This document shows positions 1 through 64,000 of a stretch of DNA of 64,000 nt, one piece after another. The notes below the pieces were generated by a model. That model was not told the DNA's origin. It saw only the letters and a list, made by a program, of their open reading frames with translations, and made no database searches. A program made the translations under genes and the position numbers. The first letter of the stretch is position 1. The number at the start of each line of letters is the position of its first letter. This DNA is from Salinisphaeraceae bacterium (GTDB lineage: Bacteria; Pseudomonadota; Gammaproteobacteria; Nevskiales; Salinisphaeraceae): assembly GCA_002683405.1 (NCBI GenBank), contig NYTH01000039.1, forward strand, positions 1-64,000, read 5' to 3'.

Positions 1-841
1 ACTGGCCGTAGCTGTTCTTGCTGAGTGGGTCAGCCAGTGCCTGGAGTTCGCGGGCCGAGATGTAGCCGGCCCGGTAGGCGGTTTCTTCCGGGCTGGCGAT
101 TTTCAGCCCCTGCCGCGTTTCCAGTGTTTCGATGAATTTTCCAGCATCCAACAGGGACTCGTGTGTGCCGGTGTCCAGCCACGCGATGCCGCGGCCCAGC
201 TTCTCGACATGCAGCTGTCCACTGTCCATGTACAGCTGATTGAGATGGGTGATTTCCAGTTCGCCGCGGTCCGAGGGTCGAAGCTGCTTCGCCAGCTGGG
301 CGACCTGGCCATCAAAGAAATACAGCCCGGTCAGCGCATAGTTGGATTTCGGACGCTCCGGCTTTTCCTCAATCGAGACGGCCTGCCCATCGCTGTTGAA
401 TTCAACCACGCCATAGCGCTTTGCGTCGCTGACGCGGTAGGCAAAGACGGTGGCGCCGCTGCGCCGGTTGGCCGCGCGGCGTAGCTGGGCCTCCAGATCC
501 TGCCCGTGGAAAATATTGTCCCCCAGAATGAGCGCGCAGCCGGATGCGTCGATGAAGTCTTCCGCCAGCAAAAACGCCTGGGCGATGCCGTCCGGGCTTG
601 GCTGTTCGATGTAGTCGATGCTCAGTCCCCACTGGCTACCGTTGCCCAGCAGTTCCTCGAAGCGGGGCAGATCGCGGGGCGTCGAAATAAGCACGAACTC
701 CCGAATGCCGGCGAGCATCAGCGTGGTCAGCGGGTAGTAGACCATGGGCTTGTCGTAGACCGGCAGCAGCTGCTTGGAGACCGCGTGGGTTACCGGATAA
801 AGCCGTGTACCGCTGCCGCCGGCGAGGATGATGCCTTTCAT
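1..841 (-). CDS. rmlA: Glucose-1-phosphate thymidylyltransferase (partial, C-terminus cut by window edge)
   Basis: Makes dTDP-glucose from dTTP and glucose-1-phosphate, the first step of dTDP-L-rhamnose synthesis in the cytoplasm. The translation begins [18 protein letters not shown], the sugar-nucleotidyltransferase signature (residues 1-18), followed by [16 protein letters not shown], the substrate-binding segment. [11 protein letters not shown] and [16 protein letters not shown] are further family motifs. About 280 codons are present and the last ones read [12 protein letters not shown], close to the usual C-terminus of this roughly 290-residue family, so only a few residues lie outside the window. 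Its ATG overlaps the rmlB stop as ATGA, so the two are translationally coupled. Confidence 0.95.
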
Positions 842-1929
842 GCCGAATCTCTCCGCCGCAAGCCCAGTCTTTGACCATCGTATCCGCGGCTGCTGATCTG
901 CTCTGCCCAGTCCGGATGAGCCAGATACCATTGCACTGTGTCGCGGAGGCCGGACGCCAGCGTATGTTCGGGAGTCCAGCCGAGCTCACGCTGAATCTTG
1001 CCGGCATCAATCGCGTAGCGACGGTCGTGGCCCAATCGATCCTCCACGAAAGTGATGAGTTCTTCGTAAGGTCGGTGTGTGTCTTGCGGGCGCAACTCAT
1101 CCAGCAGGTGGCAGATATCTCGGACGAGATCCACGTTGCGTCGCTCACAGTGCCCGCCAATGTTGTACTGCTCACCCGTGCGGCCCTGTTCGAAGGCCAG
1201 GATCAGCGCCCTGACGTGATCGTCCACGTGTAGCCAGTCGCGAACCTGCTGGCCATCGCCATAGACCGGCAGGGGTTTGCCTGCGAGGGCATTGAGAATC
1301 ATCAAGGGGATGAGCTTCTCGGGAAACTGATAGGGGCCGTAATTGTTGGAGCAGTTGGTCAGCAGCACGGGCAGGCCGTAGGTATGCCCCCAGGCGCGGA
1401 CCAGATGATCGGAACCGGCCTTGCTTGCCGAGTAGGGGGAGTTGGGCGCGTAGGCGGTGGTTTCAGTAAACAGGCCGGCATCCCCGAGACTGCCGTACAC
1501 CTCATCCGTGGACACGTGATGAAAGCGGAAAAGCGATTTCACGGACTCATCACATTGCGTCCAGTAGGCGAGGCTGGTCTCCAGCAGGGTGAACGTGCCG
1601 ACGATATTCGTTTCGATGAATGCGGCCGGGCCGTCGATGGACCGGTCCACATGGGATTCGGCGGCCAAGTGAATCACGCCGGTGGGTTTGTGCTTGCGAA
1701 ACAGCGCCGTCAGTGCCGCAGAGTCACAAATATTTGCGTGCTCGAAGTGGTAGCGATCCGACGCATCATGAGGCTCGATTGCCGATGGGCAGGCGGCGTA
1801 TGTCAGCGCATCGACATTTACCACTTCGTGGGGCGTGCTTGTCAGAATTCGCCGGATAAGCGCGGAGCCGATGAATCCGGCGCCGCCCGTGACGAGTATT
1901 TTTTGCCGCTTGGAAGAATCGGATGCCAT
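838..1929 (-). CDS. rmlB: dTDP-glucose 4,6-dehydratase
   Basis: Converts dTDP-glucose to dTDP-4-keto-6-deoxyglucose, the second step of dTDP-rhamnose synthesis. It is an extended short-chain dehydrogenase. The NAD-binding glycine motif GGAGFIG lies at residues 15-21, [11 protein letters not shown] near 140 carries the catalytic Ser/Thr-Asp-Glu region, and YSASKAGSD near 168 is the YxxxK active site. [10 protein letters not shown] is also typical of RmlB. The length of 363 residues is normal. It precedes rmlA with a 4-base overlap; rmlC and rmlD would lie beyond the left edge. No strong Shine-Dalgarno is visible before the ATG at 1929. Confidence 0.96.
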
Positions 1930-2261
1930 TCGTTAGTCGGAATGAGGACGTTTGCAGGGATCGTAATGCTAGCTGGAAACAGCCCGGCTTACAGCGTCGC
2001 AGTAGTTGAACGGGGCGCCAAGGGTAATCGGCCAGGGTCAATGTCGCGGCATGTCGACGGCGAACGAACATGCCGTACCAGAAGCATTGTGCCAGACGTA
2101 TTTTTCGCGGCGGACTGCTGATTCATTGAAGCCAGGTTCGGTGGGCGGCTATCTGCCGGTGACGTCGCGGCCTGGGTGATGAGCGTGTTCCTGGGACGCA
2201 ACCCGGGCCTGGTTGTTGGCCTTGTCGCTCCCGATGGCGAGAAAAGAGCGCTTTAGCAGCT
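1930..2261. other. Intergenic stretch with no gene recognised
   Basis: This stretch lies upstream of rmlB. Open frames here lack recognisable domains. The rmlB promoter should be here on the minus strand, but I could not pick a convincing -35/-10 pair. Confidence 0.5.
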
Positions 2262-2493
2262 TCGGCCATTGGCCGTTTTCCTCCCGGTCTGCGTGTAGCG
2301 TTGGAGAAGACGCGGTGCTGGAGGAGGAAATTCCGGGTTGATAGCTGCGGCAATACTCGCCTTGGCGGAGGGTTAGCGCTTTCCAGAGGCGGCCATTGGC
2401 TGTTTTCCTCCCGGTCCGCGTTTTGCGCTGATAGAAGATGGTTGTTGGAGGAGGGAATTCCGGCCTGCTCGTTGGAGTAGAAACTGCTTCTAC

Positions 2494-2525
2494 GGGCCGG
2501 AATTGGTCGGGGTAGCAGGATTTGA
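2494..2525 (-). repeat. Truncated copy of tRNA-Pro 3' end plus flank
   Basis: These 32 bases are identical to 3071-3102. Bases 2504-2525 are the last 22 nucleotides of tRNA-Pro (3' half of the T-arm, acceptor strand and CCA) and 2494-2503 are its downstream flank. The match stops inside the T-loop and is followed by an unrelated hairpin cassette. Without 5' half or anticodon it cannot make a tRNA. Confidence 0.9.
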
Positions 2526-2640
2526 CCGGGAGGGCAGGAAGCCCGGACGGCGCGAGCGCAGCGAGTCCGAAGGGCGAGACGGATGAAGGACGAGCATGGC
2601 TCGGCCCCGGCGAGCGCCGCACAGGACGTGCGGCCGGGCG
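2526..2640 (+). repeat. Hairpin cassette (family alpha) abutting the tRNA-Pro fragment
   Basis: Reading away from the tRNA fragment, it contains GCTCGGCCCCGGCGAGCGCC at 2599-2618, shared with the cassettes at the tRNA-Thr and tRNA-Ser loci. Hairpin 1 is CGAGC-ATG-GCTCG (2591-2603). Hairpin 2 is GCCGCAC-AGGAC-GTGCGGC (2616-2634), a perfect 7-bp stem whose sequence differs from the equivalent stem at the other loci. It is probably a non-coding repeat; its function is unknown. Confidence 0.8.
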
Positions 2641-3080
2641 ACACTCAACCTTAGCGAGGACAGGAGTCCGAGCGACTCTCAAGGGAAATCGAAGCAGAGA
2701 CATCGCCACCTACGACCGTACTGACAGCCTCAGCAATGGATGTAGTGGTTGCCTACGTAACCGACGATTCATGGCGACGGGATTCCAGCCTGTTTTCTGC
2801 CGTAATACTCGCCTTGGCGGAGGGTTAGGGCTTTCCCGAGGCGGCCATTGGCTGTTTTCCTTCCGGTCCGCGTTTTGCGCTGATGGAAGGTGGTTGTTGG
2901 AGAAGGAATTCCGGCTTGGCCGTGGCGTAGAAATTGGCCGTGCGGAACGTTATAGCCTTCCGCGGGCGGCCATGTTCCGTTTTCCTCCCGGTCCGCGTAT
3001 AGCGTTGGAGAAGACGCGGTGCTGGAGGAGGAAATTCCGGCTTGATTGCTGGCGTAGGAACTACGTCGGTGGGCCGGAAT

Positions 3081-3157
3081 TGGTCGGGGTAGCAGGATTT
3101 GAACCTACGACCTCCGCCTCCCGAAGACGGCGCTCTACCAAGCTGAGCTATACCCCG
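3081..3157 (-). tRNA. tRNA-Pro (anticodon CGG)
   Basis: A 77-base cloverleaf on the minus strand. The acceptor CGGGGTA pairs with TACCCCG, the D-stem is GCTC/GAGC, the anticodon loop is TTCGGGA giving CGG, the T-loop is TTCAAAT, and CCA is encoded. It lies 5 bases after the ispB stop codon, so it is probably processed from the ispB transcript. Its 3' end is partly duplicated at 2504-2525. Confidence 0.96.
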
Positions 3158-3162
3158 TGGTT

Positions 3163-4131
3163 CTAGTGGCTGCGCCGGCAGGCAAAGTCGGCAAGCTGCA
3201 GCAGCGCTGACTTGCTGGGTGAGTCGGGAATGGATGCCAGAACAGCCTTCGCGGCGTCTGCTTCACCCTCAGCGCGAGCGCAAGTGTATGCCAAGGCATC
3301 GGTGGATTCAATTGCTTTTTGCACGGCGGCCAACTGGCTCAGATCGCCGTCCTCAATGACTTTGCGCAGAAAGTCGCGTTGCTCACCGGTGCTCTGCGCC
3401 ATGGCGCGTATGAGGGGCAGGGTAGCCTTGCCTTCGGCCAGGTCGTCGCCCAGGTTCTTGCCCCACTCTTCGCCCGTGGCCTGGTAGTCCAGCGCGTCGT
3501 CGGTGACCTGAAACGCCACCCCCAGATGCTGGCCGAAATCGGCCATGGCCTGCTGGGTCGCCTCATCTGAGGCGGCCAGCAGGGCGCCCAGGCGGCAGCC
3601 GGCCGAAAACAGGCTGGCGGTCTTGCGATCGGTGACTTCCAGATAGTCTGCTTCCGCCAGATCGGCATTGTGCGCGCTGAGCAGCTGCATGACCTCACCC
3701 TCGGCGATGCGATTGGTGGTGTCGGCCAGCACTTCCATGACCTGCGGGCGCTCCAGTTCGACCATCATCTGGAATGAGCGGGAGTAGAGGAAATCGCCGG
3801 TCAGCACGCTCGCGCCGTTGCCCCAGATGTGGTTGGCCGTGTCGCGGCCGCGGCGTTTGTCCGATTCGTCCACCACATCGTCATGCAGCAGCGTGGCGGT
3901 ATGGATGAACTCGACGATGGCCGCCAGCAGCACGTGCTCGTCGCCTTCGTAGCCGCTGGCGCGGGCGGCGAGCAGCACGGTGGCCGGCCGTAGGCGCTTT
4001 CCGCCGGCGCTGATGATGTAGTCGCCGAGCTGATTGATGAGGACGACATCGGAGGAAAGCCGCTCGCGAATCACGCGGTTGACGGCGTCCATATCCGCCT
4101 GAACAGGTTCTAGAATGGGTTTGAGATTCAT
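3163..4131 (-). CDS. ispB: Octaprenyl diphosphate synthase (trans-polyprenyl transferase)
   Basis: Adds isopentenyl units to farnesyl diphosphate to make the side chain of ubiquinone. The first aspartate-rich motif DDVVD is at residues 84-88 and the second, DDALD, at 211-215; GGKRLRP (43-49) binds the diphosphate. The length of 322 residues is normal. The start at 4131 (MNLKPILEPVQADMDAVN) matches family N-termini; an in-frame start further upstream would add 26 unrelated residues. It diverges from rplU, the usual arrangement in gammaproteobacteria. Its isopentenyl diphosphate supply is of interest because two MEP-pathway genes are absent from their usual places in this window. Confidence 0.96.
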   Translation of the reverse strand: MNLKPILEPVQADMDAVNRVIRERLSSDVVLINQLGDYIISAGGKRLRPATVLLAARASGYEGDEHVLLAAIVEFIHTATLLHDDVVDESDKRRGRDTANHIWGNGASVLTGDFLYSRSFQMMVELERPQVMEVLADTTNRIAEGEVMQLLSAHNADLAEADYLEVTDRKTASLFSAGCRLGALLAASDEATQQAMADFGQHLGVAFQVTDDALDYQATGEEWGKNLGDDLAEGKATLPLIRAMAQSTGEQRDFLRKVIEDGDLSQLAAVQKAIESTDALAYTCARAEGEADAAKAVLASIPDSPSKSALLQLADFACRRSH

Positions 4132-4261
4132 CGTCTCGGCCAGCGGGAACCGCGCAAAGTTAGGGGCCGTGAATGGGGCTGTCAAGGAAATGCCATCTCG
4201 CAAAGGCAATCACCCGCCCGGAGAATGGCTGTTGCGGCGTGGGGTTCCTTTTGGAGGAGAC

Positions 4262-4745
4262 TCTGTGCCTTCGGCAAGCGCCCTTCGACAAGCTTCCTTC
4301 GACAGGCTTCCTTCGACAGGCTTCCTTCGACAGGCTTCCTTCGACAGGCTCAGGAGAACGGGCTGGGCTGGGGCGGTGGTTTTTATCGACGCCGTTCGGG
4401 TTGCGCTGGGTTGGTTGTTTTTATAGACACCGTTCGGGCTGAGCTTGTCGAAGTCCGGACCGAGCGGAGGCGGAAGCGTTGCGGGGCGTCATCGGCAAGC
4501 GCCCTTCGACAGGCTTCCTTCGACAGGCTCAGGAGAACGGGTTGGGCTGGGGTGGTGGTTTTATCGACACCGTTCGGGCTGAGGTCGTCGAAGTCCGGAC
4601 CGAACGGAGGCAGAGGTATTGCAGGGCGTGTTCGGCAGGTTCCCTTCGACAGGCTCAGGGTGAACGGGTTGAGAGGGGAGTTTTCGGTACCGTTCGCGCC
4701 GCTCGCACCGTTCGGGCTGAGCTTGTCGAAGTCCGCCCGTTTCGG
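4262..4745. repeat. REP-like inverted repeat cluster A (ispB-rplU gap)
   Basis: Alternating inverted motifs: forward type with GACAGGCTCAGG...GAACGG (near 4339, 4520 and 4646) and reverse type with GTTCGGGCTGAGCTTGTCGA (near 4433 and 4710, with a degenerate one near 4574). Forward and reverse copies are imperfect reverse complements, as in paired REP elements. At 4283-4338 a 14-base unit CTTCGACAGGCTTC is repeated four times in tandem before a final forward copy. No gene is seen between 4132 and 5023; apparent open frames are translations of the repeats. Confidence 0.88.
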
Positions 4746-4913
4746 CAGGCGCGCTGGATCATGCTTCTGATTGCGGAGGATTCGCCGGCGACTTTGCAGA
4801 GACCAGCCTCACAAGCACCTGCCGCCGGCAACATTGTTGCGTGATCCTGTGGCTGCGCGTCGTCACTCGCCGGTCCCCGGCAGCGATCACCGCGTGGCAA
4901 CGACATCCGAACG

Positions 4914-4942
4914 TTGACCGAAGGGGCCGGCATCGCTAGAAT
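4914..4942 (+). promoter_or_regulatory. Sigma-70 promoter for rplU-rpmA
   Basis: TTGACC (4914-4919), a 17-base spacer and TAGAAT (4937-4942), followed by the GC-rich TCGCGG. It lies about 80 bases before the rplU start. A near-identical -10 context (GCTAGAATTCGCG) occurs before murJ. Confidence 0.8.
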
Positions 4943-5023
4943 TCGCGGTCTTTTGCGGGCGGTGGTTTCGCTGCGGACCCGCTTTCCAACCGATTTCACC
5001 ACATATTACTGGAGTGGTCAGTG

Positions 5024-5344
5024 ATGCACGCGGTCATTCGTACCGGAGGCAAGCAGTACCGGGTCGCCGAGGGCGACGTACTGCGAGTCGAAAAGCTGGA
5101 TTCCGAACCCGGCAGCAGCGTTGAACTGGGCGAAGTGCTCATGTTCTCCAACGGCGATAGCAGCCAGATCGGCACGCCGCTGGTCGAGGGCGGGGCAGTG
5201 ACGGCCGAGATCACCCGGCACGGCCGCGCCGACAAGATCGATGTGGTCAAGTTCAAGCGTCGAAAGAAGTACCGCCGGTTGAAGGGCCATCGTCAGCACT
5301 TCACCGAAGTCAAGATCACCGGTTTCACCGGCGCCAGCGTTTAA
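5024..5344 (+). CDS. rplU: 50S ribosomal protein L21
   Basis: Structural protein of the large ribosomal subunit that binds 23S rRNA. It begins [18 protein letters not shown] and contains [17 protein letters not shown] near residue 80, both family signatures. The length is 106 residues. A GTG sits just before the ATG; I chose the ATG at 5024 because GGAG at 5011-5014 is then well spaced and it matches the family start. It is cotranscribed with rpmA, which begins 44 bases downstream. Confidence 0.97.
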
Positions 5345-5388
5345 CACCGCGCTGCCGGACACTCCAGACACTTAGGGACGATAGCGAT

Positions 5389-5649
5389 ATGGCACATAAG
5401 AAAGCAGGCGGCAGTACACGTAACGGTCGCGATTCCGAGTCCAAACGCCTGGGCGTGAAGCGCTATGGCGGCCAAGACGTGACGGCGGGCAATATCATCG
5501 TGCGCCAGCGCGGCAGCTCCTTCCATCCGGGCGAGAATGTCGGCATGGGCAAGGACTACACGCTCTTCGCCACGGCCGACGGCAAGGTGGCGTTCGGCGT
5601 GAAAGGCCCGAAGAGCCGCAAGTACGTGAGCGTTATCGCCGCTGGGTAA
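5389..5649 (+). CDS. rpmA: 50S ribosomal protein L27
   Basis: Large-subunit protein near the peptidyl-transferase centre. It begins [20 protein letters not shown] and contains [12 protein letters not shown] near residue 35, the family signature. The length of 86 residues is normal. It forms the usual rplU-rpmA pair and is followed by a strong terminator, so ribosomal-protein and obgE expression are partly separated. Confidence 0.98.
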
Positions 5650-5678
5650 GCGAGCCTTCAACGTGCTGTTGAAGAAGG

Positions 5679-5703
5679 CCCCGCCACCGGCGGGGTTTTT
5701 TTT
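5679..5703 (+). terminator. Rho-independent terminator after rpmA
   Basis: A 7-bp GC stem CCCCGCC-ACC-GGCGGGG (5679-5695) is followed by eight T residues. It ends the rplU-rpmA transcript before obgE. Confidence 0.93.
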
Positions 5704-5713
5704 GCACGTTTAA

Positions 5714-7922
<2,209 letters not shown>

Positions 7923-7953
7923 CGGCCTAGGCTCGCGGCTCCGGCGAGCAGCC

Positions 7954-7983
7954 AAAAAAAAACGCGCCGACCGGCGCGTTTTT
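7954..7983. terminator. Bidirectional terminator between proB and rpsT
   Basis: AACGCGCC (7961-7968) and GGCGCGTT (7973-7980) form an 8-bp stem with loop GACC. A run of A lies on the left (7954-7962) and of T on the right (7979-7983), so it can end both the proB transcript (plus) and the rpsT transcript (minus). Confidence 0.92.
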
Positions 7984-8007
7984 CTGTCTCCGTCGGCGCA
8001 GCGCCGA

Positions 8008-8271
8008 TCAGGCCATGGCCTGAACCTGCTGATTCAGGCGCGACTTGTGCCGCGCGGCCTTGTTCGGGTGAATCTGACCCTTGCCCGCCATGTTGTCCAG
8101 CACCGGCACGGCAACCTTGTAGGCCTGCTCGGCGACGGCCTTGTCGCCGCTGGCGATGGCCTTGCGCACGTTCTTGATGTGCGTGCGAACGAGCGAGCGC
8201 TGGGATGCATTGTGCTGACGACGCACTTCAGCCTGACGTGCGCGTTTTCTGGCCTGGGGAGAGTTAGCCAC
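8008..8271 (-). CDS. rpsT: 30S ribosomal protein S20 (GTG start)
   Basis: Small-subunit protein binding 16S rRNA. The protein begins with ANSPQARKRARQAEVRRQHN after the start and includes HIKNVRKAI and HPNKAARHKSRLN; 87 residues is normal. I place the start at the GTG at 8271 because GGAG (8281-8278) lies 6 bases upstream. The frame stays open much further upstream, but that part is only repeat sequence. A non-AUG start is notable: E. coli rpsT uses UUG, which is part of its autoregulation. Confidence 0.96.
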   Translation of the reverse strand: MANSPQARKRARQAEVRRQHNASQRSLVRTHIKNVRKAIASGDKAVAEQAYKVAVPVLDNMAGKGQIHPNKAARHKSRLNQQVQAMA

Positions 8272-8325
8272 GTGATACTCCGAAAATGAATCTGTTTCGG
8301 GCCGGACAGCCCGCGAAGGCCGCGT

Positions 8326-8354
8326 ATTATTCGGATTTGGCGCGCCCGTGTCAA
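8326..8354 (-). promoter_or_regulatory. Sigma-70 promoter for rpsT
   Basis: On the minus strand, a consensus TTGACA (8354-8349), a 17-base spacer, then AATAAT (8331-8326). It lies about 55 bases upstream of the GTG start and just inside the edge of the neighbouring REP cluster. Confidence 0.75.
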
Positions 8355-8377
8355 CGAAACGGCCGCCCACCGGGCCG

Positions 8378-8765
8378 GGTTTCGACAGGCTCAGCCCGGA
8401 CGGAGGGGTATTGGCGCCGCGACTACCGGAAACGCGTGCGCCGCACCTCACCCCATGCCCAGTCCACCGTTCACCCTGAGCTTGTCGATAGGGAGCCTGA
8501 ACAAATGGCATCAAGCAATCATCACCTCCGCTCGGTCCGGACTTCGACAAGCTCAGCCCGAACGGTGTCGATAGACCACCCCAGCACAGCCCGTTCACCC
8601 TGAGCTTGTCGAAGGGAACCCGGCGAAGGCACCAGGCGATCCACTGCCTCCGTTCGGTTCGGACTTCGGCGTGGCTCAGCCCGAACGGTACCGATGAAAG
8701 CCACCTCCCGAACCCATCCCGTTCACCCTGAGCCTGTCGCAGGGAGCCTATCGAAGGGCGCTGGT
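8378..8765. repeat. REP-like inverted repeat cluster B (rpsT-murJ gap)
   Basis: At least six REP-like motifs alternate in orientation, for example TTCACCCTGAGCTTGTCGA near 8467 and 8596, CTTCGACAAGCTCAGCCCGA near 8541, and more degenerate copies near 8382, 8664 and 8719. A further isolated copy lies at 8910-8935. They match clusters A, C and D in the window. The gap 8272-9059 otherwise holds only the rpsT and murJ promoter regions; no gene is seen. Confidence 0.85.
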
Positions 8766-9027
8766 TGAAATGAGTGCCTGCGATCTGACGCGACTCGCGC
8801 TTGGCATTCGCCGGAATACGCGCTGCGCGCTCCTTCCGGCCTACAAAGATTGGCCGCATTCGGGTAGGCCGGATGCAGCGAAGCGGAATCCGGCACCCCG
8901 GCAGCCCGGGCTTCGACAGGCTCAGCCCGAGCGGGCAATCGTAAGCAGCTTTGGCAAACCGATTCGCGCGGCAAGTGATCTGTCTTGGCGCTGCTACTTT
9001 TACCGCTTAACGGTGGGGCGCCTCTGC

Positions 9028-9033
9028 TAGAAT
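9028..9033 (+). promoter_or_regulatory. Probable -10 element of the murJ promoter
   Basis: TAGAAT in the context GCTAGAATTCGCG, almost identical to the rplU promoter's -10 region, 26 bases before the murJ ATG. The -35 is poor (CTTAAC near 9006), so this is a tentative call. If correct, the murJ leader is very short. Confidence 0.5.
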
Positions 9034-9059
9034 TCGCGCTCGCTTCCCGCAGTTCAAAC

Positions 9060-10619
9060 ATGTCGCGCAGCCTGCTTCGTTCCACTGGCGTGGTCAGCCT
9101 GATGACCATGCTTTCCCGCGTGCTCGGCTTCGTGCGCGACGTGGTGTTCGCCGTGCTGTTTGGCGCGGCGGCCGGGATGGACGCGTTTCTGATCGCGTTC
9201 AAGATTCCGAACTTCATGCGGCGGCTATTTGCCGAAGGAGCTTTTGCCCAGAGCTTCGTGCCGGTTTTCTCGGCCACCCGGCGCCAGGGCACGGTGGAGG
9301 ACGCGCGCGAACTGGCAGACGTGGTCGCGGGCACCCTGGGCGGCATCCTGCTCGGCGTGACCGTTCTGGGCGTGATTGGCGCGCCGGTGCTGGTTACGAT
9401 TTTTGCGCCGGGGTTTCTCAACGATGCCGGCCAGTTCGAGCTGACGGTAAGCCTGCTGCGGCTGACCTTTCCGTATTTGATGTTCGTGTCGCTGGTCGCG
9501 TTTGCGGGCGGCATTCTCAACAGCTACGGGCAGTTCGCGGTGCCGGCCTTCACGCCCGTACTCTTGAACGTCTGTCTGATCGGCGCGGCGCTGGGCCTGG
9601 CCAACCGGTTTGACGACCCCGTCACGGCGCTGGCGATTGGCGTCTTCGTGGCCGGCGCGGCGCAGCTGCTGTTCCAGCTGCCGTGGCTGCTCAAGCTGGG
9701 CCTGATGCCGCGGCCGCGCTGGGGCTGGGCCAACGAGAAGGTGCGCCGCATCATGACCCTGATGTTGCCGATCCTGTTCGGCTCGTCGGTGGCGCAGGTC
9801 AATCTGATGCTCGACACCATCATCGCTTCGCTGCTCGCGACCGGCAGCGTGAGCTGGCTCTACTACTCCGACCGGCTGATGGAGTTTCCGCTGGGCGTGT
9901 TCAGCATTGCCATCGCCACGGTCATCCTGCCCTCGCTATCGGATCGCCACGCCGCGCAGTCGGGCCAGGCCTTTTCGGACACCCTGGACTGGGCGCTGAA
10001 GCTGCTGATTGTCATTGGCACACCGGCGCTGGTTGGCCTGTTCGTGCTGGCCGGGCCGCTGATAACCACCCTGTTCAATTACCGCTCTTTCGACAGCCAC
10101 GACGTGATCATGAGCCAGCAGAGCCTGATGGCCTATTCAATCGGTTTCATGAGCTTCTCGCTGGTCAAGGTGCTCGTGCCCGGTTTCTTCGCGCGGCAGG
10201 ATACGAAGACGCCCGTGCGCTGCGGCATCATTTCCGTGCTCGCCACCATGGCCATGAACCTGACTTTCGTGGGCGCGCTCGTTTACATGCAGTTCGATGC
10301 GCCCCATGTGGGTCTGGCGCTGGCGACATCGCTCGGTGCTTTTGTAAATGCCGGGTTGCTGTATCACTATCTGCGCCGCGACGACGTCTACCGGCCCGGT
10401 GCCGGGTGGCTGCCGGTCTTTCTGCGCGTCGGGCTGGCCAGCCTGGCCATGGGCGCTGCGCTGTACTGGTTTGCCGGCTCCGTCGAGGGGTGGATGCTGA
10501 TGGACCTGCAGGCGCGTGTGCAGCAGTTGCTGCTGCTGATTGGCGGTGGCGCGCTGGTGTATGGCGCCGTGCTGCTGGCCAGCGGTTTCCGGCCGCGACA
10601 CGTGGCCATGGCTGAATAG
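9060..10619 (+). CDS. murJ: Lipid II flippase MurJ
   Basis: Inner-membrane MOP-family protein that flips lipid II to the periplasmic face for peptidoglycan synthesis. It begins MSRSLLRSTGVVSLMTMLSR; GFVRDVVFAVLFGA, AFKIPNFMRRLFAEGAFAQ and SLSDRHAA are conserved family segments. About 14 hydrophobic segments are visible over 519 residues. I start at 9060 rather than at an upstream in-frame ATG because the extra 25 residues are unlike the family. It heads the murJ-ribF-lspA unit. Confidence 0.96.
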   Translation: MSRSLLRSTGVVSLMTMLSRVLGFVRDVVFAVLFGAAAGMDAFLIAFKIPNFMRRLFAEGAFAQSFVPVFSATRRQGTVEDARELADVVAGTLGGILLGVTVLGVIGAPVLVTIFAPGFLNDAGQFELTVSLLRLTFPYLMFVSLVAFAGGILNSYGQFAVPAFTPVLLNVCLIGAALGLANRFDDPVTALAIGVFVAGAAQLLFQLPWLLKLGLMPRPRWGWANEKVRRIMTLMLPILFGSSVAQVNLMLDTIIASLLATGSVSWLYYSDRLMEFPLGVFSIAIATVILPSLSDRHAAQSGQAFSDTLDWALKLLIVIGTPALVGLFVLAGPLITTLFNYRSFDSHDVIMSQQSLMAYSIGFMSFSLVKVLVPGFFARQDTKTPVRCGIISVLATMAMNLTFVGALVYMQFDAPHVGLALATSLGAFVNAGLLYHYLRRDDVYRPGAGWLPVFLRVGLASLAMGAALYWFAGSVEGWMLMDLQARVQQLLLLIGGGALVYGAVLLASGFRPRHVAMAE

Positions 10620-10656
10620 CCGGGCTTTTTCGAACAAGCATGATGATGATCGACCA

Positions 10657-11625
10657 GTGGAACTGATACGAGGTCTGCACAACCTGAAGCCGCGACACCG
10701 CGGCTGCGTAATGACCATCGGCAACTTCGATGGCCTGCACCGGGGGCATCAGGCCGTCCTGGCCGAATTGCGCGATGCGGCGCAGGCCCGCGGGCTGCCG
10801 CTGCTGCTGATGACGTTCGAGCCCACCCCGAAGGAAATGTTTGCCCCGGATCAGGCCCCCGCGCGGCTTGCCACGCTGCGTGAAAAGGCCGAACTGGCGG
10901 CACGCCACGGCGTGGATCGCATGCTCTGCGCCCGCTTCGACAAGCGTTTTGCCGCGCAGTCGCCCGAAGAATTCGTAGAAAACGTGGTGGTGCGCTGTCT
11001 GGCGGCCGAAGTCGTGATGGTCGGTGCGGATTTTCGCTTCGGCGCCAAGCGGGCGGGCGATTTCGCGCTGCTGGAACAGATGGGGCGCGACGGCGTACAG
11101 GGCCAGACCTTCGAGGCGCGCGTCATGCCCACGGTCGAGCTGTCCGGCGAGCGCGTGAGCAGCACGGCCGTGCGTCAGGCGCTGGCGGACGGGCAGCCGG
11201 GCAAGGCCGCCGAATTGCTGGGCCGTTCCTATTGCATGAGCGGCCGGGTGACGGGCGGACAGCGCCTGGGCCGGACGCTGGGCGTACCCACCGCCAACCT
11301 GATCATCCGGCGCAAGCCCGCGCCCTGTTTCGGCGTGTACGCCGTGCTGGCCGAGCTGGAAGATGGCCGGCAGCTACCCGCGGCGGCCAGCCTGGGCGTG
11401 CGGCCGACCGTGAACGGGCAGGGCTGCGTGCTCGAGGTGCATCTGCTGGATTTCTCCGAAACGCTCTACGGACAGCACATGAAGGTTCATTTTCAGCATT
11501 TTCTGCGGCCGGAAAAGCGATTTGACGACGTACCCGCCCTGCGGGACGCCATGATGCAGGACATAGCCGAGGTCAGACGGCTGCTGGCGGCTGACGCGAT
11601 ACAAACAGCCGGGAGCCAGCCATGA
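10657..11625 (+). CDS. ribF: Bifunctional riboflavin kinase / FAD synthetase
   Basis: Makes FMN and then FAD from riboflavin. The N-terminal adenylyltransferase domain has TIGNFDGLHRGHQAV near residue 24; the C-terminal kinase domain has GRTLGVPTANL near residue 207. The length is 322 residues. I chose the GTG at 10657 (VELIRGLHNLKPRHRG), which matches the usual RibF start; the nearby ATG triplets are in other frames. Its stop overlaps the lspA start as ATGA. In Pseudomonas and Xanthomonadales ileS normally separates the two genes; here it is absent. Confidence 0.95.
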   Translation: MELIRGLHNLKPRHRGCVMTIGNFDGLHRGHQAVLAELRDAAQARGLPLLLMTFEPTPKEMFAPDQAPARLATLREKAELAARHGVDRMLCARFDKRFAAQSPEEFVENVVVRCLAAEVVMVGADFRFGAKRAGDFALLEQMGRDGVQGQTFEARVMPTVELSGERVSSTAVRQALADGQPGKAAELLGRSYCMSGRVTGGQRLGRTLGVPTANLIIRRKPAPCFGVYAVLAELEDGRQLPAAASLGVRPTVNGQGCVLEVHLLDFSETLYGQHMKVHFQHFLRPEKRFDDVPALRDAMMQDIAEVRRLLAADAIQTAGSQP

Positions 11626-12152
11626 ATGATGATCCACAGCGTGAGAGCGAGGCTGCCGCGCAGGGCCGGGCGTTCGAGTACCAGAACGTGCACTGGCTGT
11701 GGCTGTCGGCGGTGGTGCTGGTCGCCGATCAGGTGACCAAGCAGCTTGTCGTCAAACAGCTTGGCGTTTTCGAGCGCATTGCCATCACGCCGTTTTTCAA
11801 TCTGACGCACGTGCACAACACCGGCGCGGCGTTCAGCTTCATGTCCGGCGCGTCGCCCATATTCTTCATCTCGCTCGCCGTGGTCGTGAGCGTGGGCATT
11901 CTCATCTGGCTGCGGCGTCACCCTCGGGGCGAGCTGCTCAACGCCGCCGGGCTGTGCCTGATCCTGGCCGGCGCGGTGGGTAACGCCATCGACCGCGCGG
12001 CGCGCGGCTACGTCATCGATTTCCTGGACTTCCACGCTGCCGGCTGGCACTGGCCCGCCTTCAACGTGGCGGACATGGGCATTTGCGTGGGGGCCGGGCT
12101 GCTCATCTTCGACATGCTGTTTCTGGCCGGCAGGCGTCAGCAACCATCCTAG
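11622..12152 (+). CDS. lspA: Lipoprotein signal peptidase (signal peptidase II)
   Basis: Inner-membrane aspartyl protease that removes the signal peptide from prolipoproteins. Four membrane segments are visible. HNTGAAFSF near residue 66, GNAIDRAARGYVIDF near 123 (first catalytic Asp) and FNVADMGICVGAGLL near 148 (second Asp) are the family motifs. The length is 176 residues. It is coupled to ribF by a 4-base overlap. fkpB and ispH, which follow lspA in Pseudomonas, are not here; a sugar-precursor cassette follows instead. Confidence 0.96.
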   Translation: MNDDPQRESEAAAQGRAFEYQNVHWLWLSAVVLVADQVTKQLVVKQLGVFERIAITPFFNLTHVHNTGAAFSFMSGASPIFFISLAVVVSVGILIWLRRHPRGELLNAAGLCLILAGAVGNAIDRAARGYVIDFLDFHAAGWHWPAFNVADMGICVGAGLLIFDMLFLAGRRQQPS

Positions 12153-12161
12153 CGTCGAATC

Positions 12162-12599
12162 ATGCGAAATATACTCGTGGTATGCACCGGCAACATCTGC
12201 CGCAGTCCGCTGGCCGAGGCCTGGCTGGCGCGCGCTCTGCCCGAGGCGCGGGTCACGTCGGCCGGGGTGGGCGCCCTTGTCGGGCATGGCCCGCCGGAAG
12301 AGGCGATCAGCGTGGGCGACGCCAATGACCTGGATATTCGCGCCCACCGGGCCCGGCAGATTGATCACGCCATGGTGGCGGCCAACGACGTGGTGCTGGT
12401 GATGGAAAAGGGCCAGCAGCGCTGGCTGGCCGAGCAGATTCCGGTCTCGGTAGGCCGAACCTACCTGTGGGGCCACTGGAACGGCGAACGCGATGTGCCC
12501 GATCCGTATCGCCAGGGGCAGGCCGCCTTCGAGCAGGCCATGCTGTTGATCGATGACTGCGGCCGGCAGTGGGCCGACCGCATCGGGCGTATGCTCTGA
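12162..12599 (+). CDS. Low-molecular-weight protein-tyrosine phosphatase (Wzb/Etp type)
   Basis: Cytoplasmic phosphatase. The P-loop VVCTGNICRSPLAEA at residues 6-20 has the C-x5-R-S signature, and DVPDPYRQG near 110 holds the catalytic Asp-Pro. The length of 145 residues is typical. In exopolysaccharide loci such enzymes dephosphorylate the BY-kinase that controls polymer export. No kinase is seen nearby, but the next two genes make uronic-acid sugar nucleotides, so a role in capsule or exopolysaccharide control is likely (inference). Confidence 0.9.
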   Translation: MRNILVVCTGNICRSPLAEAWLARALPEARVTSAGVGALVGHGPPEEAISVGDANDLDIRAHRARQIDHAMVAANDVVLVMEKGQQRWLAEQIPVSVGRTYLWGHWNGERDVPDPYRQGQAAFEQAMLLIDDCGRQWADRIGRML

Positions 12600-12616
12600 T
12601 TCAAGAAAAAACCTCA

Positions 12617-13915
12617 ATGAAACAAGATATTAATCCGCGCATCGCGGTGGTGGGATTGGGCTACGTCGGGCTGCCACTCGCGCTGGCGCTCGGTGAGAAA
12701 TTCGACACCACGGGTGTCGACGTCAATTCGAAAAAGGTCGCCGCCTACCGGGCCGGGCAGGACCCGGCGGGTGAAATGAGCGGCGAGCGGTTTGCGGCCG
12801 CGCGGCGCCTGTCGTTCGCGGATGACGTGAGCGCCGTGGCCGGCTGCGACGTAGTCATCGTCGCCGTGCCCACGCCGATTGATGAGGCCCGCCAGCCCGA
12901 CCTCACGCCGCTGCGCTCGGCCACGCAGGCCGTGGCGCCGCATATCTCCAAGGGCTGCGTGGTGGTATTCGAATCCACGGTCTATCCCGGCGTGACCGAC
13001 GATGTATGCGGGCCGCTGCTCGAGGCGGGGTCGGGGCTCAAGCGCGGCGTGGATTTCAAGCTGGGTTATTCGCCCGAGCGCATGAACCCCGGCGATCACG
13101 AGCACACCCTGCAGAAGATTGTGAAGGTCGTGTCGGCCGAGGACGACGAGAGCCTGGCGCTGGTGTCGCATGTGTACGCGTCCGTGGTGGACGCGGGCAT
13201 TCATCAGGCCGAGTCGATCAAGGTGGCGGAGGCCGCCAAGGTCATCGAGAACATTCAGCGCGACCTGAATATCGCCCTGATGAACGAGCTGGCGATCATC
13301 TTTGATCGGCTTGATCTGGATACCGCCCAGGTGCTGCGCGCCGCGGAGACCAAGTGGAACTTCCTGCCGTTCAAGCCGGGGCTGGTCGGCGGGCACTGCA
13401 TCGGCGTTGACCCTTACTATCTGACCTACCGCGCGCAGATGGCGGGTCTGCATCCAGAGGTTATTCTCGCCGGTCGCAAGACGAATGACGGCATGGGCCG
13501 CTGGATTGCGGAGCAGACCGTCAAGAAGATGATCCAGCTGGACCAGCCGATCCGCGGCGCCCGCGTACTGGTGCTGGGCATCACCTTCAAGGAAAACTGC
13601 GGCGACGTGCGCAACACGCGGGTTGTGGACATCGTGCACGCGCTGGAGGAATACGGCGTGGACTGCGTGATTGCCGACCCGCGGGCCGACGCCGAGGAAG
13701 TGCATGAGGAGTACGGCCTGACGCTCACGCCGCTGGCGCAGGCGGGCCGGGTCTCGGCCATCGTGGCGGCCGTGGCGCACCGCGAATTCAAGGCCCTTGC
13801 CGTGAGTGATCTGGCTGAACTCAAGAACGCCGATACGGTGCCCTTCATGGACGTGAAATCCTCATTCGACCGCGCGGCACTGGAACAGGCTGGCTACCGG
13901 GTATGGCGATTGTGA
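12617..13915 (+). CDS. Nucleotide sugar dehydrogenase (UDP-GlcNAc/GalNAc or UDP-glucose type; TviB/WbpO-like)
   Basis: NAD-dependent enzyme that oxidises a UDP-hexose to the UDP-uronic acid in two steps. The N-terminal Rossmann motif VVGLGYVGLPLALALG begins near residue 10. VVFESTVYPGVTDD and KLGYSPERMNPGDHEH are typical of the TviB/WbpO branch. The catalytic Cys is Cys261 in GGHCIGVDPYYL. The length is 432 residues. It starts at 12617, shortly after the phosphatase stop; an upstream in-frame ATG lies inside the phosphatase gene. Exact substrate cannot be read from sequence, but the epimerase next to it suggests uronate products. Confidence 0.9.
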   Translation: MKQDINPRIAVVGLGYVGLPLALALGEKFDTTGVDVNSKKVAAYRAGQDPAGEMSGERFAAARRLSFADDVSAVAGCDVVIVAVPTPIDEARQPDLTPLRSATQAVAPHISKGCVVVFESTVYPGVTDDVCGPLLEAGSGLKRGVDFKLGYSPERMNPGDHEHTLQKIVKVVSAEDDESLALVSHVYASVVDAGIHQAESIKVAEAAKVIENIQRDLNIALMNELAIIFDRLDLDTAQVLRAAETKWNFLPFKPGLVGGHCIGVDPYYLTYRAQMAGLHPEVILAGRKTNDGMGRWIAEQTVKKMIQLDQPIRGARVLVLGITFKENCGDVRNTRVVDIVHALEEYGVDCVIADPRADAEEVHEEYGLTLTPLAQAGRVSAIVAAVAHREFKALAVSDLAELKNADTVPFMDVKSSFDRAALEQAGYRVWRL

Positions 13916-14928
13916 GAAAGGTACTGGTTACCGGCGCGGCCGGCTTTATCGGCTCCCACGTGGCGCGGCGTCTGCTGGACGCCGGCAGTGCCGTGGTGGG
14001 GCTGGACAACCTGAACGACTACTACGATGTCACGCTCAAGCAGGACAGGCTGAAGCACGTTGTCGGCGAGCACGATCATTTCAAGTTCGTGAAGCTGGAG
14101 CTGGCCGACCAGGCCGCCATGGCGGCGCTGTTCGAGGCCGAAGGATTTGATGCGGTGGTGCATCTGGCGGCGCAGGCGGGCGTGCGCTACTCGCTGGAGA
14201 ACCCGCAGGCCTATGTGGACAGCAACGTCACCGGCACGCTGAACATCTTCGAGGGTTGCCGCAATCACCCCGTGTCGCACTGCGTGTTCGCTTCGTCGTC
14301 TTCGGTTTATGGTGCGAACGCGAGCATGCCGTTTTCGGTGCATCAGAACGTCGATCACCCCATGTCCATGTACGCGGCCACCAAAAAAAGCTGCGAGCTC
14401 ATGGGGCATGCCTATTCGCAGCTTTATGACATCCCGATCACCGGCCTGCGTTTTTTCACCGTCTACGGTCCCTGGGGTCGACCGGACATGGCGGCTTTCC
14501 TGTTCACCAAGGCCATGCTCGCCGGCGAGCCGATCCAGGTCTTCAACCGCGGCGAGATGCAGCGCGATTTCACCTACATCGACGACATTGTCGAAGGCGT
14601 GGTGAGGCTGGTCGATCATCCGCCGCAACCCAATGTAGACTGGGATCGCTTCAGCCCGGATCCCGGCACCAGCTTCGCCCCGTACGCCATCCAGAACATT
14701 GGCAACCACAGCCCGGTGCGGCTGATGCATTTCATCGAGACGCTGGAGAAAGAGCTGGGCATCGAGGCCGAGAAAGAGCTTCTGCCCATGCAGCCCGGTG
14801 ACGTGCCGGCTACCTATGCCGACGTGCAGGCCCTGCAGGACTCGGTCGATTTCTCGCCGGACACGTCCATCGAAGAAGGTCTGCGCCGATTCGTGGCGTG
14901 GTACCGGGCGTATTATTCGGTGGCTTAG
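13903..14928 (+). CDS. UDP-glucuronate 4-epimerase-like NAD-dependent epimerase
   Basis: Extended short-chain dehydrogenase that likely inverts C4 of a UDP-uronic acid, for example UDP-glucuronate to UDP-galacturonate. The N-terminal motif is VTGAAGFIGSHVARRLL; AQAGVRYSLENP, the catalytic YAATKKS (YxxxK) and FFTVYGPWGRPDMA are all typical of the GlcA-epimerase branch. The length is 341 residues. It overlaps the dehydrogenase gene by 13 bases, so the two are coupled and probably act in sequence to supply surface polysaccharide. Confidence 0.9.
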   Translation: MAIVRKVLVTGAAGFIGSHVARRLLDAGSAVVGLDNLNDYYDVTLKQDRLKHVVGEHDHFKFVKLELADQAAMAALFEAEGFDAVVHLAAQAGVRYSLENPQAYVDSNVTGTLNIFEGCRNHPVSHCVFASSSSVYGANASMPFSVHQNVDHPMSMYAATKKSCELMGHAYSQLYDIPITGLRFFTVYGPWGRPDMAAFLFTKAMLAGEPIQVFNRGEMQRDFTYIDDIVEGVVRLVDHPPQPNVDWDRFSPDPGTSFAPYAIQNIGNHSPVRLMHFIETLEKELGIEAEKELLPMQPGDVPATYADVQALQDSVDFSPDTSIEEGLRRFVAWYRAYYSVA

Positions 14929-14936
14929 CGAGCCGA

Positions 14937-15336
14937 ATGGTTCGCCGTTCGGACTGGGGCCGTTGAAATCCGGACCGAGCGGAGGCAGTGGGTTGCTAGG
15001 TGCCTTCGACAAGCGCCCTTCGACAAGCTCAGGGTGAACGGGCTGGGATAGGGTGGTTGGTCTGGTTCTTCCCGTTCGGGCTGAGCTGTGTCGAAGTCCG
15101 AACCGAGCGGAGCCAGTGGATTGCTAGGTACCTTCGACAAGCGCCCTTCGACAAGCTCAGGGTGAACGGGCTGGGATGGGGTGGTTGGATTGGTCCGTCC
15201 CGTTCGGGCTGAGCTTGTCGAAGTCCGAACCGAGCGAAGCCTGCAGGCCTTGCCGGTGATTCTCGCCGACAAGCGACCTTTGGACGGGCTCCCTTCGACA
15301 GGCTCCCTTCGACAGGCTCAGGGTGAGCGGTCTGGG
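14937..15336. repeat. REP-like inverted repeat cluster C, tandem paired units
   Basis: Two well-preserved forward/reverse pairs (forward near 15018 and 15143, reverse near 15076 and 15200) recur with a period of about 125 bases. The forward type includes GACAAGCTCAGGGTGAAC and the reverse GTTCGGGCTGAGCTTGTCGA. A degraded reverse copy lies near 14947 and an unpaired forward copy near 15314. Between pairs runs a conserved linker with GGGTGGTTGG. No gene is seen from 14929 to 15418. Confidence 0.9.
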
Positions 15337-15418
15337 ATTGGGTGGATTCGGCCGCCGAGTTGCCCGGTCGGCATTCAGGTAAGCTCGGGCTCTGCATGCA
15401 CCATGATCGCACCACGCC

Positions 15419-15715
15419 ATGTTCTGGGTTTACGTTCTCCAGTGCCGGGACGGCAGTTATTACACCGGGCACACCGACGATCTCGAAAAGCGATTTTCAC
15501 AACACCGCGCCGGCGAGATTCCGGATTGCTACACGGCCACTCGTTTGCCCGTGCGCCTGGTATTCCAGCAAACCCATGCCACCCGTGAGGAAGCGCTTGG
15601 GGCGGAACGCCAGATCAAGGGCTGGGGCCGGGCCAAAAAACGGGCGCTTATTTCGGGCGACTGGGAGGGACTGTCGCGGTTATCCCGGTCGCGGGATAAG
15701 GGCGACGGGGATTGA
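15419..15715 (+). CDS. Small GIY-YIG domain nuclease
   Basis: A 98-residue protein consisting almost entirely of a GIY-YIG fold of the YhbQ/UPF0213 type. VYVLQCRDGSYYTGHT (residues 4-19) carries the two Tyr motifs, LEKRFSQHRAGE the active-site Arg region, and EALGAERQIKGWGRAKK near 60 the Glu and basic segment. Members are thought to be DNA nucleases of uncertain cellular role. It lies between REP clusters C and D, with repeats on both sides and no other gene, so a link between the nuclease and the repeats is possible but unproved. Confidence 0.88.
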   Translation: MFWVYVLQCRDGSYYTGHTDDLEKRFSQHRAGEIPDCYTATRLPVRLVFQQTHATREEALGAERQIKGWGRAKKRALISGDWEGLSRLSRSRDKGDGD

Positions 15716-15771
15716 GAGTTGCGTGGGTTGGTAGTTTATAGCCGTGATCCGAGGGCTTCCGTACTCAGGCG

Positions 15772-16018
15772 CCCGTTCACAGGCTCCCTTCGACAGGCTC
15801 AGGGTGAACGGGCTGGGAGAGGGTGGTTGGTTTGATGCGTACCGTTCGGGCTGAGCTTGTCGAAGTCCGAACCGAACGAAGTCTGGGAGGTGGCCTCTGA
15901 CTTTCGCCGGCAAGCGCCCTTCAACGGGCCCCTTCGACAGGCTCAGGGTGAACGAAAAGGGGGCGGGCGGTTGGTTTTATTGTCGCCGTTCGGGCTGAGC
16001 TACGTCGAAGCCCGCGAA
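15772..16018. repeat. REP-like inverted repeat cluster D
   Basis: Two forward/reverse pairs: forward copies near 15788 and 15931 (GACAGGCTCAGGGTGAAC) and reverse copies near 15842 and 15987 (GTTCGGGCTGAGCT...). The second pair is more diverged. They fill the gap between the GIY-YIG gene and pilE. No gene is seen in 15716-16068. Confidence 0.87.
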
Positions 16019-16068
16019 CGATGTCTGCGAAGCGGGTGGGTGCCTTGTTGATCCGGCTCCCAGGCGAT

Positions 16069-16548
16069 CTACCAGCAGTTCGAGCTGCCCGTGGAAGCCG
16101 ATTTCACGCCCTGGGCGTTGAGCCTCAGGATGCCGCATTCGTCGTCCTGACTTTGCATATTTACCGGGCCGGCTTCCACGACGTAGCCGCGGTCGTTGGC
16201 GGTGGAGATGCGCAGCAGATAAATGGCGCCGGAGGGGGCGGAGTCGCCGTCGTTGGGAATAAGACCGCCGCTGTTGCGCACGTAGATGGTCGCCGAGGGG
16301 TAGCCGAGCTGGGTGAGGTCGCTGGCAAAGCGGCGCCGTTGGCTGAAATAGGCTTCCTGCCGGGCGGCGAGTTCCACCAGGGACGAGTGGGCCACCGACC
16401 GGTTGTTCTTGACCACCACGTTCACGTAGGACGGGTAGGCGATGGACGCAAGAATGCCGATCATGGCCAGGGCGATGACCACTTCAATGAGCGACAGCCC
16501 CCGCTGACGGCCGCGGTGGCCCTGCCTGAATGCCAGGAGTCGAATCAC
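16069..16548 (-). CDS. pilE: Type IV pilin-like protein PilE (operon 1)
   Basis: Minor pilin of the type IV pilus. The prepilin site is in QRG|LSLIEVVIALAMIGIL, with Glu at mature position 5, followed by ASIAYPSYV, the usual end of the N-terminal helix. A C-terminal pair of Cys (in ECGIL and SSNCW) suits the disulfide loop. The length is 159 residues including a long 17-residue leader. The start is a GTG at 16548. It is the last gene of the fimT-pilVWX-pilY1-pilE operon, 39 bases after pilY1. Confidence 0.93.
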   Translation of the reverse strand: MIRLLAFRQGHRGRQRGLSLIEVVIALAMIGILASIAYPSYVNVVVKNNRSVAHSSLVELAARQEAYFSQRRRFASDLTQLGYPSATIYVRNSGGLIPNDGDSAPSGAIYLLRISTANDRGYVVEAGPVNMQSQDDECGILRLNAQGVKSASTGSSNCW

Positions 16549-16587
16549 GGGCGGCGAGACAAGTGCAGAGCAGGGCGCATGACCGGA

Positions 16588-19500
16588 TCAGTGCTCGCCG
16601 AATCGTTCGCGCCAGTAGGTACGCCACTGGCTTGCATGGTCGATTTCCGCGATGCCGTAGTCACTGGTCAGGAACGTCTGTGCCTTGATGTAATTCAGCG
16701 TGGCCGGTATGCCCGCAGCGCTGAGCCAGGTACTGCGGTCATAGTCGATGCTGCCGGCCGCGCTGGGTTCGGCATCGTTGGAAAACTCGGCGACCACTGG
16801 TTCCCCCGTACGCAAATCCACGGCGTAGAGCCGTCCGCGGCCTTCCTGCGGTGAGCAGGCATCCGCGGCCGCTCCGGCCGGCACGTAGCTGGTAAATAGT
16901 ACCTTGCCGGCGACGGTAAAGGGGGATGACAGGGCCTTCTCGCCCTGGCGCTCGTTGTTGAAGCCGGGACCCAGGCGCATCTTCCAGCCGCCGAATGCGA
17001 AATCGGCGTCGAGCAGGCTGGCGCAGTCGCCGCCGCTGCAGTTACTGTTGAAATCCGCAAGGCCGGCCATATCCGTGGGCGTGGCGGCCGGGTCCAGCAG
17101 GCCGTCGTCCTTCAGCACGAACAGATAGTTTTCGGTGTTCAGATTGAGCGGGTCGGCGCGGTTGCCCGAGCCGATGACCACGGCGAAGAAGCTGCTGCCC
17201 GTGCCGCGCACGCGCACCACGTCGGGCCGCTCGAAGAAACGCCGGTCATCACTCACCGTATCGGCGCCGTGACGACCGAGGCTGGCGATGGGCGCGGCCT
17301 GCCATTCGGCCGGATCGACGTGGCCGATATCCGCTCGCCAGACGCGGCCGCCGGTGTCGCCCACGTAAATGCGATCGGCGTAACCGTCGCCGCTGACGTC
17401 CACCACGGTCAGATCGGAGGCAATGCCGTCGTCCATGCTGGCGTGCTCGAAGACCGGCGCGCCGCCGGCCGTGGTCGCGCCGGTGCTGCTGCCGCCGCGC
17501 GCTTTCCAGATGAGCTCGCCGGTTTCGGCATCCACCACGAAGATGGCGTGGCCGCTGTCGTCGTCGTCACCCACCTGGTTGCGGTTGTAGCTGCTGCCGG
17601 CAGACTGGCTGGCGTCGAAGTTGCTGCCTTTTTTCGCGTCCTTGCCCAGCGGGGTTCCGGCGCTCGTGTAGCCGCCGTTATAGCCGCCGCCGAACAGCAG
17701 AACCGGGCGCTCTTGCGCCTGGCCGCCGTCGTTGCTGATGCGCAGCCGGGCAAATCGCGGAGTGGAGAAGGTCATGCCGAGCTCGCCGAAGCCGGCCTGC
17801 GTGTTGTCGACATACCACAGCCCCGTGGGTGGCTGGTCGGGGTTGGTCACGTCCAGCGCGTAGTAGGCCTTGCCGCCGCGGCGCAGGCCGAAGAACAGCC
17901 AGACCTTGTCGTCGCCGCCAGAGCTTATTTCTCCATCGCCGTCGGCATCGTGCACCCAGGCGGTGGCGGCGCCGTCCACGCCGTAGGGGCGGCTGGCGGC
18001 CGTGGCAGTATTGGCCCGCCAGTTCTGCATGTATTTCAGGGTGTGGCGGGGGGCAAAGCGCCAGACTTCCTGGCCGCCGAAGGTCGTCCCGCCCGCCGCT
18101 TCGTCACGGAACTGGTGCAGAAATCCCAGATTGGTCCCCGCGAAGATGCGGATGCCGCGGCTGCCGCCATAGTCGATGGCCAGCGGATGCGAATGCAGGA
18201 TATCGCCCATGGCCCAGTCCACCGAGCCCGGCTCCAGCGCGCCAGGTGCGTCGCATTCGGTGCCCAGGATGATGCCGAGAAAGCCCAGAAGATTGTTGCA
18301 GAACAGCGATTCGAACAGGTTTTCCAGCGTGGCTTCGATCAGCGCCGTCAGCCCCGAGATGTGCACGCCCAGAAAGGACAGGAAGCCGCCGTAGGCCTCG
18401 CCGCCCAGTTCGTCGGCGCGCGACTGATACCCCCGCGCGAAGGCCACCAGCTCCGCCGCTTCGAGGCGGCTGCTCACGGCCAGCGCCGGCCGGACATCGT
18501 TGAGGGTGGTGTCGTCCAGGTTCAGGTTGGCGATGCGCAGATGTTTCGCCGTATCGCCACTGGCCTGGTAGTAGACGATGGGGCCGCCCGCGGCGCTGCT
18601 GCCGGGCGTGCCCGGAGGCGGGTTGGCATCCGAGGGTTGCACGTAGGGCGGAATCAGCTTCATGCCGGCGCCGCCGCGATCGACCAGGTTGCCGTCCCGA
18701 CCATCCAGCGCGCCCACCACATCCGAGGGCAGCTGGCCGGGGTCGGTCCAGAAGCTCAGGGCCTCCATGCGCAGCTCGCCGCTGGCGTTGACCGCGCGAA
18801 GGCCCAGCGCGTCGCGAATGACCACGTCGCCGTCTTCGCCGGAGTCCAGGGCCAGCCGTTTAAGGTTGCCGCGCCAGGCGGGTCTGCGATCCGGGTCGGG
18901 CTTGAAATAGCCGGTGTACACCCGGTCCATGGCTTCACCCCGCGAGGATAGCGAGAACACCGTCTGCGGCCCGCCAAAGCTGGCCGTGGTCGACTGGACC
19001 GGCACGAAGGTTTCGCTGCGGGCGAAGTCCACCGCCAGCGGGTTGATGGCCAGCGGCAGGTTCATGACCGTGCCGGTGAGGTTGCTCAGCAGCCCGCCCA
19101 CACCGCCTTCCAGGCCGTTGACCAGGAAGCTGGAGCGCACGCGGTAGTTGCCGCCGTTGTGCGCCACGCCCTGGGTGGCGAGATGCGTGATCATCTCGGG
19201 CCAGGTGAGCTCGCCGCCGTCGACGTTCGCGCCGCTAAAGCTGGCGTCGGCCAGAATATCGGCGTCGGATTCGCTGTCCGCCTGCGAGTCGGTAAACATC
19301 AGATTGATGACGCTGATCTGGTTGCAGGCGCCGTCGGCCAGCGGGCTGTTGTAGCGGCCGTTCGACACGGCGGCCGGGTCGGCGCTGGTGGGCAGGCCGT
19401 TGTCGGCGGTGAGCGGGGCGTTGTAGATGGGCTCCCCCTTGAGATAGCGCACCAGCTCGTAGTAGAGCTCCTTGCCCTGAAATGGCGGTGTGGCGTCGGC

Positions 19501-20226
19501 CTCCGTGTCGAAGCTGCCGATCTCGAGCGCGCCCAGCCGGGCGATGACCTGGTCGACCGTGTCGTCCAGGCTATCCTCCAGCAGTTCGGTGGCGTCCAGC
19601 AGCACGAAAGCGCCGTTGCTGCAGTCCACCGTGTCGCTGCGCGGCGAGGCAAAACTGGCCGGGTCGCAGGTGTTGGCATTGTTGGCCATGATGGCCAGCC
19701 GCACGCCGACCAGCTGATGCAGCACGCGGTAAAGCAGCAGCCGCACCACGTCGAGCTGGGTCAGCGAGACGCTCGTGCCGCCGCCCTCCTGACCAAGAAT
19801 GCCCTGCAGCTCGCCGGCCAGACCGTCGAGCGACACGCCAGCCAGATTGCCCACCAGGCCGAGCAGACCGCCTACCACGCTGTTCTCGCCCAGCAGGGCG
19901 TCCGTCAGCGCGCCGATTTCCAGCCCGGTTGCCGCTTCAAGCACGGGTAGAACCGTGACCTGCTGGAGCGTTTCGCACAGCGGCTCGCCCACCAGCGTGG
20001 AGGGGTCGGCCAGCACGTTGCTGCAGACGATTTCCGTGGGGTCCAGATTCAGGTCGACGGTCAGCACGACCAGCGGGGGGCTGCTGTCGGTGGCCGGCGC
20101 CTGCGTGTAGATGTCGATATCGTCGGCCTGGGCAATGGGCGGCAGCGCCGCGATGCCCAGCATCAGAGCGGACACGGCGCCAACCACGGCCGCGCCGAGT
20201 CGATTCGTGAGTGATGTGACAACCAT
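16588..20226 (-). CDS. pilY1: PilY1-family pilus adhesin/assembly protein (operon 1, no canonical MIDAS)
   Basis: Large exported protein that primes type IV pilus assembly with minor pilins and acts at the tip or surface. A signal peptide is visible (residues 1-34, ending PPIAQA). The C-terminal PilY1 beta-propeller spans about residues 680-1190, with a calcium-loop-like segment DVSGDGYADRIYVGD near 940. Unlike its paralogue at 24867-28844, the place where the VWA motif DxSxS is expected reads DLNLD (58-62). The length is 1212 residues. GGGGAAGGAAAC-type purine-rich sequence precedes the ATG at 20226. It is the fifth gene of operon 1. Confidence 0.92.
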   Translation of the reverse strand: MVVTSLTNRLGAAVVGAVSALMLGIAALPPIAQADDIDIYTQAPATDSSPPLVVLTVDLNLDPTEIVCSNVLADPSTLVGEPLCETLQQVTVLPVLEAATGLEIGALTDALLGENSVVGGLLGLVGNLAGVSLDGLAGELQGILGQEGGGTSVSLTQLDVVRLLLYRVLHQLVGVRLAIMANNANTCDPASFASPRSDTVDCSNGAFVLLDATELLEDSLDDTVDQVIARLGALEIGSFDTEADATPPFQGKELYYELVRYLKGEPIYNAPLTADNGLPTSADPAAVSNGRYNSPLADGACNQISVINLMFTDSQADSESDADILADASFSGANVDGGELTWPEMITHLATQGVAHNGGNYRVRSSFLVNGLEGGVGGLLSNLTGTVMNLPLAINPLAVDFARSETFVPVQSTTASFGGPQTVFSLSSRGEAMDRVYTGYFKPDPDRRPAWRGNLKRLALDSGEDGDVVIRDALGLRAVNASGELRMEALSFWTDPGQLPSDVVGALDGRDGNLVDRGGAGMKLIPPYVQPSDANPPPGTPGSSAAGGPIVYYQASGDTAKHLRIANLNLDDTTLNDVRPALAVSSRLEAAELVAFARGYQSRADELGGEAYGGFLSFLGVHISGLTALIEATLENLFESLFCNNLLGFLGIILGTECDAPGALEPGSVDWAMGDILHSHPLAIDYGGSRGIRIFAGTNLGFLHQFRDEAAGGTTFGGQEVWRFAPRHTLKYMQNWRANTATAASRPYGVDGAATAWVHDADGDGEISSGGDDKVWLFFGLRRGGKAYYALDVTNPDQPPTGLWYVDNTQAGFGELGMTFSTPRFARLRISNDGGQAQERPVLLFGGGYNGGYTSAGTPLGKDAKKGSNFDASQSAGSSYNRNQVGDDDDSGHAIFVVDAETGELIWKARGGSSTGATTAGGAPVFEHASMDDGIASDLTVVDVSGDGYADRIYVGDTGGRVWRADIGHVDPAEWQAAPIASLGRHGADTVSDDRRFFERPDVVRVRGTGSSFFAVVIGSGNRADPLNLNTENYLFVLKDDGLLDPAATPTDMAGLADFNSNCSGGDCASLLDADFAFGGWKMRLGPGFNNERQGEKALSSPFTVAGKVLFTSYVPAGAAADACSPQEGRGRLYAVDLRTGEPVVAEFSNDAEPSAAGSIDYDRSTWLSAAGIPATLNYIKAQTFLTSDYGIAEIDHASQWRTYWRERFGEH

Positions 20227-20813
20227 GCTGGTTTCCTTCCCCTGGCGCGCTCAGTACTCGATGCGCGCGTTGCGGGGGCTAATGACAGAATGCCTTGCTC
20301 GATGTCGGCGGCGCCCAGGCCCTCTTCGCCGCGCGCGTACTGGCCGCGCACGCCAAACCCCACCGCGCTGAGCTTGTCCATGCTCATGAGCGTCTGGCCG
20401 GGGAGGGCGATGTCGGCCGGCGGCAGGCGCCGGGCTTCGGCGTAGACGCCGTTATCGAAAATCTCTCGCTGCGAGGCGGTGGCCGAGCCGTCGGTAATGG
20501 GGCCCAGGCTCAGGCCGGCCTGCTCGATCGGGCAGGCCGTCTGGGTGCCGGTATTGGCGGACTCGAAGCAGCGCAGGTAGTCCTCATCGGAATTGACGGG
20601 CAGGTTCGCCGGATCGGCCGCTACCGCATCCACGACCGCCTGGGCAGTTTCCAGCGCCTCGATACGGGCCTGCTCGTTACGGGCCAGCCGCAGCTCCGTG
20701 GTGCTGGCGCGCATGGCGAAGACGCCGAGCAGCGTGAGTATCACCAGGAAGACCAGCGCCGTCGCCAGGGCCACGCCGCGCTGCGTTTGGGGTCGAAAGA
20801 CCCTGTTTTTCAT
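20163..20813 (-). CDS. pilX: Minor pilin PilX (operon 1), probably frameshifted near the C-terminus
   Basis: Minor pilin whose N-terminus QRG|VALATALVFLVILTLL lacks Glu5, as is usual for PilX/GspK-type subunits. The frame as read gives 216 residues and runs 64 bases into pilY1, ending in a basic, low-complexity tail. Switching frame at the five-G run (20274-20278) gives a short end ...SPRNARIEY with a stop at 20253-20251, just before the pilY1 ribosome-binding site. That arrangement is more natural, so a one-base deletion or sequencing error is likely. Its ATG overlaps the pilW stop as ATGA. Confidence 0.88.
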   Translation of the reverse strand: MKNRVFRPQTQRGVALATALVFLVILTLLGVFAMRASTTELRLARNEQARIEALETAQAVVDAVAADPANLPVNSDEDYLRCFESANTGTQTACPIEQAGLSLGPITDGSATASQREIFDNGVYAEARRLPPADIALPGQTLMSMDKLSAVGFGVRGQYARGEEGLGAADIEQGILSLAPATRASSTERARGRKPAWLSHHSRIDSARPWLAPCPL

Positions 20814-21856
20814 GGCGTAAGTCCCTGCGCCAGAATGGGATTACGCAGCATGACAGTCGTCTGAATGACCCGCCGGTAGTAGTGATCCTCGTTGTTCTGC
20901 GCGCCTTCGAAGCTCTGATCCGGCTTGCTGAGCAGGCGATAGGTCTTGTCGTTGGTATAGGAGAAATCGCGGCCGATGCTGCGCACCAGCAGCTGGATTC
21001 GGGCGGTGACTGCCAGCTCGAGCTCGTCCTCGCTGGGGTCGACCGCGTAGCGATTGGCGATGGCGTCGCCGTCGGTGTCGATGCCGAAGGCAATCTGCAC
21101 ATCCTCGATACCTTCCGCCAGGGGTTCGATCTCCACGCCGCCGCCGGCACTTCGGCCCAGGATGGCGCGGCAGAGCGTGGGGACGCCGTCGCCCGGTGTT
21201 TCGGCGTAATTGCGCACGAAATACAGCCGGCTGACGTATTCCCAGACGTTGTAGGGCGCCAGACTGGGCGGGTGATCGGCGCCGGGCTTCTCGGCCGCCG
21301 CGCCGGAATGAAACAGCGACCCTTCGGTTCGATTGGTACGCAAGTAGACGGTATTGGCGCTCAGTGACACGGGGTCACCCGTTTCTTCGCGCAGGGCGGT
21401 GGCCTGACCGGAGACGCGCCGGATGCTGACCACGTCGGTATCGGACACCACGTGCGCCGCATTCAGGCAGCCGTAGCGGGCCGCGGCGCTGACGGCGCTG
21501 GGATTGTTCAGGAATTCCAGCGTGGCCGGGTCGAAGGCCCAGCCGGGCGCGCCGTCGGCGCCCGGCGTGCAGTCGTTGGCAGGCGCGCCCAGCGTTTCGG
21601 AATCGCGCTTGAGCAGGTGGGCGTCGGTCATGCCGCCCAGGTAACCGGCCATGGCCAGATCACGAGCCAGGGTCTCCAGCGCAAAGCGGGCGTTGTCCTG
21701 CATTTCGGCAATGAGCTGGTTCTGGTTGAAGTTGCGCTTGTTGGTGTAGAACAGCGAGCCCACGGCGGCGGTAAGCAGCAGCCCCAGAGTGAGCGCGATC
21801 ATCAGCTCCACGAGCGAGAAGCCGCGTTGCGCGCTGTTGTGATGCCTGTGCCTCAT
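20810..21856 (-). CDS. pilW: Minor pilin PilW (operon 1)
   Basis: Type IV pilus minor pilin. The start at 21856 gives MRHRHHNSAQRG|FSLVELMIALTLGLLLT with the prepilin cleavage site and Glu5. NQNQLIAEMQDNARFALETL follows, typical of PilW. The length is 348 residues. The frame stays open 103 codons upstream, but that part overlaps pilV and is not real. It overlaps both neighbours by ATGA, so pilV, pilW and pilX are tightly coupled. Confidence 0.93.
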   Translation of the reverse strand: MRHRHHNSAQRGFSLVELMIALTLGLLLTAAVGSLFYTNKRNFNQNQLIAEMQDNARFALETLARDLAMAGYLGGMTDAHLLKRDSETLGAPANDCTPGADGAPGWAFDPATLEFLNNPSAVSAAARYGCLNAAHVVSDTDVVSIRRVSGQATALREETGDPVSLSANTVYLRTNRTEGSLFHSGAAAEKPGADHPPSLAPYNVWEYVSRLYFVRNYAETPGDGVPTLCRAILGRSAGGGVEIEPLAEGIEDVQIAFGIDTDGDAIANRYAVDPSEDELELAVTARIQLLVRSIGRDFSYTNDKTYRLLSKPDQSFEGAQNNEDHYYRRVIQTTVMLRNPILAQGLTP

Positions 21857-22500
21857 GGCGCGATGTACGTCCGGAATTCGAAGTAGCGGCGGTAGGCCGT
21901 TGAATCGTCGAGCGCGGTCCCGTCTCCGCGGACCCGGCCGTAAAGGCCGCGGCCGGCGCCGCAATCCACGGCGGTGTCGCTGCCGTCGAGCTGGGTGATG
22001 CCGCGCCAGGCAACGATGACCGTGTAAAAACCGGCGCCGCCGCCGGCCGGGCCGGTCACGCAGGCGCTGGGAGACACCAGGCCGCCGGTCTGGATGGTCC
22101 GGGTGCCGCCGTTCTCGGCCGCCTCGACGACCACGTCGCTCGCGCCGTCGAGCGCCTGCTCCCATTCGTGCAGGTCGAATGCGGCCAGCTCGGCTGGGCT
22201 GCAGTTGTCGGCCAGGCAGTTGCTGTCGAGTGTGCTGCTACCGCCGCGGCTGCCCAGCGGGTTGTTTTCGGGCACCAGGTAACCGGCGCGGCCCTGGGGG
22301 TTGGCGCGCATGCTGGACACGATGAAGCGGGCCAGGTTGGCCGCGGTGGTCCGCTGAATGGCGTCGTAATTGTTGCGCTTGGCCACGGCCTGCAGCCCCG
22401 CGATGGCAAGCACGCCGACCGAGAAAATCAGCAGCGTGATCAGGATTTCGATGAGCCCGATGCCGGACTGTCGGGATGCATGGCCGCGCGGGATGATCAT
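21853..22500 (-). CDS. pilV: Minor pilin PilV (operon 1)
   Basis: Minor pilin with leader MIIPRGHASRQSG and mature start IGLIEILITLLIFSVGVLAI, Glu at position 5. The segment LQAVAKRNNYDAIQRTTAANLARFI is typical of PilV. The length is 215 residues. The start at 22500 overlaps the fimT stop as ATGA; an upstream start lies inside fimT. Its stop overlaps the pilW start in the same way. Confidence 0.93.
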   Translation of the reverse strand: MIIPRGHASRQSGIGLIEILITLLIFSVGVLAIAGLQAVAKRNNYDAIQRTTAANLARFIVSSMRANPQGRAGYLVPENNPLGSRGGSSTLDSNCLADNCSPAELAAFDLHEWEQALDGASDVVVEAAENGGTRTIQTGGLVSPSACVTGPAGGGAGFYTVIVAWRGITQLDGSDTAVDCGAGRGLYGRVRGDGTALDDSTAYRRYFEFRTYIAP

Positions 22501-23042
22501 TGCGGATCCGGGCAATCGGGGGTGCTGGCCGTGGGCGTGGTGGCGCGGCCGGCCGCGTTGATGCGCACGATGCGGCCTTCGATCTTGCCGTTGGCGGGGC
22601 ACAGTTCGAACTGGCCCGCGGGGGCGGCCCGCCCAGCCGGAATGTACTGCACGTGGCTGTCGTAGTCGGGGCTGGTCATCGTGTAGCCCTTCAGCCCCTG
22701 GTTGCTGAGCAGGTGCACGTCGCCGGCATCGGGTTCGCCGTTGCCGAAGTCGTCCTCGCCAAGATCGCCCTCCAGGTTGGCGTACACGAGCCAGCCGTCC
22801 GACCAGGCGCCGCTGGGGCTGCAGCGCTCCCCATCCGCGCTCTTGCAGACGATGACGCTCAGGTTGCGAGAAATGGCTTCGCTACGGGCGAAATTCAGGG
22901 TGTTGAACACGTCCGCCGTGTAACTGACGCGACGGTTTTCGGCTATGATCTGCATGAAGCTGGGTATGCCGATGGTCAGCAGAATCACGGCCACCGAAAT
23001 CGCGACCAGCAGTTCCAGCACTGTAAAGCCCCTGTTATTCAT
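22497..23042 (-). CDS. fimT: GspH/FimT-family minor pseudopilin (operon 1)
   Basis: First gene of operon 1. Leader MNNRG is followed by FTVLELLVAISVAVILLTIG with Glu5, then FMQIIAENRRVSYTADVFNTL and ARSEAISRN, the GspH/FimT signature. Two Cys pairs (VCKSADGERC and ELCP/DCP) are visible. The length is 181 residues. AAGGAC precedes the ATG. FimT/FimU proteins start minor-pilin complex formation and in some bacteria bind DNA for uptake; which role applies here is unknown. Confidence 0.92.
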   Translation of the reverse strand: MNNRGFTVLELLVAISVAVILLTIGIPSFMQIIAENRRVSYTADVFNTLNFARSEAISRNLSVIVCKSADGERCSPSGAWSDGWLVYANLEGDLGEDDFGNGEPDAGDVHLLSNQGLKGYTMTSPDYDSHVQYIPAGRAAPAGQFELCPANGKIEGRIVRINAAGRATTPTASTPDCPDPQ

Positions 23043-23356
23043 ATTTGCACAGTCCTTGTGATCCCAGCCTAGTCAAAACTGACCAGGGCAACGGATGACA
23101 GGGGACAGGCGGCAACCGGTATTCGATAAGCGCCCGGCGACCCGACAGACGGCGGCTAAGTGATTGAAAGTTCGCGAATTCGGGCCGTAAGCCATCGCGC
23201 CGTAAAGGCGGATAATCGTCAAAATCCCAGCGCGCGACCGATAATTCGTCAAAATATTGTCCGTTTCATGCGTTTTTCCGACAGAACCGACCGTTCCCGC
23301 CGCGTCGCGAGCGGGCCAGCGCAACCGGCAGACACCACAGCCCGGGTTTCGACATC
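23043..23356. promoter_or_regulatory. Divergent region between fimT (operon 1) and thiO with a duplicated motif
   Basis: No gene is seen. The motif GATAATCGTCAAAAT (23211-23225) recurs as GATAATTCGTCAAAAT (23240-23255), same orientation, 29 bases apart. On the minus strand each gives a TTTTGACG, which resembles a -35 element, pointing towards fimT. I could not find clear matching -10 elements. It may be a regulator-binding repeat or duplicated promoter elements for operon 1. Confidence 0.45.
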
Positions 23357-24349
23357 TTGATTTCGCGGCCGGATGCTCTTGTTATCGGCGGCGGCGTGAT
23401 TGGATTGACCACCGCGCTGGCGCTGGCCGACCGCGGCGCCGAGGTGATGCTGACCGAGGCGGGACACACCGGGCAGGAGGCCTCCTGGGCCGGGGCGGGG
23501 ATTCTCTTCCCCATCTATCCCTGGCGGTACTCGACCCGGGTGCAGACGCTGGCCCAGCGGGGGCGTGTGCTCTACCCAGCGCTGGCCGAGCGGGTTCTGG
23601 CCGAATCCGGCATTGACCCGGGATACATTCGAAGCGGTTTACGGCTGTTCGACGATCACGAAACCGCCAGTCGCTGGTGTCGCGAGCACCATGAGCCGGC
23701 AGAAACGGTCTCTGGCGCCGCCGGCGGCGGCCTTCTGCTGCCGGCCGTGGCGCAAATCAGGAACCCGCGCCTGTGCGCCGGCCTGAAGGCGCTGCTGATC
23801 GGGCTTGGCGTGACCGTCAGAGAGGCTTGCCGCGTCACCGGGCTCGATGAACAGCACGATGGCGTGACGGCGGTGACGGCCGGCGGTGAGCGCATTGCCG
23901 CCGGCACGGTGATCGTTTGCGCCGGCGCGTGGAGTCGCCGGCTGCTTCCCGCGCTGCCGATCCGGCCGGTCAAGGGACAGATGCTGCTGCTTGAAGATGA
24001 GCCGGGCCGCTGGCCGCACATCCTGCTTGAAGACGGCCGTTACCTCGTGCCCCGAGCAGACGGCCGGCTGTTGATTGGCAGCACGGTCGAAGACATCGGC
24101 TTCGACCAGGGTACGGATGCGAAGGCCATGCAAAAGCTTCGCGAGCATTTCGCGCGCCGGTTTCCCCGACTGCTCGAGCTGCCCGAGCAGGGCCGGTGGG
24201 CCGGTCTGCGGCCGGCGTCGGACGACGAGCAGCCGATTATCGGCCCGCTATCGGGGAGTCAGCGTATCTACGCGAACACCGGCCACTTCAGAAACGGCCT
24301 GACCATGGCGCCTGCGGCGGCGGAAGCGCTGCTGGAAACCATGGGATAG
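23357..24349 (+). CDS. thiO: Glycine oxidase ThiO (FAD-dependent D-amino acid oxidase family)
   Basis: Oxidises glycine to the imine used to build the thiazole of thiamine. The FAD Rossmann motif ALVIGGGVIGLTTALAL lies near the N-terminus; EASWAGAGILFPIYPW, PVKGQMLLLE and the C-terminal ANTGHFRNGLTMAPA are typical of ThiO. The length is 330 residues with a TTG start at 23357. P. aeruginosa has the same neighbour next to fimT, so the gene order is ancestral. Here it also marks the boundary between the two pilin operons. Confidence 0.92.
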   Translation: MISRPDALVIGGGVIGLTTALALADRGAEVMLTEAGHTGQEASWAGAGILFPIYPWRYSTRVQTLAQRGRVLYPALAERVLAESGIDPGYIRSGLRLFDDHETASRWCREHHEPAETVSGAAGGGLLLPAVAQIRNPRLCAGLKALLIGLGVTVREACRVTGLDEQHDGVTAVTAGGERIAAGTVIVCAGAWSRRLLPALPIRPVKGQMLLLEDEPGRWPHILLEDGRYLVPRADGRLLIGSTVEDIGFDQGTDAKAMQKLREHFARRFPRLLELPEQGRWAGLRPASDDEQPIIGPLSGSQRIYANTGHFRNGLTMAPAAAEALLETMG

Positions 24350-24366
24350 ACCGGGCTTGGCTGGCG

Positions 24367-24870
24367 TTACCAGCAGTCGTTTACATCTGCGCTGCCGGTG
24401 ACGTACTTGCGTCCCCGGGAGTCGATTTGCAGCTTTCCGCAATCATCGTCGTTCGCCTGATCGCGAAGCGGCGTAGCTTCCAGGACAAAGCAATTTTCAA
24501 TCGCGCAAGTGGAACCGGTCACGGCAGCCGCCTCGTCTTCATCCAGCACGGATACCGTGTACCACGCGTTATCTGCACCGGAATCGCCGCTGGGTGCAGC
24601 GGCCTTGGCAAAGCCTAGGTCGGTCATTGAACCGCCGTAGGACTGCGGTCTGGCTGTCGAGAAAAATCGCTCCTGACGATTGGTGGTCTCAAGCAGTAGC
24701 GTTTTCGCTTCCGTGCGCCGCGACTTGCGAATTTGATTGAGATAACTGGGATAGGCGATGGAGGCCAGAATGGCGACAACCACCACGGTTATCATCAGTT
24801 CGATCAGTGTGAACCCGTGAGCCGGCCGCAGCCGGCTCAGTGCATACTGGATTGCGGAGTGACGACTCAT
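24367..24870 (-). CDS. pilE: Type IV pilin-like protein PilE (operon 2)
   Basis: Second PilE paralogue. Cleavage site PAHG|FTLIELMITVVVVAILASI with Glu5, then AYPSYLNQIRKSRRTEAK, strongly pilin-like. The C-terminal Cys pair is in DDDCGK and VNDCW. The length is 167 residues. Its start overlaps the pilY1 stop as ATGA. It ends 17 bases from the thiO stop, so thiO and operon 2 are convergent. Confidence 0.93.
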   Translation of the reverse strand: MSRHSAIQYALSRLRPAHGFTLIELMITVVVVAILASIAYPSYLNQIRKSRRTEAKTLLLETTNRQERFFSTARPQSYGGSMTDLGFAKAAAPSGDSGADNAWYTVSVLDEDEAAAVTGSTCAIENCFVLEATPLRDQANDDDCGKLQIDSRGRKYVTGSADVNDCW

Positions 24871-27800
24871 CGACGCAGCTCACGCCAGGTCCGGCGGCCC
24901 TCGGGCGGGCCACCGATATTCAGGATGTCTGTATCAACTTCGGCGCGGCTGCCGTTCACGTAATAGCGGTTCAGGGCATCCGCAATCGCAAAGCCCGGGG
25001 TTGTGCCGCCGCCGCCATCAAGAGCGATACCGGAAAAGCCGATCTTTGCGCCATCGGGTTCGAACGTGTCGGTATCGTTGAACTGATTATCGTCATTCAG
25101 ATCAAACACCGGTTCGAAGAAACGCCCACCTGAACGCCGATCCAGCGCGTACAAGAAGCCGTCTGCGCCGGCTTCGCAGGTCGTTGATTGGGGTATCAGC
25201 GAGGAGAACACGATCAAGTCGCGCCGAATCACCGGGTCGGACGTCAGCATTTCACCCTCATTTATGCCATTTACTGCCAGGTCAAGATAGAAACCGTGCG
25301 CGTTGGACTTGCACGCGGGGGCCGAGGAGCCGCTGGGGCAGGTATCCGGTTCCCAGAAGAGATCACGCTGGTCCGGCGGGTTGTCGGAGACAATCCGTAG
25401 CAACTCGCCATTGCTGCTGACCTGCTGCGAAATGGTCTGCACCTGCAGGTCAGCCCTGCGGAAATCCTGGCGCTTGGTGGGCGTGTAGGGCGGGTTTCTG
25501 GTGAATGTGAATACGTTGGTGTCACGTACGCCGTAGAAGCTGTGGGTGATGCTGGTATTCGGTGACTTATCAGCGGTTTCTAGATACTTGCCGGTACCAA
25601 AATACACGACAATCCCGTAGTTCACGCCCAGCGGGTGAGCCGAGACCACTGGTGCGGTCGTAATGGGTTGGGCCTCGCCGCTGCCGTCGCGCGCTCTGAA
25701 CAACGGTGTTGGGGTTCCAGCGCTCCCAAGGCCAACTTCCCAGCCGTCAGCGCTATTTGATGTGAGGTCGAATTGCCAGACGTTGCCGAACAGGTCACCG
25801 GCGTAGACGTAATCGACGATCAGATCGCCATCAAGATCGACCGGTGTTGCTGTAGCCAGACCATTGGGGTTGTTGTCATTCGCCGGGTCCTGGCTCATGC
25901 CGACGCCGGTGTCCAGCTTGCTGAGCAGCTCGCCGGTCTGGGTATCTACCACGTAGAGTACAGCGTTGCCGGTGGTGCTTGCGCTGCCATCGTCATGCGT
26001 ATTGTCGAACCCGTTGCCGAAAATGGTTACCCATTTGCCGTTGTGGGCCCGAACCGTCTGGGGCTGGGCGAAGGAATAACCCATGTCCCGATCGCCGTCG
26101 GTGCGGTTGTTGTAGGGGAGGTCACGGTCCATGAATTCCCACAGTGCCACCTTGCTGGCATCCGTCGCGCTTTCCGTGAAGAAGTTATCGGTTGCGCCAT
26201 TGGCATCGCCCGTCACGTCGAGCGCGAAAACGGCCTGGCCGCCGCCCCGCAGGCCACTGGTGAGCACGGTATGCCACTGGCCGTCGTCAAAGAACGCATC
26301 GGTGGTGGACGGGCTGCCGTCCACGAAGTAATCGTGGTCGTAGTCGTTGCTCGTCAGTTGTTTCAGCTTGGGATAGAGCGACACTGGGATATAGCCAAAG
26401 ACTTCTTTGCCGGTATCGGCATCGAAGCCGTGAAGCATCCCGTCGTTGGCGCCCACGTAAACCATGGGCCGACGATTGAAGTACGGGTTACGGAAGTTCG
26501 CGAAATAGTCGGACTCCGGACCGGTGGTGCCCGGATAAAGATTGTCCTTCCAGATCAAGGGGTAGCCGATCCATTGAGGCACGCCCTCAAAAGCCGGGCC
26601 GGAATGTACGATATCTCCAAGTAGCGAGTTACGTTCGCGAAGGTCATTCGAGTTCGGCCCCTCTTCGCTTCTATCACCACGGATGTGATTGACCTCGTCA
26701 GCGGTCAAGTTACCGGTAACCGAAGCGACAGCATTCACAACAACAGGCGAATATAGTCCTGCTAGAGATCCGACCAACAGTCCCCCGGGGCGAAACGGCT
26801 CACCGTTGCCATTACTTCCTCTGTAGGGGTTAAAGGTCAGAATCACACGATCATCATGGTCGATGCCCGGGCTGCTTCCGAGCCCCGATTCCCGACAACT
26901 TCCTCCGGTTAGCTCGCAGTCCGCGTCCCAGACCGCCGCGCAGACGCTGCCTGCGGGTGCGTTGGCCGGGCACGTGGCGTTGGCGTTGCCGTCTGATAGT
27001 GGTCGGGCCAGCAGGCTACCGCTCCAGTCTGGCGGACGAAATTTCGCCTGATAGATACGCGAGGTGGCCGAGACAACACCGCTGTTGATTGACACTGCGG
27101 AGGCGGCGCCCTGACGTGAGGCAATGTCGTTGAGTACCGCCCGAAATTGCGTCACTACATCCTGAGGCGTAGTAGCATTCAGGAGCCGGCCGCGGCTATT
27201 GATTGTGGCGTGCCAGAGATCGTCGATCTGCGAGGGGCCACGTTCGCCAAAACTCAGACTGTTCCAGTTGGGTACATTCTCGTATGGGTTTTCCGTGGCG
27301 TCGGCGTCGGTGCCAAAGATCAGGCCGCTCTGGCCCAGCGTTACGCCGAAAGTTGTCATGTGCAGTTTGCTTTGACAGTCCAGCCATGGGGCGGGATCGG
27401 CAACATCGCAGCCCGCTGGTGTGGGCAGCCGCCCGGGCTTGACGCCGCCAAAATTGATTTCGTTCTCCAGCTTCTTGTAGTAGTGGGCCGCGATGTCGGC
27501 CATCGTGTTTGACGAGTTGTCAGAGAAGACGGGATGGCCGAACTCGGGGCCGCCGTCGTTATCCACATTGCCCACACCAGCACCGTCCCATGTGGTGGCA
27601 TAGCCGTCGGTGAACAGAACACCAAAATTCTGCTGGCACTGATTCTGAATAATATTTCGGTCCGTCGCGTAGAGTTGGCCCAGCCGTCTGACAGCTTCAC
27701 GGTTAGGTGTGCCGCCCCCCACGCGGTAATCGTATATGTCCTCCATGAAACTGTTGCGGTCATCAGAGTCCGCGAAATCGCGGATGGAGACACCACCACC

Positions 27801-28844
27801 GCCGCTGAGGTTGTCGATTTCATTGGCGCCGACGCGCGCCCGGCGCTCATTATTGAAAGAGCGGACAATGCCATCCTTCACCGCAAGATTGCGTTTCCTG
27901 GCGTAGACGAACCAGTTGGCAAAGTTCTGCATCATGGCGCTATAGCCACTGCCGACACCGCCGCAGTCGCCGCCGCCGCCGCTGAAATTGCCGGGTTTGA
28001 TTTCGTAGCCCAGCATTCGACTGCCATCCGGAGCAAATCCGGTCAGCGGTTTCTCGTTATAGCCAAAGCAGGCGGGTAGGGGCGAAGACTCCGGTAGATA
28101 AAAAGTGGCTGGATAGTAGGCAATTTCCTCGGCGCCATCCGTACCGGAATTGACCATGTGATCGCCCCCGTAGACCTGATTGACGGTCCTCCAGCTGCCG
28201 TTACTGTAAATAACAGTGTTGCGTGGCAGCACCATTCCTTGCTGGAGAAAGAACTTCTCGCCATCCCCGCGGCGCCGTACTTCATTCGTCAGATTCACAC
28301 GATTGCTCGAGCCAATTCGCGGATCAGAGATGGCCGACTGAGGATTTGCGTCGTCGAAGGTCTGGTCGTCGACGTCAAGCCAGGGTTCATACACCTTCGT
28401 GGGATCAAAGTAGGCGGGGTTGTAGGCTGGCGATCGAGTAAAAGCGAACTGAGGGATGGGAGGAATGCCGTAGTGGTCATTCGCGGCGTCGTTGTATAGC
28501 CGATTCCCGCTACCGTAACCGTTAGGAAAAAGATAAACGTATTTTTTCCAGGTTCCGTTCGCCGACCCTGATGTATTGAAGTTCAGGGCGTCATCTCGAT
28601 CCGTGAAGCTCCGCCGGTCGGTATTCCACCACAGCGCGCCGTCATTGGTCGGGAAAATAACTTCTGAGTCCATGCTGCCTGACATGTCCACAGCCAGCAG
28701 GAGATTCGGTGGCGCGTTGATACCTACAAACAAGGGCGAATCGGCCAGATCCAGGCTTGCCGATCGAGCGGCCGTGCTGAGTATGCCGGCGAGCAGAGCG
28801 GCGCCGACCAGATGAGCCAATTTGATCAGTTTTTTCGTGGTCAT
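24867..28844 (-). CDS. pilY1: PilY1-family pilus adhesin/assembly protein with MIDAS motif (operon 2)
   Basis: Exported pilus-associated protein. A signal peptide ends near residue 29 (STAARSA). The VWA-like metal site D53-x-S55-x-S57 is present in LLLAVDMSGSMDSEV. The C-terminal PilY1 beta-propeller covers about residues 780-1290, with a calcium loop DLDGDLIVDYVYAGD near 1000. The length is 1325 residues. I start at 28844 because GGGGGG lies 7 bases upstream; an ATG 15 bases earlier is possible. It is far more complete at the VWA site than the operon 1 paralogue. Confidence 0.93.
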   Translation of the reverse strand: MTTKKLIKLAHLVGAALLAGILSTAARSASLDLADSPLFVGINAPPNLLLAVDMSGSMDSEVIFPTNDGALWWNTDRRSFTDRDDALNFNTSGSANGTWKKYVYLFPNGYGSGNRLYNDAANDHYGIPPIPQFAFTRSPAYNPAYFDPTKVYEPWLDVDDQTFDDANPQSAISDPRIGSSNRVNLTNEVRRRGDGEKFFLQQGMVLPRNTVIYSNGSWRTVNQVYGGDHMVNSGTDGAEEIAYYPATFYLPESSPLPACFGYNEKPLTGFAPDGSRMLGYEIKPGNFSGGGGDCGGVGSGYSAMMQNFANWFVYARKRNLAVKDGIVRSFNNERRARVGANEIDNLSGGGGVSIRDFADSDDRNSFMEDIYDYRVGGGTPNREAVRRLGQLYATDRNIIQNQCQQNFGVLFTDGYATTWDGAGVGNVDNDGGPEFGHPVFSDNSSNTMADIAAHYYKKLENEINFGGVKPGRLPTPAGCDVADPAPWLDCQSKLHMTTFGVTLGQSGLIFGTDADATENPYENVPNWNSLSFGERGPSQIDDLWHATINSRGRLLNATTPQDVVTQFRAVLNDIASRQGAASAVSINSGVVSATSRIYQAKFRPPDWSGSLLARPLSDGNANATCPANAPAGSVCAAVWDADCELTGGSCRESGLGSSPGIDHDDRVILTFNPYRGSNGNGEPFRPGGLLVGSLAGLYSPVVVNAVASVTGNLTADEVNHIRGDRSEEGPNSNDLRERNSLLGDIVHSGPAFEGVPQWIGYPLIWKDNLYPGTTGPESDYFANFRNPYFNRRPMVYVGANDGMLHGFDADTGKEVFGYIPVSLYPKLKQLTSNDYDHDYFVDGSPSTTDAFFDDGQWHTVLTSGLRGGGQAVFALDVTGDANGATDNFFTESATDASKVALWEFMDRDLPYNNRTDGDRDMGYSFAQPQTVRAHNGKWVTIFGNGFDNTHDDGSASTTGNAVLYVVDTQTGELLSKLDTGVGMSQDPANDNNPNGLATATPVDLDGDLIVDYVYAGDLFGNVWQFDLTSNSADGWEVGLGSAGTPTPLFRARDGSGEAQPITTAPVVSAHPLGVNYGIVVYFGTGKYLETADKSPNTSITHSFYGVRDTNVFTFTRNPPYTPTKRQDFRRADLQVQTISQQVSSNGELLRIVSDNPPDQRDLFWEPDTCPSGSSAPACKSNAHGFYLDLAVNGINEGEMLTSDPVIRRDLIVFSSLIPQSTTCEAGADGFLYALDRRSGGRFFEPVFDLNDDNQFNDTDTFEPDGAKIGFSGIALDGGGGTTPGFAIADALNRYYVNGSRAEVDTDILNIGGPPEGRRTWRELRR

Positions 28845-28875
28845 GTCGGTGCCCCCCATGGGCAGCAGGCAGTCT

Positions 28876-29457
28876 TTAGTTGAAGCGCTTGCGATACGTG
28901 CTTTGGACCGTGACTGCAGTGGAAGGCGCCCGGCCTTCCGCGTGTCCGGTTACGCGATAAACCTTGTCGCCCACAAGCCGGCCGGCCTGCCGAATCGAAA
29001 GGCTGTCGGGACTGAAGCCGAAATCCTCGATGAAATAACGTGGTGGCGGCAGATCATCGGCCACATTCGGATCGCGACCCGGCAATGGTGTTACGGCTGC
29101 CGGCATATCGTCTCCGTACACACGCGAAAGCTTGGTGGCTGGTTTACGCGCCGGAGACCACGTTTCGGCCTCCAGATACTCCTTGACGGCGGTTACGTCC
29201 GAAAGAGGGCCGCCGGCATCCCAGATCGCCTCGGTGTCCCCCGGTAGCGGTATGCTGTTCTGCAAGGCTATGAATTGCTCGGCGTGGCGTAGTGCCGCAT
29301 CCGACGCTATCAGCGTTTCGTTGCGATCACGCATATTGGAGCTGGCCCGTTCCTGCAATGTGGCGGTGCCCATGCTGGACACGGCCAATAGCGTGATGAG
29401 AACCAGAAAAATGAGCCCGGTGACGAGGACGAATCCGGATTCGTTGCGACTCTTCAT
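28876..29457 (-). CDS. pilX: Minor pilin PilX (operon 2)
   Basis: Leader MKSRNESG and mature start FVLVTGLIFLVLITLLAV, without Glu5 as in other PilX proteins. The C-terminus VYRVTGHAEGRAPSTAVTVQSTY is the standard PilX ending, in contrast with the altered end of the operon 1 copy. The length is 193 residues from the ATG at 29457, which suits the upstream GAGAG better than the ATG 9 bases earlier. Confidence 0.92.
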   Translation of the reverse strand: MKSRNESGFVLVTGLIFLVLITLLAVSSMGTATLQERASSNMRDRNETLIASDAALRHAEQFIALQNSIPLPGDTEAIWDAGGPLSDVTAVKEYLEAETWSPARKPATKLSRVYGDDMPAAVTPLPGRDPNVADDLPPPRYFIEDFGFSPDSLSIRQAGRLVGDKVYRVTGHAEGRAPSTAVTVQSTYRKRFN

Positions 29458-29469
29458 GCCAACCATCTC

Positions 29470-30246
29470 TCAGAGCAGCCTGTTGCGCAGCGCGATTACC
29501 TGTTCGATAACTTCGCGCTGCCGTCTGTCGGTATTGCTGCCGTATTGCTGTTCAGTGCCGAATAGCGTGACTGTCTGCGGGCCGCCGGCGGGGCGTAGCT
29601 GGCCCTCGGTTACCATAACCAAGCCCACTTTAAGACTGAGGACAGCGTCGAAATCGCCCACGCCAGGGGCATCGACATAGCGATCTACCGATCGATCATT
29701 GTCGGTGTCGACGCCGTAGAGAATGTGCATGGACTCGACATTGTCGATGATGGCGTTGGTGCTGTTGGCGGACACCGTGCCATCCGGCTGGATGACGCTA
29801 CGTTCGCAACGCAGATCGCGCAGACCATCAGCCTGTGCGGGGCCCAGATGAAAGCGATTGAGTGATTCTTCGCCGTCGGCAAGCGCGGTACCGAAGCAAT
29901 CGTGCATGTTGTCGTCGGACACATAGCGGACCGAGATCGTGTCTCGCCCGAACTTGTCGTTTCCGCCATTGGTACCCGCGAGCGCGTCGTCGCTGAGGCT
30001 GTCGCTTTCGTCATTGAAGGCATTTGGCCGGAAGCCTGTGTGCCCGAGTGTCAGGCCGAGCAGGAAAAAGCTCACCCGAACATTCTCCTGAAGGGCAGTT
30101 TGCTCTTCCTGGGCTTCAAAGCTCGATTTGTTGCCCACGAATATCTGGATAATGCCGGCGACCAGCAACAGGCCGACCGCCATGCCAATAAGTAACTCGA
30201 CAATACTGAAGCCTTTCTGGCGCTGCATGGGTGCGCTCCAAATCAT
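29470..30246 (-). CDS. pilW: Minor pilin PilW (operon 2)
   Basis: Leader ending MQRQKG, then FSIVELLIGMAVGLLLVAGI with Glu5, then FVGNKSSFEAQEEQTALQEN, typical of PilW. The length is 258 residues from 30246, where the ATG overlaps the pilV stop; an internal ATG at 30228 gives a shorter leader. It is about 90 residues shorter than PilW of operon 1, the difference lying in the C-terminal globular part. Confidence 0.92.
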   Translation of the reverse strand: MIWSAPMQRQKGFSIVELLIGMAVGLLLVAGIIQIFVGNKSSFEAQEEQTALQENVRVSFFLLGLTLGHTGFRPNAFNDESDSLSDDALAGTNGGNDKFGRDTISVRYVSDDNMHDCFGTALADGEESLNRFHLGPAQADGLRDLRCERSVIQPDGTVSANSTNAIIDNVESMHILYGVDTDNDRSVDRYVDAPGVGDFDAVLSLKVGLVMVTEGQLRPAGGPQTVTLFGTEQQYGSNTDRRQREVIEQVIALRNRLL

Positions 30247-30734
30247 GGCCGGAATACCGCGTTGAAACTCTGGGTATTGATCTCACCTTCCCGCTTGTCC
30301 TTCTCGTTCCACGTCACGGTAATGGTGTGAGGGGACGTCGGATTACAGGGTGAATCCTCGCATTCGATCTGCCCGCGACCTGCAGGCAAGACCGTGCCTA
30401 GATAAACATCCCACTGATACGCGTCATAGGCCGCCATTTCTGCCGGCGTGCAGGCGTCGGCATTGCAGTTCTTGCCGGGGGCTTTGCCTGCCGCCGGGTT
30501 GTCCACATTGGCGAAGTCGCCGTCCGCGACTGCAGCGGGATTGGCCCGCATGCGTGCGATCATGTTTTCAATTTCCATGGCAGCCGAGCTTCGGGTGACC
30601 GATGTTTGCGTGCTGGCAATGCCGACTGCCTGAAGCCCCAGTATTCCCAACAGGCCAATCGAGATGACAACAACAGAGATGAGCGCTTCAAGCAGCGTAA
30701 AGCCGCTTTGTTTGATGTTTGCGGTCAGGGGCAT
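30243..30734 (-). CDS. pilV: Minor pilin PilV (operon 2)
   Basis: Leader MPLTANIKQSG and mature start FTLLEALISVVVISIGLLGI with Glu5, followed by LQAVGIASTQTSVTRSSAAME. The length is 163 residues. I start at 30734; the frame is open 28 codons further upstream but this lies within fimT. It overlaps fimT by 10 bases and pilW by 4. Confidence 0.92.
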   Translation of the reverse strand: MPLTANIKQSGFTLLEALISVVVISIGLLGILGLQAVGIASTQTSVTRSSAAMEIENMIARMRANPAAVADGDFANVDNPAAGKAPGKNCNADACTPAEMAAYDAYQWDVYLGTVLPAGRGQIECEDSPCNPTSPHTITVTWNEKDKREGEINTQSFNAVFRP

Positions 30735-31321
30735 TTTCCACCATTGTTTTCTGTACTGCGCACGCGTCCAGAGGGTGCAATAACGATATCGGTGCGAGAA
30801 TCTCCGTCTTTGCCGCATACGCGGATCGTGCCGGCGCTGCCAAACGCAAAACCGTTGGGATTGAACGAGATACTGTCATCGACGTTCGCGTTACCGCGCA
30901 CCGTCGCTTGCTTCAGACCGTTACCCACCCGGAGCACCTCGGCATTCGTCGGGGTGTAGCTGGCCGACGTAAAGTTGCCCTGACTGTCATCAAAAACGAT
31001 CCAGCCCTGCTCCCATCCGCCGCTGCCGGTACAACTCGCCGCATCGGCGCTCTTGCACACCGCGACGTCCACACCTCTTGTGACAGCCTCACTGCGCGCC
31101 AGGTGCAGCGCGCCGATGTACTCATTTACGCTGGCCGCCACAGCATTGCGCGTCACGATGGCGCGGTAGGAGGGCACGGCAATCGCCACGAGTATGGCCG
31201 CGACTGCTAGAGCAACCATCATCTCGACCAAGGTAAAGCCCCTGGTGCGAAGACGGCCAGGTTCTGGGCCCGTTCTGATGCGCTCAGATATGTGCGCGAG
31301 CAATCTCAATGAAACTTGCAT
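30725..31321 (-). CDS. fimT: GspH/FimT-family minor pseudopilin (operon 2)
   Basis: First gene of operon 2. The mature start FTLVEMMVALAVAAILVAIA has Glu5; AASVNEYIGALHLARSEAVTRG is the GspH/FimT signature. Cys pairs (VCKSADAASC and VCG/KCP) match those in the operon 1 copy. The length is 198 residues with an unusually long 28-residue leader, because no other start codon lies between the ATG at 31321 and the cleavage site. Confidence 0.9.
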   Translation of the reverse strand: MQVSLRLLAHISERIRTGPEPGRLRTRGFTLVEMMVALAVAAILVAIAVPSYRAIVTRNAVAASVNEYIGALHLARSEAVTRGVDVAVCKSADAASCTGSGGWEQGWIVFDDSQGNFTSASYTPTNAEVLRVGNGLKQATVRGNANVDDSISFNPNGFAFGSAGTIRVCGKDGDSRTDIVIAPSGRVRSTENNGGKCP

Positions 31322-31492
31322 CCGTGTTGGCCTGATCAGGACACAGAATCTAGGTTAAGGCTTCCTGCGAAGGGGGATAGGTTAGACAGAAGAATGCGGC
31401 TGACCGATGAACGGCTATGCGTTGAGAAATTGACTGTGTGGAACGCCGGCCCGTTGGGGATCGAAGTCTCTTCGGTCCCAAAGCCTTATCCG

Positions 31493-31521
31493 TTGTCGGT
31501 CGGGCGCTGTTTCCCTATAAT
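31493..31521 (+). promoter_or_regulatory. Sigma-70 promoter for the tRNA-Thr/tRNA-Ser array
   Basis: TTGTCG (31493-31498), a 17-base spacer and a consensus TATAAT (31516-31521), followed by CCGCGCGCC. Such a GC-rich discriminator is typical of stringently controlled stable-RNA promoters. Transcripts would run through the pseudo-tRNA fragment at 31662 before the intact tRNA-Thr. The rest of 31322-31624 holds no gene. Confidence 0.85.
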
Positions 31522-31624
31522 CCGCGCGCCGGGCAGGCCCCTTAAGCATAAGGCTGATCGATCATGAGAATGGATCGATCACCGAAGACGGGCCCAAACC
31601 GGTTTGAATTGTTTGCGCTCAGGT

Positions 31625-31680
31625 GGAAGCGCGAGCGTGACTGGTTTTCAATGGCAGTAATGCCGGGATAGCTCAGTAGG
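31625..31680 (+). repeat. Upstream copy of tRNA-Thr leader and first 19 tRNA bases
   Basis: This 56-base segment matches 31774-31829 with three mismatches. Its last 19 bases (31662-31680, GCCGGGATAGCTCAGTAGG) are the 5' end of tRNA-Thr, ending exactly after the D-loop GG. The remainder of the tRNA is replaced by a hairpin cassette, so no tRNA can form here. Confidence 0.92.
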
Positions 31681-31759
31681 GCGAGCCGGATGTGGGACGA
31701 GCACTGCTCGGCCCCGGCGAGCGCCCGCCATGGAAGGCGGGCCGGATCGCGCAGGAATT
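31681..31759 (+). repeat. Hairpin cassette (family alpha) between the tRNA-Thr copies
   Basis: Starts right after the D-loop GG. Hairpin 1 is CGAGC-ACT-GCTCG (31698-31710). Hairpin 2 is CCCGCC-ATGGAA-GGCGGG (31724-31741). It contains GCTCGGCCCCGGCGAGCGCC, identical to the tRNA-Pro cassette, and ends in a GCGCAGGAATT stretch shared with the tRNA-Ser cassette. Confidence 0.88.
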
Positions 31760-31810
31760 TTAAGCGAGCACACGGAAGTGCGAGCGTGACTGGTTTTCAA
31801 TGGCAACAAT

Positions 31811-31886
31811 GCCGGGATAGCTCAGTAGGTAGAGCAGGCGATTCGTAATCGTCAGGTCGCAGGTTCGACTCCTGTTCCCGGCACCA
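31811..31886 (+). tRNA. tRNA-Thr (anticodon CGT)
   Basis: A 76-base cloverleaf: acceptor GCCGGGA/TCCCGGC, D-stem GCTC/GAGC, anticodon loop TTCGTAA giving CGT, T-loop TTCGACT, CCA encoded. It is preceded by a partial copy of its own 5' end 149 bases upstream. Confidence 0.97.
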
Positions 31887-31967
31887 TTTTTTGCTCTCGT
31901 AAACGTCGTGATCTTCTCTGGACGGTCATGAAATAAGCATCTTTATCGGCGAAAATAACGGCAGGAA

Positions 31968-32058
31968 GCCGGAAGGCGCTGGAATTCAGCGAGGGCAGGG
32001 ACAGCCCGAACGAAAACACCCGGTAGCGATTACGCAAACAGGAGAGGTGGCAGAGCGG
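31968..32058 (+). repeat. Upstream copy of tRNA-Ser leader and first 18 tRNA bases
   Basis: Matches 32119-32210 with few differences (period 151). Its last 18 bases (32041-32058, GGAGAGGTGGCAGAGCGG) are the 5' end of tRNA-Ser and stop right after the D-loop GG, the same breakpoint as at tRNA-Thr. The copy begins with GCCGGAAGGCG, the tail of a hairpin cassette, which hints at a further ancestral unit. Nothing recognisable lies in 31887-31967. Confidence 0.92.
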
Positions 32059-32137
32059 GCGAACCGGACAAAGGACGAGCACAGCTCGGCCCCGGTGAGC
32101 GCCCGCCAGGGATGGTGGGCCGGAAGGCGTAGGAATT
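32059..32137 (+). repeat. Hairpin cassette (family alpha) between the tRNA-Ser 5' copies
   Basis: Aligns along its whole length with the tRNA-Thr cassette. Hairpin 1 is CGAGC-ACA-GCTCG (32076-32088). Hairpin 2 is CCCGCC-AGGGAT-GGTGGG (32102-32119), where one pair has become G-T but the stem is kept. Confidence 0.88.
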
Positions 32138-32192
32138 CAGTGAGGGCAGGGACAGCCCGAACGACAACACCCGGTAGCGATTACGCATACAC

Positions 32193-32282
32193 GGAGAGGT
32201 GGCAGAGCGGTTGAATGCACCGGTCTTGAAAACCGGCAAGGGTGCAAGCCCTTCGTGGGTTCGAATCCCACCCTCTCCGCCA
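32193..32282 (+). tRNA. tRNA-Ser (anticodon TGA)
   Basis: A 90-base class II tRNA: acceptor GGAGAGG/CCTCTCC, anticodon loop CTTGAAA giving TGA, long variable arm AAGGGTGCAAGCCCTT, T-loop TTCGAAT, CCA encoded. Partial copies of its 5' end lie upstream and of its 3' end downstream. Confidence 0.97.
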
Positions 32283-32617
32283 ACATACAAAGGCCAGCAA
32301 AGTACAGATGGGCGCCGGTGGCTTAGTTCGGCACAATTCGAACCCACGAAGTGGGTCGACCGATTGGCCGGGAGCCAATCGGAACTGCCGAAGGCAGGCC
32401 CGAAGGGCGGAGCACAGGGATGTGCGGAGTAATCCCACCCTCTCCGCCAACATTCAGATGCCGGCAAAGTACAGATGGGCGCCGGTAGCTTTATTCGGCA
32501 CAATTCGAACCCACGAAGTGGGTCGACCGATTGGCCGGGAGCCAATCGACAGCTGCCGAAGGCAGGCCCGAAGGGCGGAGCACAGGGATGTGCGGAGTAA
32601 TCCCACCCTCTCCGCCA
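32283..32617 (+). repeat. Two tandem 167/168-base units each ending in the tRNA-Ser 3' end (family beta)
   Basis: The units end at the CCA of 32449 and 32617, and each last 19 bases (AATCCCACCCTCTCCGCCA) copy the T-arm/acceptor/CCA end of tRNA-Ser. Each unit also holds a 16-base inverted copy of the tRNA's T-arm (32336-32351, 32503-32518). In unit 1 hairpins follow in series: CCCAC-GAA-GTGGG, CCGATTGGC-CGGGA-GCCAATCGG (32360-32382), CTGCC-GAA-GGCAG, GCCC-GAA-GGGC and GCAC-AGGGAT-GTGC. The layout recalls the E. coli tyrT repeats. No gene is seen up to the fba start at 32739. Confidence 0.9.
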
Positions 32618-32738
32618 ACATTGACACTGCGGCAGCCGGTACAAAGGCGCCCGAGTAGATTTCGGAATTCCGGCGTCCGTGGTGGGCGTCACGGTTTGGG
32701 GTTTTACAATCACCGTTTAATTCACGGAGAAGGAGACA

Positions 32739-33758
32739 ATGGACAGCGATAAATTGATGCGCACGGCGCAGGCACTGGTGGCTTCGGGCAAGGGCATTCT
32801 GGCGGCGGACGAGTCCAGCCCGACGATCAAGAAGCGGTTTGACAGCATTGACGTGGAGTCAACCGAGGAAAATCGCCAGGCCTATCGCGATCTGTTGTTT
32901 ACCACCGACGGCGCCGAGGAGTTCATCAGCGGCGTGATCCTTTACGAGGAAACGCTGTTCCAGAAGGGCCTGTCCGGCACGCCTTTCCCGGAATTGCTCT
33001 CCAGCAAGGGCGTGATTCCCGGCATCAAGGTCGACAAGGGCGCCAAGCCTCTGGCCGGCAGCCCGAACGAAAAGGTCACTGAAGGCCTCGACGGCCTGCG
33101 TGACCGCCTGGCCGATTACGCCAAGGCCGGCGCTCGGTTTGCGAAGTGGCGTGCAGTGATCGACATCGCCGACGGCGAGCCAACCGACTACTGCCTCGAC
33201 GTGAACGCCCACGCGCTGGCCCGCTACGCGGCGCTGTGTCAGGAAGCGGGCATCGTGCCCATTGTTGAACCGGAAGTGCTGATGGACGGCGGCCACGACC
33301 TCGCGCGCTGCGAAGCCGTGACCGACGCCACGCTGATCAAGGTGTTCGAGGCGCTCAAGACCCAGCAGGTACTGCTGGAGGGCATGCTGCTCAAGCCCAA
33401 CATGATCATTTCCGGCAAGAAGTGCGGTGACCAGGCCAGCGTGCAGGCCGTGGCGGAAGCCACCATTCGCTGCCTGAAGCGCCACGTGCCGGCTGCGGTG
33501 CCGGGCATCGTGTTTCTGTCCGGCGGCCAGAGCGACGAAGTGGCCACGGCCCATCTGGACGCCATGAATCGTCTGGGTCCGCATCCCTGGCAGCTGAGCT
33601 TTTCCTATGGCCGGGCCCTGCAGGCACCTGCGCTGGCGGCCTGGCGCGGCAAGCCGGAAAACGTCGAGGCGGCGCAGAAGGCCTATTATCTGCGCGCCAA
33701 GTGCAACGGCGCGGCTGCCCGCGGCGACTATTCGGACGCCATGGAAAAAGCGGCCTGA
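32739..33758 (+). CDS. Class I fructose-bisphosphate aldolase
   Basis: Cleaves fructose-1,6-bisphosphate by a Schiff-base mechanism, in glycolysis and gluconeogenesis. It is the eukaryote-like class I type: KGILAADESSPTIKKRF near residue 18, KWRAVIDI, and LLKPNMIISG with Schiff-base Lys219. FLSGGQSDEVA and LSFSYGRALQ complete the active site. The length is 339 residues. AAGGAGA precedes the ATG. It is followed by a strong terminator and is transcribed alone. Confidence 0.95.
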   Translation: MDSDKLMRTAQALVASGKGILAADESSPTIKKRFDSIDVESTEENRQAYRDLLFTTDGAEEFISGVILYEETLFQKGLSGTPFPELLSSKGVIPGIKVDKGAKPLAGSPNEKVTEGLDGLRDRLADYAKAGARFAKWRAVIDIADGEPTDYCLDVNAHALARYAALCQEAGIVPIVEPEVLMDGGHDLARCEAVTDATLIKVFEALKTQQVLLEGMLLKPNMIISGKKCGDQASVQAVAEATIRCLKRHVPAAVPGIVFLSGGQSDEVATAHLDAMNRLGPHPWQLSFSYGRALQAPALAAWRGKPENVEAAQKAYYLRAKCNGAAARGDYSDAMEKAA

Positions 33759-33787
33759 GCCACTTTATTCGTGCCGATTGACGATCA

Positions 33788-33818
33788 CCCGGCTCGTGTC
33801 CGCGAGCCGGGTTTTTTT
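33788..33818 (+). terminator. Rho-independent terminator after the aldolase gene
   Basis: CCCGGCTCG (33788-33796) pairs with CGAGCCGGG (33803-33811), followed by seven T residues. Confidence 0.93.
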
Positions 33819-33866
33819 GCGCCCGAAAATGAGTGCTAATCTCAGTTATCGATTGATTGAGTCCCA

Positions 33867-35705
33867 ATGGACAAGCTCGCTGCCCTCCGCCAAAGCCCGC
33901 TGTTTCGCGACCTCGACCGCCGCGCCCTGCGCGACATGGCGCAGGCGGCCGAGTGGGTGGAACTGCGCGGCGGGGCTTATCTTTTCCGCAGCGGCCAGAA
34001 GAGTGATGCCTTCTATGTGATGGTCAACGGCCGCGTGCGCGTGCACCGTGCCGAAACCGAGGACGGCAAGCGGCGGCTGCTCATTGAAGTTGCCCAGGGC
34101 GAAACGGTGGGCGAGATCGCCGTGCTGACCGGCGAGGACCGCGCCGCCGACGCCATGGCCCTGCGCGACAGCGACCTGCTGCGCATCGGCGCACCCGATT
34201 TCGAGCGGCTGGTGCGCCGGCATCCGGGCGCCATGCTGCGCATCGCCCGCCTCATCGTCACGCGGCTTCGCTATGCGCGGCGCACCGAAGCGCGTGACCT
34301 GTTGCGCAACAGTCGCACCTATGCGGTCGTGCCCGCCAGCGCGGGCGTGGATGTACGCGGCTTTACCGAGCGTTTCTGCGACAAGCTCGCCCACGGCGGG
34401 TCCGTTCTTCGGCTCGACTCGAGCCGGGTGGAGCAGGCCCTGGGCGAGAATGCGGCCGAACTGGCGGGCGAGCCTGGCCAGGCGAGTCGCGCGCTGTCAC
34501 TCTGGCTGAACCGGCTGGAGGACAGTTATCGCTATCTCGTCTATCAGGCCCGGGGCGAGCCGGACGCCTGGACGCGACGCAGTCTGCGCCAGGCGGATCG
34601 CGTTGTGCTGCTTTGCAACCCGGGCGAATCGGTGGACGACAGCGCGGTCATGCAATGGCTGAAGACCGAGCAGCTTTCCGCGCCGATCGAGCGGGTGCTC
34701 ATTGGCGCCGCGCCGGACACGTTGCCGGATGACGGCCCGCCCAGGCCGTCCGGCGATCGTTTTGCGGGCACTCATCAGCTCCGGCCGGACCGGCAGGAAG
34801 CGGACATGGCGCGGCTGGCCCGCCTGGTGTCCGGGCGTGGGCTGTGTCTCGTGCTTGGCGGCGGCGGGGCCCGCGGGTTTGCGCACGTGGGGCTGTTGCG
34901 TGCACTGGAGGAGAAGGGCATTCCGGTGGACGCCATCGGCGGCACCAGCATGGGCGCTCTGGTGGCCGCGCTGGTGGCGGTGGGCAAGAGCGCCGACGAA
35001 GTCCTGCAGGTGCTGCGCGAGACCTTTGTCGACCACAACTACCTGAACGATTACTCGATTTCCCGTATTGCCCTGATCAACGGCCGCAAGTTTCGCAAGC
35101 GCATGATCGAAGTGTTTGGCGATGTTCGCATCGAGGACCTGCCCATCCGCTATTTCAGCGTCAGCGCGAGTCTGAGTACCGGCCAGCCGGTCATTCACGG
35201 CGACGGCCGACTCGTCGACTGGGTCTGCACCAGCATGGCGGTGCCAGGCATCGCGCCGCCGATGGTGCGCGGCAACGAGCTGCTGGTAGACGGGGGGTTG
35301 AGCTACGACGCGCCATTCGAGGCCATGATGGCCACCGGTCGGGGTCGGGTGATCTATTCCGACGTGAGCCGCGCCAAGGAACTGGTGCTGGATGGCGAGC
35401 CCCTGACGGAACCCACCAACCTGGTGGACGTGCCCGAAGTGCCCAAGACGCTAAACATGTTCAAGATTCTGTTTCACACGGCGGCGGCCACCGGTGCGCC
35501 CGGTCGCAACCGCGTGAGGGAGCGGGCTGACCTGCTGCTGCAGATGCCCGTGGCCGACGTCGCGATGTTCGACTGGGAGAAGCTGGACGATATCGTCTAT
35601 CGCGCCTACCACCATGCCGACGAGCAGCTGGACCTGCTGCTGGCCGAACATCCGGACATGCAGGTGCCGGACGAGGCCCGGACTAGCCCACCAGAAGACG
35701 GCTGA
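33867..35705 (+). CDS. Cyclic-nucleotide-binding domain / patatin-like phospholipase (NTE family)
   Basis: An N-terminal cNMP-binding fold (about residues 5-140; GGAYLFRSGQKSDAFYVMVN, GETVGEIAVLTGEDRAADA) is joined to a C-terminal patatin lipase domain (about 325-490). The lipase has the oxyanion loop GGGGARG near 330, nucleophile Ser361 in GTSMG, and Asp475 in DGG, so the Ser-Asp dyad is intact. The architecture matches the neuropathy-target-esterase family, which hydrolyses lysophospholipids. A role in membrane lipid turnover under cyclic-nucleotide control is likely but unproved. The length is 612 residues. Its 3' end overlaps the convergent dapE by 23 bases. Confidence 0.9.
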   Translation: MDKLAALRQSPLFRDLDRRALRDMAQAAEWVELRGGAYLFRSGQKSDAFYVMVNGRVRVHRAETEDGKRRLLIEVAQGETVGEIAVLTGEDRAADAMALRDSDLLRIGAPDFERLVRRHPGAMLRIARLIVTRLRYARRTEARDLLRNSRTYAVVPASAGVDVRGFTERFCDKLAHGGSVLRLDSSRVEQALGENAAELAGEPGQASRALSLWLNRLEDSYRYLVYQARGEPDAWTRRSLRQADRVVLLCNPGESVDDSAVMQWLKTEQLSAPIERVLIGAAPDTLPDDGPPRPSGDRFAGTHQLRPDRQEADMARLARLVSGRGLCLVLGGGGARGFAHVGLLRALEEKGIPVDAIGGTSMGALVAALVAVGKSADEVLQVLRETFVDHNYLNDYSISRIALINGRKFRKRMIEVFGDVRIEDLPIRYFSVSASLSTGQPVIHGDGRLVDWVCTSMAVPGIAPPMVRGNELLVDGGLSYDAPFEAMMATGRGRVIYSDVSRAKELVLDGEPLTEPTNLVDVPEVPKTLNMFKILFHTAAATGAPGRNRVRERADLLLQMPVADVAMFDWEKLDDIVYRAYHHADEQLDLLLAEHPDMQVPDEARTSPPEDG

Positions 35706-36828
35706 TGGTCTGCTCGTAGACTTCGCTCAGCCGCGGCAGATCGTCCACCAGCACGTGCTCGTCTACCTTGTGGATACTGGCGTTGAGGGGGCCGAATTCG
35801 GCCACCTGGGCGCCGGCCGGCGCCACGAAACGTCCGTCGGACGTTCCCCCCGCCGTGGAGCGGGCCGGGCGGCCGCCGCAGACGGCCCGGATAGACTGCT
35901 CCAGTGCGTCCAGAAGCGGGCCTTCCCGCGTGATGAACGGATCGCCCGAGTGATGCCAGTCCAGTTCCAGCCGGGTATCGCCGGGCGCAAAGCCGGCCGA
36001 TTCGCAAGCCGTCGATACGACCTGCTTGATGGCCTCGCGCGGAAGCCCGGGGTTGTAGCGAATATTGAAGCAGACATCGGCCACGCCCGGAATGACGTTG
36101 TCCGCGCCGGTGCCGGCGTTCAGGTTGGAAATCTGGAAGCTTGAGGGCGGAAAATCGGCGTCTCCCGGCCCCCAATCGTGATCAACCAGCGGCGTGACGA
36201 TTCGCAGCAGATGATGCAGGGCGTTTTCGGCGAGAGTCGGATAGGCCACGTGACCCTGCTGGCCGCGGAGTCGGATGCGGCCCGTCAGGCTGCCGCGGCG
36301 GCCGTGCTTGACCGTATCGCCCAGCGCGGTCTGGCACGACGGCTCACCCACCAGGCACCAGTCGATGCGGGTACCGCGCTCGCCAAAGGCTTCCATCACG
36401 CGGCGAACGCCGTGAATGCCTGGCCCTTCCTCGTCGCTGGTCAGCAGGATTGCGAGCCGTCCGTGTTCGGGGCTGTGCACCGCCGCGTAACGCTCCGCCG
36501 CCGTCACCATGGCGGCCACGCTGGATTTCATGTCTGCCGCGCCGCGACCGAAAAGCTTGCCGTCGTCGATTCGCGGCTCGAACGGGTCGGATTGCCAGTC
36601 CTCCAGCGGGCCCGGGGGCACCACGTCGGTGTGGCCCAGAAGGCACAGCGTCGGGCCGGCGTCGCCGTACACCGCCCATAGATTGTCGACCTCGCCAAAA
36701 CGCAGGTTTTCCACCTCGAAGCCGGCCGCGGCAAGCCGGCCACCGATGATCTCCTGACAGCCGCCGTCGTCCGGTGTGACGGAGCGACAGCGAATCAGCT
36801 CGCAGGCCAGTTCGACGGTGGGATCCAT
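35683..36828 (-). CDS. dapE: Succinyl-diaminopimelate desuccinylase
   Basis: Zinc peptidase-family enzyme that removes succinate from N-succinyl-LL-diaminopimelate, for lysine and peptidoglycan. Metal and active-site motifs are visible: LLGHTDVVPPG (His66, Asp68), GRGAADMKSSVAAM near 94, DEEGPG near 130 and the C-terminal STAGGTSDGRF. The length is 381 residues. I start at 36828 (MDPTVELACELIRCRS); an upstream in-frame ATG adds 15 residues that overlap the preceding gene. It ends the dapC/dapD/yffB-like/dapE set. Confidence 0.96.
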   Translation of the reverse strand: MDPTVELACELIRCRSVTPDDGGCQEIIGGRLAAAGFEVENLRFGEVDNLWAVYGDAGPTLCLLGHTDVVPPGPLEDWQSDPFEPRIDDGKLFGRGAADMKSSVAAMVTAAERYAAVHSPEHGRLAILLTSDEEGPGIHGVRRVMEAFGERGTRIDWCLVGEPSCQTALGDTVKHGRRGSLTGRIRLRGQQGHVAYPTLAENALHHLLRIVTPLVDHDWGPGDADFPPSSFQISNLNAGTGADNVIPGVADVCFNIRYNPGLPREAIKQVVSTACESAGFAPGDTRLELDWHHSGDPFITREGPLLDALEQSIRAVCGGRPARSTAGGTSDGRFVAPAGAQVAEFGPLNASIHKVDEHVLVDDLPRLSEVYEQTISRLLVG

Positions 36829-36830
36829 GA

Positions 36831-37178
36831 TCAGCTCAGCAGCGAGGCGTAGCGGGCCGGGCTGAAACCGCAAGCAACGCCCGTGCCGTGTTCCAGCACC
36901 GGCCGCTTGATCAGCAGCGGATGGGCGCGCATGAGCGCCACGGCTTCGTCGGCGTCGACCGCAGCCTTCTGCTCTTCCGGCAGTTCGCGCCAGGTCCGGC
37001 CGCGCTTGTTCAGGAGCGTCTCCCAGCCGAGCGCGGCGGCCCAGTTCTCCAGGCGGCTGTCGTTGACCGGGTCGGCCCGAAAATCCACGAAGGCATGATC
37101 AATGCCCGCGTCGTCGAGCCAGCGCCGCGCCTTGCGGCAGCTGTCGCAGTTGGGAATGCCGTACAGGGTGACCGTCAT
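36831..37178 (-). CDS. ArsC/Spx-family protein (YffB type)
   Basis: A 115-residue thioredoxin-fold protein beginning MTVTLYGIPNCDSCRKARRW, with a CxxC at residues 11-14, then KRGRTWREL and PLLIKRPVLE, typical of the YffB subfamily. Its function is unknown; related proteins interact with glutathione. It ends 2 bases before the dapE start, and in E. coli yffB also neighbours dapE, so co-expression with lysine genes is conserved. Confidence 0.9.
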   Translation of the reverse strand: MTVTLYGIPNCDSCRKARRWLDDAGIDHAFVDFRADPVNDSRLENWAAALGWETLLNKRGRTWRELPEEQKAAVDADEAVALMRAHPLLIKRPVLEHGTGVACGFSPARYASLLS

Positions 37179-37198
37179 TGAAACCGCCGATGCCGCGA

Positions 37199-38023
37199 CT
37201 AGTCGATGTTGCGCAGCAGGTCGTTGATGCCGACCTTGGACCGCGTGGCTTCGTCCACCGTCTTGACGATGACGGCGCAGTTCAGGCTGTAGCGGCCGTT
37301 GTCCCGCGGCAGGCTGCCGGCCACGACCACGGCGCCCGGCGGTACGACGCCGTGCGTGATCTCGTCGGTTTCGCGGTTGTAGATGGGGGTGCTTGCGCCA
37401 ATGAACACGCCCATGGATATCACTGCGCCCTTGCCCACGATGACGCCTTCGACGATCTCCGAACGCGCGCCGATGAAGGCGCCGTCCTCGATGATGGTGG
37501 GCTGGGCCTGCAGCGGTTCGAGTACGCCGCCAATGCCGGCGCCGCCCGACAGATGCACGCCTTCGCCGATCTGGGCGCAGGAGCCGACGGTGGCCCAGGT
37601 GTCGATCATGCTGCCCGAGCCGACGTAGGCGCCGATGTTCACGTAGCTGGGCATGAGCACCACGTTGGGCGCGATGTGGGCGCCGCGGCGCACCATGGCC
37701 GGCGGCACCACGCGGGCACCCTGGGACCGGAAATCGGCTTCGCTGTACTGGGCGAACTTCGACGGCACCTTGTCGAAAAAGCGCGTCTCGGCGCCGTCGA
37801 TGGGCACGTTGTCGTTCAGGCGGAAGGACAGCAGCACCGCCTTTTTGAGCCATTCATTGACCTGCCAGCCGCTCGCGGTCAGCTCGGCCACGCGGCCCTC
37901 GCCGCTGTCGAGCAGCGCCAGGGCCTGCTCGACGGCCTCGCGGACGGCCGGGTCCGCCGAATCGGGTTTGATCTGGTCGCGCTGCTCGAACGCGTTTTCG
38001 ATGGTCTGCTGCAGGTCAGCCAT
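37199..38023 (-). CDS. dapD: Tetrahydrodipicolinate N-succinyltransferase
   Basis: Adds succinate to tetrahydrodipicolinate in the succinylase branch of diaminopimelate synthesis. The C-terminal half is a left-handed beta-helix of hexapeptide repeats ([40 protein letters not shown]). The length of 274 residues is normal. It lies 20 bases upstream of the YffB-like gene in the same direction. Confidence 0.97.
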
Positions 38024-38118
38024 GGCTGGTCTCGTCCTTCAAGCGGAGAATGATGAAAAAATCAGGGCCTGAGCCCGTCGGGCGCGGCCGCGGAGTGTAC
38101 CGCAAGCCCGTCGGCTGT

Positions 38119-39306
38119 TCAGGTCAGGCGCGCGAGACGCTCGGCGGCCTCGCGGCAGGCCTGCGTTTCGGCCACCAGCGACAGCCTCAGGCGGTTTTCG
38201 CCGGGATTGCGGCCGCCGGACTCACGGGCCAGATAACGGCCGGGCACCACGCGCACGGCCTGCTCGACCAGCGCGCGGCGGGTAAAGGCCTCGTCATCGC
38301 CGCGTTTCAGCGCCGGCCAGAGATAAAAAGCACCCTGCGGCTCCGGGACGTCCATGACGGCGCCAAGCACGGGCTGGACGGCCGCGAATTTCTCGCGGTA
38401 GGCCGCGCGGTTGTCGCGTACATGGTTTTCGTCCTGCCAGGCAGCAATACTGGCGGCCTGGGTGGGCAGGGGGAGCGTGCTGCCGTGGTAGGTCCGATAG
38501 CGGGCGTACTCGCCCAGCACGGCGGCATCACCGGCCACGAAGCCGGAGCGCAGCCCCGGCAGGTTGGAGCGTTTGGATAGGCTATGAAACACCATGCAGC
38601 GCGTGAATTCGGTATTGCCGGCCTGCGCCGCCGCTTCCAGTAGCCCTGCCGGCGGGGCCGACTCGTCCGGATAGATTTCGCTGTAGCACTCGTCGGACGC
38701 GATGACAAAATCATGCCGTTCAGCCAGGGCCAGCGCGTGCTGCAGGTAATCCAGCGGGGCCACCGCGCCCGTCGGGTTGCCCGGGGAGCAGAGATACAGC
38801 AGATCACAGGCCTGCCACTGTGCCGGCGTCACCGCGTCCAGGTCGGGCAGAAAGCCGGTGTCGGCCGGGCAGTCCAGATACAGCGGCTCGGCTCCGGCCA
38901 GGAAAGCGGCGCCTTCGTATATCTGGTATCCCGGGTTGGGCATGGCCACGATCGCGCCGGGTTGGCGCACGACGGCCTGGGCGAAGGAAAACAGCGCTTC
39001 GCGCGTGCCGGCCACCGGCATGACGTGACGGTCCGGGTCCACCGACTGCGCGGGCAGGCCGAATCGCCGCGTGAGCCAGTCCGCAATGGCTTGCCGCAAT
39101 TCCGGCAGGCCGCGGGTCGCGGGGTAGCGGCTGAACCCGGACAGCGCCCGGGTCAGCGCATCCAGCGCCGCATCCGGCGGCGCGTGCTGCGGTTCGCCAA
39201 TGGCCAGAGAGATCAGGTCGAGCGCCTGCGGCGGGGCGGCGCCCTCCAGCAGGCGGGCGAGTCTTTCAAAGGGATAGGGCTGAAGCCGGTCGAGTCTGGG
39301 ATTCAT
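38119..39306 (-). CDS. dapC: Succinyldiaminopimelate transaminase
   Basis: PLP-dependent class I/II aminotransferase that makes N-succinyl-diaminopimelate from the keto acid. It begins MNPRLDRLQPYPFERLARLL, the usual DapC N-terminus. The PLP lysine is Lys245 in SLSKRSNLPGLRSG, and LCSPGNPTGAV and ASDECYSEIY are cofactor-binding segments. The length is 395 residues (an ATG two codons upstream is also possible). With dapD and dapE it completes the succinylase branch in one place. Confidence 0.93.
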   Translation of the reverse strand: MNPRLDRLQPYPFERLARLLEGAAPPQALDLISLAIGEPQHAPPDAALDALTRALSGFSRYPATRGLPELRQAIADWLTRRFGLPAQSVDPDRHVMPVAGTREALFSFAQAVVRQPGAIVAMPNPGYQIYEGAAFLAGAEPLYLDCPADTGFLPDLDAVTPAQWQACDLLYLCSPGNPTGAVAPLDYLQHALALAERHDFVIASDECYSEIYPDESAPPAGLLEAAAQAGNTEFTRCMVFHSLSKRSNLPGLRSGFVAGDAAVLGEYARYRTYHGSTLPLPTQAASIAAWQDENHVRDNRAAYREKFAAVQPVLGAVMDVPEPQGAFYLWPALKRGDDEAFTRRALVEQAVRVVPGRYLARESGGRNPGENRLRLSLVAETQACREAAERLARLT

Positions 39307-39327
39307 GGCCATTGATGGAGGCAGGGA

Positions 39328-41970
39328 TCAGTTCTGCAGACGGTCCAGCGCGCGGACGGTAAGCCGGCGCAGGCGATCCTTGACCGCTTCGTCGCGCAGG
39401 GGCTGGTTATCGGCATTGGTGATGTAGAAGACGTCTTCCGCGCGCTCGCCGATGGTGGCGATCTTGGCCGTTTCCACCAGGATGTTGTAGTGGCGGAAAA
39501 TTTCGCCGATCAGGCTGAGCAGGCCGGGGCGGTCGCCGGTGACGACCTCCATGATGGTGCGCACGCCGTCGTGATCCTCGCGGAACGTGACCTGGGTGGG
39601 CACCTTGAAGGCGCGGCTTCGTCGCGAGGGCCGGCGGGTGATTTCCACGCGGGATACCTCGGGATCGCTGATGGTCTTGAGCAGCGCGCTTTCGATTTCG
39701 GCGCGCCGGCGGGGGTCGGTGACCGGGCTGCCGTCCAGTTCAGTGATCATGTAGCTGTCGACCGTGTAGCCATCCGTTGTGGTGTTCACGCGGGCGTCCA
39801 TGATGGTCACGCCCAGCTGCGCAAGCACGCCTGTGGTCAGGCCGAAAAGATAGTCGCGGTCTCGCGTATAGATGAATACCGATGTCCCGGCGCGGGCCAC
39901 GTCGTCGACGCGCACCAGCGGCGTGTCGTCGGTGGCCCGGCGCATGTGCTCCACGAGCAGGCGGGTATGCCAGGCAATCTCTTCAGGTGAATGCCGCAGG
40001 AAGTATTCGGGCTCCAGCCGGGACCAGGCGGCCTTGAAGTGTGGCGTGTTGATCTTGCTACGCGTGAGCAGCGCGGCGGCAGCGCTGCGCGATTCCTCCA
40101 CGAGTTCCTCGCCGTCGAGCGGTTTTTCCAGGCCGCGCTCGAGACTGCGCGCCGTGTGCTGATACAGCGTAACCAGCAGGGTTTCCCGCCAGGAATTCCA
40201 CAACTCCGGATTGGTGGCCCGGATGTCGCAGATGGTCAGCACGGTCAGGTGATCCAGACGCTTGCGGCTGCCCATGCGCGTGGCGAACTCGTGGATGACG
40301 GCCGGGTCGCTGATATCGCGGCGCTGGGCGGTCATGGACATGACCAGATGCTCGCGCACCAGCCAGCAGACCAGGTCGCTGTCGTCGCTGGACAGCCCGT
40401 GGCGCGCACAGAACACGGCCGCGTCCTCGGCGCCCAGCACGGAATGATCGCCGCCGCGCCCCTTGGCAATGTCGTGGAACAGGCCGGCCACGTAAAGCAG
40501 TTCCGGCTGCTCGATCTGCTGCATGATGCGGCTGGCGAACGGCAGTTCGTGATCGAAGCGCGCCAGCGCCAGACGGCGCATGTTGCGCACCACGAACAGC
40601 GTGTGCTCGTCCACCGTGAGCGTGTGGAACAGGTCGTACTGCATCCGCCCGATGATCTTGCCGAAGTTCGGCAGGTAGCGGCCGAGAATGCCGTAGCGGT
40701 TCATGCGGCGCAGCGCGTGGGTAATGCCGCCGCGCTGACGCAGAATTTCCATGAACATGCGTCGATTGGCAATGTTCTGGCGGAAATCGTGGTTGATCAG
40801 GTGCCGATCACGCCGCATCAGGCGCAGCGTCCGAGCGCGGATGCCGGACAGCCGCGGCCGCGTCTGCATGATGTAGAAGATTTCCAGCAGCGCGCCGGGG
40901 GTATTGCGGAAGACGTCGTCGTGGCGGACCTCGACAAAACCGTGTCGCGCCTGGAATCGCTGATTCAGCGGCGTGGGGGTGACGTCTTCTCCGGCGTGGA
41001 GAATCACCTCGGCGAATATCTGAAGCAGAATATCATTAAGCGCCATCAACGCCTTGATATTGCGATAATAACGCTGCATGAACTGCTCGACCGCCAGGTT
41101 GTTGGTCTGGTCGGTATAGCCCAGCAGCTCGGCCACGCGGATCTGCAGGTCGAACAGCAGGCGGTCCTCGCAGCGGTCGGTCAGCAGGTGCAGGGCAAAG
41201 CGCACCTGCCAGAGGAAATTCTGGCCACGCGACAGATCGGCATATTCCTTGTCGGTCAGAAACCCGTGCTGGACCAGGTTGTAGATGGAATCGCTGCCGT
41301 AGTGGCGCTTGGCGACCCACACTATTGTATGAATGTCGCGCAAACCGCCCGGCGATTCCTTGGTATTGGGCTCCAGCTTGTAGGCGGTTTCGTCGAAGCG
41401 GCCATGGCGGGCCTGCTGTTCTTCCATCTTGGCCTTGAAGAAGGCCTCCACGGGCCAGACCCGGTCCGTGGCGATGGCGGCCTGCATGTTGTCGAACAGC
41501 GCTCGGGAGCCGGTCAGAGGCCGGGCTTCCACCATATTCGTGATGATGGTGATGTCGTCGCGGCTGACGTCAGCGCATTCCTGCGGCGACCTGACGCTGT
41601 GACCGATTTCCAGGCCGATATCCCAGAGGAAGGTCAGAAACGGTTCGAGTGATCCGCGCAGCCGGTCCAGCTCGTTGTCCCGGTAGAGGATAAGCAGGTC
41701 GATATCCGAATGCGGCAGCAGCTCGCCGCGGCCATAGCCGCCGACCGCCACCAGCGCAGCGTTGTCCGCTTCGTCCTGCAGAAAATGCGCCCAGGCGCGG
41801 ATGAGCAGCTGGTCGACCAGCCGGGCGCGGTCTTGCACCAGCTGGGCGGCATCCTCGCCGGCCTTGAAGCGTTCGGCCAGCTTATTGGCGGACTCGTTAA
41901 GCGTTTCCCGATAGGGCGCAATCGCCACGTCGGGCATTACGGCCTCTGCCGGACCGGCCATGCCCGGCAT
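39328..41970 (-). CDS. glnD: PII uridylyltransferase / uridylyl-removing enzyme
   Basis: Senses glutamine and modifies the PII proteins to control nitrogen assimilation. The N-terminal nucleotidyltransferase motif GGYGRGELLPHSDIDLLIL begins at residue 77. The HD domain has LFHDIAKGRGGDHS near 500, and two ACT domains end the protein (TSVFIYTRDRDYLFGLTTGV and RTIMEVVTGDRPGLLSLI). The length of 880 residues is normal. Its start overlaps the map stop by one base (TGATG). Confidence 0.96.
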   Translation of the reverse strand: MPGMAGPAEAVMPDVAIAPYRETLNESANKLAERFKAGEDAAQLVQDRARLVDQLLIRAWAHFLQDEADNAALVAVGGYGRGELLPHSDIDLLILYRDNELDRLRGSLEPFLTFLWDIGLEIGHSVRSPQECADVSRDDITIITNMVEARPLTGSRALFDNMQAAIATDRVWPVEAFFKAKMEEQQARHGRFDETAYKLEPNTKESPGGLRDIHTIVWVAKRHYGSDSIYNLVQHGFLTDKEYADLSRGQNFLWQVRFALHLLTDRCEDRLLFDLQIRVAELLGYTDQTNNLAVEQFMQRYYRNIKALMALNDILLQIFAEVILHAGEDVTPTPLNQRFQARHGFVEVRHDDVFRNTPGALLEIFYIMQTRPRLSGIRARTLRLMRRDRHLINHDFRQNIANRRMFMEILRQRGGITHALRRMNRYGILGRYLPNFGKIIGRMQYDLFHTLTVDEHTLFVVRNMRRLALARFDHELPFASRIMQQIEQPELLYVAGLFHDIAKGRGGDHSVLGAEDAAVFCARHGLSSDDSDLVCWLVREHLVMSMTAQRRDISDPAVIHEFATRMGSRKRLDHLTVLTICDIRATNPELWNSWRETLLVTLYQHTARSLERGLEKPLDGEELVEESRSAAAALLTRSKINTPHFKAAWSRLEPEYFLRHSPEEIAWHTRLLVEHMRRATDDTPLVRVDDVARAGTSVFIYTRDRDYLFGLTTGVLAQLGVTIMDARVNTTTDGYTVDSYMITELDGSPVTDPRRRAEIESALLKTISDPEVSRVEITRRPSRRSRAFKVPTQVTFREDHDGVRTIMEVVTGDRPGLLSLIGEIFRHYNILVETAKIATIGERAEDVFYITNADNQPLRDEAVKDRLRRLTVRALDRLQN

Positions 41971-42740
41971 CAGGCGCCGCCCGAGGCCGGCGTGAGAATT
42001 TCCACGCCGTCATCGGTGACCAGCAGCGTGTGCTCCCACTGCGCCGACAGCGAATGATCCTTGGTGACCACCGTCCAGCCATCCGGCAGCAGCCTCACTT
42101 CCTTGCGGCCCGCGTTGACCATGGGCTCGATGGTGAAGGTCATGCCGGGCTCCAGCTTCATGCCCGATCCGGCCTTGCCGTAGTGCAGTACCTGCGGGTC
42201 CTCGTGAAACTGGCGGCCGATGCCGTGCCCGCAATATTCGCGAACAACCGAGCAATGCTGGCCTTCCACGTACTGCTGAATGGCCGACCCGATATCGCCC
42301 AGCCGGGCGCCGGGCCGAACCTGCTCGATACCCACATAAAGGGCGTCGTGCGCCACCTGCGATACCCGTTGGCCCTGAATGCTGGGCTTGCCGGCGAAGA
42401 ACATCCGGCTGGTGTCGCCGTGGAAGCCGTCCTTGATGACGGTGATGTCGATATTCACCAGATCGCCGCGCTTGAGCTTCTTGTCACCCGGAATGCCGTG
42501 ACAGACAACGTGGTTGACCGACGTGCAGATCGATTTGGGAAAGCCCTGATAGTTCAGCGGGGCGGGGATGCAGTCGAGTTCGTTGACGATGAAGTCGTGG
42601 CACAGGCTGTTGAGCGCCTCGGTGGTCACGCCCGTCTGCACGTGCGGCTCGATCATGTCGAGCACGCTGGCCGCCAGCCGGCCGGCTTCGCGCATCGCGT
42701 GCTGCTCTTCGGCATTCTTGATGGTGGCGGCCATAAACAC
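41970..42740 (-). CDS. map: Type I methionine aminopeptidase
   Basis: Removes the initiator methionine from new proteins; two-metal enzyme. The metal ligands lie in VNIDITVIKDGFHGDTSRMF (two Asp), EYCGHGIGRQFHEDP (His), FTIEPMVN (Glu) and SAQWEHTLLV (Glu). The length is 256 residues; the second ATG at 42734 is also possible. It diverges from rpsB, the standard layout in this group. Confidence 0.96.
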   Translation of the reverse strand: MFMAATIKNAEEQHAMREAGRLAASVLDMIEPHVQTGVTTEALNSLCHDFIVNELDCIPAPLNYQGFPKSICTSVNHVVCHGIPGDKKLKRGDLVNIDITVIKDGFHGDTSRMFFAGKPSIQGQRVSQVAHDALYVGIEQVRPGARLGDIGSAIQQYVEGQHCSVVREYCGHGIGRQFHEDPQVLHYGKAGSGMKLEPGMTFTIEPMVNAGRKEVRLLPDGWTVVTKDHSLSAQWEHTLLVTDDGVEILTPASGGA

Positions 42741-42982
42741 TTATCGGTTGCTAAAGAATTGAAAACCCGCGGAATTAGTCGATCGGCGGGTAGCCGTCGG
42801 TGGCTCGGCGGCGGGCAGTATGGTATAAACCGCCCGCGCTCGCGGCAACGCGGGCCGTTTTTTGACTCTTTACATACCATTCCACACGCAGTTCGGCACG
42901 GCCGGTTGGGTGTCCAGCGCCGCTTTAACGGGTGATCTGGATTTCCGGTTGGGAACTGCGGAGGCATAACCCGGAGCACAAT
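42741..42982 (+). promoter_or_regulatory. rpsB promoter/leader with an early hairpin
   Basis: An extended -10 (TGG-TATAAA, 42821-42829) lacks a clear -35. Just downstream, CCCGCG (42833-42838) can pair with CGCGGG (42849-42854), followed by six T residues (42858-42863), like a terminator or attenuator. A TTGACT at 42862-42867 could be the -35 of another promoter. The leader is about 120-150 bases; rpsB leaders in gammaproteobacteria are known to bind S2 for autoregulation. Assignment of start site is uncertain. Confidence 0.5.
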
Positions 42983-43885
42983 ATGTCACAAGTCAGCATG
43001 CGCCAGCTGCTGGAGGCGGGGGTTCATTTCGGCCACCGCACCCGTTACTGGAACCCCAAGATGGCCCCCTATATCTTCGGCCATCGCAACAAGATTCATA
43101 TCATCAACCTTGAAGAGACCTTGCCGATGCTGCGCGAGGCCTTCAATTACACCAGCCGTCTCGCCGCCAATGGCGGCACCGTCATGTTTGTCGGCACCAA
43201 GCGGGCGGCCCGCGAAGCTATTGGCAAGCAGGCGCGCCGCTGCGGCATGCCCTACGTCAACCATCGCTGGCTGGGCGGCATGCTGACCAACTTCAAGACG
43301 GTCAAGAACTCCATTCAGCGCCTGCATGATCTGGAGCAGATGATCGAGGACGGCTCGATCAAGAAGCTCTCCAAGAAGGAAGGGCTGGAACTCACCCGCG
43401 AGCGCGACAAGCTCGAGCGCAGCATTGGCGGTATCAAGGACATGACCAGCCTGCCGGATGCGCTGTTCGTGGTGGACGTCGGTTTCGAGAATATCGCCGT
43501 CGACGAGGCCCGCAAGCTGGGTATTCCCGTTATCGCGGTGGTCGATACCAACTGCTCGCCCGACAAGGTCGACGTAATCATCCCGGGCAACGACGACGCC
43601 ATTCGCGCCATTCGCATCTACAGCGAATCGCTGGCCGACGCGGTGATCGCCGGCCGTGGCATCGACCCGATTGCCGAAGAATCCCGCGAAGAGACCGCCG
43701 CCGAGCCGGCGGCGGCCGCCGCGCCGGTCGCCGCCAAGCCGGCCGATCCGGAGCCCGTCGGGGCCGGCGAGCCGACGCAGAATACGGTGATTCAGGAGTC
43801 CGAGACCGAGGCTGAGCCGGCTGCGACCGCCAGTCTTGAAGACGTGGTCAAGACGGATCCGGAAGACTCTGAAACCGAAAAGTAA
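42983..43885 (+). CDS. rpsB: 30S ribosomal protein S2
   Basis: Small-subunit protein. It begins [20 protein letters not shown], with [33 protein letters not shown] and [12 protein letters not shown], all family signatures. The length is 300 residues; the last 65 form an acidic, Ala/Glu/Pro-rich extension beyond the conserved core, seen in several Xanthomonadales-like species. CCGGAG precedes the ATG at 42983. It is followed by tsf. Confidence 0.97.
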
Positions 43886-43904
43886 TCCGGTTTGAGTCAT
43901 ATTC

Positions 43905-43926
43905 GCCGGCGGCCCGCGCCGCCGGC
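43905..43926 (+). promoter_or_regulatory. Hairpin between rpsB and tsf
   Basis: GCCGGCGGC-CCGC-GCCGCCGGC, a perfect 9-bp stem with no T-run, so more likely an attenuator or RNA-stability element than a full terminator. It may set the lower or higher level of tsf relative to rpsB. Confidence 0.6.
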
Positions 43927-44001
43927 GCCGGAAATCAATAGACAGGGCCGGCCGCCAGGGCCGGCTCCGTCGTGAAAGCAGACACAGATACAGGAAACGT
44001 C

Positions 44002-44886
44002 ATGGCAATTTCCGCCTCACAGGTAAAGGAACTGCGCGAGCGCACCGGCGCAGGGATGATGGAATGCAAGCGCGCGCTGGAAGCGGCCGAGGGTGATATC
44101 GAGCAGGCCGCCGATACGATGCGCCGCGAGGGCCTGGCCAAGGCCGACAAGAAGGCCGGCCGCGTCGCCGCGGAAGGCTGCGTCGTGGTGGCCACCAGCG
44201 CCGACGACAAGACCGCGCTGTTGCTTGAGGTCAACTGCGAAACCGATTTCGTGGCCAAGAACGAGGAATTCAGCGGCTTCGCGCAGAAAGTGGCCCAGGC
44301 CGCACTGGACGCCAATCCGGTCGATACCGACGCGCTGGCCCAGCTGCCGCTGGACGGCAGCAGCGTTGAAGAAAAGCGTCGTGAACTGATCGCCACGCTG
44401 GGCGAGAACATCGGCGTGCGCCGGTTCCAGCGCGTCGAGGCCGGTGACGGGGTGCTGGCGAGCTATCTGCACGGTTCGCGTATTGGCACCGTGGTGGCCG
44501 TGACCGGTGGTGATGCCGATCTGGCCCGCGATCTGGCCATGCACGTGGCCGCTTCGGCCCCGCAATACCTGAACGCCGACGCGGTGCCCGCCGATGTGCG
44601 CGAGCGCGAGAAGGCCATCTTCATGGACCAGGCCAAGGACAGCGGCAAGCCGGCCGACATCATCGAGAAGATGGTGGAAGGCAAGCTGCGCAAGTACCTC
44701 GGCGAAATCACGCTGCTGGGTCAGCCCTTTGTGAAAGACCCGGACCAGACGGTTGAAAAGCTGGTCAAGGCCGCCGGCGCCAGCATTGTCGATTATGCTC
44801 GCCTGGAAGTAGGCGAGGGCATCGAGAAGAAGGAAGAGGATTTCGCCGCGGAAGTGCGGGCGCAGGCGGAGAGCTCGGCGCGCTAG
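44002..44886 (+). CDS. tsf: Elongation factor Ts
   Basis: Exchanges GDP for GTP on EF-Tu. It begins [20 protein letters not shown] with [16 protein letters not shown], the EF-Ts signature; [15 protein letters not shown] near 80 and [14 protein letters not shown] near 247 follow. The length is 294 residues. AGGAAAC precedes the ATG at 44002, so an in-frame ATG 30 bases earlier is not needed. Confidence 0.97.
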
Positions 44887-44943
44887 ACTTTTCCGGATTC
44901 GATCTTTCGATTCTCGCCCCACGCCAGCCGGACCCTCCTGACA

Positions 44944-45684
44944 ATGACCTCGAACACCCCCGCCTTCAAACGCGTTCTGCTCAAACTCAGCGGTGAAGCA
45001 TTGATGGGCGGGGGTGACTACGGGATCGAGCCGGAGGTCATCTCGCGGCTGGCGCTCGAAATCCGTGAACTGATCGACGGCGGCGTCCAGGTGGCCGTGG
45101 TGGTCGGCGGCGGCAACATATTCCGCGGCGCCGGCCTGGCTGGTGGCGGCATGGACCGCGTGACCGGCGACCAGATGGGCATGCTGGCCACCGTCATGAA
45201 CTCGCTGGCCCTGCAGGACGCGGTGGAGCGCATCGGTCTGACGGCGCGCGTGATGTCCGCCGTGCGCATCAATCAGGTATGCGAGGACTATATCCGTCGG
45301 CGGGCCATTCGGCATCTGGAAAAAAGCCGCGTGGTGATCTGCGCGGCGGGCACGGGTAACCCGTTTTTCACCACCGACTCGGCCGCCAGCCTGCGCGCCA
45401 TAGAGATCAACGCCGATCTGATGCTCAAGGCCACCAAGGTCGACGGCATCTACAGCGAGGATCCGGTTCGCAATCCCCAGGCCGAACGCTATTCGCATCT
45501 AAGTTACGATCAGGTGATCGATCAACGCCTGGCGGTGATGGATACCACCGCGATCGTGCTTTGCCGGGATAACGGCATGCCGCTGCGCGTGTTCGACATC
45601 GGCGCGGCCGGCCACCTGCGCCGGATCGTCTGTGATGGTGAGGACCTGGGCACGCTGGTCGATAACCAGATCAGTACTCGATAA
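44944..45684 (+). CDS. pyrH: UMP kinase
   Basis: Phosphorylates UMP to UDP in pyrimidine synthesis. It is an amino-acid-kinase fold hexamer: [13 protein letters not shown] near the start, [13 protein letters not shown], and [12 protein letters not shown] with the nucleotide site. The length of 246 residues is normal. It lies between tsf and frr, as in most proteobacteria. Confidence 0.97.
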
Positions 45685-45745
45685 CACTTTCAGCACTCAG
45701 GCCGATCTGCCCGGAAGGGCCCGGCTTGTCGGGACAGCAGCAGAC

Positions 45746-46303
45746 ATGATTGAAGACATCATTGCCGACGCCTCCGAGCGCATGAAGAAAAGTATCGCCG
45801 TGCTTCGCGACGCCTTCACGAAGGTGCGGACCGGCCGGGCCCACGCGAGCCTGCTTGATCACGTCACGGTGGAATACTACGGCGGTGACGTGCCCATCAA
45901 TCAGGTGGCCAACGTCATGGTGGAAGACGCGCGCACCATCACCATCACCCCCTGGGAGAAGGCTATGGTGCAGCCGCTTGAAAAGGCCATCATGAAAGCC
46001 GATCTGGGCCTGAACCCGTCCACTGCCGGCACCGTCATCCGCGTGATCCTCCCGCCGCTGACCGAAGAGCGCCGCCGCGATCTGGTGAAGGTGGTCCGGT
46101 CCGAGGCCGAGGACGCCCGCGTGGCGGTCCGCAATATCCGGCGCGACGCCAACCAGGATTTCAAGGAACTGGTGGGCGAAAAGGACGTTAGCGAGGACGA
46201 TGCCCGCCGCGCCGAGCAGCGCATCCAGACCCTGACCGACGAAAGCATCAAGAAAATCGACGACCTGCTCGAAGCCAAGGAGCAGGACATGATGACCATT
46301 TAG
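45746..46303 (+). CDS. frr: Ribosome recycling factor
   Basis: With EF-G it splits the ribosome after termination. [21 protein letters not shown] near residue 24, [18 protein letters not shown] and [13 protein letters not shown] near 130 are family signatures. The length of 185 residues is normal. The start at 45746 ([17 protein letters not shown]) is chosen by homology; longer in-frame starts overlap pyrH. Confidence 0.97.
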
Positions 46304-46326
46304 CCCGCGCAGCCGCCTTTCGCCCA

Positions 46327-47058
46327 ATGACCGACAATCCGCAAAGCAGCGCCGGGCCGCGCCACATTGCCATCGTGATGGACGGCAACGGCCGCTGGGC
46401 CTCCCAGCGGGGCCGGCCGCGTACCGCCGGGCACCATGCGGGCGCCAAATCCGTGCGCGCCGTGGTTGAGCATGCCGTCGAGTTGAATGTGGAGGTGCTG
46501 ACGCTGTTCGCGTTTTCCAGCGAGAACTGGCAGCGCCCGCCCACCGAGGTCCAGGTGCTCATGGACCTGTTCCTGCGGACCATCCGGCGCGAGCTGGCGG
46601 AGCTGCGCAAGAATGGCGTGCGGCTGAAGTTCATCGGCAACCGCGACAACCTGTCCGGCAATCTGCGCAGCAGCATGGCGCAGGCCGAAGAGCTGACTGC
46701 CGGCAATAGCCGTCTGGAGCTGGTCGTCGCCGTGGATTACGGCGGCCGCTGGGACATCTTCAACGCCGCGCGGCGTCTGGCGCTGGATTGCGCCGAAGGT
46801 CGGCTCGATGTGCAGCAGCTCACCGAGGCCGATTACGCCTCCCGCCTGTCGCTGGCCTCCCACCCGGCCCCCGACCTGTTCATCCGGACGGGTTCCGAGA
46901 AGCGGGTGAGCAATTTCCTGTTGTGGGATCTGGCCTACAGCGAGCTGTATTTCACCGACGTGCTCTGGCCTGATTTCGACGCGGCCTGTCTGCAGGCGGC
47001 GGTGGAGTGGTACGCCGGGCGTAACCGCCGCTTCGGTCGGGTTCATGCGAGCGGCTGA
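46327..47058 (+). CDS. uppS: Undecaprenyl diphosphate synthase
   Basis: cis-Prenyltransferase making the C55 lipid carrier for peptidoglycan and O-antigen. The signature HIAIVMDGNGRWA near residue 13 holds the catalytic Asp; AFSSENWQRP and PDLFIRTGSEKRVSNFLLWD are the other conserved regions. The length is 243 residues. It ends 8 bases before cdsA. Confidence 0.97.
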   Translation: MTDNPQSSAGPRHIAIVMDGNGRWASQRGRPRTAGHHAGAKSVRAVVEHAVELNVEVLTLFAFSSENWQRPPTEVQVLMDLFLRTIRRELAELRKNGVRLKFIGNRDNLSGNLRSSMAQAEELTAGNSRLELVVAVDYGGRWDIFNAARRLALDCAEGRLDVQQLTEADYASRLSLASHPAPDLFIRTGSEKRVSNFLLWDLAYSELYFTDVLWPDFDAACLQAAVEWYAGRNRRFGRVHASG

Positions 47059-47066
47059 CTAACCGC

Positions 47067-47888
47067 ATGCTGCTCACGCGCATCATCACCGCAGCGGTCC
47101 TGCTGCCGCTGGTCATCGGAGCCATCTTCTTTTTTCCGCCGGTGGCGGTGGCGCTGCTGCTTGCCGCGTTCCTGCTGGTCGGCGCCTGGGAGTGGGGTGG
47201 TCTGCTGCAGCTGCCGGCCGCCTGGCGGGGTCTGTATGGCCTGTTGGCGGCTGCGGTCCTGGCACTGCTCTGGTGGCAGATGGACGCAGTGCCGGTCGTG
47301 CAGGCCGTACTCTGGGCCGGCGTGCTGTGGTGGGTTTACGCCGTTGTCCTGGTGATTCGCTTTCCTCGCGGCTGGGATGTCGGCGTGGGTCTGCGACCCG
47401 TCGCCGGACTGGTGGGGCTGGTCATTCTGGCGGCGGCATTTGTCGCCGTGCTTGGCGTGCACGGTCTGCCGCGAGGCGCCGAATGGCTGCTGCTGCTGTT
47501 CCTGCTGATCTGGGCGGCTGATACGGGCGCCTATTTCGCGGGGCATGCCTATGGCGCACGCAAGCTGGCGCCCAAGGTGAGTCCCGGCAAGACGCTGGAG
47601 GGCGCCGCCGGGGGGCTGGTGGCCTGCGTGCTGATTGCGCTGGTGGCCGCCTGGTGGTTTGCGCTGAACCCGATGCAGACGGTGGGCCTGGTGCTATTGA
47701 GCCTGTTTATCGCGCCGGTGTCGGTCATTGGTGATCTGACCGAAAGCATGTTCAAGCGCCAGGCAGGCATCAAGGACAGCGGGCAGATTTTCCCCGGTCA
47801 CGGCGGCGTGCTGGACCGTCTGGACAGCCTGCTCGCCGCCGCGCCGTTCTACCTGCTGGGGCTTGAATTCATGGGCGTGGCGGGCTGA
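47067..47888 (+). CDS. cdsA: Phosphatidate cytidylyltransferase
   Basis: Makes CDP-diacylglycerol for all phospholipids in the inner membrane. Several hydrophobic segments are visible. The C-terminal signature SMFKRQAGIKDSGQIFPGHG continues with GVLDRLDS and is diagnostic. The length is 273 residues. It is followed by rseP after 143 bases; the usual dxr gene between them is absent. Confidence 0.95.
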   Translation: MLLTRIITAAVLLPLVIGAIFFFPPVAVALLLAAFLLVGAWEWGGLLQLPAAWRGLYGLLAAAVLALLWWQMDAVPVVQAVLWAGVLWWVYAVVLVIRFPRGWDVGVGLRPVAGLVGLVILAAAFVAVLGVHGLPRGAEWLLLLFLLIWAADTGAYFAGHAYGARKLAPKVSPGKTLEGAAGGLVACVLIALVAAWWFALNPMQTVGLVLLSLFIAPVSVIGDLTESMFKRQAGIKDSGQIFPGHGGVLDRLDSLLAAAPFYLLGLEFMGVAG

Positions 47889-48031
47889 CCGCCCGCGAAT
47901 TTCGGATCATCGTCGCGTGACAGGGATTTTTTCGAGCCGATGGTGGTCCAACCGGTCCGTAACGCCGGCGAGCGCTGATGGCGCGACCGGCACCGGACTG
48001 ATCACCTTCTGGGGAATCTAGCAAAAAAGAC
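47889..48031 (+). other. cdsA-rseP gap where dxr is expected
   Basis: In most gammaproteobacteria dxr lies here. No trace of its N-terminal motif (GATGSIG) or other coding sequence can be seen in these 143 bases. Confidence 0.7.
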
Positions 48032-49396
48032 ATGCCCGACTGGCTCATTTCAATACCGGCCTTCATCGTCGCCATCGGCGTGCTGGTGGCCGTGCACGAA
48101 TTCGGCCACTTCTGGGTGGCGCGCCGCTGCGGCGTGCGCGTACTGCGCTATTCCATCGGCTTTGGCAGCGCCATCTGGAGCCGCGTGAGCCCCAAAACCG
48201 GGATCGAATATCGCGTTGCCGCGATTCCGCTGGGCGGCTACGTGAAGATGCTGGACGAACGCGAGGGCCCGGTACCGGCCTCGGAAGCCGACCAGGCCTT
48301 CAATCGCCAGACGCTCTGGAAGCGGGCGGCCATCGTGGCGGCGGGCCCGGGTATCAATTTTGCCTTTGCCGTGCTGGCCTACTGGCTGGTGTTCATGCTG
48401 GGCGTGGCGGGGATCAAGCCGCTGGTGGCCGAGCCCGAAACAGGCACCGCAGCTCAGGCCATCGGCCTGCAGGCCGGCGACCGGGTACTTTCGCTCGACG
48501 GTCAGGCCGTGCCCACCTGGCAGGATCTGCGGCTCGCCCTGATCGGCAAGGCGCTGGATGGTTCGGTGGTTGATCTCGAGTACGAGGACACGCGCGGCTC
48601 GCGGGTCACGCGCGAGCTGGACATGCGAAACATGTCGGCCGACCCGGAAAAACTCTTCCCGGCGCTGGGCCTGTCGCCCTACCGGCCGCCGGGCGACACG
48701 ATCATCGTCGAGCCGCTCGACGGCTCGCCGGCACAGCAGGCTGGCCTGCGGCCGCAGGACAGGGTCAAGGCGGTCAATGGCGAGCCGGTAGCCAGCCCGC
48801 AGGCCTTCATCGACTGGGTGAAGGCGCACCCGGGCGAGACAGCGCAGTTCAACATCGAGCGCGACGGCGCGCCGCAGACGCTCAGCGTGCGGATTGGCGC
48901 CGAGCAGGATAGTGCTTCGGGCGAGACGACGGGTCGCATCGGCGCCCAGATCGGCATTGACAGCGAGCACTGGGAGGCCATGCAGACCGAACGGCGTCTC
49001 GGCCCGCTGGCCGCGGTGCCGGCGGCAGTGTCTGAAACCTGGTCGGTGTCGGCCCTTACGGTCAGGCTGCTCTGGCGCATGGTCACCGGTGACGTGTCCT
49101 GGAAGAACATCAGCGGACCGATCCAGATTGCCGATTATGCCGGCAAGACGGCGAGCGTCGGGCTCGAGCCGTTTTTGAGCTTCCTGGCCCTGATCAGCGT
49201 CTCTCTGGCCGTGCTCAATCTACTGCCTGTGCCGGTGTTAGACGGCGGGCATCTGCTGTATTATGCGTTCGAATTCGTGCGCGGCAGGCCCTTGTCGGAC
49301 AAGGTTCAGGCCGCTGGCCAGCAATTGGGTGTGCTGGCACTGCTCATGCTCATGAGCCTGGCGTTCTATAACGACATTCTTCGCTTGCTGGGATAG
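48032..49396 (+). CDS. rseP: Site-2 zinc metalloprotease RseP
   Basis: Inner-membrane protease that cleaves the anti-sigma factor RseA and remnant signal peptides. HEFGH at residues 22-26 binds zinc, and LNLLPVPVLDGGHLLYY near 395 carries the second ligand Asp. Two PDZ domains lie between (about 120-210 and 215-310). The length is 454 residues. It precedes bamA, tying envelope stress response to outer-membrane assembly as usual. Confidence 0.96.
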   Translation: MPDWLISIPAFIVAIGVLVAVHEFGHFWVARRCGVRVLRYSIGFGSAIWSRVSPKTGIEYRVAAIPLGGYVKMLDEREGPVPASEADQAFNRQTLWKRAAIVAAGPGINFAFAVLAYWLVFMLGVAGIKPLVAEPETGTAAQAIGLQAGDRVLSLDGQAVPTWQDLRLALIGKALDGSVVDLEYEDTRGSRVTRELDMRNMSADPEKLFPALGLSPYRPPGDTIIVEPLDGSPAQQAGLRPQDRVKAVNGEPVASPQAFIDWVKAHPGETAQFNIERDGAPQTLSVRIGAEQDSASGETTGRIGAQIGIDSEHWEAMQTERRLGPLAAVPAAVSETWSVSALTVRLLWRMVTGDVSWKNISGPIQIADYAGKTASVGLEPFLSFLALISVSLAVLNLLPVPVLDGGHLLYYAFEFVRGRPLSDKVQAAGQQLGVLALLMLMSLAFYNDILRLLG

Positions 49397-49547
49397 GCCC
49401 TACTCGACAATAAACAGGGCACCCGGCGCTCTACATCGTAATACTGACTGGCGTGACATCACCGATGATCCTGCATAGGCGCAAGTTTTGGCGCATGTTC
49501 GGCCCGCAGGTGGTCGCGTCCGGAATTTCAGGCCGGCGGAGCCTTAT

Positions 49548-51887
49548 ATGCCTCTGACGACAATTCGTCTGCCCCTGGCGGGCCTGCTTTTGCTGGCCAC
49601 CAGTATCTGTTCTGCGTTTGACGCGTTCGAAGTCGAGCGGATACAGATTGACGGTCTGCAGCGTCTGGAAGAGGGCACCGTACTGACCTACCTGCCGTTT
49701 TCGGTGGGTGACCGCATGGGAGAGGCTGCGGCACAGCGCTCCATCAGCGCGCTGTACGACACCGGTCTGTTCGAGGACGTGAGCCTGGGCCGTGAAGGCA
49801 ATACACTCATCATCCGTATCGAAGAGCGGCCCGAAATCTCCAGCTTTACCATCGAGGGCAACGATGCCATTGGCGGCGAGCAGCTTATGGAGTCGCTGGC
49901 CGAGCAGGGCCTGGCGGAAGGCGAGCTGTTCCGGCGGGCACTGCTGGACCAGGTGTCGCAGGAGATGCGCCGGCAGTATTACGCCAACGGCTTCTACGGC
50001 GTGTCGATCGACACCAAGGTCAACGAGCTGCCGCAAAACCGCGTCGAAATCGACATTCAGGTGGAAGAGGGCCAGGTCGCGACCATTCGAGATATCAACA
50101 TCGTTGGCAACGAGGCATTCGAAGACGACGAGCTGTTGAAGATTTTCCAGCTTGAGTCGACCAAATCCTTCTTCCAGGCACCCATCGACAGCTTCCGCAG
50201 CAAGGACCGCTACTCCAAGGAAAAGCTGCTGGGCGATCTCGAGTCGCTGAATTCCTTCTACGAAAACCGCGGCTACCTGCGCTTCAGCGTGAGCTCGGTG
50301 CAGGTGGCGTTGTCGCCCGACAAGCGCGACATCTACCTCACGGTCAATATTCTCGAGGGCGACCAGTACACGATCAAGGACTACCGCTTCGCCGGTGACC
50401 TGATCGTGCCCGAAGCCAGCCTGCAGCGGCTGGTCGCGGTGCGAAAGGGCGATATCTTCTCGCGGCAACTGGTGACGACCACGTCCAACCTGATCAGCAG
50501 CGGTCTGTCCGACTTCGGCTACGCCTTTGCGGAAGTGGATCCGCTGACGAAGCTGGACGACGAAGAGAAGACGGTCGAGCTGACCTTCTTCGTCGAGCCG
50601 GGCGATCGGGCCTACGTTCGGCGCATTTCCTTTGCGGGCAACAGCAAGACCGACGACCAGACGCTGCGCCGCGAAATGCGCCAGTTCGAGGGCGCCGCCT
50701 TCTCGCGTCGCGGCGTGGAGCGTTCGCGCACACGATTGCTGCGGCTGCCCTTCATCGAGGACGCCCAGGTCGAAACCGAACCGGTGCCCGGCTCGGACGA
50801 TCTCGTGGACGTCAAGTTCGACGTACGGGAACGGGCCGCAGGCACCATTCAGGCCGGTGTGGGCTTCTCCGATGCCCAGGGTTTCCTGATCAACGGCAGC
50901 GTCACGCACTCCAACTTCCGCGGCACCGGTCACCGCCTGAGCCTGCGCGCCGAAACCAACGATTTCGCGCAGGTGGTCTCCGCCAGCTGGACCGATCCCT
51001 ATTTCACGGAGGACGGCATCAGCCGCACGCTGTCCGCCTTCTACCGGAATACCGATCAGGTCATCCGCTTTGGTTCGGGTTTCGATCTGAACACGATTGG
51101 CGGCAGCATGACCTTTGGTATTCCCATCAGCGAATACTCGTCGATTCGCCTGGGCGTGGGCCTGGAGAAGACCGAGATCACCACGCTGCTCATCCCCGGC
51201 CTGGTGACCAGCCAGCTGGCCGAGTTCGTGCTGGAGAACGGCCGCGACTTCACGCAGTACGAAATCCGCACCGGCTGGGTACGCGATACGCGCAACCGCA
51301 CCTTCTTCCCCACGCGGGGGACATCCACGGCCGTCAATTTCGACGTGAAGGTGCCGGGTAGCGACCTCGAGTACTACATTGCCACCTTCACGCACGAGCG
51401 CTACTTTCCCTTCGGCCGCTGGCTGGGCAAGTATCTGAGCGACAAGGTGGTGCTGGGTTCGGAGATACGCGTGGCCGACGCCGTGCAGTATGGTGCGGGT
51501 GAAGACGTGCCGCCCTATGACAACTTCTTTGCCGGCGGCGCCCGCACGGTGCGCGGTTTCGAGGACGGCAGCCTCGGCCCGCGCGACGATTTCGATAATC
51601 CCTTCGGCGGCCAGTTCATCACCACCATGCAGAACGAGCTGGTTATCCCGACGTTCCTGGAGAGCGACGGCAAATCCACCCGGCTGAGCCTGTTCTACGA
51701 CATCGGCAACGTGTTCCGCGGCGCCGACGAGTTCGAGACGAGTGAGTTGCGCAAGTCTGCGGGCGTCGCGCTGGACTGGTTCACGCCGTTCTTCGGCCTG
51801 CTGCGGGTCAGTTATGCCGCCTATGTCGATGCACAGGACGGCGACGACGAAGATCGCTTCCAGTTCAGTTTCGGTGTGGGGTTATAG
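49548..51887 (+). CDS. bamA: Outer membrane protein assembly factor BamA
   Basis: Core of the BAM machine that inserts beta-barrel proteins. A signal peptide is visible (MPLTTIRLPLAGLLLLATSI, cleavage near residue 22). Five POTRA domains span about 22-420 and an Omp85 barrel about 445-779, with the loop-6 motif VRGFEDGSLGPR. The length is 779 residues. I start at 49548, where GGCGGAG is well placed. The last residue is Leu rather than the more usual aromatic residue. Confidence 0.96.
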   Translation: MPLTTIRLPLAGLLLLATSICSAFDAFEVERIQIDGLQRLEEGTVLTYLPFSVGDRMGEAAAQRSISALYDTGLFEDVSLGREGNTLIIRIEERPEISSFTIEGNDAIGGEQLMESLAEQGLAEGELFRRALLDQVSQEMRRQYYANGFYGVSIDTKVNELPQNRVEIDIQVEEGQVATIRDINIVGNEAFEDDELLKIFQLESTKSFFQAPIDSFRSKDRYSKEKLLGDLESLNSFYENRGYLRFSVSSVQVALSPDKRDIYLTVNILEGDQYTIKDYRFAGDLIVPEASLQRLVAVRKGDIFSRQLVTTTSNLISSGLSDFGYAFAEVDPLTKLDDEEKTVELTFFVEPGDRAYVRRISFAGNSKTDDQTLRREMRQFEGAAFSRRGVERSRTRLLRLPFIEDAQVETEPVPGSDDLVDVKFDVRERAAGTIQAGVGFSDAQGFLINGSVTHSNFRGTGHRLSLRAETNDFAQVVSASWTDPYFTEDGISRTLSAFYRNTDQVIRFGSGFDLNTIGGSMTFGIPISEYSSIRLGVGLEKTEITTLLIPGLVTSQLAEFVLENGRDFTQYEIRTGWVRDTRNRTFFPTRGTSTAVNFDVKVPGSDLEYYIATFTHERYFPFGRWLGKYLSDKVVLGSEIRVADAVQYGAGEDVPPYDNFFAGGARTVRGFEDGSLGPRDDFDNPFGGQFITTMQNELVIPTFLESDGKSTRLSLFYDIGNVFRGADEFETSELRKSAGVALDWFTPFFGLLRVSYAAYVDAQDGDDEDRFQFSFGVGL

Positions 51888-51977
51888 GGCCACAATGGTC
51901 GGCCCCCGCTCGCAGGGGCGGCCGGAACCGGCCTGTTTCGACAGACACAAACGTTTGATATTGCACAGGAGTAAATG

Positions 51978-52502
51978 ATGAATCAGCAGATTATCCGGCG
52001 CCTGGGCCGCGCATTTGTCCCGTTCGTGGCCGTATTTGCCGTGGCGGCCTCGATGCCGGCGGCCGCCCAGGACATCAAGATCGGTGTCGTGAACATCCCC
52101 AAGCTCCTGCTGACCTCGCCGCAGTTCAAGCAGGCGAAGGAAAGCATGGAGGCCAAGTTCTCCAAGCGGAAGGACGAACTCGAATCCAAGCGCGAGCGCT
52201 TTCAGTCTGATGTGGAGCGTCTCAAGCGGGACGGCTCGGTGATGAGCCAGTCGGCGCGCGAGAAGCTTGAATCGCAGCTGCGGGACGACCAGCGCCAGCT
52301 CAAACTACTCCAGGAAGAGTATGCCGAAGACGTGCAGCTCGCCGAGCAGAAGGAAATGGAGTCGATCCGTAACGACATCTTCGAGGTGATCGAACGGGTC
52401 GCCAAGCGCGAGAAGTACGACCTGATGCTGGCCGAGGGCATCATTTACGCGGCGGACAGCGTCGATATCACCGAAAAGGTTGCTGCCGAGCTGAAGCGCT
52501 AG
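51978..52502 (+). CDS. skp: Periplasmic chaperone Skp/OmpH
   Basis: Trimeric chaperone that carries unfolded outer-membrane proteins to BAM. A signal peptide ends near MPAAAQ; the mature part starts DIKIGVVNIPKLL and continues as long charged coiled coils (KRKDELESKRERFQSDVERL). The length is 174 residues. GGAG at 51968-51971 favours the ATG at 51978 over one three bases earlier. Confidence 0.94.
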   Translation: MNQQIIRRLGRAFVPFVAVFAVAASMPAAAQDIKIGVVNIPKLLLTSPQFKQAKESMEAKFSKRKDELESKRERFQSDVERLKRDGSVMSQSAREKLESQLRDDQRQLKLLQEEYAEDVQLAEQKEMESIRNDIFEVIERVAKREKYDLMLAEGIIYAADSVDITEKVAAELKR

Positions 52503-52515
52503 TCCGCGAGGCGTC

Positions 52516-53559
52516 ATGAGCGTAACGCTCGGCGACATCGCCCGGCGCTTCGACCTGAAGCTGAACGGGGATGCCGATACGCCGGTGCAGGGCGTGTGCA
52601 GCCTGGCGCCCGGCGAACCGGGTCATCTGGCGTATCTGGCTGACGACAAGCAGGCCGGGCATCTGGCGGACTCCTGCGCTGCGGCCTTCATTCTGGCGCC
52701 GGCCCGGGCCAGCGCTGCCCCGGGCCCGGCGCTGCTCACCGACAACCCGAAGCTGGCCTTTGCCCGGGTAGCGAGTCTGTTCGATGCGCCGCGCCCGCCT
52801 GCGGGCGTCCACGAAAGCGCCATCGTGGGCGAGGGCGCCCGCATTGCCGATACTGCGTCAATTGGCGCGCGCGTGGTCGTCGGTCGGAATGTCGAGATCG
52901 AGGACGGCGCCTGTCTTTATCCGGGTGTGGTGATCAATGATGACTGCGTTGTCGGCGCGGACAGCGTTGTGGGCCCGAACGTCGTCTTCCGGCAGAAAGT
53001 GCGCACGGGGGCGCGCTGTCGCATCGGCTCGGGCACGGTTCTGGGTGAGCGGGGTTTCGGCCTGGCGCAGGACGCTGGCCGCTGGGTCGCCATTCCGCAG
53101 CTGGGCGGCGTGCGTCTGGCTGACGATGTCGAAATAGGCGCCAACTGCACCATCGACTGCGGCGCGCTGGGTGATACCGTGATCGAGGAGGGCGCCAAGC
53201 TCGACGACCAGATTCACATTGCCCACAACTGCCGAATCGGCGCCCATACGGTGATCGCCGGCTGCTCCGGCGTGGCGGGCAGCACCGATATCGGCGCGCA
53301 CTGCGTGATCGGCGGCGGCGTTGGCGTGGCCGACCATGTGACCATCGTGGACGGCGTGATCGTGACCGGGGGCGCGCAGGTGCACTCCAGCATTCGCAAG
53401 CCCGGCATGTATTCTTCCCAGTTCCGGGTCATGCCGCACCGCGAGTGGTTCAAGCGCCTGGTGCATTTTCGCAACATCGGCAAGATGGATGCGCGGATCC
53501 GCAAGCTGGAACAGCAGGCCGCTTCAGGCGGCCGAGAAAAACAAGCCAAAGGGGATTAG
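52516..53559 (+). CDS. lpxD: UDP-3-O-acylglucosamine N-acyltransferase
   Basis: Third step of lipid A synthesis. A short N-terminal UDP-binding domain (about 1-100) precedes a left-handed beta-helix of hexapeptide repeats. The catalytic His is His237 in IHIAHNCRIGAHT. A C-terminal helix (MDARIRKLEQQA) follows. The length is 347 residues. fabZ starts 3 bases after its stop. Confidence 0.96.
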   Translation: MSVTLGDIARRFDLKLNGDADTPVQGVCSLAPGEPGHLAYLADDKQAGHLADSCAAAFILAPARASAAPGPALLTDNPKLAFARVASLFDAPRPPAGVHESAIVGEGARIADTASIGARVVVGRNVEIEDGACLYPGVVINDDCVVGADSVVGPNVVFRQKVRTGARCRIGSGTVLGERGFGLAQDAGRWVAIPQLGGVRLADDVEIGANCTIDCGALGDTVIEEGAKLDDQIHIAHNCRIGAHTVIAGCSGVAGSTDIGAHCVIGGGVGVADHVTIVDGVIVTGGAQVHSSIRKPGMYSSQFRVMPHREWFKRLVHFRNIGKMDARIRKLEQQAASGGREKQAKGD

Positions 53560-53561
53560 CA

Positions 53562-54017
53562 ATGACCGACGCGGTCATGGACGTCAAAGCCATACTGGAC
53601 CAGATTCCGCACCGCTATCCGTTTCTGCTGGTGGACCGGGTGGTGGAGCTGCTGCCGGGTGAATCAATCACGGCCATCAAGAACGTCACCATCAACGAGC
53701 CGTTCTTCCAGGGCCACTTCCCCGGTGAGCCGGTCATGCCCGGTGTGCTCATGCTCGAGGCGCTGGCCCAAGCAGGCCTGCTGCTGGGCTTCGCCAGCGT
53801 CGAGGACCGCGAAGAGGGCACCCTGGTGTTTTTTGCCGGGATCGACAACGCCCGCTTCAAGCGGCAGGTGGTCCCGGGGGATCAGCTGACGCTGAAGGTC
53901 TGGTACAAGGGCGGACGGCGCAAGCTGTGGAAATTTCACGCCGAAGCCTCCGTCGAAGGGCAGCTGGCCTGCTCGGCGGATGTTCTGGCCATACCGGTGT
54001 CTCCCAATGACCGTTAG
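53562..54017 (+). CDS. fabZ: 3-hydroxyacyl-ACP dehydratase FabZ
   Basis: Dehydrates beta-hydroxyacyl-ACP in fatty-acid elongation, competing with lipid A for the same substrate. PHRYPFLLVDRV near residue 16, catalytic His52 in QGHFPGEPVMPGV and Glu66 in LMLEALAQ. The length of 151 residues is normal. It overlaps the lpxA start by 11 bases. Confidence 0.97.
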   Translation: MTDAVMDVKAILDQIPHRYPFLLVDRVVELLPGESITAIKNVTINEPFFQGHFPGEPVMPGVLMLEALAQAGLLLGFASVEDREEGTLVFFAGIDNARFKRQVVPGDQLTLKVWYKGGRRKLWKFHAEASVEGQLACSADVLAIPVSPNDR

Positions 54018-54795
54018 CGCCAACGGAATCCATCCCACTGCGGTCATCGATCCCGGCGCTCAGCTGGCGGACGACGTCAGCGTGGGGGCCTATAGCGTGA
54101 TCGGGGCCGATGTTGAAATCGGCGCCGGCACCCGGATTGGTCCGCACGCCGTGATTCACGGCCCCACGCGCATCGGCCGGGACAATCAGATCTACCAGTT
54201 CACCTCCATTGGCGAAGCGCCTCAGCACATGGCGTACAAGGAGGAGCCCACCCGGGTGGAAATCGGCGACCGCAATATTTTCCGCGAGTTCTGCACGGTG
54301 CATCGCGGCACGGTGATCGACCAGAGCCTGACGGCCATCGGCAACGACAACCTGCTCATGGCCTATGTGCACGTGGCACACGACTGCGTGCTGGGTAACC
54401 ACATCATCATGGCCAATGGCGCCAGCCTGGCCGGCCATGTGCGGATTGCCGATCGCTGCCTGTTCGGCGGGTTCGCCATGGTCCATCAGAACGCCCGCGT
54501 CGGCCGGCTGGCGTTTCTGGGCTATTCCACGGGGCTGGTGCTGGATCTGCCCCCCTACACGCGCTGCGCGGATCACGTGGCCAAACCGCACGGCATCAAT
54601 TCGGTAGGGATGCGTCGTGCCGGCTACACAAACGAAGAAATCGCCCAGGCCAAGCAGTGCTACAAGATCATCTACCGGTCCAGCCTGCTGCTGAACGAGG
54701 CGCAGAAGGAGCTCGAGTCCATGGCCGCCGATTCGGCTATCGCCGGGGATTTCGTCGAGTTCATCAAGCTGTCGAAACGCGGCCTCATTCGCTAA
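54007..54795 (+). CDS. lpxA: UDP-N-acetylglucosamine acyltransferase
   Basis: First step of lipid A synthesis. Hexapeptide-repeat beta-helix with catalytic His125 in YVHVAHDCVLGNH and a C-terminal helical domain. The length is 262 residues. The start at 54007 lies inside the fabZ end; a start further upstream would overlap fabZ more. Confidence 0.97.
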   Translation: MTVSANGIHPTAVIDPGAQLADDVSVGAYSVIGADVEIGAGTRIGPHAVIHGPTRIGRDNQIYQFTSIGEAPQHMAYKEEPTRVEIGDRNIFREFCTVHRGTVIDQSLTAIGNDNLLMAYVHVAHDCVLGNHIIMANGASLAGHVRIADRCLFGGFAMVHQNARVGRLAFLGYSTGLVLDLPPYTRCADHVAKPHGINSVGMRRAGYTNEEIAQAKQCYKIIYRSSLLLNEAQKELESMAADSAIAGDFVEFIKLSKRGLIR

Positions 54796-54823
54796 CGGGT
54801 CCGCCGGCCATGCAGGGGGCCCC

Positions 54824-56005
54824 ATGCCGGTAGAGACGCCGCAATCGTCCGGCCCGGAACCCAGCTTCGCGCTGGTGGCCGGAGAGCTATCCGGCGACCG
54901 GCTTGGCGCCGGCTTGATTCGCGCGTTGCGCAAGCGCTACCCCCAGGCCCGCTTCGAGGGCGTCACCGGGCCGGAAATGGTGGCCGAGGGCTGTCACAGC
55001 CTGGCGGATGTGGAAGCCCTTTCGCTGTTCGGGGTGGGTGAGGTCATCCGCGAAATACCGCGGCTGCTGCGGCTCCGGCGTGATCTGAAAAAGCATTTTC
55101 TGACCCGGCGGCCCGACGTTTTCGTCGGGATTGACGCCCCGGCGTTCAACAACACGCTCGAGGCACAACTGCGCGCCGGCGGGCTGAAGACGGCCCATTA
55201 CGTGTGCCCCACGGTCTGGGCCTGGCGCAAGGGCCGCGTGCGTCACATCCGGCGGGCGGTCGACCTGATGCTCTCCATCTTCCCCTTCGAGTTGCCGTTT
55301 CTGCAGGAAAACGGCGTGCCCGCGCGCTATGTGGGTCATCCGCTGGCGGACGAGTTGCCGATCAACCCGGATCAGGCGGCTGCGCGCCGCGCCCTGAGGC
55401 TTGAGGCCGGCACACAGTATCTCGCGCTGCTGCCGGGCAGCCGGCGGTCGGAAGTGGCGCAGCTGGGCCGGCCGCTGCTGGAAACGGCTGCCTGGCTGCA
55501 CGAGCGTCTGCCCGCGCTGCGGTTCGTTGCGCCGCTCGCAACGGCCCGCGTACGCGAAATCTTCGAAGCGCAGGTGGCGGAGTTTGCGCCTGACCTGCCG
55601 CTGACCTGCGTGGATGGCCAGTCTCGCGCTGTGTTGACCGCCAGCGATACCGCGCTGCTGGCCTCCGGAACGGCCACGCTGGAAGCCGCGCTGCTGAAAA
55701 CGCCCATGGTGGTGGTCTACGTGCTCACGCCGTTCAATACGGTGCTGGCCCGCGCCTTTGGCCTGGACCGGCTGGAATTTTTCAGCATGCCCAATCTGGT
55801 GGCCGGGCGCGGGCTGGTCCCCGAATACCGGCAGCAGCAGGTGCGTCCGGACATTCTGGGCATGTGGACGTATCAGCTGCTGACGTCGGCATCGGCGCGC
55901 CAGCGTCAGCTTGATGGCTTCAAGGCCATCCACGAGGTGCTGCGCTGCAATGCGGATGAACAGGCCGCCGATGCCATTGCGGCGCTGCTGGCGGATCGCG
56001 CGTGA
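54824..56005 (+). CDS. lpxB: Lipid-A-disaccharide synthase
   Basis: Joins UDP-2,3-diacylglucosamine and lipid X, a GT19 glycosyltransferase at the inner membrane. [18 protein letters not shown] near residue 17, [18 protein letters not shown] near 132 and [19 protein letters not shown] near 288 are family motifs. The length is 393 residues. Its stop overlaps the rnhB GTG start. Confidence 0.96.
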
Positions 56006-56592
56006 GCGGCCCCTGCGTTGCCGGCGTGGACGAAGCTGGCCGTGGACCGCTGGCGGGACCCGTCGTGGCGGCGGCGGTCATTCTGCCCGACGACGCCGAT
56101 CTGCCGGGCCTGACGGACTCCAAGAAACTCACGGCCGCGCGCCGGGTTGCGCTGGCCGGGCAGATTCGCGGCCAGGCGCTGGCCTGGGCGATCGCCCAGG
56201 CCAGTGTCGAGGAGATCGAACAGCTGAATATCCTCCGGGCCAGCCTGCTCGCCATGCGGCGGGCGGTGTTGTCGCTCGCGCGGTCGCCCGAGTCAGTGGT
56301 TGTGGACGGTAATCAGCTGCCCGACCTGCCCATGCCGGCCCGCTCGATCGTCGGCGGTGATGGCCTGGTGGCCAGCATCAGCGCGGCCTCGGTGCTGGCC
56401 AAGGTGGATCGCGACGCCCGCATGGCAGCGCTGGATGCGGTCTATCCCGTTTACGGCTTCGCCCGCCACAAGGGTTACGGCACGCGCGAGCACCTGGACG
56501 CGCTGGCGCAATTCGGCCCGTGTCCGATCCACCGGCGGGGCTTTGCACCCGTTCGCAGCGCCCAGCAGGCCTTTGATTTCGGTGCCTCGTGA
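56002..56592 (+). CDS. rnhB: Ribonuclease HII
   Basis: Cuts RNA in RNA-DNA hybrids, including single ribonucleotides. The motif [19 protein letters not shown] carries Asp10 and Glu11; [24 protein letters not shown] and [11 protein letters not shown] follow. The length is 196 residues with a GTG start overlapping the lpxB TGA. It sits between lpxB and dnaE as in other gammaproteobacteria. Confidence 0.96.
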
Positions 56593-56646
56593 ACGGCGCC
56601 GCACACGGCGGCTTTCGATGGAATTCTTTCGCGTTAACATAGCCGG

Positions 56647-59600
56647 ATGAGCCGGCCGTTCGTCCATCTGAGGATTCATAGCGAGTACTCCCTGTCCGAC
56701 GGGATGGTGCGTATTCCGGCACTCATGAAAGCCCTGCAGGCGGCCGGTATGCCCGCCGTGGCCATCAGCGACAACAGCAACCTGTTCGCGATGGTCAAGT
56801 TCTACCGCGCCGCGCTGGGTGCCGGCATCAAGCCGATCATTGGCGCGGATATCTGGGTGACGGGGGACGACGAGCAGGCCCATCGGCTGACGCTGTTCTG
56901 TCAGAACGAAACGGGCTATCGCAACCTCAGTCAGGTGCTCACCGAGAGCTATCTGCAGGGGCAGAAGGGCGGCCGCGCGACGACGTCTGCCTCGCTGCTG
57001 GCCCGACACAGCGACGGGCTGATCGCGCTGTCCGGCGCGCAGCAGGGCGAGGTTGGCCGAGCGCTGCTCGCCGGCCACCGCGACGCCGCGCGTGACCGGG
57101 CGCAAGCCTGGGCCGGGATGTTTCCCGGACGCTACTACCTTGAACTGTGCCGTACCGGCCGGCCGGACGAGGAAGCCTGCACCAACGCCAGCGCCGAGCT
57201 GGCGGCCGAGCTGGAGCTGCCGGTGGTGGCCACCAACGATGTCCGGTTCGTCGCCCCGGAGGATTTCGAGGCGCACGAGGTGCGTGTCTGTATTCACGAT
57301 GGCTACACGCTGGATGACGCGCGCCGCCCCCGGCGCTATTCGCAAGCGCAGTACCTGAAGACCGCCGAGGCCATGGCGGCGCTGTTCGAGGATATTCCCG
57401 AAGCGCTCGACAATACCGTCGAGATTGCGCGGCGCTGCAACCTCCAGCTGAGTCTGGGCAAGAATTTCCTGCCCGATTTCCCCGTACCCGAAGGCCACGA
57501 CGCGGATTCGTTCTTGCGTGCCGACTCGGCGCGACGCCTGGAAATGCGTCTGGCCGAGCTTTTTCCGGATGAGGCGGAACGCCAGGCGCAGCGTGCGACC
57601 TACGAACAGCGCCTGCAGGTCGAGCTGGACGTCATCAGCAACATGGGGTTCCCGGGCTATTTCCTGATCGTGGCCGATTTCATCGAGTGGGCCCGCAACA
57701 ACGGCGTGCCGGTGGGCCCGGGCCGTGGTTCCGGTGCCGGCTCTCTGGTGGCTTATGCCATGGGCATAACCGACCTGGATCCATTGGCTTACGATCTTCT
57801 GTTCGAGCGTTTTCTGAACCCGGAACGCGTGTCGATGCCCGACTTTGATATTGATTTCTGCATGGACGGGCGGGATCGCGTCATCGACTACGTGGCGCAG
57901 CGCTACGGCGAGCGCCGGGTGTCGCAGATCATCACCTACGGCAGCATGGCCGCCAAGGCCGTCATCCGCGACGTGGGCCGGGTGCTCGGGCACGGCTATG
58001 GCTACGTCGACCGGATTGCCAAGCAGGTGCCCTTTGCCGTCGACATGACGCTCGACAAGGCGCTGGGTTTTGCCAAAGGCAAGGATGGCGCCGACGACGA
58101 GAAGCTGAAGAACCAGTTCTCGCAGGAATTGCGCCAGAGCTACGATACGGACGAGGAGGTGCGCTACCTCATTGACATGGCGCGGTCGCTTGAAGGTCTG
58201 ACCCGTAATCCGGGCAAGCACGCCGGCGGCGTGGTGATCTCCCCGGCCGACCTGACCGAATTCACGCCGCTGTACTGTGAGCCGGGCGGCGGCAACCGCG
58301 TGACGCAGTTCGACAAGGACGATGTCGAGGCCGTCGGCCTGGTCAAGTTCGACTTTCTGGGGCTACGGACGCTCACGATCATTGACCGCGCGGTGCATAT
58401 CGTCAACGAAGTGCGGCAGAAGAAGGGTGAAAATCCTCTGGATATCAGGCAGTTGCCGCTGGATGACAAGGCGGCTTATAACCTGTTGCGCAAGGGCGAG
58501 ACGACGGCGGTCTTCCAGCTGGAATCCAGCGGCATGCGGCGCCTGATCAAGCGGCTGCTGCCCGACCAGTTCGAGGATATCGTGGCCCTGGTGGCCCTGT
58601 ACCGGCCGGGTCCGCTGGAATCCGGCATGGTCGACGACTACTGCGATCGCAAGCACGGGCAGAAGGTGGTCTATCCGCACCCCAGGCTGGAAAAGGTGCT
58701 CGAACCCACCTATGGCGTGATCCTCTACCAGGAGCAGGTCATGCAGATCGCCCAGGAACTGGCGGGCTATAGCCTGGGCGGGGCCGATCTGCTGCGGCGG
58801 GCGATGGGCAAGAAAAAGGTCGAGGAAATGGCGAAGCAGCGCCAGGTCTTCGTCGACGGCGCCGCCGAGCGTGGCGTGGAAGCGGACAACGCCGGCTATA
58901 TCTTCGATCTGATCGAGAAATTCGCCGGTTACGGCTTCAACAAATCCCACTCGGCGGCCTACGCGCTGGTGTCCTACCAGACCGCCTGGCTCAAGGCGCA
59001 TCACCCGGCCGCCTTCATGTGCGCGGTGCTCTCGGCGGACATGGATCACACCGACAAGGTCGTGACCATGATCGACGAGTGCCACCGCATGGATATCGAA
59101 GTCCATGCGCCCAACGTCAATCACTCCGGCTACGACTTCACCACGATCGACGAGCACGGAATTCGCTACGGTCTGGGCGCGCTCAAGGGCGTGGGCCGGG
59201 GCGCCATCGAAGCCATTATCGCCGAGCGGGACCGGGGCGGGGCGTTTACCGACCTGTTCGAGTTCTGCCGCCGAATCGATACCTCGAAAACCAATCGCCG
59301 TATGCTCGAGGCGATGATCCGTGCCGGCGCCCTGGACGACCTGGGGCCCAACCGCGCCAGCCTGGTCCACGGCCTGGGCCGCGCGCTGACGGCCGCCGAG
59401 CAGCAGCGCAACGCGGCCAGTGCCGGCCAGAATGACCTGTTCGGCATGGCCGAGCCGGACGCCACGCCGGTGTTCAGCCTGCAGGCCATCGAGGACTGGT
59501 CGGATGATGATCGGTTGCGGGCCGAGCGCGAGACGCTGGGGCTGTATCTGTCGGGTCATCCCATCACGGCCTGGGAAGACGAACTGGCGCAGTTTACGGA

Positions 59601-60207
59601 CGGCAAGATTGCCGAGATCGTGGGCGACCTGACGCCGCCTGACGCCGCCAGCGGCAATGGCGGCGGTCGCAACGGCCGCAAGCGGGTCGTGCTGGCTGGC
59701 CTGGTGACCGATTTGCAGCGCCGCAAGCGCCGCATGTTCTTCAAGCTGGATGATCGCAGCGGGCGCATCGATTGCAGCCTGTTCGAAGAGAAGGCTGCGG
59801 CCTTCACGCATCTGCTGCAGCCGGACCGTCTGCTGGTGGTCTCCGGTACGCTCAGTTACGACGACTTCGCGGACGGCTGGAAGATATCGCCTCGCGAGAT
59901 CATGGAGCTGGGCGAGGCGCGTGAGCGCTACGCCGAGCGAATCCTGCTCAAGCTGGCGGGCGGCAACGGGTTGGATATGGCCCGGCTGGCCGGTTATCTC
60001 GATCAGTATCGCAACGGCGAGGACGAAGGCGGTTGCGCCATCAGCATCCGCTACGAGAACGCGCTGGCCAGCGCGAGCTTCCGGCTGCCGGGGCGCCGGG
60101 TGCGGGCCTGCGACGAACTGCTGGGCGGGCTGCGGGAAATACTCGGACACGACGCGGTTGCCGTTCGCTACCGGCGCACCGCGGGTGAGCAGCCTGCGGC
60201 CGGCTGA
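56647..60207 (+). CDS. dnaE: DNA polymerase III alpha subunit
   Basis: Replicative polymerase. The N-terminal PHP domain starts FVHLRIHSEYSLSDG; the C-family palm has GPGRGSGAGSLVAYAMGI near 360 and PDFDIDFCMDGRDRVIDY near 400, holding the catalytic Asp pair. A helix-hairpin-helix region and a C-terminal OB-fold (about 1010-1080) follow. The length is 1186 residues, close to E. coli's 1160. Confidence 0.97.
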   Translation: MSRPFVHLRIHSEYSLSDGMVRIPALMKALQAAGMPAVAISDNSNLFAMVKFYRAALGAGIKPIIGADIWVTGDDEQAHRLTLFCQNETGYRNLSQVLTESYLQGQKGGRATTSASLLARHSDGLIALSGAQQGEVGRALLAGHRDAARDRAQAWAGMFPGRYYLELCRTGRPDEEACTNASAELAAELELPVVATNDVRFVAPEDFEAHEVRVCIHDGYTLDDARRPRRYSQAQYLKTAEAMAALFEDIPEALDNTVEIARRCNLQLSLGKNFLPDFPVPEGHDADSFLRADSARRLEMRLAELFPDEAERQAQRATYEQRLQVELDVISNMGFPGYFLIVADFIEWARNNGVPVGPGRGSGAGSLVAYAMGITDLDPLAYDLLFERFLNPERVSMPDFDIDFCMDGRDRVIDYVAQRYGERRVSQIITYGSMAAKAVIRDVGRVLGHGYGYVDRIAKQVPFAVDMTLDKALGFAKGKDGADDEKLKNQFSQELRQSYDTDEEVRYLIDMARSLEGLTRNPGKHAGGVVISPADLTEFTPLYCEPGGGNRVTQFDKDDVEAVGLVKFDFLGLRTLTIIDRAVHIVNEVRQKKGENPLDIRQLPLDDKAAYNLLRKGETTAVFQLESSGMRRLIKRLLPDQFEDIVALVALYRPGPLESGMVDDYCDRKHGQKVVYPHPRLEKVLEPTYGVILYQEQVMQIAQELAGYSLGGADLLRRAMGKKKVEEMAKQRQVFVDGAAERGVEADNAGYIFDLIEKFAGYGFNKSHSAAYALVSYQTAWLKAHHPAAFMCAVLSADMDHTDKVVTMIDECHRMDIEVHAPNVNHSGYDFTTIDEHGIRYGLGALKGVGRGAIEAIIAERDRGGAFTDLFEFCRRIDTSKTNRRMLEAMIRAGALDDLGPNRASLVHGLGRALTAAEQQRNAASAGQNDLFGMAEPDATPVFSLQAIEDWSDDDRLRAERETLGLYLSGHPITAWEDELAQFTDGKIAEIVGDLTPPDAASGNGGGRNGRKRVVLAGLVTDLQRRKRRMFFKLDDRSGRIDCSLFEEKAAAFTHLLQPDRLLVVSGTLSYDDFADGWKISPREIMELGEARERYAERILLKLAGGNGLDMARLAGYLDQYRNGEDEGGCAISIRYENALASASFRLPGRRVRACDELLGGLREILGHDAVAVRYRRTAGEQPAAG

Positions 60208-60352
60208 GCGGGCTGCTACGCTCGCGCCCGACTTTTGGCTGTCACGCAGGGGCTGATCTGTTACATATAGTCAGCCGCCTATCGCGGGGGACAGGGAATT
60301 CACGAATGTATGCGGGCGTCCGGATCGACGCGCCCGCCTTGCGGATTGGTCA

Positions 60353-61317
60353 ATGCAGAAAAAGAAACTCGATTACCTTGATTTCGAGCAGCCCATCGCC
60401 GAACTGGCGCAGAAAATCGAAGAATTGCGCTTTGTGGCCGATGGCAGCGAAGTCGACCTGAACGAGGAAATCGAGCGGCTCGAGGTCAAGAGCCGGAACC
60501 TTACCGAGGACATCTTTGCCAAGCTGGGTTCCTGGCAGGTGGTGCAGCTGGCGCGGCATCCGCAGCGCCCCTACACCCTGGACTACATCGATGCGCTGTT
60601 CACCGATTTCGAGGAACTGCACGGCGATCGACACTATGGCGACGATCCGGCCATCGTGGGGGGTCTGGCGCGGCTGGACGGCCACTCGGTCATGGTGATT
60701 GGTCACCAGAAGGGCCGGGACACCAAGGAGAAGGTCTACCGCAATTTCGGCATGCCCCGGCCGGAGGGCTACCGCAAGGCCCTGCGGCTGATGCAGCTGG
60801 CCGAACGATTCAACCTGCCGGTGATCACGCTCATCGACACGCCCGGCGCCTATCCGGGTATCGGTGCGGAGGAGCGCAACCAGAGCGAGGCCATCGCCCG
60901 GAACCTGTTCGAGATGGCGCGCCTGAAAACGCCCATCATCTGCACCGTCATCGGCGAGGGCGGCTCGGGCGGAGCGCTTGCGGTCGGCGTGGGCGACCAC
61001 ATCGCGATGCTGCAGTACTCGGTGTACTCGGTCATTTCGCCGGAGGGCTGCGCGTCCATCCTGTGGAAGAGCGCGGACAAGGCCAAGGATGCTGCCGAAG
61101 CCATGAAGATGACCTCGGCCAGCCTGCAGGAGCTGGGGCTGATCGACGAAATCATCCCGGAACCGTTGGGCGGCGCCCACCGCGATTACGCAGCGGTGAC
61201 CCGGACACTGAAGGATTCGCTGAGCCTGACGCTGTCTCGACTGAGCGCCATGAGCAGTGACGAACTGGTCGCCCAGCGCTACGACCGCTGGATGCGCTAC
61301 GGAGACTACAAGACCTC

Positions 61318-61321
<4 letters not shown>
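60353..61321 (+). CDS. accA: Acetyl-CoA carboxylase carboxyltransferase alpha subunit
   Basis: With AccD it transfers carboxyl from biotin to acetyl-CoA, the first step of fatty-acid synthesis. [20 protein letters not shown] near the N-terminus, [20 protein letters not shown] near 120, [16 protein letters not shown] and [14 protein letters not shown] are diagnostic. The length is 322 residues. The 145-base gap after dnaE may hold its promoter, not clearly resolved. Confidence 0.97.

Positions 61322-64000
<2,679 letters not shown>

Follow-up and report, generated by a model that had tools for sequence, protein, structure and literature searches.

Our analysis of a 64,000-nucleotide stretch of Salinisphaeraceae DNA (hereafter, the window) indicated that the hairpin cassette recurring beside its tRNA genes is probably a copy of a short, non-autonomous mobile element, here called alpha, which would insert 3′ of a GG and duplicate the target sequence upstream. 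The putative element (E) would span about 100–160 nt in the order GG|G(T/C)GAG, hairpin 1 (H1), hairpin 2 (H2), and a variable hairpin 3 (H3), and insertion directly 3′ of GG, with 18 to about 85 nt of upstream sequence duplicated beyond it, would yield the arrangement T1-E-T2-rest, in which T1 and T2 are the two target copies. The fixed insertion point, the duplicated target, the copies in murG, mtnC, and gph, and signs of transfer between lineages together point to a mobile element rather than to a tRNA regulator. As is generally expected of mobile elements, the same core was found at unrelated sites, and empty sites were present in relatives.

The alpha core, of about 66 nt with two hairpins, occurs three times on the plus strand of the window (Pro, Thr, and Ser copies), at the places recognized in a first-pass annotation of this DNA, whose H2 sequences were also confirmed as given. 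The pattern GGACGAGCNNNGCTCGGCCCCGG matched three times with no mismatch, compared with 0.04 occurrences expected when up to three mismatches are allowed. The Pro core (2572–2637; 72.8 bits with covariance model R1) lies antisense to tRNA-Pro and is predicted to fold into H1 at 2574–2615 and H2 at 2616–2634 (GCCGCAC-AGGAC-GTGCGGC). Its T1 (2494–2525) is an exact 32-nt copy of the 3′ part of tRNA-Pro plus flank, broken in the T-loop; T2 is the identical 32 nt at 3071–3102, at the intact tRNA-Pro (3081–3157, minus strand), and a longer imperfect repeat equates 2443–2525 with 3020–3102. An 85–125-nt direct repeat, unrelated to the hairpin core, also occurs four times around the Pro element (2263–3051). 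The T1 of the Thr copy (31625–31680; 56-nt alignment) comprises the leader and nt 1–19 of tRNA-Thr up to the D-loop GG. It is followed by the core (31679–31746; 87.3 bits; fold z −2.3), with H1 at 31681–31722 and H2 at 31723–31742 (GCCCGCC-ATGGAA-GGCGGGC), by a less conserved 3′ part of the element (31747–31773), and by T2 (31774–31829), in which the leader and the 5′ portion of the intact tRNA-Thr (31811–31886) are duplicated. At the Ser copy, T1 (31974–32058; 85-nt alignment) contains an H3-like hairpin, the leader, and nt 1–18 of tRNA-Ser up to the D-loop GG, the core occupies 32057–32124 (87.2 bits; fold z −3.2) with H1 at 32059–32100 and H2 at 32101–32120 (GCCCGCC-AGGGAT-GGTGGGC), and T2 (32125–32210) continues into the intact tRNA-Ser (32193–32282).

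Eight copies with at most one mismatch were recovered by a pattern search of the genome, and ten strong copies by R1, a model built from 11 sequences (ten from this genome and one from the relative G018). Nine of the ten were located at eight tRNA genes (Pro, Thr CGT, Thr TGT, Ser TGA, Ser GGA with two copies, Gly TCC, Gly CCC, and Arg CCT); the tenth lies within the beginning of murG, whose start is restored by a 27-nt duplication. Partial self-copies were observed near 16 of the 43 tRNA genes, in addition to a tRNA-Thr(TGT) split across two contigs. These copies break mostly at the D-loop (nt 18–22, upstream copies) or at the T-loop (downstream copies); alpha is in the sense orientation at D-loop breaks and antisense at the T-loops of tRNA-Pro in this genome and tRNA-Arg in G018. 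The remaining tRNA inserts belong to other hairpin families. Two tandem tRNA-like copies lie upstream of a tRNA-Gln(TTG) gene, with hairpin inserts in the apparent D-loop and anticodon loop, and the first 40 nt of tRNA-Arg(ACG) are duplicated 105 nt upstream with no hairpin element, perhaps as a remnant att site. The cassette extends beyond tRNA genes, with copies also in murG, mtnC, gph, and other genes; because of these copies and one in cca, a tRNA-specific regulator was rejected as the main reading.

Matches to R1 were present in 49 of the 85 genomes of the order, in 28 of 369 genomes of the class at a stricter cut-off, and in 2 of 398 genomes of the phylum, the last search being underpowered since only 12 candidates were scored per genome. 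Across 84,980 genomes, the core pattern identified 57 stretches, only one of which had the context of the element; it comes from an uncultured Salinisphaerales bacterium, the only named genome found in this way. Plasmid and phage records contained no DNA match to the Thr copy. Among 100 oriented copies from this genome and the order, the cores began with GGGTGAG (56), GGGCGAG (18), GGGCGAA (6), or GGGTGAA (5). Each copy begins just 3′ of a GG that belongs to a D-loop, to an antisense T-loop, or to the neighborhood of a conserved gene start. A flanking duplication above the 99% level of a null made by pairing flanks between different genomes was detected in 41 of the 100, and none above that level in the other 59; T1 ended within 3 nt of the first GG of the core in 31 of the 41 and within 5 nt in 35. 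Where it was clear, the duplication measured 18 to about 85 nt. Alpha also occurs in tandem arrays and as inverted doublets. In one genome (G165), dispersed inverted doublets each lie between ACAGGATTnAnCAGG and CCTGTnAATCCTGT, and in another (G103), a tRNA(CAT) gene is preceded by seven tandem units and followed by reversed ones, and all of these units carry parts of that tRNA.

Targets in relatives included tRNA D-loops and T-loops, rnpB, a glycine riboswitch, and the starts of mtnC, gph, cca, murG, mnmG, ddl, aroC, and other genes, the protein-gene and rnpB names being inferred by reading the sequence. Identical sites were occupied in different genera at mtnC, gph, cca, murG, and the 3′ end of a response-regulator gene. 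Where the target is present on both sides of the element, the gene remains intact: the glycine riboswitch scored 67.8 bits in the intact downstream copy (T2) and 33.6 bits in the upstream copy (T1), where the element cuts in. Because it is sequence 5′ of the element that is duplicated, genes survive if hit near their 5′ end in the sense orientation or near their 3′ end in the antisense orientation. A gene would be left whole only where the duplication extends past its end, which could account for the sense copies at 5′ ends (tRNA D-loops, murG, mtnC, gph, and cca) and the antisense copies at 3′ ends (tRNA T-loops, rnpB, and the response regulator), with purifying selection presumably retaining insertions that leave genes intact.

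The element also seems to travel between lineages together with the gene end that it borders. Among 20 genomes, 11 had an empty mtnC site, eight had an occupied or decayed one, and one (G080) was ambiguous; several of the mtnC copies within one genus may represent a single inherited insertion. In the relative G017, the outer copy of the mtnC start, T1 (MTIRAILTDIEG), resembles the empty-site sisters G056, G082, G083, and G084, with which it shares an extra codon and an overlap with the upstream stop, while the inner copy, T2 (MIKAIVTDIEG), is of a type found in other genera. In this one case, compared by eye and without a tree, the outer copy thus appears native and the inner copy foreign-looking. 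Over 22 coding T1/T2 pairs, drawn from related genomes that are not fully independent and read in frames chosen by hand, 46 of 61 codon differences were synonymous, against 21% expected (p = 3e-19), indicating that both copies evolved under coding constraint. Most simply, T1 and T2 evolved in different lineages, and from the synonymous bias we infer a foreign origin of T2 beyond G017 mtnC as well. T1 has decayed in some copies, with a stop in G048 and changes in G039. Cores were 79% identical within a genome and 71% between genomes (0/500 permutations), as would be expected if copies also multiply inside genomes. Both processes may operate in the proposed mobile element: multiplication within a genome, and movement of E with its T2 gene end between lineages, the latter possibly through recombination between orthologues in T.

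The copies of this genome folded by minimum free energy into two adjacent hairpins, a fold not obtained by minimum free energy alone for the diverged G018 copy. The first-pass annotation had described H1 as a conserved CGAGC/GCTCG stem varying only in its triloop; the stem is indeed invariant in 11/11 copies, but H1 extends further, into an overlooked basal region in which this apex is followed downwards by GG/CC, then a bulge, then a stem of five pairs, and finally, beyond a GA/GA internal loop, a GC/GC pair. Because CGAGC/GCTCG never varies, it supplies no evidence of covariation. In an 11-sequence alignment constructed without structure, covariation in H1 was found mostly in the basal stem (pairs 7:40, GC/AU/GU; 8:39, CG/GC; 18:34, GC/CG; 10:37; and 4:43), one basal pair being broken in the Pro copy (A.G at 8:39). 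Standard pairs made up 92.7% of the H1 pair cells, and five pairs showed two-sided changes, a number reached by 0/500 shuffles and contrasting with at most one two-sided pair in slid controls. In the eight copies with a 7-bp-type H2, all 56 of 56 positions paired (shuffle mean, 44.3; 0/10000).

The annotation had further argued, from three copies, that compensatory changes preserve the stems under selection on structure, and had called for more copies, in which unpaired stem changes would speak against this. With ten strong copies from this genome and over 100 from its relatives, the compensatory pairing is now borne out: in 111 distinct model-found sequences, a set biased towards the model that both selected and aligned them, 98.5% of pair cells paired, so that this counter-evidence did not materialize, 19 of 20 pairs carried double changes, and double-change cells numbered 493, compared with 134.6 in shuffles and at most 70 in slid controls. 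Selection on the fold, or at least its strict maintenance, is thus well supported by the covariation tests, although not by the H1 stem originally cited. On the element's own strand, G.U outnumbered A.C (38 to 7 in the model-fitted alignment), which leans towards a transcript rather than DNA-level upkeep of an inverted repeat. Templated repair is able to correct inverted repeats, and the tandem arrays indicate frequent local duplication; tandem duplication at GC-rich palindromes, whether by slippage or by unequal crossing-over, could in principle mimic selection on structure if the arms corrected each other by template switching and so stayed paired. We regard this account as highly improbable, given the same core at unrelated loci in many genomes, the 5′ end fixed at GG, the foreign-looking T2 at mtnC, and the large excess of G.U over A.C, since palindrome correction should be strand-symmetric.

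The strong covariation and the G.U excess would also suit a regulatory RNA of the host, namely a structured element leading or trailing tRNA and gene transcripts and kept for its role in attenuation, processing, or stability; the partial gene copies would then be parts of the regulator, for instance tRNA halves that compete or a mini-ORF that terminates at the TGA of the element. Copies do lie at positions that are probably transcribed, at several coding sites T1 becomes a short ORF that ends at GG|G TGA, and the loops often contain AGGA/AGGGA. However, the targets have no common function, the orientation relative to the gene reverses between 5′ and 3′ ends, T1 has decayed in the copies mentioned above, and R1 had no match in the family's 16 other genomes, so a regulatory role appears unlikely. 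For the mobile element, the fold may instead be required for movement, and it would be kept because a mobilizing factor, supplied in trans, most likely recognizes the folded element as single-stranded DNA or RNA. Insertion at GG with a long, variable duplication could result from target-primed copying with staggered cuts or from template switching of a nascent 3′ end.

Candidate mobilizers showed no association with the element across the 85 genomes, where presence or absence has little power to reveal an enzyme that is lost or distant. A Y1 transposase gene is present in this genome and common in the order, with no association with alpha (30/49 element-bearing versus 24/36 element-free genomes) and no match in the element-rich G036, G023, and G056. 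Reverse transcriptase was absent from this genome and from several element-rich ones (no RVT_1 in G000, G017, G084, and G022), IscB was absent from this genome, an RRXRR domain occurred in only 1/85 genomes, and no cargo-bearing version of alpha was seen. These observations bear on the view that a Y1 (RAYT) transposase, since lost from many genomes or active from a few, uses the hairpins as REP/REPIN-like substrates. To our knowledge, IS200/IS605-type single-strand insertion would not be expected to duplicate tens of target bases, and the long duplications at gene ends, together with the Y1 distribution, render this view improbable, despite the fixed 5′ head (GG|GTGAG/GCGAG), the tandem clusters, and the BIME/REPIN-like inverted doublets. 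REP, REPIN, and BIME sequences with RAYT transposases are likewise short, dispersed hairpin repeats, some of them clustered or in inverted doublets (PMC2817692, PMC3116915, PMC6006769, PMC3733652), and REPs are known inside genes too (PMC3733652), whereas alpha lacks the GTAG/GTGG or CGTC tag (PMC3733652, PMC6006769).

The alpha element also differs from other small mobile sequences. It resembles MITEs in being short, non-coding, multi-copy, and flanked by direct repeats, but single copies have only a fixed 5′ end and no evident terminal inverted repeats, and the duplications are of variable length (18 to about 85 nt) rather than fixed and short. Rickettsia palindromic elements are palindromes inserted in genes, and alpha-like hairpins (GGGTGAGGCGG...CCGCCGAACGCC) were likewise observed in a dozen viral contigs, within an apparent gene for the large subunit of a phage terminase. 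Two of these elements, RPE-4 and RPE-6, are CGTC REPs (PMC3733652), whereas alpha has no CGTC tag and its gene ends are duplicated, not interrupted. Mitochondrial double-hairpin elements, GC clusters, and repetitive hairpin-forming elements are mobile hairpins of small genomes; they differ in being mitochondrial, and captured gene ends do not appear in the parts of their descriptions consulted (PMC2800124, PMC4478555). Integrative elements in tRNA genes (phages and ICEs) similarly restore the displaced gene end, but alpha, at about 100–160 nt, has neither integrase nor cargo and uses many unrelated targets. Relaxed Rfam matches were derived from tRNAs or riboswitches or were below the gathering score, with none on alpha, HEARO included, and no description of alpha was found in open-licence papers. 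The family is absent from Rfam release 15 and would be overlooked or misread as tRNA pseudogenes.

We know of no accepted origin for the partial tRNA copies beside tRNA genes, such as the tyrT repeats of E. coli K-12, which contain four further copies of the final 19 nt of tRNA-Tyr beyond the gene pair. The RtT/tyrT repeats (RF00391) share with alpha the tandem hairpin-rich units by a tRNA gene and a partial tRNA copy broken in the T-loop. Two tandem RtT-like units (beta) lie after tRNA-Ser (32283–32617, plus strand), which have a related layout, are unmatched by the alpha model, and share the 19-nt break from T-loop to CCA, ending in copies of the last 19 nt of tRNA-Ser (32431–32449 and 32599–32617), whereas alpha breaks at the D-loop GG or the antisense T-loop. 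These units are built of GAA/AGGGA mini-hairpins, and a similar unit follows tRNA-Ser(CGA) elsewhere in the genome. The RtT model gave no match at E<=0.5 in 17 loci of this genome, alpha or beta, while positive controls scored 133–138 bits in E. coli and 66 and 59 bits in the relative G010; conversely, R1 scored only 8.8 bits on the E. coli tyrT repeats, no match. Alpha further differs from RtT in also occupying D-loops, gene starts, and other RNA genes, with a variable duplication length and scattered copies. It is therefore neither RtT by model, nor REP by tag, nor a classical MITE, and we file it as a new, previously unnamed variant of miniature mobile hairpin elements.

The tyrT-like layout seen here would then be a single instance within a broader family of mobile hairpins, whose members also insert into a riboswitch, rnpB, and conserved gene starts and leave these whole. 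More tentatively, alpha could represent a class of homing hairpins of about 100–160 nt that integrate at GG near gene ends, capture the displaced end, and spread horizontally from orthologue to orthologue with it, without Y1, reverse transcriptase, or an IscB-type nuclease, the E. coli tyrT/RtT repeats being an offshoot; we consider this broader proposal possible but doubtful. If the mechanism is new, it would offer another route for bacterial DNA movement and make gene 5′ ends and leaders exchangeable between lineages. In the alpha-free G010, repeats of about 180 bp lie downstream of several tRNA-Arg genes and a tRNA-Tyr and end in 19 nt of the respective tRNA, a 22-nt one is found at tRNA-Val, and some of the G010 repeats match RtT (RF00391), suggesting that the RtT-like layout is wide. 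Elsewhere in the window, clustered CTTCGACAGGCTCAGG-type repeats lie upstream of rplU (4260–4740), and a t44 RNA match (RF00127, 62 bits) was found at 42865–42970.

Follow-up and report, generated by a model that had tools for sequence, protein, structure and literature searches.

The window, by which we mean the whole 64,000-nt stretch of DNA analysed here, carries intact genes for tRNA-Thr(CGT) (31811..31886, + strand) and tRNA-Ser(TGA) (32193..32282, +) in close company with four truncated tRNA copies: a 19-nt 5' fragment of tRNA-Thr (31662-31680, +), an 18-nt 5' fragment of tRNA-Ser (32041-32058, +) and two 19-nt 3' fragments of tRNA-Ser (32431-32449 and 32599-32617, both +). A first-pass annotation made from the letters alone had described such an array, with two intact and four truncated tRNAs joined to hairpin-rich DNA at spacings of 149, 151 and 167/168 nt; all of its members lie where it had placed them, and the spacings measure 149 nt (Thr), 151/152 nt (Ser 5') and 167/168 nt (Ser 3'). 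The promoter that it had assigned to the upstream region is likewise present as a sigma-70-like site (31493..31521, +; TTGTCG-17-TATAAT, 10/12 consensus positions), with one such promoter-like site found against 0.4 expected in shuffles.

On the 5' side of both genes the truncated copies are joined to cassettes of a kind that we term type A. Upstream of tRNA-Thr, type A cassette 1 (31679..31773, +; hairpin II CATGGAAG, tail hairpin CACGGAAG) is enclosed by a 56-nt target duplication (53 nt identical), whose left copy (31625..31680, +) ends with the tRNA-Thr 5' fragment and whose right copy (31774..31829, +) runs into the intact gene, the GG at the 5' end of the cassette being common to cassette and D-loop. 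Upstream of tRNA-Ser, the left copy of a 91-nt duplication (31968..32058, +) comprises a cassette tail, flank and the tRNA-Ser 5' fragment; type A cassette 2 follows, and then a second copy of cassette tail and flank (together 32057..32191, +; core match 32057-32123). Against an expectation of 0.07, the window has three occurrences of a 22-nt core, GACGAGCANNGCTCGGCCCCGG. Downstream of tRNA-Ser lie two cassettes that resemble the known RtT repeats (32335..32449 and 32502..32617, both +), each with an antisense T-arm segment (32336-32351 and 32503-32518, respectively) and one of the two tRNA-Ser 3' fragments.

A related arrangement, also anticipated by the first-pass annotation, is found at tRNA-Pro(CGG), where the intact gene (3081-3157, - strand) is accompanied by a 22-nt 3' copy (2504..2525, -) and by an insert (2526..2708, +, outer limits set by eye) that contains type A and sits in the truncated copy's T-loop; its core match (2572-2637) and 22-nt core (2589-2610) run in reverse relative to the tRNA. 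Several units of a dispersed repeat of about 100 bp (CCGGAATT..CCTCCTCCA..GCGGACCGGGAGGAAAACGG) flank the tRNA-Pro copy at 2300-2900 of the window; this repeat recurs, diverged, near other tRNAs, with a similar sequence downstream of tRNA-Lys(CTT) (L034). The window further holds an ordinary Rfam family, t44 RNA (RF00127, 62.3 bits), at 42865-42970 (+).

Truncated tRNA Copies Recur across the Genome

All 43 tRNA genes of the genome and their flanks were searched for truncated copies of their own ends, and each case was read. Such copies lie near 15 of the 43 genes, in agreement with the earlier suggestion of a genome-wide habit, and about 23 end-copies were seen (14 nt, <=1 mismatch, within 1.2 kb) where the chance estimate is well below one. 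The 5' copies stand upstream of Ser-GGA (two), Ser-GCT (two), Ser-CGA (two), Ser-TGA, Thr-CGT, Gly-CCC, Gly-TCC, Arg-CCT and Arg-ACG, as well as Thr-TGT across a contig break, and the 3' copies downstream of Ser-GGA, Ser-CGA, Ser-TGA (two), Gln-TTG, Gln-CTG, Lys-CTT, Met, Gly-CCC, Gly-TCC and Pro-CGG. The 5' copies with type A cassettes end at the D-loop GG, and the 3' copies mostly start in the T-loop. The cleanest case is tRNA-Arg(CCT), where a perfect direct repeat of about 74 nt, comprising flank, promoter-like region and tRNA positions 1-19, encloses a cassette of about 100 nt. The Ser-GCT, Ser-CGA and Arg-ACG 5' copies carry different cassettes or none that we recognised; those at tRNA-Ser(GCT) (L058) and tRNA-Ser(CGA) (L061) are structured cassettes other than type A, the latter retaining the anticodon arm inside the cassette. 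The contig ends C19 and C27 mark assembly breaks inside the tRNA-Thr(TGT) cassette array, and array lengths in draft genomes are thus probably underestimated.

The 22-nt core has eight genuine occurrences in the 3.72-Mb genome, seven at tRNA genes or fragments and one at the start of murG; the cores are thus not mostly away from tRNA genes, and the family is found in relatives as well. A ninth match (L009) lies inside the pgk gene and is due to chance. The strong type A copies are similarly distributed, with nine of ten at tRNA genes or fragments and the tenth at murG. There the opening 29 nt of the gene, with its ATG, stand on either side of the cassette, and the second copy continues as intact murG.

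Type A Is a Structured Family with Targets beyond tRNAs

No Rfam family matched the type A cassettes, and the weak Rfam matches seen, to sX4 and to plastid families, come from the tRNA itself. The ten type A copies of the genome share a covarying structure, with a covariation score of 0.231 vs. 0.082 when shuffled and 95.2% of cells paired. Searched as an exact string, the core gave no match in viral contigs and a single one among 85k species, inside a coding gene of Bifidobacterium; since the exact core is thus confined to its own genome, a covariance model was needed and was built from the ten own-genome copies. With it, type A was found in 54 of 81 relatives (E<=1), the richest of them with 19 copies, and, across Gammaproteobacteria, in 27 of 321 genomes (E<=1e-4); we read 89 loci from the relatives and 19 from the class-wide search. 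In a blastn search against phages and plasmids, the annotated ones among the matches listed were mostly tRNA genes, and we regard these as matches to tRNA, not to the cassette.

The cassettes are about 90-160 nt long and gene-less. They stand after the GG in tRNA D-loops, reversed in T-arms and once in an anticodon loop, but also near the ends of conserved genes, including antisense at gene 3' ends; other orders follow this rule too, as among the 19 class-wide loci 11 are in tRNAs, seven of them sense in the D-loop and four antisense in the T-arm. Targets verified by Rfam or NCBIfam comprise tRNAs, RNase P RNA (rnpB, 298 bits), the glycine riboswitch aptamer (67.8 bits), murG, mnmG, aroC, D-Ala-D-Ala ligase, a HAD hydrolase, mtnC, cca, a nirB-like gene, a SelW-like gene and thyA. 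A response-regulator C-terminus, nuoJ, a homoserine dehydrogenase leader and a glycosyltransferase-like gene were assigned by sequence reading only. The same target base recurs across genera in murG, cca, mtnC, the HAD hydrolase and the response regulator. At one riboswitch locus (L120, genome G048, 1434-1529) the truncated glycine aptamer together with the cassette start still scores 33.6 bits against an Rfam cut-off of 32.

In the open-licence literature on rtT-like repeats, CsrA-linked repeats and tRNA-targeting palindromic elements we found nothing on these cassettes, although an earlier description is possible. Type A is the second family at this locus, one that we could not find described, and there is a real chance that it forms a class of its own.

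The 3' Cassettes Resemble RtT RNA

The Rfam RtT model (RF00391) aligns over its full length to both 3' cassettes of the window, ending with GAGTAATCC and the tRNA 3' end, at 22.3 and 21.1 bits. As these scores fall under the gathering score of 45, the cassettes are RtT-like and not RtT members by Rfam's rule. Five weak RtT matches, of which the best scores 22.3 bits, occur in the genome: the two window copies, and a single one beside each of Ser-GGA, Gln-TTG and Ser-CGA. In relatives of the same order, RtT copies are clear and comparably placed, reaching 75 bits downstream of tRNA-Tyr and scoring lower at Arg, Ser and Gln, and class-wide an RtT match at E<=0.001 is found in 56 of 321 genomes.

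The likeness to RtT RNA, which is known as rttR at E. coli tyrT/tyrV and is set free when the tRNA transcript is processed, is one of sequence and extends to the architecture: tandem units of a tRNA 3' end and a structured cassette lie downstream of an intact tRNA with a period of about 170-180 nt and a T-loop junction (..GAGTAATCC), and each unit in the window ends with its own tRNA's 3' end. The E. coli tyrT/tyrV locus, as we read it, has the same T-loop junction. Genome G009 shows the insertion form directly: at locus L088 (reverse complement, about 1150-1640) an RtT-like element interrupts the T-loop of one tRNA-Gln gene, and an intact tRNA-Gln comes next. The same locus holds a further RtT repeat besides the interrupted and the intact gene. 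The type A cassettes of the D-loop side, by contrast, form a separate family that occurs in protein genes too; the 5' and 3' cassettes are two different families.

Target Duplications and Possible Traces of Recombination

For 36 of 99 elements (our own copies plus the relatives' loci), a repeat ending exactly at the element's first GG was found above the 97.5% point of a null built from random anchor points; its second copy stands on the element's right and runs on into the intact gene. The repeats vary in length from 12 to 88 nt, all ending at the same GG, and the remaining 63 elements have no clear repeat. The element lies between a truncated and an intact gene end, with its 5' end always at the inner side of the truncated copy. 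The target from the GG past the gene end is present twice, so that one copy of the gene is whole and the other truncated. Natural occupied and empty sites exist as well: in a single genus, five species have a cassette at the glycine-riboswitch site (in a sixth the site is split over contigs), and five others have the site in single copy.

Divergence between the copies tells of further processes. Where the target codes for protein, truncated and intact copies diverge chiefly at synonymous sites (26 vs. 8 codons; 7/3/27 by codon position), and the riboswitch copies are 98.5-100% identical within a genome and mostly 85-91% between genomes, the sister pair G038/G039 excepted; recombination or recurrent insertion thus also shapes these loci. 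From sequence comparison, the copies may be homogenised by recombination, insertion may recur at the same base, or recombination may carry whole units from one species to another. At mnmG (L105) the two copies match perfectly over 31 nt, beyond which they change to starts that are homologous but not the same, a switch that speaks for recombination at this site.

An inserting enzyme was sought through the presence of two protein families. The Y1 transposase (PF01797) is present three times in the genome of the window, and it gave no match at E<=0.001 in G023, G036 and G062, which hold 16, 19 and 9 element matches. Variable-length target repeats with a precise 5' end are what a retroposon would leave on target-primed reverse transcription, but the reverse transcriptase expected with it (PF00078) had no match in the genome of the window, G017, G022 or G071. 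Presence tracks the element in neither case, and we rejected both as the inserting enzyme.

Paired GGA Hairpins and a Possible Link to CsrA

Each CsrA/RsmA dimer binds two hairpins whose loops contain GGA (ANGGA), and small-RNA sponges expose such ANGGA hairpins (PMC7366521); small RNAs from E. coli rRNA operons also interact with CsrA (PMC8144298). Two hairpins of type A expose loops of the form C-A-N(0,1)-GGA-N-G, that is, the CsrA/RsmA motif. The motif is found in hairpin II of 89 of 105 copies, a count that is biased because hairpin II belongs to the search model, and in the tail hairpin, which lies outside that model, of 81 of 105, against 0.055 expected per 75 nt of flanks and one of 105 for the tail motif on the opposite strand; 13 copies of a subfamily with ATGCATG loops were omitted. 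The loop of hairpin I holds GGA in none of 99. Five copies at the orthologous riboswitch site show compensatory stem substitutions with unchanged GGA loops, and covariation at one orthologous site amounts to 0.230 vs. 0.087 when shuffled.

As a test of transcript function, antisense copies were compared with sense copies, and they keep their loops about equally (hairpin II, 10/15 vs. 29/34, p=0.25; tail, 11/15 vs. 26/34). The csrA gene is present in the genome of the window, as it is in 33 of 36 element bearers and 14 of 18 non-bearers, and one 99%-complete bearer has no match; csrA presence does not separate bearers from non-bearers and is not clearly linked to the element. Neither the window nor 13 own-genome loci gave an Rfam match to CsrB, RsmY or RsmZ. 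That the motif-bearing hairpins bind CsrA/RsmA is a prediction from their sequence to which we give slightly less than an even chance, and a sponge role that benefits the host appears unlikely to us; both estimates are lowered by the retention of loops in antisense copies, by the failure of csrA to separate the bearers and by the near-complete bearer that lacks it.

Discussion

We consider that the locus is probably an accumulation of two short, gene-less, structured mobile cassette families that have inserted in tRNA genes and spare their target by duplicating it. The part of the first-pass annotation that invoked small elements using tRNA genes as targets thereby finds support, as related cassettes lie in tRNA loops of many genera with target duplications. 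In the mechanism that we propose, type A would join its 5' end to a target GG, preferring tRNA loops (sense in the D-loop, antisense in the T-arm), and its insertion would come with a long target duplication; the RtT-like cassettes would do likewise on the 3' side, where the T-loop is the target. Arrays with periods of 149-200 nt might then grow as cassettes insert again or as the repeats recombine unequally. Selection on single-strand structure keeps the cassette, with its outer covarying hairpin and two ANGGAN-loop hairpins on one strand only. Most likely, this means that it is a mobile element whose recognised form is RNA or single-stranded DNA and whose GGA hairpins would bind CsrA/RsmA, and the chimeric "tRNA-like" RNAs would be by-products of insertion.

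A different origin for the gene ends would follow if homologous recombination spread preformed units of gene end and cassette between species, the gene ends serving as homology arms and the truncated copy being the displaced native end. The almost exclusively synonymous differences of truncated coding copies, the switch within mnmG (L105) and the occupation of the same sites in murG, cca, mtnC, the HAD hydrolase and the response regulator of different genera all argue for it, but perfect repeats that include local noncoding flank (about 74 nt at Arg-CCT, 68 nt at L120, 56 nt at L123) point to local duplication, and the first insertion is left unexplained; we regard this account as possible rather than probable, and as it is compatible with mobile cassettes, the two can act together. 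It is somewhat less likely still that the cassettes serve as regulatory RNAs derived from tRNA precursors, whether rtT-like or CsrA/RsmA sponges; processing of the tRNA transcript would then release GGA-hairpin RNAs that titrate CsrA in pace with tRNA synthesis, and selection would keep them beside tRNA genes. Paired CsrA-type hairpins with conserved loops, a structure kept at an orthologous site, a resident csrA gene and the precedents of sponge RNAs with ANGGA hairpins (PMC7366521) and of rRNA-operon small RNAs with CsrA (PMC8144298) speak for such a function, but antisense copies, which are absent from the gene's transcript, keep their loops as often, copies lie in protein genes too, and Rfam models of CsrB, RsmY and RsmZ had no match in the loci searched.

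The first-pass annotation had also offered tRNA mimics or decoys for RNase P and tRNA-processing enzymes, and a transcript through the array would indeed hold pieces that start or end like a tRNA. The 5' copies, however, are without T-arm and acceptor 3' strand and the 3' copies without the 5' half, and the same cassette is found in murG, mnmG, cca, aroC, thyA, rnpB and the glycine riboswitch as well as antisense at gene 3' ends; mimicry as the purpose of the cassettes is not supported and is very improbable. More improbable yet are attachment-site scars of tRNA-targeting integrative elements or genomic islands. The integrases of such elements act at the T-loops and 3' ends of tRNA genes, which they restore, and the array shares with them insertion in a tRNA gene that is made whole again while a truncated copy is left behind, but the inserts, at about 100-160 nt, are far too short to contain the integrase gene that lies next to the att site of an island, and are conserved across genera in structure as in presence, D-loop junctions occur on the 5' side too, the local flank is duplicated, and protein genes are also hit.

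On the reading of mobile cassettes that we prefer, these sequences work like a small, gene-sparing mobile hairpin element, and their known kin would be the tRNA-linked rtT-like cassettes, which the 3' cassettes resemble, and short hairpin repeats. REP/REPIN, RPE and NEMIS sequences are short, dispersed, noncoding hairpins, and RPEs likewise enter coding genes; type A differs from these, of which REP/REPIN go with RAYT transposases, in its long, variable, gene-sparing target duplications and in having no tie to a Y1 transposase, and the variable repeat length (12-88 nt) also sets it apart from ordinary transposases. With CsrB/C and RsmX/Y/Z, small RNAs that bind CsrA and whose expression is controlled by GacA/UvrY, it shares several hairpins per RNA that expose ANGGA in the loop, but it has only two of them and is dispersed at tRNA and housekeeping genes with flanking target repeats.

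The phenomenon seems to be broader than the rtT repeats of E. coli tyrT, which look like a single instance of it: units of truncated tRNA and structured cassette are found beside many tRNAs, upstream as well as downstream. In type A, clear covariation marks a structured-RNA family, the target rule is simple, and occupied and empty sites occur naturally, so that mobility, excision and CsrA binding are directly testable. If the link to CsrA is true, a mobile element moves binding sites of a global regulator between housekeeping genes. A more far-reaching proposal, which we put forward tentatively and hold to be unlikely as a whole, is that gene-less mobile RNA cassettes are widespread in Gammaproteobacteria, target tRNA loops and other conserved RNA and protein genes, rebuild the gene by a long duplication whose copies recombination keeps in step, and with paired CsrA-binding hairpins parasitise or rewire the CsrA network.

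Two further features of type A were seen in other genomes. The subfamily whose loops read ATGCATG in place of GGA comes after a CCCCTCCCCCTTGCGGGG-like hairpin and has no target duplication (L159-L163, L168, L169, L172, L176 and others, in genomes G017, G056 and G071). Genome G161 (L258-L264) has, at several sites, type A elements in inverted pairs that are nearly identical and bounded by ACAGGATTAAGCA and TGTAAATCCTGT, and these resemble a palindromic MITE or REPIN.

Follow-up and report, generated by a model that had tools for sequence, protein, structure and literature searches.

Among the described systems closest to the locus reported here, the RtT RNA of E. coli is cut from a tRNA transcript during processing, and the tRNA sites of genomic islands typically combine a cut in the T-loop with a ~19-nt 3′ repeat. 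The RtT family is represented in Rfam by RF00391, whose gathering score is 45 bits, and an RtT sRNA is annotated by PGAP behind E. coli proK (L312–L316). In Thioalkalivibrio, an RtT sRNA is among the transcripts induced in the cold (PMC8092127); this was the only paper found in a literature search on the rtT/tyrT repeats, with the classical tyrT-repeat papers being outside the reach of the search.

The window (the whole stretch of 64,000 nt that was analysed, from a Salinisphaeraceae bacterium) carries an intact tRNA-Ser(TGA) at 32193–32282 (+ strand; ARAGORN; Rfam, 62.3 bits), which is directly followed by unit 1 (32283–32449, +; 167 nt) and unit 2 (32450–32617, +; 168 nt). The sequence-only reading had described units of 167/168 bases that end in the last 19 bases of tRNA-Ser, and this was borne out: by sequence comparison, AATCCCACCCTCTCCGCCA, which closes both units (32431–32449 and 32599–32617, both +), is the same as the final 19 nt of tRNA-Ser(TGA), both copies being exact, and the two units are 94% identical. 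Unit 1 consists of a spacer, an inverted T-arm copy, a four-hairpin core (X) and the 19-nt tRNA-Ser 3′ end. The inverted copies (32336–32351 in unit 1 and 32503–32518 in unit 2, both on the − strand) are each 16 nt long and 100% complementary to the tRNA-Ser T-arm (32251–32266). Under R3, a core-only X model used at a threshold E of 1e-4, the X cores are located at 32360–32430 (+; 91.3 bits; fold z of −4.1) and 32527–32598 (+; 74.6 bits), with that of unit 1 placed between TCGA and AATCC, that is, at A58|A59 of the T-loop. No terminator-like site was found on the + strand from tRNA-Ser to the end of unit 2. A match to Rfam sX4 (RF02223) at 32182–32359, covering tRNA-Ser and downstream sequence, scored 41.7 bits, under its cut-off, and sX4 itself may represent a tRNA-Ser region instead of a separate sRNA; elsewhere in the window, a t44 RNA at 42865–42970 is an ordinary match over the cut-off.

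The X core (X3) is ~70 nt in length and is made up of hp1 (9 bp, with a loop around CGGGA), hp2, hp3 (GCCCGAAGGGC) and hp4, followed by GAGT. By inspection it runs C...GAGT and has no terminal repeats. In downstream tRNA copies it is found as TTCGA|X|AATCC, while at tRNA-Met, tRNA-Gly(CCC) and tRNA-Val(GAC) of this genome it is reversed; both orientations occur because TTCGAA is palindromic. D-loops are occupied as well, in tRNA-Ser(GCT) of the same genome and at two further loci (L146 and L197). Over 91 matches, all 23 base pairs covary (score 0.625 vs 0.146 for shuffled alignments), with the alignment leaning to the structure of the model.

Comparison with RtT was made in both directions. 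RF00391 matches units 1 and 2 at 22.3 and 21.1 bits (E of 0.04 and 0.08 over 4227 families; cmscan), which is under the Rfam cut-off, and the units are therefore filed as RtT relatives and not as members; an E of 0.04 over 4227 families amounts to about 1e-5 for a single family named beforehand. In both units the alignment is in register from model position 1 to 130 and ends at the tRNA CCA (32449 and 32617). Reciprocally, R2, a model built from five T-loop inserts of this genome without any E. coli sequence, finds all four tyrT units of MG1655 (35.6, 34.0, 31.0 and 14.9 bits; E from 5e-11 to 2.5e-4 in 2.3 kb), scores that derive partly from shared, unmasked T-loop letters, with core letters and hairpin order agreeing in the alignments. 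Common to both loci are a four-hairpin core of ~70 nt and its position at A58|A59 of a partial T-arm copy, in the form TCGA|C...GAGT|AATCC. The closing helix of RtT requires a 5′ strand complementary to the T-stem plus acceptor 3′ strand; this strand was not seen in the window units, and the first pairs of the model are marked as non-standard there. Judged on sequence and predicted structure, the window units are distant relatives of the E. coli RtT repeats. The likeness to tyrT pointed out earlier is real; of the two origins then offered, a common mechanism gains support, whereas unrelated sequences that converged can be set aside, since RF00391 matches over its full length and R2 recovers the tyrT units.

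At E≤0.1, RF00391 has matches in 74 of 274 genomes, 18 of them above the cut-off. Among 30 RtT loci fetched from 30 genomes, 24 sit 0–80 nt behind a tRNA (Tyr, Gln or Ser) and 21 end in the tail of that tRNA. An exact-pattern search over named genomes returned at least 117 stretches, and 94 units were counted in the 80 loci listed; as these loci were picked by the pattern, they show the appearance of the units and not how common they are. Among the matches listed, 73 of 94 units have a same-strand tRNA upstream (median distance, 77 nt), a count that takes the nearest tRNA, with ~14 units having a tail that does not match it. For the 70 listed units that could be tested (those with a tRNA containing AATCC), an exact 19-nt copy of the tail of that tRNA is present in 50; among the remaining units, many are at contig ends or consist of X placed in the T-loop of an otherwise whole tRNA copy. 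Direct repeats extend at least 30 nt beyond CCA in 25 of the 50 exact-tail units among the matches listed, often through the terminator, with some of these comparisons being between tandem units. One unit, from Nitrospira (L229), seems to be a chance match.

The copying of tRNA ends is not confined to tRNA-Ser(TGA). The 43 tRNAs of the genome were scanned with 800-nt flanks where the contig permits (18 nt, one mismatch allowed): for nine of 43 the own 3′ end recurs downstream and for nine of 43 the own 5′ end recurs upstream (14 of 43 with either), against isotype-swap expectations of 0.45 and 0.39, respectively, and the number of wrong-side copies (5′ end downstream or 3′ end upstream) among the 43 tRNAs is zero. 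The 5′ copies mostly end at nt 18–22, in the D-loop, and the 3′ copies mostly begin in the T-loop. In the window, nt 1–18 of tRNA-Ser recur upstream at 32041–32058 (+), stopping in the D-loop, and nt 1–19 of the intact tRNA-Thr(CGT) (31811–31886, +) recur upstream at 31662–31680 (+). The last 22 nt of tRNA-Pro(CGG) (3081–3157, −) are repeated at 2504–2525 (−). At a further locus (L064; G000 C49), the 5′ half of tRNA-Arg(ACG) has an exact 40-nt copy upstream, whose start is 105 nt from the gene; an adjoining X element was not recognised.

The upstream 5′ copies are closed by another element, X5 (GGGCGAGCCGG...), whose model (R1) has two covarying hairpin domains. It is joined to the 5′ copy of tRNA-Ser (32057–32120, +; 88.8 bits) and to that of tRNA-Thr (31679–31742, +; 88.3 bits), and adjoins the tRNA-Pro 3′ copy (2572–2634, +; 78.3 bits). 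Flanking D-loop fragments and also gene starts, X5 has 10 copies in the genome by R1: eight adjoin tRNA genes, one follows a tRNA 5′ end at the edge of a contig, and the last is in the start of murG (L071; G000 C42, around 32753–32819), where the opening ~29 nt of the gene stand on both sides as a repeat of 27–29 nt. In other genomes, X5 with repeats was found at the start of a HAD phosphatase gene (L102) and of mnmG (L115). The two mnmG starts of L115 are alike near the X5 junction, but their first codons are dissimilar (MSQQRYEV vs MSTQSYQV), a pattern that would fit the arrival of one copy via recombination. R1 detects X5 in none of the same-family genomes and in 27 of 44 same-order genomes, among whose loci read it is mostly away from tRNAs.

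X is likewise dispersed. Of 185 gammaproteobacterial genomes, 81 have R3 matches, some of them at a great distance from tRNAs, and one genome holds seven near-identical dispersed X copies, within a larger repeat; the dispersed copies of G181, G150 and G205 are in larger repeats and may have been carried passively. At L245, X is positioned within hp3 and within hp2 of other X copies; at L146, a copy of tRNA-Ser(GCT) has X in both its D-loop and its T-loop; and at L250, whole tRNA-Glu genes or copies are broken by X in the T-loop. The occurrence far from tRNAs, the near-identical dispersed copies and the self-nesting therefore indicate, at the level of sequence, that X is mobile. The non-redundant X sites number 78 (30 T-loop-like and 48 not). 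Targeting of hairpin loops, although persuasive on visual inspection, was rejected, as stems around the 48 non-T-loop junctions average 2.85 vs 3.05 at control positions (P value=0.87); a sequence preference for (G/C)A|AA persists. Flanking repeats of at least 16 nt accompany 15 of the 30 T-loop sites vs four of the 48 others, and at least three of those four are at tRNA D-loops; thus duplication accompanies tRNA genes, which is what one would see if a tRNA could withstand insertion only when duplicated. In three cases at L245 and L146, the second base beyond the junction after a nested or D-loop X is C for an expected G (AGG→ACG). A further locus (L361; G195) has X cores in tandem, at 72-nt spacing, in an apparent coding sequence.

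In 14 same-family genomes, tRNA-Ser(TGA) precedes a class I aldolase gene (the window aldolase was identified by Pfam) and has units neither upstream nor downstream, a state that favours gain in the lineage of the window; as the empty sites belong to another genus, loss there is possible in principle. Checked against relatives, the refuting condition set earlier (no such units behind their tRNAs) gave a divided answer, with units absent from this locus in the 14 genomes yet present behind many tRNAs class-wide. An empty site was also sought at E. coli proK, and both of the partial matches that were read turned out to be IS insertions (IS621 and IS3).

The best explanation, and one that we consider likely, is insertion of X in the T-loop combined with local tRNA duplication, with the units being kin to RtT. 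X would be a small non-autonomous element that enters (G/C)A|AA sites, for which the conserved T-loop TTCGA|A of any tRNA would be an ideal target. As insertion would kill the tRNA, the survivors would be cases in which local duplication left an intact gene plus an X-bearing fragment. The duplicated stretch would have reached from A59 to CCA plus flank in the window, and would have comprised the tRNA 5′ part in the 5′-type cases, with one end coinciding with an X edge. Unequal recombination could then have multiplied the units, giving two in the window and three or four at tyrT. Co-transcription of the units with the tRNA is probable, and they would be cut off and released during its processing, like E. 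coli RtT. For the insertions themselves, we infer transposition as the cause and an enzyme acting in trans. Counting against this, X is not associated with any transposase, integrase or reverse transcriptase and has no terminal inverted repeats, and X sites outside tRNA genes have no long direct repeat that would link insertion to duplication; random tandem duplication plus selection may instead be the source of the duplicated ends.

The strong covariation and conserved hairpin order could also mean selection on the RNA instead of a selfish element. It is possible, if on balance doubtful, that RtT-type units are selected small RNAs with a tRNA-tail closing helix and a multi-hairpin body, freed by tRNA processing and acting on tRNA maturation or the stress response, with the duplicated tails serving processing. 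The covariation in every helix would fit, as would the annotated sRNA behind proK, the cold-induced Thioalkalivibrio transcript and the strand complementary to the own tRNA tail or T-arm that many units carry (mean of 9.6 nt vs 6.5 nt for other isotypes; 0 of 200 permutations). However, the presence of units is patchy, as the 14 empty loci illustrate, X copies sit inside one another and also occur scattered at a distance from tRNAs, and the closing strand is missing from the window units. Selection on the RNA and insertion are compatible, as single copies may have been recruited; given the pair covariation and the strands complementary to the own tRNA, an RNA role for some copies is possible.

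The other accounts have far less in their favour. That X is a REP-type palindrome moved by RAYT (Y1 transposase) has little probability: the genome does contain three Y1_Tnp genes, but the one on C37 has ordinary REP palindromes (GTAGGCCGG...) and not X on its flanks, and around the other two the stretches that were read showed no X; RAYT was rejected as the mover of X, as the flanks do not fit. Simple tandem duplication or slippage at tRNA ends, with the likeness to tyrT arising by convergence, would account for arrays of similar period here and in E. coli, but core, hairpin order and exact T-loop position are common across the class; as a complete account it is refuted by the recovery of the tyrT units with R2, and its probability is very low. 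Lower still is that of the units being attR scars of genomic islands, left as a copy of the tRNA 3′ end by an integrase cutting in the T-loop. The T-loop cut and the ~19-nt 3′ repeat are what such sites would show, yet a structured core is found again at many different isoacceptors and also outside tRNAs, and the repeats that run at least 30 nt beyond CCA in half of the exact-tail units listed, often through host terminators, would not be carried by an attP; not being confined to the tRNA 3′ end, these repeats largely refute this origin.

Insertion with local duplication, if correct, would place the tyrT repeats, a long-standing puzzle, in a family and offer an origin for them that can be tested; they would become one case of a tRNA-wide pattern and not a peculiarity of tyrT, and a mobile element of very small size would be implicated. 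A further suggestion is that the RtT sRNAs annotated at proK and behind other tRNAs are not tyrT products despite their labels. With roughly even confidence, we propose more broadly that a single mobile hairpin element of ~70 nt, able to nest in itself, is the source of both E. coli RtT RNA and the window units, these being its host-bound copies. The element would have spread through Gammaproteobacteria by targeting any tRNA T-loop and been tolerated via partial tRNA duplication, and would represent an unrecognised, possibly RNA-mediated, minimal mobile element.

Compared with known systems, X departs from MITE and IS elements, which are marked by terminal inverted repeats and a constant short target duplication: inspection shows no terminal repeats in X, and its sites away from tRNA loci are without long repeats. 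With integrative islands at tRNA genes, the units share a duplicated tRNA 3′ end that runs from the T-loop onward; the units, in contrast, have no integrase and an insert of ~100 nt, their repeats reach into the host flank, and both tRNA ends are affected. REP/BIME palindromes with RAYT are similarly short, structured, dispersed and non-coding, but differ in sequence and target, and the RAYT link is absent here. The units of E. coli proK, one or two by strain, have a like architecture behind tRNA-Pro(CGG), although they were named RtT by an annotation pipeline and their product note says that they are processed from the tyrT transcript. From the RtT RNA of E. coli tyrT-tyrV (rttR/tpr repeats), the window units differ in their host tRNA (Ser), in their score (22 bits vs the 45-bit cut-off) and in having an inverted T-arm copy in place of a strand complementary to the whole tail; they share with it the location behind a tRNA, the 19-nt 3′-end copy, the insertion at A58|A59, four hairpins in like order, GAGT before AATCC, and tandem units of similar period.
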